Below, piece after piece: positions 1 to 12,997 of a stretch of 12,997 nucleotides of DNA. Source of the DNA: a bacterium (GTDB lineage Bacteria > 4484-113 > JALSIF01); assembly GCA_026981635.1 (NCBI GenBank), contig JALSIF010000241.1:1-12997 (forward strand), read 5' to 3'. Both the position numbers and the translations under genes were made by a program. Numbering within the stretch: the first letter of the stretch is position 1; each line of letters starts with the position of its first letter. A model generated the notes under the pieces. The model was not told the origin of the DNA, did not search any database, and worked only from the letters and a program-made list of their open reading frames with translations.

Positions 1-595
1 AGCGCTGGTCTTTGCTTACCGCCTTTAGCCCCACAAAGGAGCCCAGCGAGTAGCCCAGGTAGCCGATCCGCTCCGGGTCCAGAGGGAATCTCCCCGCCAG
101 CTCCTCAATGGCGTCTGCCGCCCGGCGCACATCCTTCACTCCCTGGGTCATGGGAAGCAGGAGGCTTGCGGCCGACCGCCCGCCGCCCGCCGCCCGCTCG
201 CCGTGGTTGGGCAGGTCCAGGGAGAGGATGGCCAGCCCCTCACCTGCGGCAAGCTTCCCGTAGAGGGCAAACATGTCCGACTTGTCCCTCCCCAGGCCGT
301 GGACCATCACCACCACGGGGACCTTCCCTTTGGCTCCCTTGGGAATGCCAAGCACCCCGACGACCCGGTCAAAGCCGCTTTTAAAGCTCACCCGATAGAG
401 GTCAAAGCCGGCCGTCCCCCTGGCCAGGGCCTGGGTAGAGCGGACCTTGGAGTTGGGGAAGGCCTCCTTCAGGGAGGAGACCGGCTCAACCTTGAGTTCC
501 AGCTGAGCCGCACTGGTCAGGCCGGGACAGGCGGTGGTTAGCAGTAAGAGGAGAAGCCAAAGGGGCCAAGGCCAGGGTCTGGTGCCCCTGCTCAT
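1..595 (-). CDS. Secreted alpha/beta hydrolase, 3' end cut by window edge
   Basis: The reading frame is open from an ATG at 595 to the left edge (198 codons seen). The first ~30 residues are a signal peptide: a short basic start, a Trp/Leu-rich core with six leucines at 14-19, and a small-residue cleavage region near Thr27-Ala30. The mature part shows alpha/beta-hydrolase marks: strand VVVMVHG with the oxyanion-loop His99-Gly100, an NHGE segment at 130-133, and the nucleophile elbow GYSLGS with Ser183. The acid and His of the triad would lie beyond the edge. It resembles dienelactone-hydrolase or acyl-peptidase-like esterases; the substrate cannot be told. There is no Shine-Dalgarno; a TACAAT box ends 9 nt before the ATG. 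It lies 51 bp downstream of the iron permease on the same strand and may also be read from that promoter. Family is fairly sure, specific function unknown. Confidence 0.85.
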   Translation of the reverse strand, partial: MSRGTRPWPWPLWLLLLLLTTACPGLTSAAQLELKVEPVSSLKEAFPNSKVRSTQALARGTAGFDLYRVSFKSGFDRVVGVLGIPKGAKGKVPVVVMVHGLGRDKSDMFALYGKLAAGEGLAILSLDLPNHGERAAGGGRSAASLLLPMTQGVKDVRRAADAIEELAGRFPLDPERIGYLGYSLGSFVGLKAVSKDQR

Positions 596-604
596 TGTAG
601 GGAG

Positions 605-610
605 ATTGTA
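605..610 (-). promoter_or_regulatory. Candidate -10 box of a leaderless hydrolase mRNA
   Basis: TACAAT on the minus strand ends 9 nt before the hydrolase ATG at 595. Transcription would start within a few bases of the ATG, and no Shine-Dalgarno precedes it. A TTGACC lies further upstream (640-645), but the 29-nt spacing is too long for an ordinary -35. Confidence 0.4.
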
Positions 611-646
611 CTAGCCGGAGGACTAGCGGATGGGCCGAAGGTCAAG

Positions 647-1831
647 TCATTTGAGCTCGCTTAGCGCCTCCTCCAGCTCCTCCAGCTCAATCTCAATCTC
701 CTCCCCCTCAACCTCCACCTCAACCGGCACCAGGGGATAGAGCTCCTCTTCCGCCCCCTCCTGCTCAACCAGATAGATGGAACCCTGGTGTAGGGTCAGC
801 CTGCTATCGGGGGTGAGTCTTCCAGTCGCCGCTACCACATCCCCATCCAGTCGTGCCACCGCCAGGGGGATCTGCTCACTACCTTCACGGACATAGAAAA
901 GTACCGGCTGTCCGGCAGGAAGTTCCTCCAGCTCCAGCTCAATCTCCCCTGCCTCGGGAATGAGCAGGGCAACCTCGCTTATCGCCTGGGCTACCCTCTG
1001 GCTCACGTAGCTGTAGCCGATAGCAAAGACCACCACCAGCCCAACGGCGGCGGCAGAGAATCTGAGCCTCCGCTGCTGGGGCGTTAGGGTCTCCTTGGAA
1101 GTGGGCAGGGTGAGGAAGAGAACCGGAATAGCAACCACTGCCAAGATGAAGAGGACGTTGTACTCAGCAATGGTGTCAATCACTCCCATGGCTGGAGCAG
1201 GCATCCAGCCCATAACGCCTGCCTCACCCAGCTCATGCATCCCATAAATGACCAACTGCACGATGAATATCATCAGAGCCACACTGGTCACCTTGAAGAA
1301 GCGCTCCAAGTTGATCCGCATGGAGCCGGTTATGAACAGAACTCCAAAGACGACTGAAATCACCAAACCTAGGACCGCCCCAATCACATTAAGGATGTCA
1401 CCCCGATTAGTCATCCAGACACTCTTGAGAAAGACAACCGTTTCAAAGCCCTCCCGGAGAACCATAACCAAGATAAAAGCAATCATGCCGAGGAAAGCAG
1501 CCGGTCCATACTTGTAGGAGGCTATCTTCTCGGCCTTCTGCCGGATGGCCTTGCCCATCTCCTTAGCCGTAAACATCATCCACACCACTAGGGTGCCGAC
1601 GAAAAAGGCAGCCACAAGGATCAGCGTTCCCTCCACTAGAGAGCTGGAAAGGTTAAGCTGGGCCAAGAAATAAGCCAGGAGGAGTGATGCGCCTACTCCG
1701 AGGGCCAGACCCAGATTGACCGCAGGAATCAGAGTTCGTCTACCTGTTTCCCTGAGGTAGATCCAAACAATCCCCACGATCAGAGCCACCTCAATCCCCT
1801 CCCTCAATGTGATGACCAGAGACTCAAACAT
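647..1831 (-). CDS. FTR1/EfeU-family high-affinity iron permease with extra C-terminal domain
   Basis: A 394-aa integral membrane protein of the oxidase-dependent iron transporter family, which moves Fe3+ across the membrane. The two family REGxE motifs are present: REGIE at 10-14 in the first helix and REGFE at 126-130 in the fourth. About seven membrane helices fill residues 1-275, with an MHELGEAG motif near 198. The last ~110 residues form a predicted extracytoplasmic domain rich in Glu, with alternating Glu-Leu/Ile/Val strands. Its layout resembles DUF2318 domains found fused to some FTR1 proteins, but it has no cysteine, and the whole protein has none. The ATG at 1831 has an AAGGAG Shine-Dalgarno 7 nt upstream. 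A sigma-70 promoter overlapping a Fur-like box lies just before it, fitting iron repression. No EfeO or EfeB partner is visible. Family assignment is strong; the C-terminal domain assignment is tentative. Confidence 0.95.
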   Translation of the reverse strand: MFESLVITLREGIEVALIVGIVWIYLRETGRRTLIPAVNLGLALGVGASLLLAYFLAQLNLSSSLVEGTLILVAAFFVGTLVVWMMFTAKEMGKAIRQKAEKIASYKYGPAAFLGMIAFILVMVLREGFETVVFLKSVWMTNRGDILNVIGAVLGLVISVVFGVLFITGSMRINLERFFKVTSVALMIFIVQLVIYGMHELGEAGVMGWMPAPAMGVIDTIAEYNVLFILAVVAIPVLFLTLPTSKETLTPQQRRLRFSAAAVGLVVVFAIGYSYVSQRVAQAISEVALLIPEAGEIELELEELPAGQPVLFYVREGSEQIPLAVARLDGDVVAATGRLTPDSRLTLHQGSIYLVEQEGAEEELYPLVPVEVEVEGEEIEIELEELEEALSELK

Positions 1832-1867
1832 GGCCTCGCTCCTTGTCCGGATTTCCTAGCCGGGGAG

Positions 1868-1896
1868 AGTGTAGCAGAAACTAAACTGAAAATCAA
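1868..1896 (-). promoter_or_regulatory. Sigma-70 promoter of the iron permease
   Basis: On the minus strand TTGATT (1891-1896) and TACACT (1868-1873) are separated by exactly 17 nt. The -10 lies about 36 bp before the permease ATG, leaving room for the AAGGAG at 1839-1844. The -35 sits inside a Fur-like palindrome. Confidence 0.65.
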
Positions 1897-1901
1897 TATC
1901 A
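1887..1901. promoter_or_regulatory. Fur-box-like operator upstream of the iron permease
   Basis: TGAAAATCAATATCA on the plus strand (TGATATTGATTTTCA on the minus) matches the 7-1-7 Fur consensus TGATAATnATTATCA at 12 of 14 defined positions. It covers the -35 of the permease promoter, so a bound Fe-Fur dimer would block RNA polymerase. The match is seen directly; the regulator is not in the window. Confidence 0.6.
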
Positions 1902-1981
1902 ACTTCACCCCTCCCTTGTCTGCCCCATGACTGGGTTGGTAGTTCCTAGAGGAAGCAGAGTTTCAGTCTTTCGTGTTTCGG

Positions 1982-3952
1982 CTAGCTTCCCTGCTGGCCC
2001 TGATCTTCGGCCTGCCTGGTGGGCTGCTGGGGAGCTGGGGCTTTACCTTCTGCCCCCTGCTCTCCGCTTGTCGTCTCCTCACCCTGTCCGGTCCCCCCTT
2101 TGGCCTCCTCCTCGGCCTGTGCTTCACTCCCCCCCTCTCTCTCAACCTCGGTAAGTCCACCCTCAATGGCGGCGATGTCGGCCAGGGCCTCCTCCAGCTC
2201 CTTCTTCTGCTCCTCAAGCCCAGCCGCCTCGGCCAACGCCTTGGCATCTTCCAAAAGCTGCTTGTCGCGACCAGCGTAGGTGAGGATGTCATCTAGCAGT
2301 TCGGGAAGCTCCTCCGTCTTGCCCTCCTGCTGGTAGATCTTGGCTAGCTCCAGGTAGAGGTAGGGGTTGTACTCGTAGCGGTCAAAGGAGGCCTGCCGGG
2401 CCCGCTCCAGAAGGTCTCTCACCTTGGCCTTGAGCTCCTCCTCGCTCTTGAAGGGAGGCGGGCCGTCCCAGGGCTTCTTGCGCTTCAGGGTCTCCTCGTC
2501 GGTCTCCTCACCTGAGCTTTCCTGCTCCGACTTGAACTGCTCCCAGGCCTGCCAGTCGTCCCACCACTCACGGTAGAGCTGGGCAAGGTAGAGGAGGTAG
2601 GTCGGCCTTTCGGGGTCAGCCTCCAGGGCCTGGTTGAGAAAACCAACCGCCTCGTTGTAGCGGGGTGGGGTGACCTTCTTGATGTTGATGGTGCCTCCGC
2701 TGATGTCAATGTCGGTGCGGGTCTTCTCCTCGTCGGTGAACTTCCTCCCCTGCTCAACTCCCTCCGGACTCAGGTCGTCGTAGCCCTTGACCGCCCGCCA
2801 GGCGTTGAGGAAAGGGTAGTAGATGACGATCTTGCTGTTCTGGACGTCCTCCTTGAGCTTCTGATTGATGGCCAGTTCAAACTGGGTGCGAAACTTGATC
2901 GCCTTAACCTTGGCCTTGCGCTCAAAGGCGATCACATCGTCCACCGTAACCTCGTGGTCCTCGTCCCAGCCGTTGGCCTCGCGGATCTGGGGGGCTAGCT
3001 CCCCCAAACGCTCCTTGGCCTCCTCGGGGTCAATCTCTATCCACTTCTCAATCTTAAAGACGTAGACCCCGTTGCCGAGGAAGAAGGGACCCACGATGGA
3101 GCCCTCTGGCGGCTTGGGCAGGAGGATGTCCTTGTAGACCGAATCGGTCTCCTCCGACTCGGGGAAGGTGTCGCGGCCGATGGGCTCCTTCATCTCCCCC
3201 TCGGTTTCCCTGGCGCGGTAGTCCTCGTGGTAGCCTTCCACCGCCTCCGCCCAGCTCATCTCTCCCTTCTCAATCTTCTCCTTTACCTCCCTGGCCCGGT
3301 CCAGTGCCTCCTGCTTAAGCTTCTTCAGCGTCTCTTCGCGGTAGAGCTTCATTCCCCGCTGGGTGAGCAGGATCTTCCTTACCTCCTGGCGATAGCGGGG
3401 AAGGCTCATCTGCTCTCTAGCCAAAATTTGCCTCAGAGCTTCACTCCTCCCCTGCCATGCCTTAATCTTCTCCCGGATGGCAGCTAAGGCAGTGGGGGGG
3501 TTAGGGTCAATCCTTAGGTAGCCTTGGACTAGCTGTTCAATATTCTCCGTGACCTCCTTGTCAGACACCTCCTCACCACGGTCAAGGGCATATTTAATGA
3601 GAAACTCGGCCTGAAGAAAACTGTCTAGCACCTGCTGCATGAGCTTCCCCTCTCCGTCTGGGTCTATGGGTGCGCCAGTGGTCTGCATCTGGTTGTCGCG
3701 CGTGAGTTCATAGGCCCGCATGAAATCTGCGGTCTTGATCTGGCGGCCTTCAATCTCAGTGAAGATGGGAAACTTGTCAACCTCCGACTTGATCCGTTCC
3801 TGCTGGGCCTGCTCCAGCTGGGGGGCAACCTGTTGGACGCTAGAGCCGAAGTTGGCGATGCCCAAACCGCCAAGGATGGAAAGCCCAAAGAAGACCGCAA
3901 TCACGATGACCCAGATGGGCCCGTAGCGGCGGATGTGCTCCATAATCGTCAT
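1982..3952 (-). CDS. Membrane-anchored SurA/PpiD-like chaperone with TPR-like C-terminal half
   Basis: A 656-aa protein with one N-terminal membrane segment (about residues 10-32, a Trp-Val-Ile-Val core followed by a Gly-rich stretch) after a short basic start. It is probably a type II anchor with the rest outside the cytoplasm. Residues ~65-215 are helical and resemble the SurA/PpiD N-terminal chaperone domain. Residues ~245-315 look like a parvulin domain, ending in a GPFFLGNGVYVFKIEKW-type strand, but without clear catalytic residues. Residues ~425-595 contain TPR-like helical pairs (one reads AVGFLNQALEADPERPTYLL). The last ~55 residues are a low-complexity Glu/Gly/Gln/Ala tail. I chose the ATG at 3952 because GAGGTGG sits 6 nt upstream; the GTG at 3961 has no such site. 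The likely role is folding of exported proteins. Peptidyl-prolyl isomerase activity is uncertain. Confidence 0.8.
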   Translation of the reverse strand: MTIMEHIRRYGPIWVIVIAVFFGLSILGGLGIANFGSSVQQVAPQLEQAQQERIKSEVDKFPIFTEIEGRQIKTADFMRAYELTRDNQMQTTGAPIDPDGEGKLMQQVLDSFLQAEFLIKYALDRGEEVSDKEVTENIEQLVQGYLRIDPNPPTALAAIREKIKAWQGRSEALRQILAREQMSLPRYRQEVRKILLTQRGMKLYREETLKKLKQEALDRAREVKEKIEKGEMSWAEAVEGYHEDYRARETEGEMKEPIGRDTFPESEETDSVYKDILLPKPPEGSIVGPFFLGNGVYVFKIEKWIEIDPEEAKERLGELAPQIREANGWDEDHEVTVDDVIAFERKAKVKAIKFRTQFELAINQKLKEDVQNSKIVIYYPFLNAWRAVKGYDDLSPEGVEQGRKFTDEEKTRTDIDISGGTINIKKVTPPRYNEAVGFLNQALEADPERPTYLLYLAQLYREWWDDWQAWEQFKSEQESSGEETDEETLKRKKPWDGPPPFKSEEELKAKVRDLLERARQASFDRYEYNPYLYLELAKIYQQEGKTEELPELLDDILTYAGRDKQLLEDAKALAEAAGLEEQKKELEEALADIAAIEGGLTEVEREGGSEAQAEEEAKGGTGQGEETTSGEQGAEGKAPAPQQPTRQAEDQGQQGS

Positions 3953-3976
3953 GGCGACCACCTCGCAGAGCCGACC

Positions 3977-3982
3977 ATTATA
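3977..3982 (-). promoter_or_regulatory. Candidate -10 box of the SurA/PpiD-like gene
   Basis: A perfect TATAAT on the minus strand lies 24 nt before the ATG at 3952, leaving room for the GAGGTGG ribosome site. No convincing -35 is found 16-18 nt upstream (the hexamer there is CTCCGT). Confidence 0.45.
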
Positions 3983-4075
3983 AGTCTCATTCCTCCCTGA
4001 CGGAGAGGTTTAGCCCGAAGTTCACCCGGGGAGAGGAAACCAAAACCATGCGGGGCAGGAATTTCCTTATATAGC

Positions 4076-4104
4076 TTGCAAAAGTAGCAGCGGGGTGCTA
4101 AGAT
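4076..4104 (+). promoter_or_regulatory. Sigma-70 promoter of the HU gene
   Basis: TTGCAA (4076-4081) and TAAGAT (4099-4104) are separated by exactly 17 nt. The -10 is 39 nt before the HU ATG, giving a short leader that carries the GAAGGAGGAAGG ribosome site. Confidence 0.65.
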
Positions 4105-4143
4105 TGCCGTCACCAAGCCAACTCTTTGAAGGAGGAAGGACAG

Positions 4144-4446
4144 ATGGCCAAGGCAGTCAAGAAGGGAGCAACCCTCGGCAAGACCCAGCTGGTCGAGTAC
4201 GTGGCCGACCGGGCGGGTCTCTCCAAAACCGCAGCCAAAGCGGCAGTGGAGGCCACCTTCAACACCATCACCGAGGCCCTCAAGAAGGGCGGGAAGGTCC
4301 AGATCACCGGCTTCGGCACCTTCTCGGTGACCAAGCGCAAGAAGCGCACCGGCATCAACCCGCAGACCAAGGAGAAGATCAACATTCCCGCCAAGAAGGC
4401 CCCCAAGTTCACCCCGGGCAAGACCCTCAAGGAAGCCGTCAAGTAG
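4144..4446 (+). CDS. hup: HU-family DNA-binding protein
   Basis: A 100-aa small basic nucleoid protein that binds DNA as a dimer and bends it. The body follows the HU/IHF fold: a helical dimerisation part (residues ~11-50, starting LGKTQLVEYVA), then the signature GFGTF at 56-60. The arm (61-82) is very basic and carries the conserved RTGINPQT with Pro73, which intercalates between base pairs in this family. The N-terminus MAKAVKKGAT extends about ten residues beyond the usual HU start and is itself Lys-rich. The ATG at 4144 is set by the GAAGGAGGAAGG upstream; a TTG at 4126 would place that site inside the gene. It is a single-gene unit with its own promoter and a strong terminator, fitting a highly expressed protein. 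HU versus IHF subunit cannot be decided with certainty, but HU is more likely. Confidence 0.97.
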   Translation: MAKAVKKGATLGKTQLVEYVADRAGLSKTAAKAAVEATFNTITEALKKGGKVQITGFGTFSVTKRKKRTGINPQTKEKINIPAKKAPKFTPGKTLKEAVK

Positions 4447-4472
4447 ACCCCCGGGCACCGAATCAGAAGGCT

Positions 4473-4489
4473 CCTCTCTAGGCGAGAGG
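4473..4489 (+). repeat. Small hairpin after the HU gene
   Basis: CCTCTC (4473-4478) and GAGAGG (4484-4489) form a 6-bp stem with a 5-nt loop between the HU stop and the terminator. It may protect the mRNA 3' end or be part of a larger terminator structure. Confidence 0.4.
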
Positions 4490-4539
4490 AAGGGGGAGTG
4501 GGTCTCACCCCAGAGGGGGGGAGCTCACTCCCCCTTTTT
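4490..4539 (+). terminator. Rho-independent terminator of the HU gene
   Basis: AAGGGGGAGTG (4490-4500) pairs perfectly with CACTCCCCCTT (4526-4536), an 11-bp stem, and runs into TTTTTCGTTTTC. The loop is 25 nt. The right arm covers the stop codon (4525-4527) of the convergent V4R gene. On the minus strand the tract after the stem is only a weak T-rich run, so it terminates mainly the plus strand. Confidence 0.85.
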
Positions 4540-5142
4540 CGTTTTCCCGCTGTGGGAATCGGTCACCACAAACTCACACACCGGCTGGTCAGGGTGGGAG
4601 GCGATGCAGACTACCTCCTCCACCACAACCCCCTCAACCCGGTAGCTGAGCAGGGCCTGGTTCATGAAGCCCTCAATAAACCCACAGAGGGGAAACAGGC
4701 TGGTTCGCCCGCGGGCGAAGGGGGAGGAGGAGACCTCCAGCTTGACGAAATTTCCCCACCGGAAGAGACCGGCGTGACCGTCGGCCAGGCATGGCCGGAT
4801 CGACCGGGCCGCCTCCCGGATGGCTCGGCTTATGCGGGCGCGCCGGGGCAGGGTGGCAAGTAGCGCCCCACCCACCTCCCCCACCAGCCAGAGGTAGGCA
4901 TTGGCCCCCGCCAGGCGTACGATCTCGCTGTAGCGCTTGGACTGGAGCAGGTGGGTCTGGACCCGTTCAACCGGAGTGAGGGAGAGATAGTCTCCCAAGC
5001 GGGCCAGCTCCTCAAGCTGGGCAAGGCTCAGCTCAAACTCCTCTTCCAGCCAGCTTCTGAGTTTTGGGTCGTAGCGGCCGGTCGCCTCCAGCAGGGTGAG
5101 GAGGACGACGGGGTGAATCCGTGAAGGAGGTCGCCGAACCAC
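4525..5142 (-). CDS. V4R (4-vinyl reductase)-domain protein
   Basis: A 205-aa protein. Residues ~125-195 match the pattern of the V4R domain, a small-molecule-binding fold related to heme-NO-binding domains and found in BchJ and in sensor parts of XylR/DmpR-type regulators. After a FVKLEV strand comes Cys-Gly-Phe-Ile-Glu-Gly-Phe, then a Glu-Glu-Val-Val-Cys strand, and finally Pro-Val-Cys-Glu-Phe-Val-Val. These are the family's closing 'C...G..C.F' elements, with the cysteines kept. The N-terminal ~110 residues are helical, and a RVQTHLLQSKRYSEIV segment resembles the N-terminal helical part of such proteins. It has no DNA-binding or effector domain. The start is a GTG with no Shine-Dalgarno; TAAAAT ends 7 nt upstream, so the message is probably leaderless. 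Ligand and function are unknown. Confidence 0.75.
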   Translation of the reverse strand: MVRRPPSRIHPVVLLTLLEATGRYDPKLRSWLEEEFELSLAQLEELARLGDYLSLTPVERVQTHLLQSKRYSEIVRLAGANAYLWLVGEVGGALLATLPRRARISRAIREAARSIRPCLADGHAGLFRWGNFVKLEVSSSPFARGRTSLFPLCGFIEGFMNQALLSYRVEGVVVEEVVCIASHPDQPVCEFVVTDSHSGKTKKGE

Positions 5143-5149
5143 TGGGGGG

Positions 5150-5155
5150 ATTTTA
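5150..5155 (-). promoter_or_regulatory. Candidate -10 box of a leaderless V4R gene
   Basis: TAAAAT on the minus strand ends 7 nt before the GTG at 5142, the classic spacing of a leaderless promoter. The bases between are CCCCCCA-like, with no ribosome site. Confidence 0.45.
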
Positions 5156-5165
5156 GTGGCCGTCC

Positions 5166-5171
5166 TATACT
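5166..5171 (+). promoter_or_regulatory. Candidate -10 box of the nucleotidyltransferase gene
   Basis: TATACT ends 10 nt before the TTG at 5182 and lies only 10 bp from the opposing -10 box at 5150-5155. Transcription would begin near or just before the start codon. Confidence 0.4.
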
Positions 5172-5181
5172 CGGCACCGGG

Positions 5182-5985
5182 TTGGGAGAAGAAGCAACAT
5201 ACCTACCGGTCGTGCTGGCAGGGGAGACCCCCAGCGATGAATGGAAGAGGTTTGTCCCCTCGGGCTTTCGCTGCCACCTGAGGATGGGGGAGGAAAGCCT
5301 CCTTGAGCGGGTCTGCCGGGTGGCCGCCGAGGCCACCGGCACACCCCCCCTGGTGCTTGCCCATCCCGAGGTGGTGGCGGGGCAGAGGCTGCCCGAGGGG
5401 ACCAGACGCAGCGACCCGGGAAGCACCATCAGCGGGAACCTGGCCAGGCTGAGGGAGCTTTCCATTTCCCAGCCCTACCTCCTCATCCTCTCCTCCGACC
5501 TGCCCTTCATTGAGAGCCGTCACCTTAGGGAACTGATCCAGTTTCACCAGCAGAGCGACCCGCCCGCCGAGGGGATCTATCCGGCGGTGGAGGTGGAGCT
5601 CTGCCGAAGGAGGTTTCCCGGCCTCCGGCGCACCACCGTCCCCCTGGATGGGAAGCGGCTCACCGGGGGCAACGTCTTTATCCTCCGGCGCGACCGCCTG
5701 GACTCACTGCTTACCCGGCTGGAAGCCTTCCTCAGGGCGCGCAAGAACCCCCTCCGGATGGCCCTGCTCATCGGGCCGGGGGTGCTATTTAGGGCCATAT
5801 TGGGCCGTCTTACCTCGGCGGACCTCAAGGGCCAGATCAGGCGTCTGTTTGGGGTGCGGGCAGAGCTCTACCTCTCCCCCTATCCGGAGATCGCCACCGA
5901 CGTGGACCGGGTGGAGCAGTGGGAGAGGATCCTTGAGCTGAGCGCTGGAAGCGCTTCCGAGAGGGGTCCAGCTCAGAACCAGTAG
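5182..5985 (+). CDS. MobA-like NTP transferase-domain protein
   Basis: A 267-aa protein with the GT-A nucleotidyltransferase fold. It shows an initial PVVLAGE strand-loop (residues 9-15), an SSDLP metal-binding motif (104-108, Asp106), RRFPGLRRT and TGGNVFIL (161-168), ARKNP (186-190), and SPYPEIATDVD (232-242) with the second acidic site. This long set matches a family of MobA/IspD-related proteins annotated only as NTP transferases, so the product is not known to be the molybdenum cofactor. The usual glycine-rich nucleotide loop after LAG is altered here (ETPSDEW). The start is assigned to TTG 5182 because the first beta strand begins just after it and no ATG is available upstream. It overlaps the next, convergent gene by 13 bp. 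Family is firm; substrate and exact start are not. Confidence 0.85.
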   Translation: MGEEATYLPVVLAGETPSDEWKRFVPSGFRCHLRMGEESLLERVCRVAAEATGTPPLVLAHPEVVAGQRLPEGTRRSDPGSTISGNLARLRELSISQPYLLILSSDLPFIESRHLRELIQFHQQSDPPAEGIYPAVEVELCRRRFPGLRRTTVPLDGKRLTGGNVFILRRDRLDSLLTRLEAFLRARKNPLRMALLIGPGVLFRAILGRLTSADLKGQIRRLFGVRAELYLSPYPEIATDVDRVEQWERILELSAGSASERGPAQNQ

Positions 5986-6626
5986 GGGGCGGTAAGGGCG
6001 ACCAGCCGGGCCAGGGTGGCATCGCTGACCTCCTCCGCCGGCAGGCTCACCCCCCGAGCATCAAATCCGATGCGGAAGCTCTCCCCCGGCTCGCCAGCTA
6101 CGAAGCCGTCCAGCAGGTGGCCCCACTCCTGAATGAGCTTTCCCGCCTCCCCTTCGCTGAGAAGCTTTACGGTGAGCTTCCCCCGCGCCCCATCGGAGAG
6201 GGGATAGTTTTTCAGGGTGAGGGAGAAGAGGGGATAGCCCAGCTCCACCAGCGAGGCGGCAAGCTCGCGCACATTGAGTTGTGCCGAGGAGAAACTCACC
6301 CCGCCCTCCACCACCGTACTGAGGGCGGCACTCATCAACTCAAAGCGCTTGCCCCGGGCCGAGATGAGCGCCCTGCCCCGCTCCACCGGAAAGTAGGCCA
6401 TCACCTCGGTAAGGACATCAAACTCCTCCTTCACCACCTGCTGGCCGTCAAAGACCTCGTGGGTCTTGCGCTCAAGCAGCTTGAAGGAGAGGAGAAGATC
6501 CCCCGCCCCCGCCGCCAGCACCTGAAAGCCGTAGCGGCGCTTAGGGGAGAAGGCCCGCCGCTCAACCAGCTCGGCTAGCTCCGCTGGCTCGGGGGCGTGG
6601 GCCACCTGATAGAGGTAGAAGCGCAT
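5973..6626 (-). CDS. Conserved-looking protein of unknown function, 217 aa
   Basis: I do not recognise this protein. It is soluble, with no signal peptide, membrane helix or cysteine cluster. The predicted pattern alternates beta strands and helices: RFYLYQVA at the start, a FDVLTEVMAYFPVERGRAL strand-rich middle, a long amphipathic segment near residues 110-140, and a C-terminal helix ending ARLVALTAPYWF. The regular length and coherent hydrophobic pattern, together with the convergent 13-bp overlap with the upstream gene, support a real gene. The ATG at 6626 has no Shine-Dalgarno; TAGAAT ends 9 nt upstream, giving a leaderless promoter. It is divergent from the portal gene across 87 bp, so it is either the last host gene before the phage-like cluster or a partner of that cluster. 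Confidence 0.8.
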   Translation of the reverse strand: MRFYLYQVAHAPEPAELAELVERRAFSPKRRYGFQVLAAGAGDLLLSFKLLERKTHEVFDGQQVVKEEFDVLTEVMAYFPVERGRALISARGKRFELMSAALSTVVEGGVSFSSAQLNVRELAASLVELGYPLFSLTLKNYPLSDGARGKLTVKLLSEGEAGKLIQEWGHLLDGFVAGEPGESFRIGFDARGVSLPAEEVSDATLARLVALTAPYWF

Positions 6627-6635
6627 GGGCAGCCA

Positions 6636-6641
6636 ATTCTA
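6636..6641 (-). promoter_or_regulatory. Candidate -10 box of the 217-aa gene
   Basis: TAGAAT on the minus strand ends 9 nt before the ATG at 6626, and no ribosome site lies between. No clear -35 is seen at 16-18 nt. Confidence 0.45.
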
Positions 6642-6659
6642 GTGCCACCCTAGCAAGGG

Positions 6660-6689
6660 GGCTTGACAAAACTGGACGCTGGCTTGTCC
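6660..6689. repeat. Operator-like repeats before the portal gene
   Basis: GGCTTG occurs at 6660-6665 and 6681-6686, exactly 21 bp (two helical turns) apart. Overlapping it, GACAA (6665-6669) and TTGTC (6684-6688) form an inverted pair with 14 nt between. The position just upstream of the -10 suits a regulator site for the virion operon. Both repeats are short, so chance is possible. Confidence 0.3.
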
Positions 6690-6702
6690 TTCTCTGTATA
6701 AT
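6673..6702 (+). promoter_or_regulatory. Promoter of the virion operon
   Basis: A perfect TATAAT (6697-6702) lies 11 nt before the portal ATG. The best hexamer at -35 spacing is TGGACG (6673-6678, 18-nt spacer, 4 of 6 matches). The striking TTGACA at 6663-6668 is 28 nt away, too far for standard sigma-70 use. The mRNA would have a leader of only a few bases and no Shine-Dalgarno. Confidence 0.55.
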
Positions 6703-6713
6703 TTCGGGCGATT

Positions 6714-7952
6714 ATGGCAATTGTCAAGGCAGACGCGGCCCAGGGGCCGGCTACTGGCTGGTATATTGATACAAAGTCTTATCTTGCCAAACGGCAGGTG
6801 CGCCACCAGTGGCTCCGGCTCTATCGGGCCTACTATGCCGGCGACCCCTACTCCGACCCCAGGCGCTGGCGCAGCCTCCTGGGCTACCCGGAGGAGGTCC
6901 AGCCGCCCCGGGTGCAGGTGAACTTCGCCCGCCTGGTGGTGGAGCGGCCCATGGGCTGGGTGCTGGGGGGGCTTAGGGAGGTGAAGGTCAGGGCCGAGCG
7001 GCCGGAGGAGGGGGAGTTTGCGGAGAAATTTTTCCGCCAGGCGGTGGCTCCCCTGCTGGAGGAGCTCCATGTGGAGCTGGCGGTAAGCGGCGACGCCCTG
7101 CTGGTCCTGCGCCTGCCCGAGGAGGCGGGGGGGCTGCCCCGCCTGGAGCTGATCCCAGCGCTCCACTTTGACGTTGAGCCGGGCGAAGGGGGGCCGCGCA
7201 TGGTGCGCATCACCTACCAGAGCCGGCGGGGAGGCAAGCTCTATGAACACCGCGAGGAGCTGATGGCCGGCTCCGGGGTGAGGTACCGGCCCCGGCGGGT
7301 GGAGCCGGAGACGGTGGGGCTGATCTTTCGCCGCAGCGGCCGGCCCCAGGTGGCCGAGCGGGTTCCCTACCCGGCCGGGTTTGTCCCCTTCATTCACCTT
7401 CGCAACCGCCCCCGTCCCGACCGCATTTACGGCACCAGCGATCTGCGCGACCTCATAAGGCTGATTGACGACTTCAACCTGAAGCTCTCCGAGCGCAGCC
7501 GCTACCTCAGCCGCACCCTGACCCCGCTAATAAAGAACGTAAACGGCCAGGTGGTGGGGGGAGGGCCCAGTCCCGACGGGGTGATCTCGGTGGTGGGAGA
7601 GCAGGTGGAGCTGGACTACCTCCGGCCAGGGGTAGACCCCGCCTCGGCGGGGGAGCACCTGAGGATGCTCCGCCAGCTCATCAGCGAGCTCTCCGGGGCG
7701 GCCCTGATGGAGCCTTCGGAGCTCTCCAGCATCGGCGCCCTGTCGGGGTTTGCCCTGAGCCTGCTCATGCACCCAATTGAGAGGCTCACCGCCCGCAAGC
7801 GCGGGCTGATCTTTGAGCAGGGGGCAATGGGGGCTGTTCTTATGGCGGTGGAGTTTGGCCGCCTGAGCGGCGCCCTACCCGGGCCACCGGGCGCCCCCCT
7901 GCCCCAGATTGAGTTCTCCTTTGAACCCATGCCAGGAGGTGAAAGAAGTTGA
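6714..7952 (+). CDS. Phage portal protein (SPP1 gp6-like)
   Basis: A 412-aa protein matching the portal family by composition, motifs and place. Portals form the ring at one capsid vertex through which DNA is packaged and to which the tail attaches. Helical N-terminal KRQVRHQWLRLYRAYYAGD (about 25-43) is followed by Asn-Phe-Ala-Arg-Leu-Val-Val near residue 70, as in SPP1-type portals where the peptide contacts the wing. The core has beta strands, then GTSDLRDLIRLIDDFN near residue 240, leading into the long stem/crown helices. The C-terminal part has an MEPSELSSIGALSG-type loop and a long helix. It is somewhat shorter than SPP1 gp6 (503 aa). The ATG at 6714 has no Shine-Dalgarno. Its stop overlaps the next start by 4 bp. 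No terminase gene precedes it. Confidence 0.9.
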   Translation: MAIVKADAAQGPATGWYIDTKSYLAKRQVRHQWLRLYRAYYAGDPYSDPRRWRSLLGYPEEVQPPRVQVNFARLVVERPMGWVLGGLREVKVRAERPEEGEFAEKFFRQAVAPLLEELHVELAVSGDALLVLRLPEEAGGLPRLELIPALHFDVEPGEGGPRMVRITYQSRRGGKLYEHREELMAGSGVRYRPRRVEPETVGLIFRRSGRPQVAERVPYPAGFVPFIHLRNRPRPDRIYGTSDLRDLIRLIDDFNLKLSERSRYLSRTLTPLIKNVNGQVVGGGPSPDGVISVVGEQVELDYLRPGVDPASAGEHLRMLRQLISELSGAALMEPSELSSIGALSGFALSLLMHPIERLTARKRGLIFEQGAMGAVLMAVEFGRLSGALPGPPGAPLPQIEFSFEPMPGGERS

Positions 7953-8266
7953 GCGAGGAGATGAAGGAACTGCTTCCCGAAGGGGAGAAGAAGAAGGATG
8001 GGGCCGAGGAGCAGGAGGTGGAGGTGGAAGTGGTCTTCACCCCAGAGATTGAGCAGGAAGGTGAGCAGGAGGTGAGCGAAGAGGGAGAGAGCGGACCAGG
8101 TGGCGAGGCGAAAGCTTCGCCAGTCCATTCGGGAGAGGAAGGGCCGGCGGCCCTTGAGGCGGTTCCCCCGCCCCTCAGGGAGCCTGCCGTGGAGCTTGGG
8201 GAGCTTTCCGGCCCCGAGCTCATCCGCCTGGCCTACCACCAGAGGAGCCCTTCCCTGGAGGGCTGA
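7949..8266 (+). CDS. Acidic, probably disordered protein in scaffold position
   Basis: A 105-aa protein that is extremely acidic, with repeated Glu/Gly/Lys stretches (VEVEVVF, EQEGEQEVSEEGE), and no predicted globular core except a short helical C-terminus (SGPELIRLAYHQRS). It lies between portal and capsid genes, where tailed phages keep the scaffolding protein (and often a protease). The length and charge could suit a short scaffold or a capsid-assembly chaperone, though it lacks the long coiled coil of typical scaffolds. The TTG at 7949 overlaps the portal stop, and AGGAGGT 8 nt upstream fixes this start. The function is inferred from position and composition only. Confidence 0.7.
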   Translation: MSEEMKELLPEGEKKKDGAEEQEVEVEVVFTPEIEQEGEQEVSEEGESGPGGEAKASPVHSGEEGPAALEAVPPPLREPAVELGELSGPELIRLAYHQRSPSLEG

Positions 8267-8294
8267 GAGAGAAACCACTTAGGGAGGTTTTGAA

Positions 8295-9200
8295 GTGGCA
8301 CTGACACTGCAAGAGGCAGCCAAGCTGGAGACCGATCTGCTGAGAAAGGGGGTCATTGAGACCTTCGCCAGCGAGAGTCCGGTCCTGAGGTACCTGCCCT
8401 TCATTGAAGTGGAGGGAAACAGCTTCCGCTACGCCCGCACCCAGGCCCTGCCGGGGGTGGAGTTTCGCTCGGTGAACCAGCCCTACACCGAGTCCACCGC
8501 CACCTTTGACCAGCGCAGCGAGAACCTGGTCATCCTGGGCGGGGTGGCCGACGTGGACCGCTACCTGCAACAGACCCGAGGCTCGGTCAACGACCAGCGG
8601 GCCATCCAGACCGAGCTCAAGGTGAAGGCGCTGGCGCTGGCCTTCACCCGGGAGTTCTTCCACGGCGACAGCACCGCCAACCCCAACAGCTTTGACGGGC
8701 TGGACCAGCGGGTCACCGCCGGCCAGACCATCGTGGCGGGAGTGGACGGAGCGCCCCTGGACCTGGACATGATGGACCAGCTGGTGGACGCGGTGGTGGG
8801 CGGCCCCGACGTGATCTTCATGAACCGCAACGTGCGCCGCCAGCTCACCAAGCTGGCCCGCCAGTCCACCCTGATCCAGATCGGGTTTGATGACTTCGGG
8901 CGCAGCGTCTTCCGCTACGACGGGGTCCCCATTGAGGTGGTGGACAAGGATGAGCAGGGGGCAGACATCCTGGGCTTCAACGAGACCCAGGGGACCAACA
9001 CCACCACCTGCTCGGTCTGGGCGGTGCGCTTCGGGGCCGACCAGTTCGTGGCCGGGATCACCAACGGCGGCATTCAAGTTGAGGACCTGGGCCTGCTCTC
9101 CAACCCGCCGGTCTACCGCACCCTGATTGAGTGGTACGTGGGGCTGGCCGTCTTCCGGGACGACGCCATCGCGCGCCTCAAGGGGATCGTGGAGGTCTAG
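8295..9200 (+). CDS. HK97-fold major capsid protein (GP7-like)
   Basis: A 301-aa protein with the layout of the shorter HK97-fold major capsid proteins that lack an N-terminal delta domain. The N-arm begins MALTLQEAAKLETD and is followed by an ESPVLRYLPF strand, a FRYARTQALPGVEFR E-loop-like region, and TESTATFDQ. A long spine helix spans ~100-120 (QRAIQTELKVKALALAF), then a FHGDS... FDGLDQR loop, P-domain strands around PDVIFMNRNVRRQL, and a closing A-domain EDLGLLSNPPVYRT... DDAIARLKGI. This pattern matches the GP7-like capsid family. The GTG at 8295 has AGGGAGG 7 nt upstream. No prohead protease gene is visible nearby, consistent with a capsid that matures without N-terminal cleavage. Confidence 0.9.
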   Translation: MALTLQEAAKLETDLLRKGVIETFASESPVLRYLPFIEVEGNSFRYARTQALPGVEFRSVNQPYTESTATFDQRSENLVILGGVADVDRYLQQTRGSVNDQRAIQTELKVKALALAFTREFFHGDSTANPNSFDGLDQRVTAGQTIVAGVDGAPLDLDMMDQLVDAVVGGPDVIFMNRNVRRQLTKLARQSTLIQIGFDDFGRSVFRYDGVPIEVVDKDEQGADILGFNETQGTNTTTCSVWAVRFGADQFVAGITNGGIQVEDLGLLSNPPVYRTLIEWYVGLAVFRDDAIARLKGIVEV

Positions 9201-9202
9201 CG

Positions 9203-9409
9203 GTGAACCGTCCCCTCTCGGTCCAGCAGGCCTGCACCTTCATCGGGCGGCTCCGGCTGATCAACCGGATCACCGGCCAGAACCTCATGGGGGTGGGCTC
9301 CCGGCCCACCCCCCGGCGGCGGCTAAAGAGCCTCACCCATCGTCGGCCCCTGTCCCTGGATGAGCTCATGAGCAGGAGGGAGATGGAGTGGACGCGGCAG
9401 GCTACCTGA
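9203..9409 (+). CDS. Small basic protein, 68 aa, unknown
   Basis: I do not recognise this protein. It is strongly basic (about 14 Arg/Lys, with a PRRRLK run in the middle). The N-terminal helix contains FIGRLRLINRITG, and the C-terminal helix LDELMSRREMEWTR is of mixed charge. The GTG start follows the capsid stop by 2 bp, with GGAGG 7 nt upstream, and the end overlaps the next gene by 22 bp; both support a real gene. Position between capsid and connector suggests a virion or assembly role, for example capsid cementing or DNA contact, but nothing in the sequence proves it. Confidence 0.7.
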   Translation: MNRPLSVQQACTFIGRLRLINRITGQNLMGVGSRPTPRRRLKSLTHRRPLSLDELMSRREMEWTRQAT

Positions 9410-9948
9410 AGCTTCTGGTGGGGGACCGCGACCCCCAGGCACCCCTCTTCTCCACCGAGGAGTACGAGGCCATCCTGTGGAGCCACCGGCTTTCCCCCGG
9501 GGAGCTGGCCCGGCTGGGGCTTTCCGCCGGCGCGGATGGACGGGTGAGAATGAGCCTAAGCCCCATCGGCCCCGAGCCCACCACCCTCTACGCCGCCCCC
9601 CGGGGCGGGATCCTTGACCAGGGGGCGGAGCTCCTGCTGGACGGGGCGGTGGTGGACCCCCAGGTCACCCCCTACACCCTCCACGGAGGCGAGGGCAGGG
9701 TGGAGTTCCAGACCGCCCCGGCGGCGGGTAGCAGGCTGGAGCTTTTGGCCTACCTTGCGGACCTGCGCCAGGCGGCCGCCGCCGCCCTGCTCATGGTGGC
9801 AAGCGACCGGGCAAGGCTTGCCCAGAAGGTAAGGCTGGACGGGCTGAGCGGCGACCTTGAAAAGGCGGCCCAGGAGGTGAGGCGGCAGGCGGCGGCCATC
9901 AGCGCCCTGCCTAGGCCATTGAGTCTGGGAGGTGAGCCGATCCTGTGA
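9388..9948 (+). CDS. Head-tail connector (adaptor) protein
   Basis: A 186-aa protein. The N-terminus resembles adaptor proteins that sit below the portal, with a short helix (AGYLKLLVGDRD) and an FSTEEYEAILWSH segment. A beta-rich insert follows (residues ~60-115, with GGILDQGAELLLDGAVV and YTLHGGEGRVEF), then a helical core DLRQAAAAALLMVASDRARLAQKV that matches the main helix of gp6/gp15-type connectors. It ends in a second helix (DLEKAAQEVRRQAAAI). The GTG at 9388 has AGGAGGG 7 nt upstream. The stop overlaps the next GTG by 4 bp. The connector role rests on helical pattern and gene order; the beta insert is unusual for small adaptors. Confidence 0.65.
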   Translation: MDAAGYLKLLVGDRDPQAPLFSTEEYEAILWSHRLSPGELARLGLSAGADGRVRMSLSPIGPEPTTLYAAPRGGILDQGAELLLDGAVVDPQVTPYTLHGGEGRVEFQTAPAAGSRLELLAYLADLRQAAAAALLMVASDRARLAQKVRLDGLSGDLEKAAQEVRRQAAAISALPRPLSLGGEPIL

Positions 9949-10292
9949 ACGCCTTTCCTGCCAGTCTGTTGGAGAGCCTGCTTCGCCGGCTGGGCCGGGA
10001 GAGCACCCTGACCGTCACCTGGTACGACCAGAGCGGCGAGCAGCAGGCGGTGGTCACCGTTCCCCTGCTCAGCCTGCCCAAGTGGGTGGAGATGGCAGGT
10101 GCCCCCACCGCCCAGTCCCTGCGCGCCCCCGACCTTCGTCGCCTGCGGCTGGTGATGGGCTACGACCAGACCCTGACCAAGGCCCAGCGCCTCACCCTGG
10201 ACGGGGTCCAGTATGCGGTGGAGGCCACCCGCGTGCTGGGCAGCGAGGAGGGGCCGGTGGCGGTGGTGCTGGAGGTGGTGCGGGTTGATTGA
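9945..10292 (+). CDS. Head-closure (stopper)-like protein
   Basis: A 115-aa, mostly beta protein with a short N-terminal helix (ASLLESLLRRLG). Strands TLTVTWYDQSGEQQAVVTVPLL, RLRLVMGYDQTLTKAQRLTLDGVQYAVEATRVL and VAVVLEVVRV follow. The 'dG.rY.V.......' hairpin near 85-95 is typical of small beta-barrel head-closure proteins such as SPP1 gp16. It is the second gene after the connector, the usual stopper place. GTG start with GGGAGGTGAG upstream. Its stop overlaps the next gene's start region by 8 bp. Confidence 0.6.
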   Translation: MNAFPASLLESLLRRLGRESTLTVTWYDQSGEQQAVVTVPLLSLPKWVEMAGAPTAQSLRAPDLRRLRLVMGYDQTLTKAQRLTLDGVQYAVEATRVLGSEEGPVAVVLEVVRVD

Positions 10293-10758
10293 GGTGATCG
10301 TATCGGTGCGCGACCATATCCTTTCCCTGAGCGACGCCACCGCCCCGGGCGACCCCAACTGGGGCGACGACCTCAATCCCCACCACACCCTGCCCGCCTT
10401 TGTCCTCACCACGGTGGAGATCGGCGGCGAGGACCGGGCGGGGGAGGGCCTCACCCTGATCAGGGGCCGCTTCCTCCTCGCCAGGCTGGCGCGGGAGAAC
10501 CGGGTGGGGCAGGCCATGGCCGACCTCACCCGGGTGCTCGCACAGCTTCCGGTGGGGGCCCGGGTCCCGGTCCGGGCGGTTAGCGCCACCCCCCAGGGCT
10601 ACCGGGCCGACGGAGCGGAGCTGGGCAGGCTCACCATCACCCGCTGGCTTAGGCTGGGGCTCAGACGCGAGCGGGGCAGCCCCGATGCGGTGGCCGCCCA
10701 GGCGGAGATTGAGCTAACTGGCCTGCTTCCACCAGGAGGATACGGCGATGGTACTTAA
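10285..10758 (+). CDS. Tail-terminator/tail-completion-like protein
   Basis: A 157-aa alpha/beta protein in the position of the tail terminator, which caps the tail tube and joins it to the head. It begins VIVSVRDHILSL and has a DLNPHHTLPAFVLTTVEIGGE segment, a helix ARENRVGQAMADLTRVLAQL, and strands VRAVSATPQGYRADGAELGRLTITRWLRLGL before the C-terminus. I assign the TTG at 10285, since GGAGGTGG lies 7 nt upstream; a GTG at 10294 is an alternative. It overlaps the gene before by 8 bp and the gene after by 11 bp. The role is inferred mainly from order. Confidence 0.6.
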   Translation: MIEVIVSVRDHILSLSDATAPGDPNWGDDLNPHHTLPAFVLTTVEIGGEDRAGEGLTLIRGRFLLARLARENRVGQAMADLTRVLAQLPVGARVPVRAVSATPQGYRADGAELGRLTITRWLRLGLRRERGSPDAVAAQAEIELTGLLPPGGYGDGT

Positions 10759-11515
10759 CGGCATCTCAACCCACACCTTCGGGCCTGCCCGGCTCTGGGT
10801 GGACCGGCGCTACCTGGGCGAGCTGGAGCTCTGCCGGCTGGAGGTCCAGGAGGAGGTGAGCCGGCTGGAGCTGGGGGGCGATGGGGGGTTGGCCACCCTC
10901 AGGGCCGCCTACCCGGCCCGCCGCTCCCTCACCCTCATCGGGGTGGTGGGCAGGCTTGAGCCGGAGAGCATGCCCTACCTTATGGCGGCGGGCATGAAGC
11001 AGCTCATCCCGGCAGGCCAGGCGGTGAGCACCGAGGAGCTGGCGGTGCTACGCTCCGACCAGCCCTACCAGCTGGCCGAAAAGCCCAGCGCCAGCCCTAC
11101 GGTGACCGACCCCAGCGGGGGCACCACCTACCAGGAGGGGGTGGACTACACCTACGACCCCACCCAGGGCTGGATCACCGCCCTAAGCGGCGGCCAGGCG
11201 GAGGGCAAGCTGGTGCTCATAAGCTACACCTACACCGCCCCGGCCCGGGTCACTCTTGGGGTAAGCGACAGCCAGCTCACGCCGGTGGAGGTGCGCCTGG
11301 TTCACCACCACCCCGACGGCAAGTCCAGCCTCTCCCTGACCATCTGGCAGGCGGTGGTTCGGCCGGTGGGGGCGCTGGAGTTTCGCCGCGATGAGATGGT
11401 AAGCGGCCAGCTCCTGGTTGAGGCCCTGTGGGACGAGTCCCATCCGGGCGAGGAGCTGGGCAAGCTCACCTTCACCGGCCCCGCCTATGCGGAGCTTGCC
11501 CACCTGAGCCCGTAG
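10748..11515 (+). CDS. Major tail tube protein
   Basis: A 255-aa beta-rich protein. The start (STHTFGPARLWVDRRYLGELELCRLEVQEEV) and the fold strands RRSLTLIGVVGRLEPESM fit tail tube proteins of long-tailed phages, which stack as hexamer rings to form the DNA conduit. Residues ~116-166 form an inserted strand domain with TTYQEGVDYTYDPTQGW and GKLVLISYTYTA. This kind of insert is seen in several tail tube proteins and projects from the tube. The last ~85 residues return to the core (QLTPVEVRLVHHHPDG, SLSLTIWQAVVRPV, EELGKLTFTGPAYA). The ATG at 10748 has AGGAGGA 7 nt upstream. A non-contractile tail is likely, since no sheath gene is seen. Confidence 0.8.
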   Translation: MVLNGISTHTFGPARLWVDRRYLGELELCRLEVQEEVSRLELGGDGGLATLRAAYPARRSLTLIGVVGRLEPESMPYLMAAGMKQLIPAGQAVSTEELAVLRSDQPYQLAEKPSASPTVTDPSGGTTYQEGVDYTYDPTQGWITALSGGQAEGKLVLISYTYTAPARVTLGVSDSQLTPVEVRLVHHHPDGKSSLSLTIWQAVVRPVGALEFRRDEMVSGQLLVEALWDESHPGEELGKLTFTGPAYAELAHLSP

Positions 11516-11516
11516 G

Positions 11517-11822
11517 ATGAGCAGGCACTACTACACCATTGAACTTTCCAGCGGACGCCGCTTCACCGCCCGCCGGCTCACGGTGGGCGACTGGTTGGAC
11601 CTCTACCACCGCCTGCCCCCCGCCCTCTTCGGTGGAGAATCCCGGGGCCTGAGCCGGGGAGAGCTGGGCGGAGCACTGCAGGGCCTGCTGGACCTTGCCG
11701 CCAGGGCGGTGGAGCGCGAGCCTGGGGAGCTCAGCCAGGAGCTCACCCCCGACGAGCTGGCCGAGCTGGTTGCCCAGGTGATCGGTCGGGAGCTTGAGCT
11801 GGAGGGTGGGGAGGATGGGTGA
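11517..11822 (+). CDS. Tail assembly chaperone-position protein 1
   Basis: A 101-aa protein beginning with a beta hairpin (YYTIELSSGRRFTARRLTVGDWLDLY) and continuing as acidic helices (LTPDELAELVAQVIGRELELEGG). Two consecutive small acidic genes between tail tube and tape measure are the normal place of the tail assembly chaperones (gpG/gpGT in lambda), which coat the tape measure during tube assembly. The ATG follows the previous stop by 1 bp with only a weak ribosome site, suggesting coupled translation. It ends with an 8-bp overlap with the next gene. Confidence 0.65.
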   Translation: MSRHYYTIELSSGRRFTARRLTVGDWLDLYHRLPPALFGGESRGLSRGELGGALQGLLDLAARAVEREPGELSQELTPDELAELVAQVIGRELELEGGEDG

Positions 11823-12063
11823 GTTCAAGCTGGTGATGGCCTGGCTCCAGTCCGAGCTCAGCCTTGGTGACCGCATGCTGGAACGCTTCTCCCCCGAGGA
11901 GATTCCCAAGCTGATGAGGCTGGTCCAGCTCAGGAAACTGGAGCAGATGGGGCTGGCCCTCATTGCGGGCGGCAACCCCCAGGAGGGGGAGCGGCTGATC
12001 AACCAGGCCGCCCTGGAACGCACTGCCCTGTTTGGCATCAGGAGAGGGAGCGATGGCGCCTGA
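11815..12063 (+). CDS. Tail assembly chaperone-position protein 2
   Basis: An 82-aa, mainly helical protein (FKLVMAWLQSEL, PEEIPKLMRLVQLRKLEQMGLALIAGG, EGERLINQAALERTAL). The ATG at 11815 lies inside the end of the previous gene, with GGAGGG 8 nt upstream, so independent coupled translation is enough to express it. The frame is open upstream to 11782. It is +1 (equivalently -2) to the first chaperone gene, so a programmed shift of that type could also make a fusion; a lambda-like -1 shift could not. Confidence 0.6.
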   Translation: MGEFKLVMAWLQSELSLGDRMLERFSPEEIPKLMRLVQLRKLEQMGLALIAGGNPQEGERLINQAALERTALFGIRRGSDGA

Positions 12064-12532
12064 TCCCTTCATCCGTGCACCGCTGGAGGAGCGGCTCGCC
12101 CTCCGCCTGGGGCTGGTGCTGGGGCGGGGCGGCAACCTGGAGGAGGCCCTGGCGGCGGTAGCCCGCTCCCTGGTCCGTCGGCTGGAGCGCACCATCGTTG
12201 AGCAGGTGGGTGAGGCGGTGGGCGGTGGAGTGGCGGGAGCCCTCATCGGCGGCCTGGCCGGCGGGCTGGTGGGAGGGCTGCTGGGAGCAGCCATCGGTCG
12301 GCTGCTGCGCAGGAAGCGCCGCCCTCCGGTGCTGAGGCTGCCCGAGCTGGAGCAGGTGCTCGCGGTGAGCTTTCCCACCCAGCTGGTTCCCGCTTCCCCT
12401 TCCCCACAGCCCGCCGGGGTAGAGGTGAGGCTTTCGCTGGAGGGGGTGGTGGGTGACCCCGACCAGGTGGCCAGGGCGGTAAGCGACCACCTGGAGAGCA
12501 CTCTGCGCACCCTGAGGCTGGCAGGAGGTTAG
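12053..12532 (+). CDS. Very short tape-measure-like protein, 159 aa
   Basis: The protein stands in the tape measure position, after the two chaperone-like genes. It has an N-terminal helix region (residues ~10-50), then a glycine-zipper hydrophobic stretch at about 53-82 (repeated GGxxGGLL-type units) that could span a membrane. A basic cluster RRKRR follows at 86-90, then a Pro-rich linker. The C-terminal strand-helix unit VEVRLSLEGVVGDPDQVARAV is typical of tape measure ends. Full tape measures are commonly several hundred to more than a thousand residues, and they set tail length at about 0.15 nm per residue. This one would allow at most about 24 nm, less than the short-tailed RcGTA. ATG 12053 is set by GGAGAGGGAG upstream. 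A plain glycine-zipper membrane protein is the alternative. Confidence 0.6.
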   Translation: MAPDPFIRAPLEERLALRLGLVLGRGGNLEEALAAVARSLVRRLERTIVEQVGEAVGGGVAGALIGGLAGGLVGGLLGAAIGRLLRRKRRPPVLRLPELEQVLAVSFPTQLVPASPSPQPAGVEVRLSLEGVVGDPDQVARAVSDHLESTLRTLRLAGG

Positions 12533-12535
12533 GCG

Positions 12536-12961
12536 ATGCTTCGCTTCTGGAGCGGGTTTGTTGACCACATTGACCTTCCGGACTACCGGCTGGAGCTGAG
12601 GCTGGCCGAAGGCGTCCGCCTGCTCAGGGACCTAAGAGGCCAGACCCAGGTGGTGCGCCCGGCCGCCCCCCTGGAGGATGACCGCATGCGGGTGGAGTTT
12701 CCCTACTTCCGCCTGGAGACCAAGGGCCTCTCCGACACCACCCTGCGCCAGCACCTGGAGGACGGCCTGCGCTTTGGCGGCGAGCAGATCATCTTCGTGG
12801 GCTCCATCGGGGTGGTCCTCAAAGTCGTGGTGGTGGCCTTCCGCCCCGACCTGGCGGTGATACAGCTTGCCCCCAGGACGGCCTGGTTTGAGGCGGTGAT
12901 CACCGCCCGGGGAAGCTACACCGACTTTGACGACCTGACCACCGCCAGCTTCCCCAGCTAG
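12536..12961 (+). CDS. Protein of unknown function after the tape measure, 141 aa
   Basis: I do not recognise this protein. It has mixed alpha/beta content, no signal peptide, and a strongly hydrophobic strand pair near residues 88-105 (IIFVGSIGVVLKVVVVAF). The ATG at 12536 follows the previous stop by 3 bp, with AGGAGG 8 nt upstream. In long-tailed phages this slot usually holds the distal tail protein, which begins the baseplate. A compact, single-domain distal tail protein is possible but not shown; normal ones are usually larger. Repeated aromatic strands (FPYFRLETKG, RTAWFEAVITARGSYTDF) fit a structural protein. Confidence 0.65.
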   Translation: MLRFWSGFVDHIDLPDYRLELRLAEGVRLLRDLRGQTQVVRPAAPLEDDRMRVEFPYFRLETKGLSDTTLRQHLEDGLRFGGEQIIFVGSIGVVLKVVVVAFRPDLAVIQLAPRTAWFEAVITARGSYTDFDDLTTASFPS

Positions 12962-12973
12962 AAGGAAAGAGAG

Positions 12974-12997
12974 ATGGGATTTAGCGCACAAGACCAC
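12974..12997 (+). CDS. Start of next gene in the virion operon, cut by window edge
   Basis: ATG at 12974 with GAAGGAAAGAG upstream opens a frame MGFSAQDH that runs off the right edge. The site, spacing (12 bp after the previous stop) and direction make it the next operon member, but nothing can be said of its product. Confidence 0.5.

What the first reader, a model, noticed from the sequence alone, without database searches (positions are those of the whole stretch)
6714..12997. Compact virion gene cluster starting at the portal, with no terminase, integrase or repressor beside it
Thirteen plus-strand genes in head-to-tail order begin abruptly with the portal, 87 bp from a divergent non-phage-looking gene. 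Ordinary long-tailed phages have small and large terminase genes immediately before the portal; here none is there. No tRNA, repeat or integrase marks an edge, and base composition resembles the flanking genes. This fits a domesticated particle such as a gene transfer agent, with packaging genes elsewhere, or a new small phage.
Basis: partly seen in the sequence, partly recalled or inferred. Interest (0 to 1): 0.75.

Follow-up and report, generated by a model that had tools for sequence, protein, structure and literature searches.

The report
Gene transfer agent with separate packaging motor
This looks like a virus that an uncultured group of bacteria tamed long ago into a small DNA-carrying particle of its own: its shell and tail genes sit at one place in the chromosome, its DNA-packing motor at another, and both have been passed down with the cell's own genes.

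Summary
From 6714 to the contig end there are 12 complete genes and the start of a 13th: portal, capsid, connectors, tail tube, chaperones, a very short tape measure, distal tail. No terminase, integrase, repressor or tRNA lies beside them. One sub-claim is wrong: the cluster is richer in GC (68.2%) than its flank (60.9%).

Six of the ten genomes held from this class (named relatives point to candidate phylum 4484-113) carry the cluster, single copy, portal first, genes intact. In one complete copy it ends in a holin-like gene and an amidase. The missing terminase exists: a lone, motif-intact large subunit sits among cellular genes elsewhere in this genome and in three relatives, and a fourth keeps a terminase start at a contig break. 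The four class members without the cluster lack both.

Cluster and terminase diverge in step with RpoB (r 0.91-0.99). Two species keep the cluster at one locus beside 21 colinear genes, with flank-like pN/pS. The capsid proteins form one clade apart from 21 viral ones. In two genomes both loci share an unusual promoter-like element.

Best reading: an independently domesticated, vertically inherited gene transfer agent with a split packaging locus. Packaging and transfer of host DNA are inferred, not shown.

The parts
6714..7952 (+). portal protein, 412 aa; first gene of the cluster
   Evidence: phrog_64 E 2.9e-16; PF05133 SPP1_portal 22.8 bits, just under its cut-off; same position in five relatives
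7949..8266 (+). 105-aa acidic protein, probable scaffold (by position between portal and capsid)
   Evidence: no family match; function inferred from position; relatives of family f4 have a 94-124 aa gene there
8295..9200 (+). major capsid protein, 301 aa
   Evidence: phrog_212 E 4.5e-85, PF20911 GP7 E 3e-20; 62-65% identical in five relatives; 51% to Paenibacillus phage Tripp
9203..9409 (+). 68-aa small protein
   Evidence: gene call only; relatives have a 69-119 aa gene at this place
9388..9948 (+). head-tail adaptor-like protein, 186 aa
   Evidence: homologues in all five relatives; weak fold match to phage P1 connector, E 0.009
9945..10292 (+). probable head-closure or connector protein, 115 aa
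   Evidence: position only; no family match
10285..10758 (+). probable neck / tail-terminator protein, 157 aa
   Evidence: position only
10748..11515 (+). major tail (tube) protein, 255 aa
   Evidence: phrog_807 E 1e-15; homologues in all five relatives
11517..11822 (+). probable tail assembly chaperone, 101 aa
   Evidence: position; the G003 counterpart has a weak phrog_1442 chaperone match E 0.055
11815..12063 (+). probable second tail assembly chaperone, 82 aa
   Evidence: position; overlaps its neighbour
12053..12532 (+). very short tape measure protein, about 160 aa
   Evidence: phrog_794 tape measure, C-terminal part, E 2e-5; counterparts 184-211 aa in relatives against 684-1187 aa for complete long genes at the same place in the phage contig L045 and related viral contigs
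12536..12961 (+). probable distal tail protein, 141 aa
   Evidence: homologues in relatives; model pLDDT 81 with weak matches to tail-tip and tail-tube folds, best E about 0.02-0.04
12974..12997 (+). start of the tail hub protein (637-642 aa in relatives), cut by the contig end
   Evidence: sequence MGFSAQDH matches the alignment start MxFTE; C-terminus of the hub found on contig C309
6627..6713 (+). 87-bp intergenic region that must hold the promoter of the cluster
   Evidence: TTGACA and TATAAT hexamers present, but no significant likeness to the terminase upstream region in this genome

Best explanation
The cluster is the particle locus of a gene transfer agent (GTA): a tailed phage domesticated once in an ancestor of this bacterial class and since inherited vertically. 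The cell makes a capsid with a short tail from this operon. The terminase operon, at a separate chromosomal site, packs chromosomal DNA by headful into the capsid. A holin-like gene and an endolysin at the 3' end of the operon open the cell, and the tail delivers DNA to related cells. Shown here: gene content and order, the unlinked terminase, co-occurrence, vertical inheritance, purifying selection, one common origin of the capsid gene, absence of replication, integration and repressor genes beside the cluster, and (in two genomes) a shared promoter-like element at both loci. Inferred: that particles form, that they carry host DNA, that they transfer it, and that lysis releases them.
For: Same single-copy cluster in 6 of 10 class genomes, portal first, no terminase adjacent. 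Lone TerL with Walker A/B and nuclease acidic residues conserved among cell genes in G000, G002, G003 and G004; N-terminus of a terminase small-subunit-like gene at a contig break in G006. In G003 the two loci lie inside contigs of 190 and 254 kb, so the split is not an assembly artefact. No portal, capsid or TerL orthologue in the four f2 genomes. Identity of cluster and TerL proteins tracks RpoB, r 0.91-0.99. Outgroup-rooted RpoB tree puts the cluster-free family beside a cluster-bearing one, 98/99, so ancestral presence and one loss is simplest. G003 and G006: same locus, 21 colinear flanking genes, median pN/pS 0.20 in cluster against 0.16 in flank. Capsid tree: cellular copies form one clade, 100/97, apart from 21 viral ones. 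No IMG/VR contig was found to carry this portal (best 25%) or hub (none). Lysis genes end the cluster in G003 and G004. Elevated GC, a trait reported for GTAs (PMC7360931). CTTGACA-N9-TATAAT: the only two exact copies in genome G002 and two of three in G004 lie before the portal and the terminase operons; none exact in f2.
Against: No experiment: no particle, packaged DNA or transfer. The lower side-chain carbon content reported for GTA proteins is not seen in the capsid protein; it is higher than in viral homologues. The TerL tree does not resolve whether the cellular TerLs form one clade. The small-subunit-like protein of family f3 carries a weak HTH match, whereas small terminases of known GTAs are said to lack a DNA-binding domain (PMC11841831). 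TerL was not found in G009 (77% complete). The promoter link is not significant in the window's own genome, and in family f4 the element is also a dispersed repeat. No endolysin gene was seen at the end of the window's own cluster.
Confidence: 0.8

Rival explanations
1. A domesticated capsid-and-tail particle with another job, for example killing competitors or delivering a defined cargo, rather than spreading random chromosomal DNA.
For: Everything that shows domestication fits this too; the HTH in the f3 small-terminase-like protein would allow specific DNA choice.
Against: A killing particle needs neither portal nor terminase; a TerL with conserved ATPase and nuclease residues is kept in step with the capsid. 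No cargo or toxin gene was seen in the cluster.
Confidence: 0.12
2. A lineage-specific temperate phage or recently decayed prophage that happens to lack its terminase beside the portal.
For: Capsid homologues are common in phages. Cellular flanks differ between families.
Against: Six genomes show the same gene set with no integrase, replication or repressor genes; one locus kept between species; genes intact; divergence clocked with RpoB; no free relative found in IMG/VR. An ordinary phage contig in G004 has terminase near portal-sized genes and a 684-aa tape-measure-like gene, as expected of a phage.
Confidence: 0.05
3. A phage satellite that borrows terminase or other parts from a helper phage.
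For: Lack of a terminase beside the portal.
Against: Full head and tail set plus lysis genes, no integrase or primase seen, and a chromosomal TerL kept in the same genomes. Satellites are mobile; this is vertical.
Confidence: 0.03

Closest known systems
RcGTA and RcGTA-like elements of Alphaproteobacteria (Rhodogtaviriformidae)
   Same: Phage-derived head-tail cluster, parts at several chromosomal loci, vertical inheritance, raised GC (PMC9662315, PMC7360931).
   Different: Different portal and capsid families here (SPP1-like portal, GP7-like capsid); TerL is g2 of the head-tail cluster in RcGTA but unlinked here; no carbon-saving signal in the capsid protein; different phylum.
VSH-1 of Brachyspira
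   Same: GTA genes divided between places in the genome (PMC3163572, citing Stanton 2009).
   Different: There a small cluster lies about 16 kb from the main one; here the terminase is far away among cell genes. Sequence relatedness not tested.
FpGTA I of Faecalibacterium prausnitzii
   Same: Compact operon of about 10.5 kb with portal, capsid and other phage-type genes (PMC12946183).
   Different: FpGTA I has TerS and TerL in the same operon, and packaged host DNA was observed; here it is not.
Paenibacillus phage Tripp and Streptomyces phage Rowa
   Same: Major capsid protein 51% and 48% identical.
   Different: Phage genomes of 54 and 43 kb; portal not detectably similar in any of 50,697 phage records.

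Membership tests
Gene transfer agent (definition in PMC9662315) | Particle proteins derived from tailed phages | tested here: met
   Portal, capsid, tail tube, tape measure, TerL families
Gene transfer agent (definition in PMC9662315) | Genome fully endogenized, often over several loci | tested here: met
   Cluster and terminase at separate chromosomal sites among cell genes
Gene transfer agent (definition in PMC9662315) | Mostly vertical inheritance and co-diversification with hosts | tested here: met
   r 0.91-0.99 with RpoB; compatible trees; shared locus with 21 colinear genes
Gene transfer agent (definition in PMC9662315) | Particles mostly contain random host DNA | not testable with these tools
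   Needs particle DNA sequencing
Gene transfer agent (definition in PMC9662315) | Particle too small for the whole GTA gene set | not testable with these tools
   Packaged length unknown; cluster about 10.4 kb plus terminase operon about 2.2 kb in G003
Gene transfer agent (definition in PMC9662315) | Delivers DNA to other cells | not testable with these tools
   Needs culture or enrichment
RcGTA-like composition signature (PMC7360931) | Raised GC of the cluster relative to host | tested here: met
   Higher than flanks in four of four genomes
RcGTA-like composition signature (PMC7360931) | Fewer side-chain carbons than viral homologues | tested here: not met
   Capsid protein 2.88 against 2.75 in 27 viral homologues
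RcGTA-like GTA | TerL within the head-tail cluster | tested here: not met
   TerL unlinked; hence not filed as RcGTA-like
Temperate phage / prophage | Integrase, replication and repressor genes and att sites with the virion genes | tested here: not met
   None in the window; in G003 the cluster lies between cell genes, with no tRNA, and the only direct-repeat family found is a 17-nt near-match

The most novel reading that the evidence does not exclude
A class-deep GTA family whose DNA-packing motor is a separate, co-regulated chromosomal unit. Because the small-terminase-like protein in family f3 seems to keep a DNA-binding helix-turn-helix, this GTA may choose where on the host chromosome to start packing instead of packing at random.
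Probability: 0.25. Interest if true: 0.85.

Novelty: new variant of a known kind. Interest (0 to 1): 0.75.

Why it matters
GTAs with experimental support are few: two alphaproteobacterial kinds, Brachyspira, Desulfovibrio, Methanococcus and, recently, Faecalibacterium (PMC11841831, PMC12946183). An independently domesticated GTA inherited through a whole class of an uncultured sediment and subsurface phylum would show that phage domestication for gene exchange is more widespread than known cases suggest. The split motor also gives a practical search rule: virion clusters that start at the portal, with an orphan terminase elsewhere that diverges at the same rate. That makes the open question of how common GTAs are testable in genome collections.

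Tried and rejected
Carbon-saving amino-acid signature of known GTAs: not present in the capsid protein. TerL phylogeny with other terminases: branches too long, monophyly of the cellular TerLs neither shown nor excluded. Shared promoter element in the window's own genome: the best shared word is no longer than in shuffles. In family f4 the element before portal and terminase also occurs at several contig ends of G006, so it may be a dispersed repeat; not counted as evidence. A third exact copy of the f3 element in G004 (C34) precedes a 114-aa unknown and another small ORF beside a methylase-like ORF; not linked to the particle on present evidence. Fold searches of two connector/tail proteins gave only weak matches. 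Assembly artefact as cause of the split: rejected, both G003 loci lie well inside long contigs. The missing TerL of G006 is explained by a contig break just after the start of its small-terminase-like gene.

Full report
What is in the window. The window is a complete contig (C241, 12,997 bp) of a 1.75-Mb, 85%-complete MAG in 317 contigs. Its left half carries cell genes: an alpha/beta hydrolase, FTR1 iron permease, a SurA/PPIase-like protein, HU, a V4R-like and a MobA-like protein. At 6714, 87 bp from a divergent 217-aa gene without family, begins a run of plus-strand genes that overlap or nearly touch: portal, a small acidic protein, capsid, a small protein, three connector-like proteins, tail tube, two chaperone-like genes, a short tape measure, a distal-tail protein, and the first eight codons of the tail hub. 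The identifications of portal, capsid and tail tube are strong, the tape measure is weak but in place, and the rest rest on position.

Who the host is. A scan of named genome contigs found the same capsid gene in MVCR01 ('Planctomycetales bacterium 4484_113'), JAUWGS01 (CSMAG_2248), JAOZQG01 (GMC4.metabat2.94) and JAGGVC01 (AUK090), whose contig lengths and positions equal those of G009, G003, G006 and G002. '4484-113' is used in the literature as the name of a bacterial candidate phylum (PMC11484514, PMC10060404). That the window belongs to it is an inference from class membership.

The cluster in relatives. Of ten genomes of the class (own included), six carry the capsid gene once each, 62-65% identical to the window's; the four genomes of family f2 and 50 other genomes do not. 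All six show the same gene order with the portal first and no terminase before it. The complete copy in G003 spans about 10.4 kb in the middle of a 190-kb contig and ends with an 80-aa gene, a 103-aa gene with one hydrophobic segment (holin-like) and an amidase (phrog_822 E 3e-28); G004 ends with a similar small gene and an endolysin-like protein. Cell genes follow. The window's own cluster continues on contig C309 with the hub C-terminus and three small genes, then an acetyltransferase; adjacency of the two contigs is inferred.

The terminase. A search of the own genome found one large terminase subunit on another contig, among a short-chain dehydrogenase, a lytic transglycosylase, a TPR protein and a sigma factor. 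Orthologues lie alone in G002, G003 and G004, away from the cluster; in G003 both loci lie inside long contigs. The Walker A and B motifs and the nuclease acidic residues are conserved. In G006 the N-terminus of the homologue of the G003 small-terminase-like gene stands at a contig end, so its terminase falls into an assembly break. Only G009, 77% complete, shows none. The f2 genomes have no orthologue. In G002 and G004 the gene before TerL has an HTH-like segment and is probably the small subunit; this is inference.

Vertical inheritance. Pairwise identities of capsid, portal, tail tube, connector, hub, distal-tail protein and TerL correlate with those of RpoB at r 0.91-0.99; the capsid protein diverges almost one to one with RpoB. 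These pairs are not independent points, so r is descriptive. An RpoB tree with outgroups places the cluster-free family f2 with f4 (98/99), so presence in the class ancestor and one loss is the simplest history. The six capsid proteins form one clade (100/97) apart from 21 viral homologues. G003 and G006, two species of one genus, keep the cluster beside 21 colinear cell genes; cluster genes have median pN/pS 0.20 against 0.16 for the flank. Between families the flanks differ, so the site has moved or the chromosomes have rearranged.

Not a free virus. Pattern scans of IMG/VR found no contig with this portal (best 25% identity) or hub. The nearest viral capsid genes (56%) sit in phage gene orders with mostly unrelated neighbours and long tape-measure-like genes of 684-1187 aa, against about 160-210 aa here. 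A short tape measure means a short tail (established for siphophages; own knowledge).

Regulation. In G002 and G004 the sequence CTTGACA-N9-TATAAT stands before both the portal and the terminase operon. It was first seen in the fetched loci, then searched genome-wide: exact copies number two in G002 (both of these), three in G004 (these two and one beside a methylase-like ORF), none in any other genome of the class searched. With the hexamers 9 bp apart this is not an ordinary sigma-70 promoter; TTGACA may be a regulator site. G003 has a different element common to both loci, but near copies of it are dispersed in G006, so it is not used as evidence. In the own genome no significant likeness was found.

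Mechanism and confidence. The anatomy (complete head and short-tail genes, lysis genes, intact terminase, nothing for replication or integration) and the vertical history fit a gene transfer agent under the published definition (PMC9662315). Three of its six defining features were tested and met; three need experiments. I put a GTA at 0.8, a domesticated particle with another role at 0.12, and phage or satellite readings at under 0.1 together. Against it stand the missing carbon-saving signature, the unresolved TerL tree and the possible HTH in the small subunit, which known GTAs are said to lack (PMC11841831). I found no paper in the held library that reports a GTA in this phylum; that search is limited.

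Noticed in passing
L014:10883-11824 and L163:18426-19406: Next to the portal, on the other strand, G003 and G006 both have a response-regulator/HATPase_c_2 fusion (91% identical), followed by a Ser/Thr kinase: a candidate stress-type regulator of the particle operon.
   Followed up: partly
L018:7611-8534: A sigma-70 family factor gene lies tail to tail with the lone TerL in the window's own genome; G004 has a shorter sigma factor gene (about 30% identical) about 5 kb from its terminase.
   Followed up: no
L042:10343-10388; G006 contigs C106, C92, C68, C109, C133, C70: A 46-bp promoter-like element is 93-98% identical at several places in G006, mostly at contig ends, and also stands before the terminase operon of G003: possibly a dispersed repeat that carries a promoter.
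   Followed up: partly
L217:5121-5142 (G004 contig C34): Third exact copy of the f3 promoter-like element, before a 114-aa unknown protein and a 194-aa ORF, just after an 848-aa methylase-like ORF.
   Followed up: partly
L045 (G004 contig C48): An ordinary phage-like contig in a cluster-bearing genome: terminase followed by portal-sized and many small genes, 684-aa tape-measure-like gene.
   Followed up: partly
L176:1148-4195: A 1015-aa metal P-type ATPase with four YHS domains and a heavy-metal-binding domain, near the right end of the cluster in the own genome.
   Followed up: no
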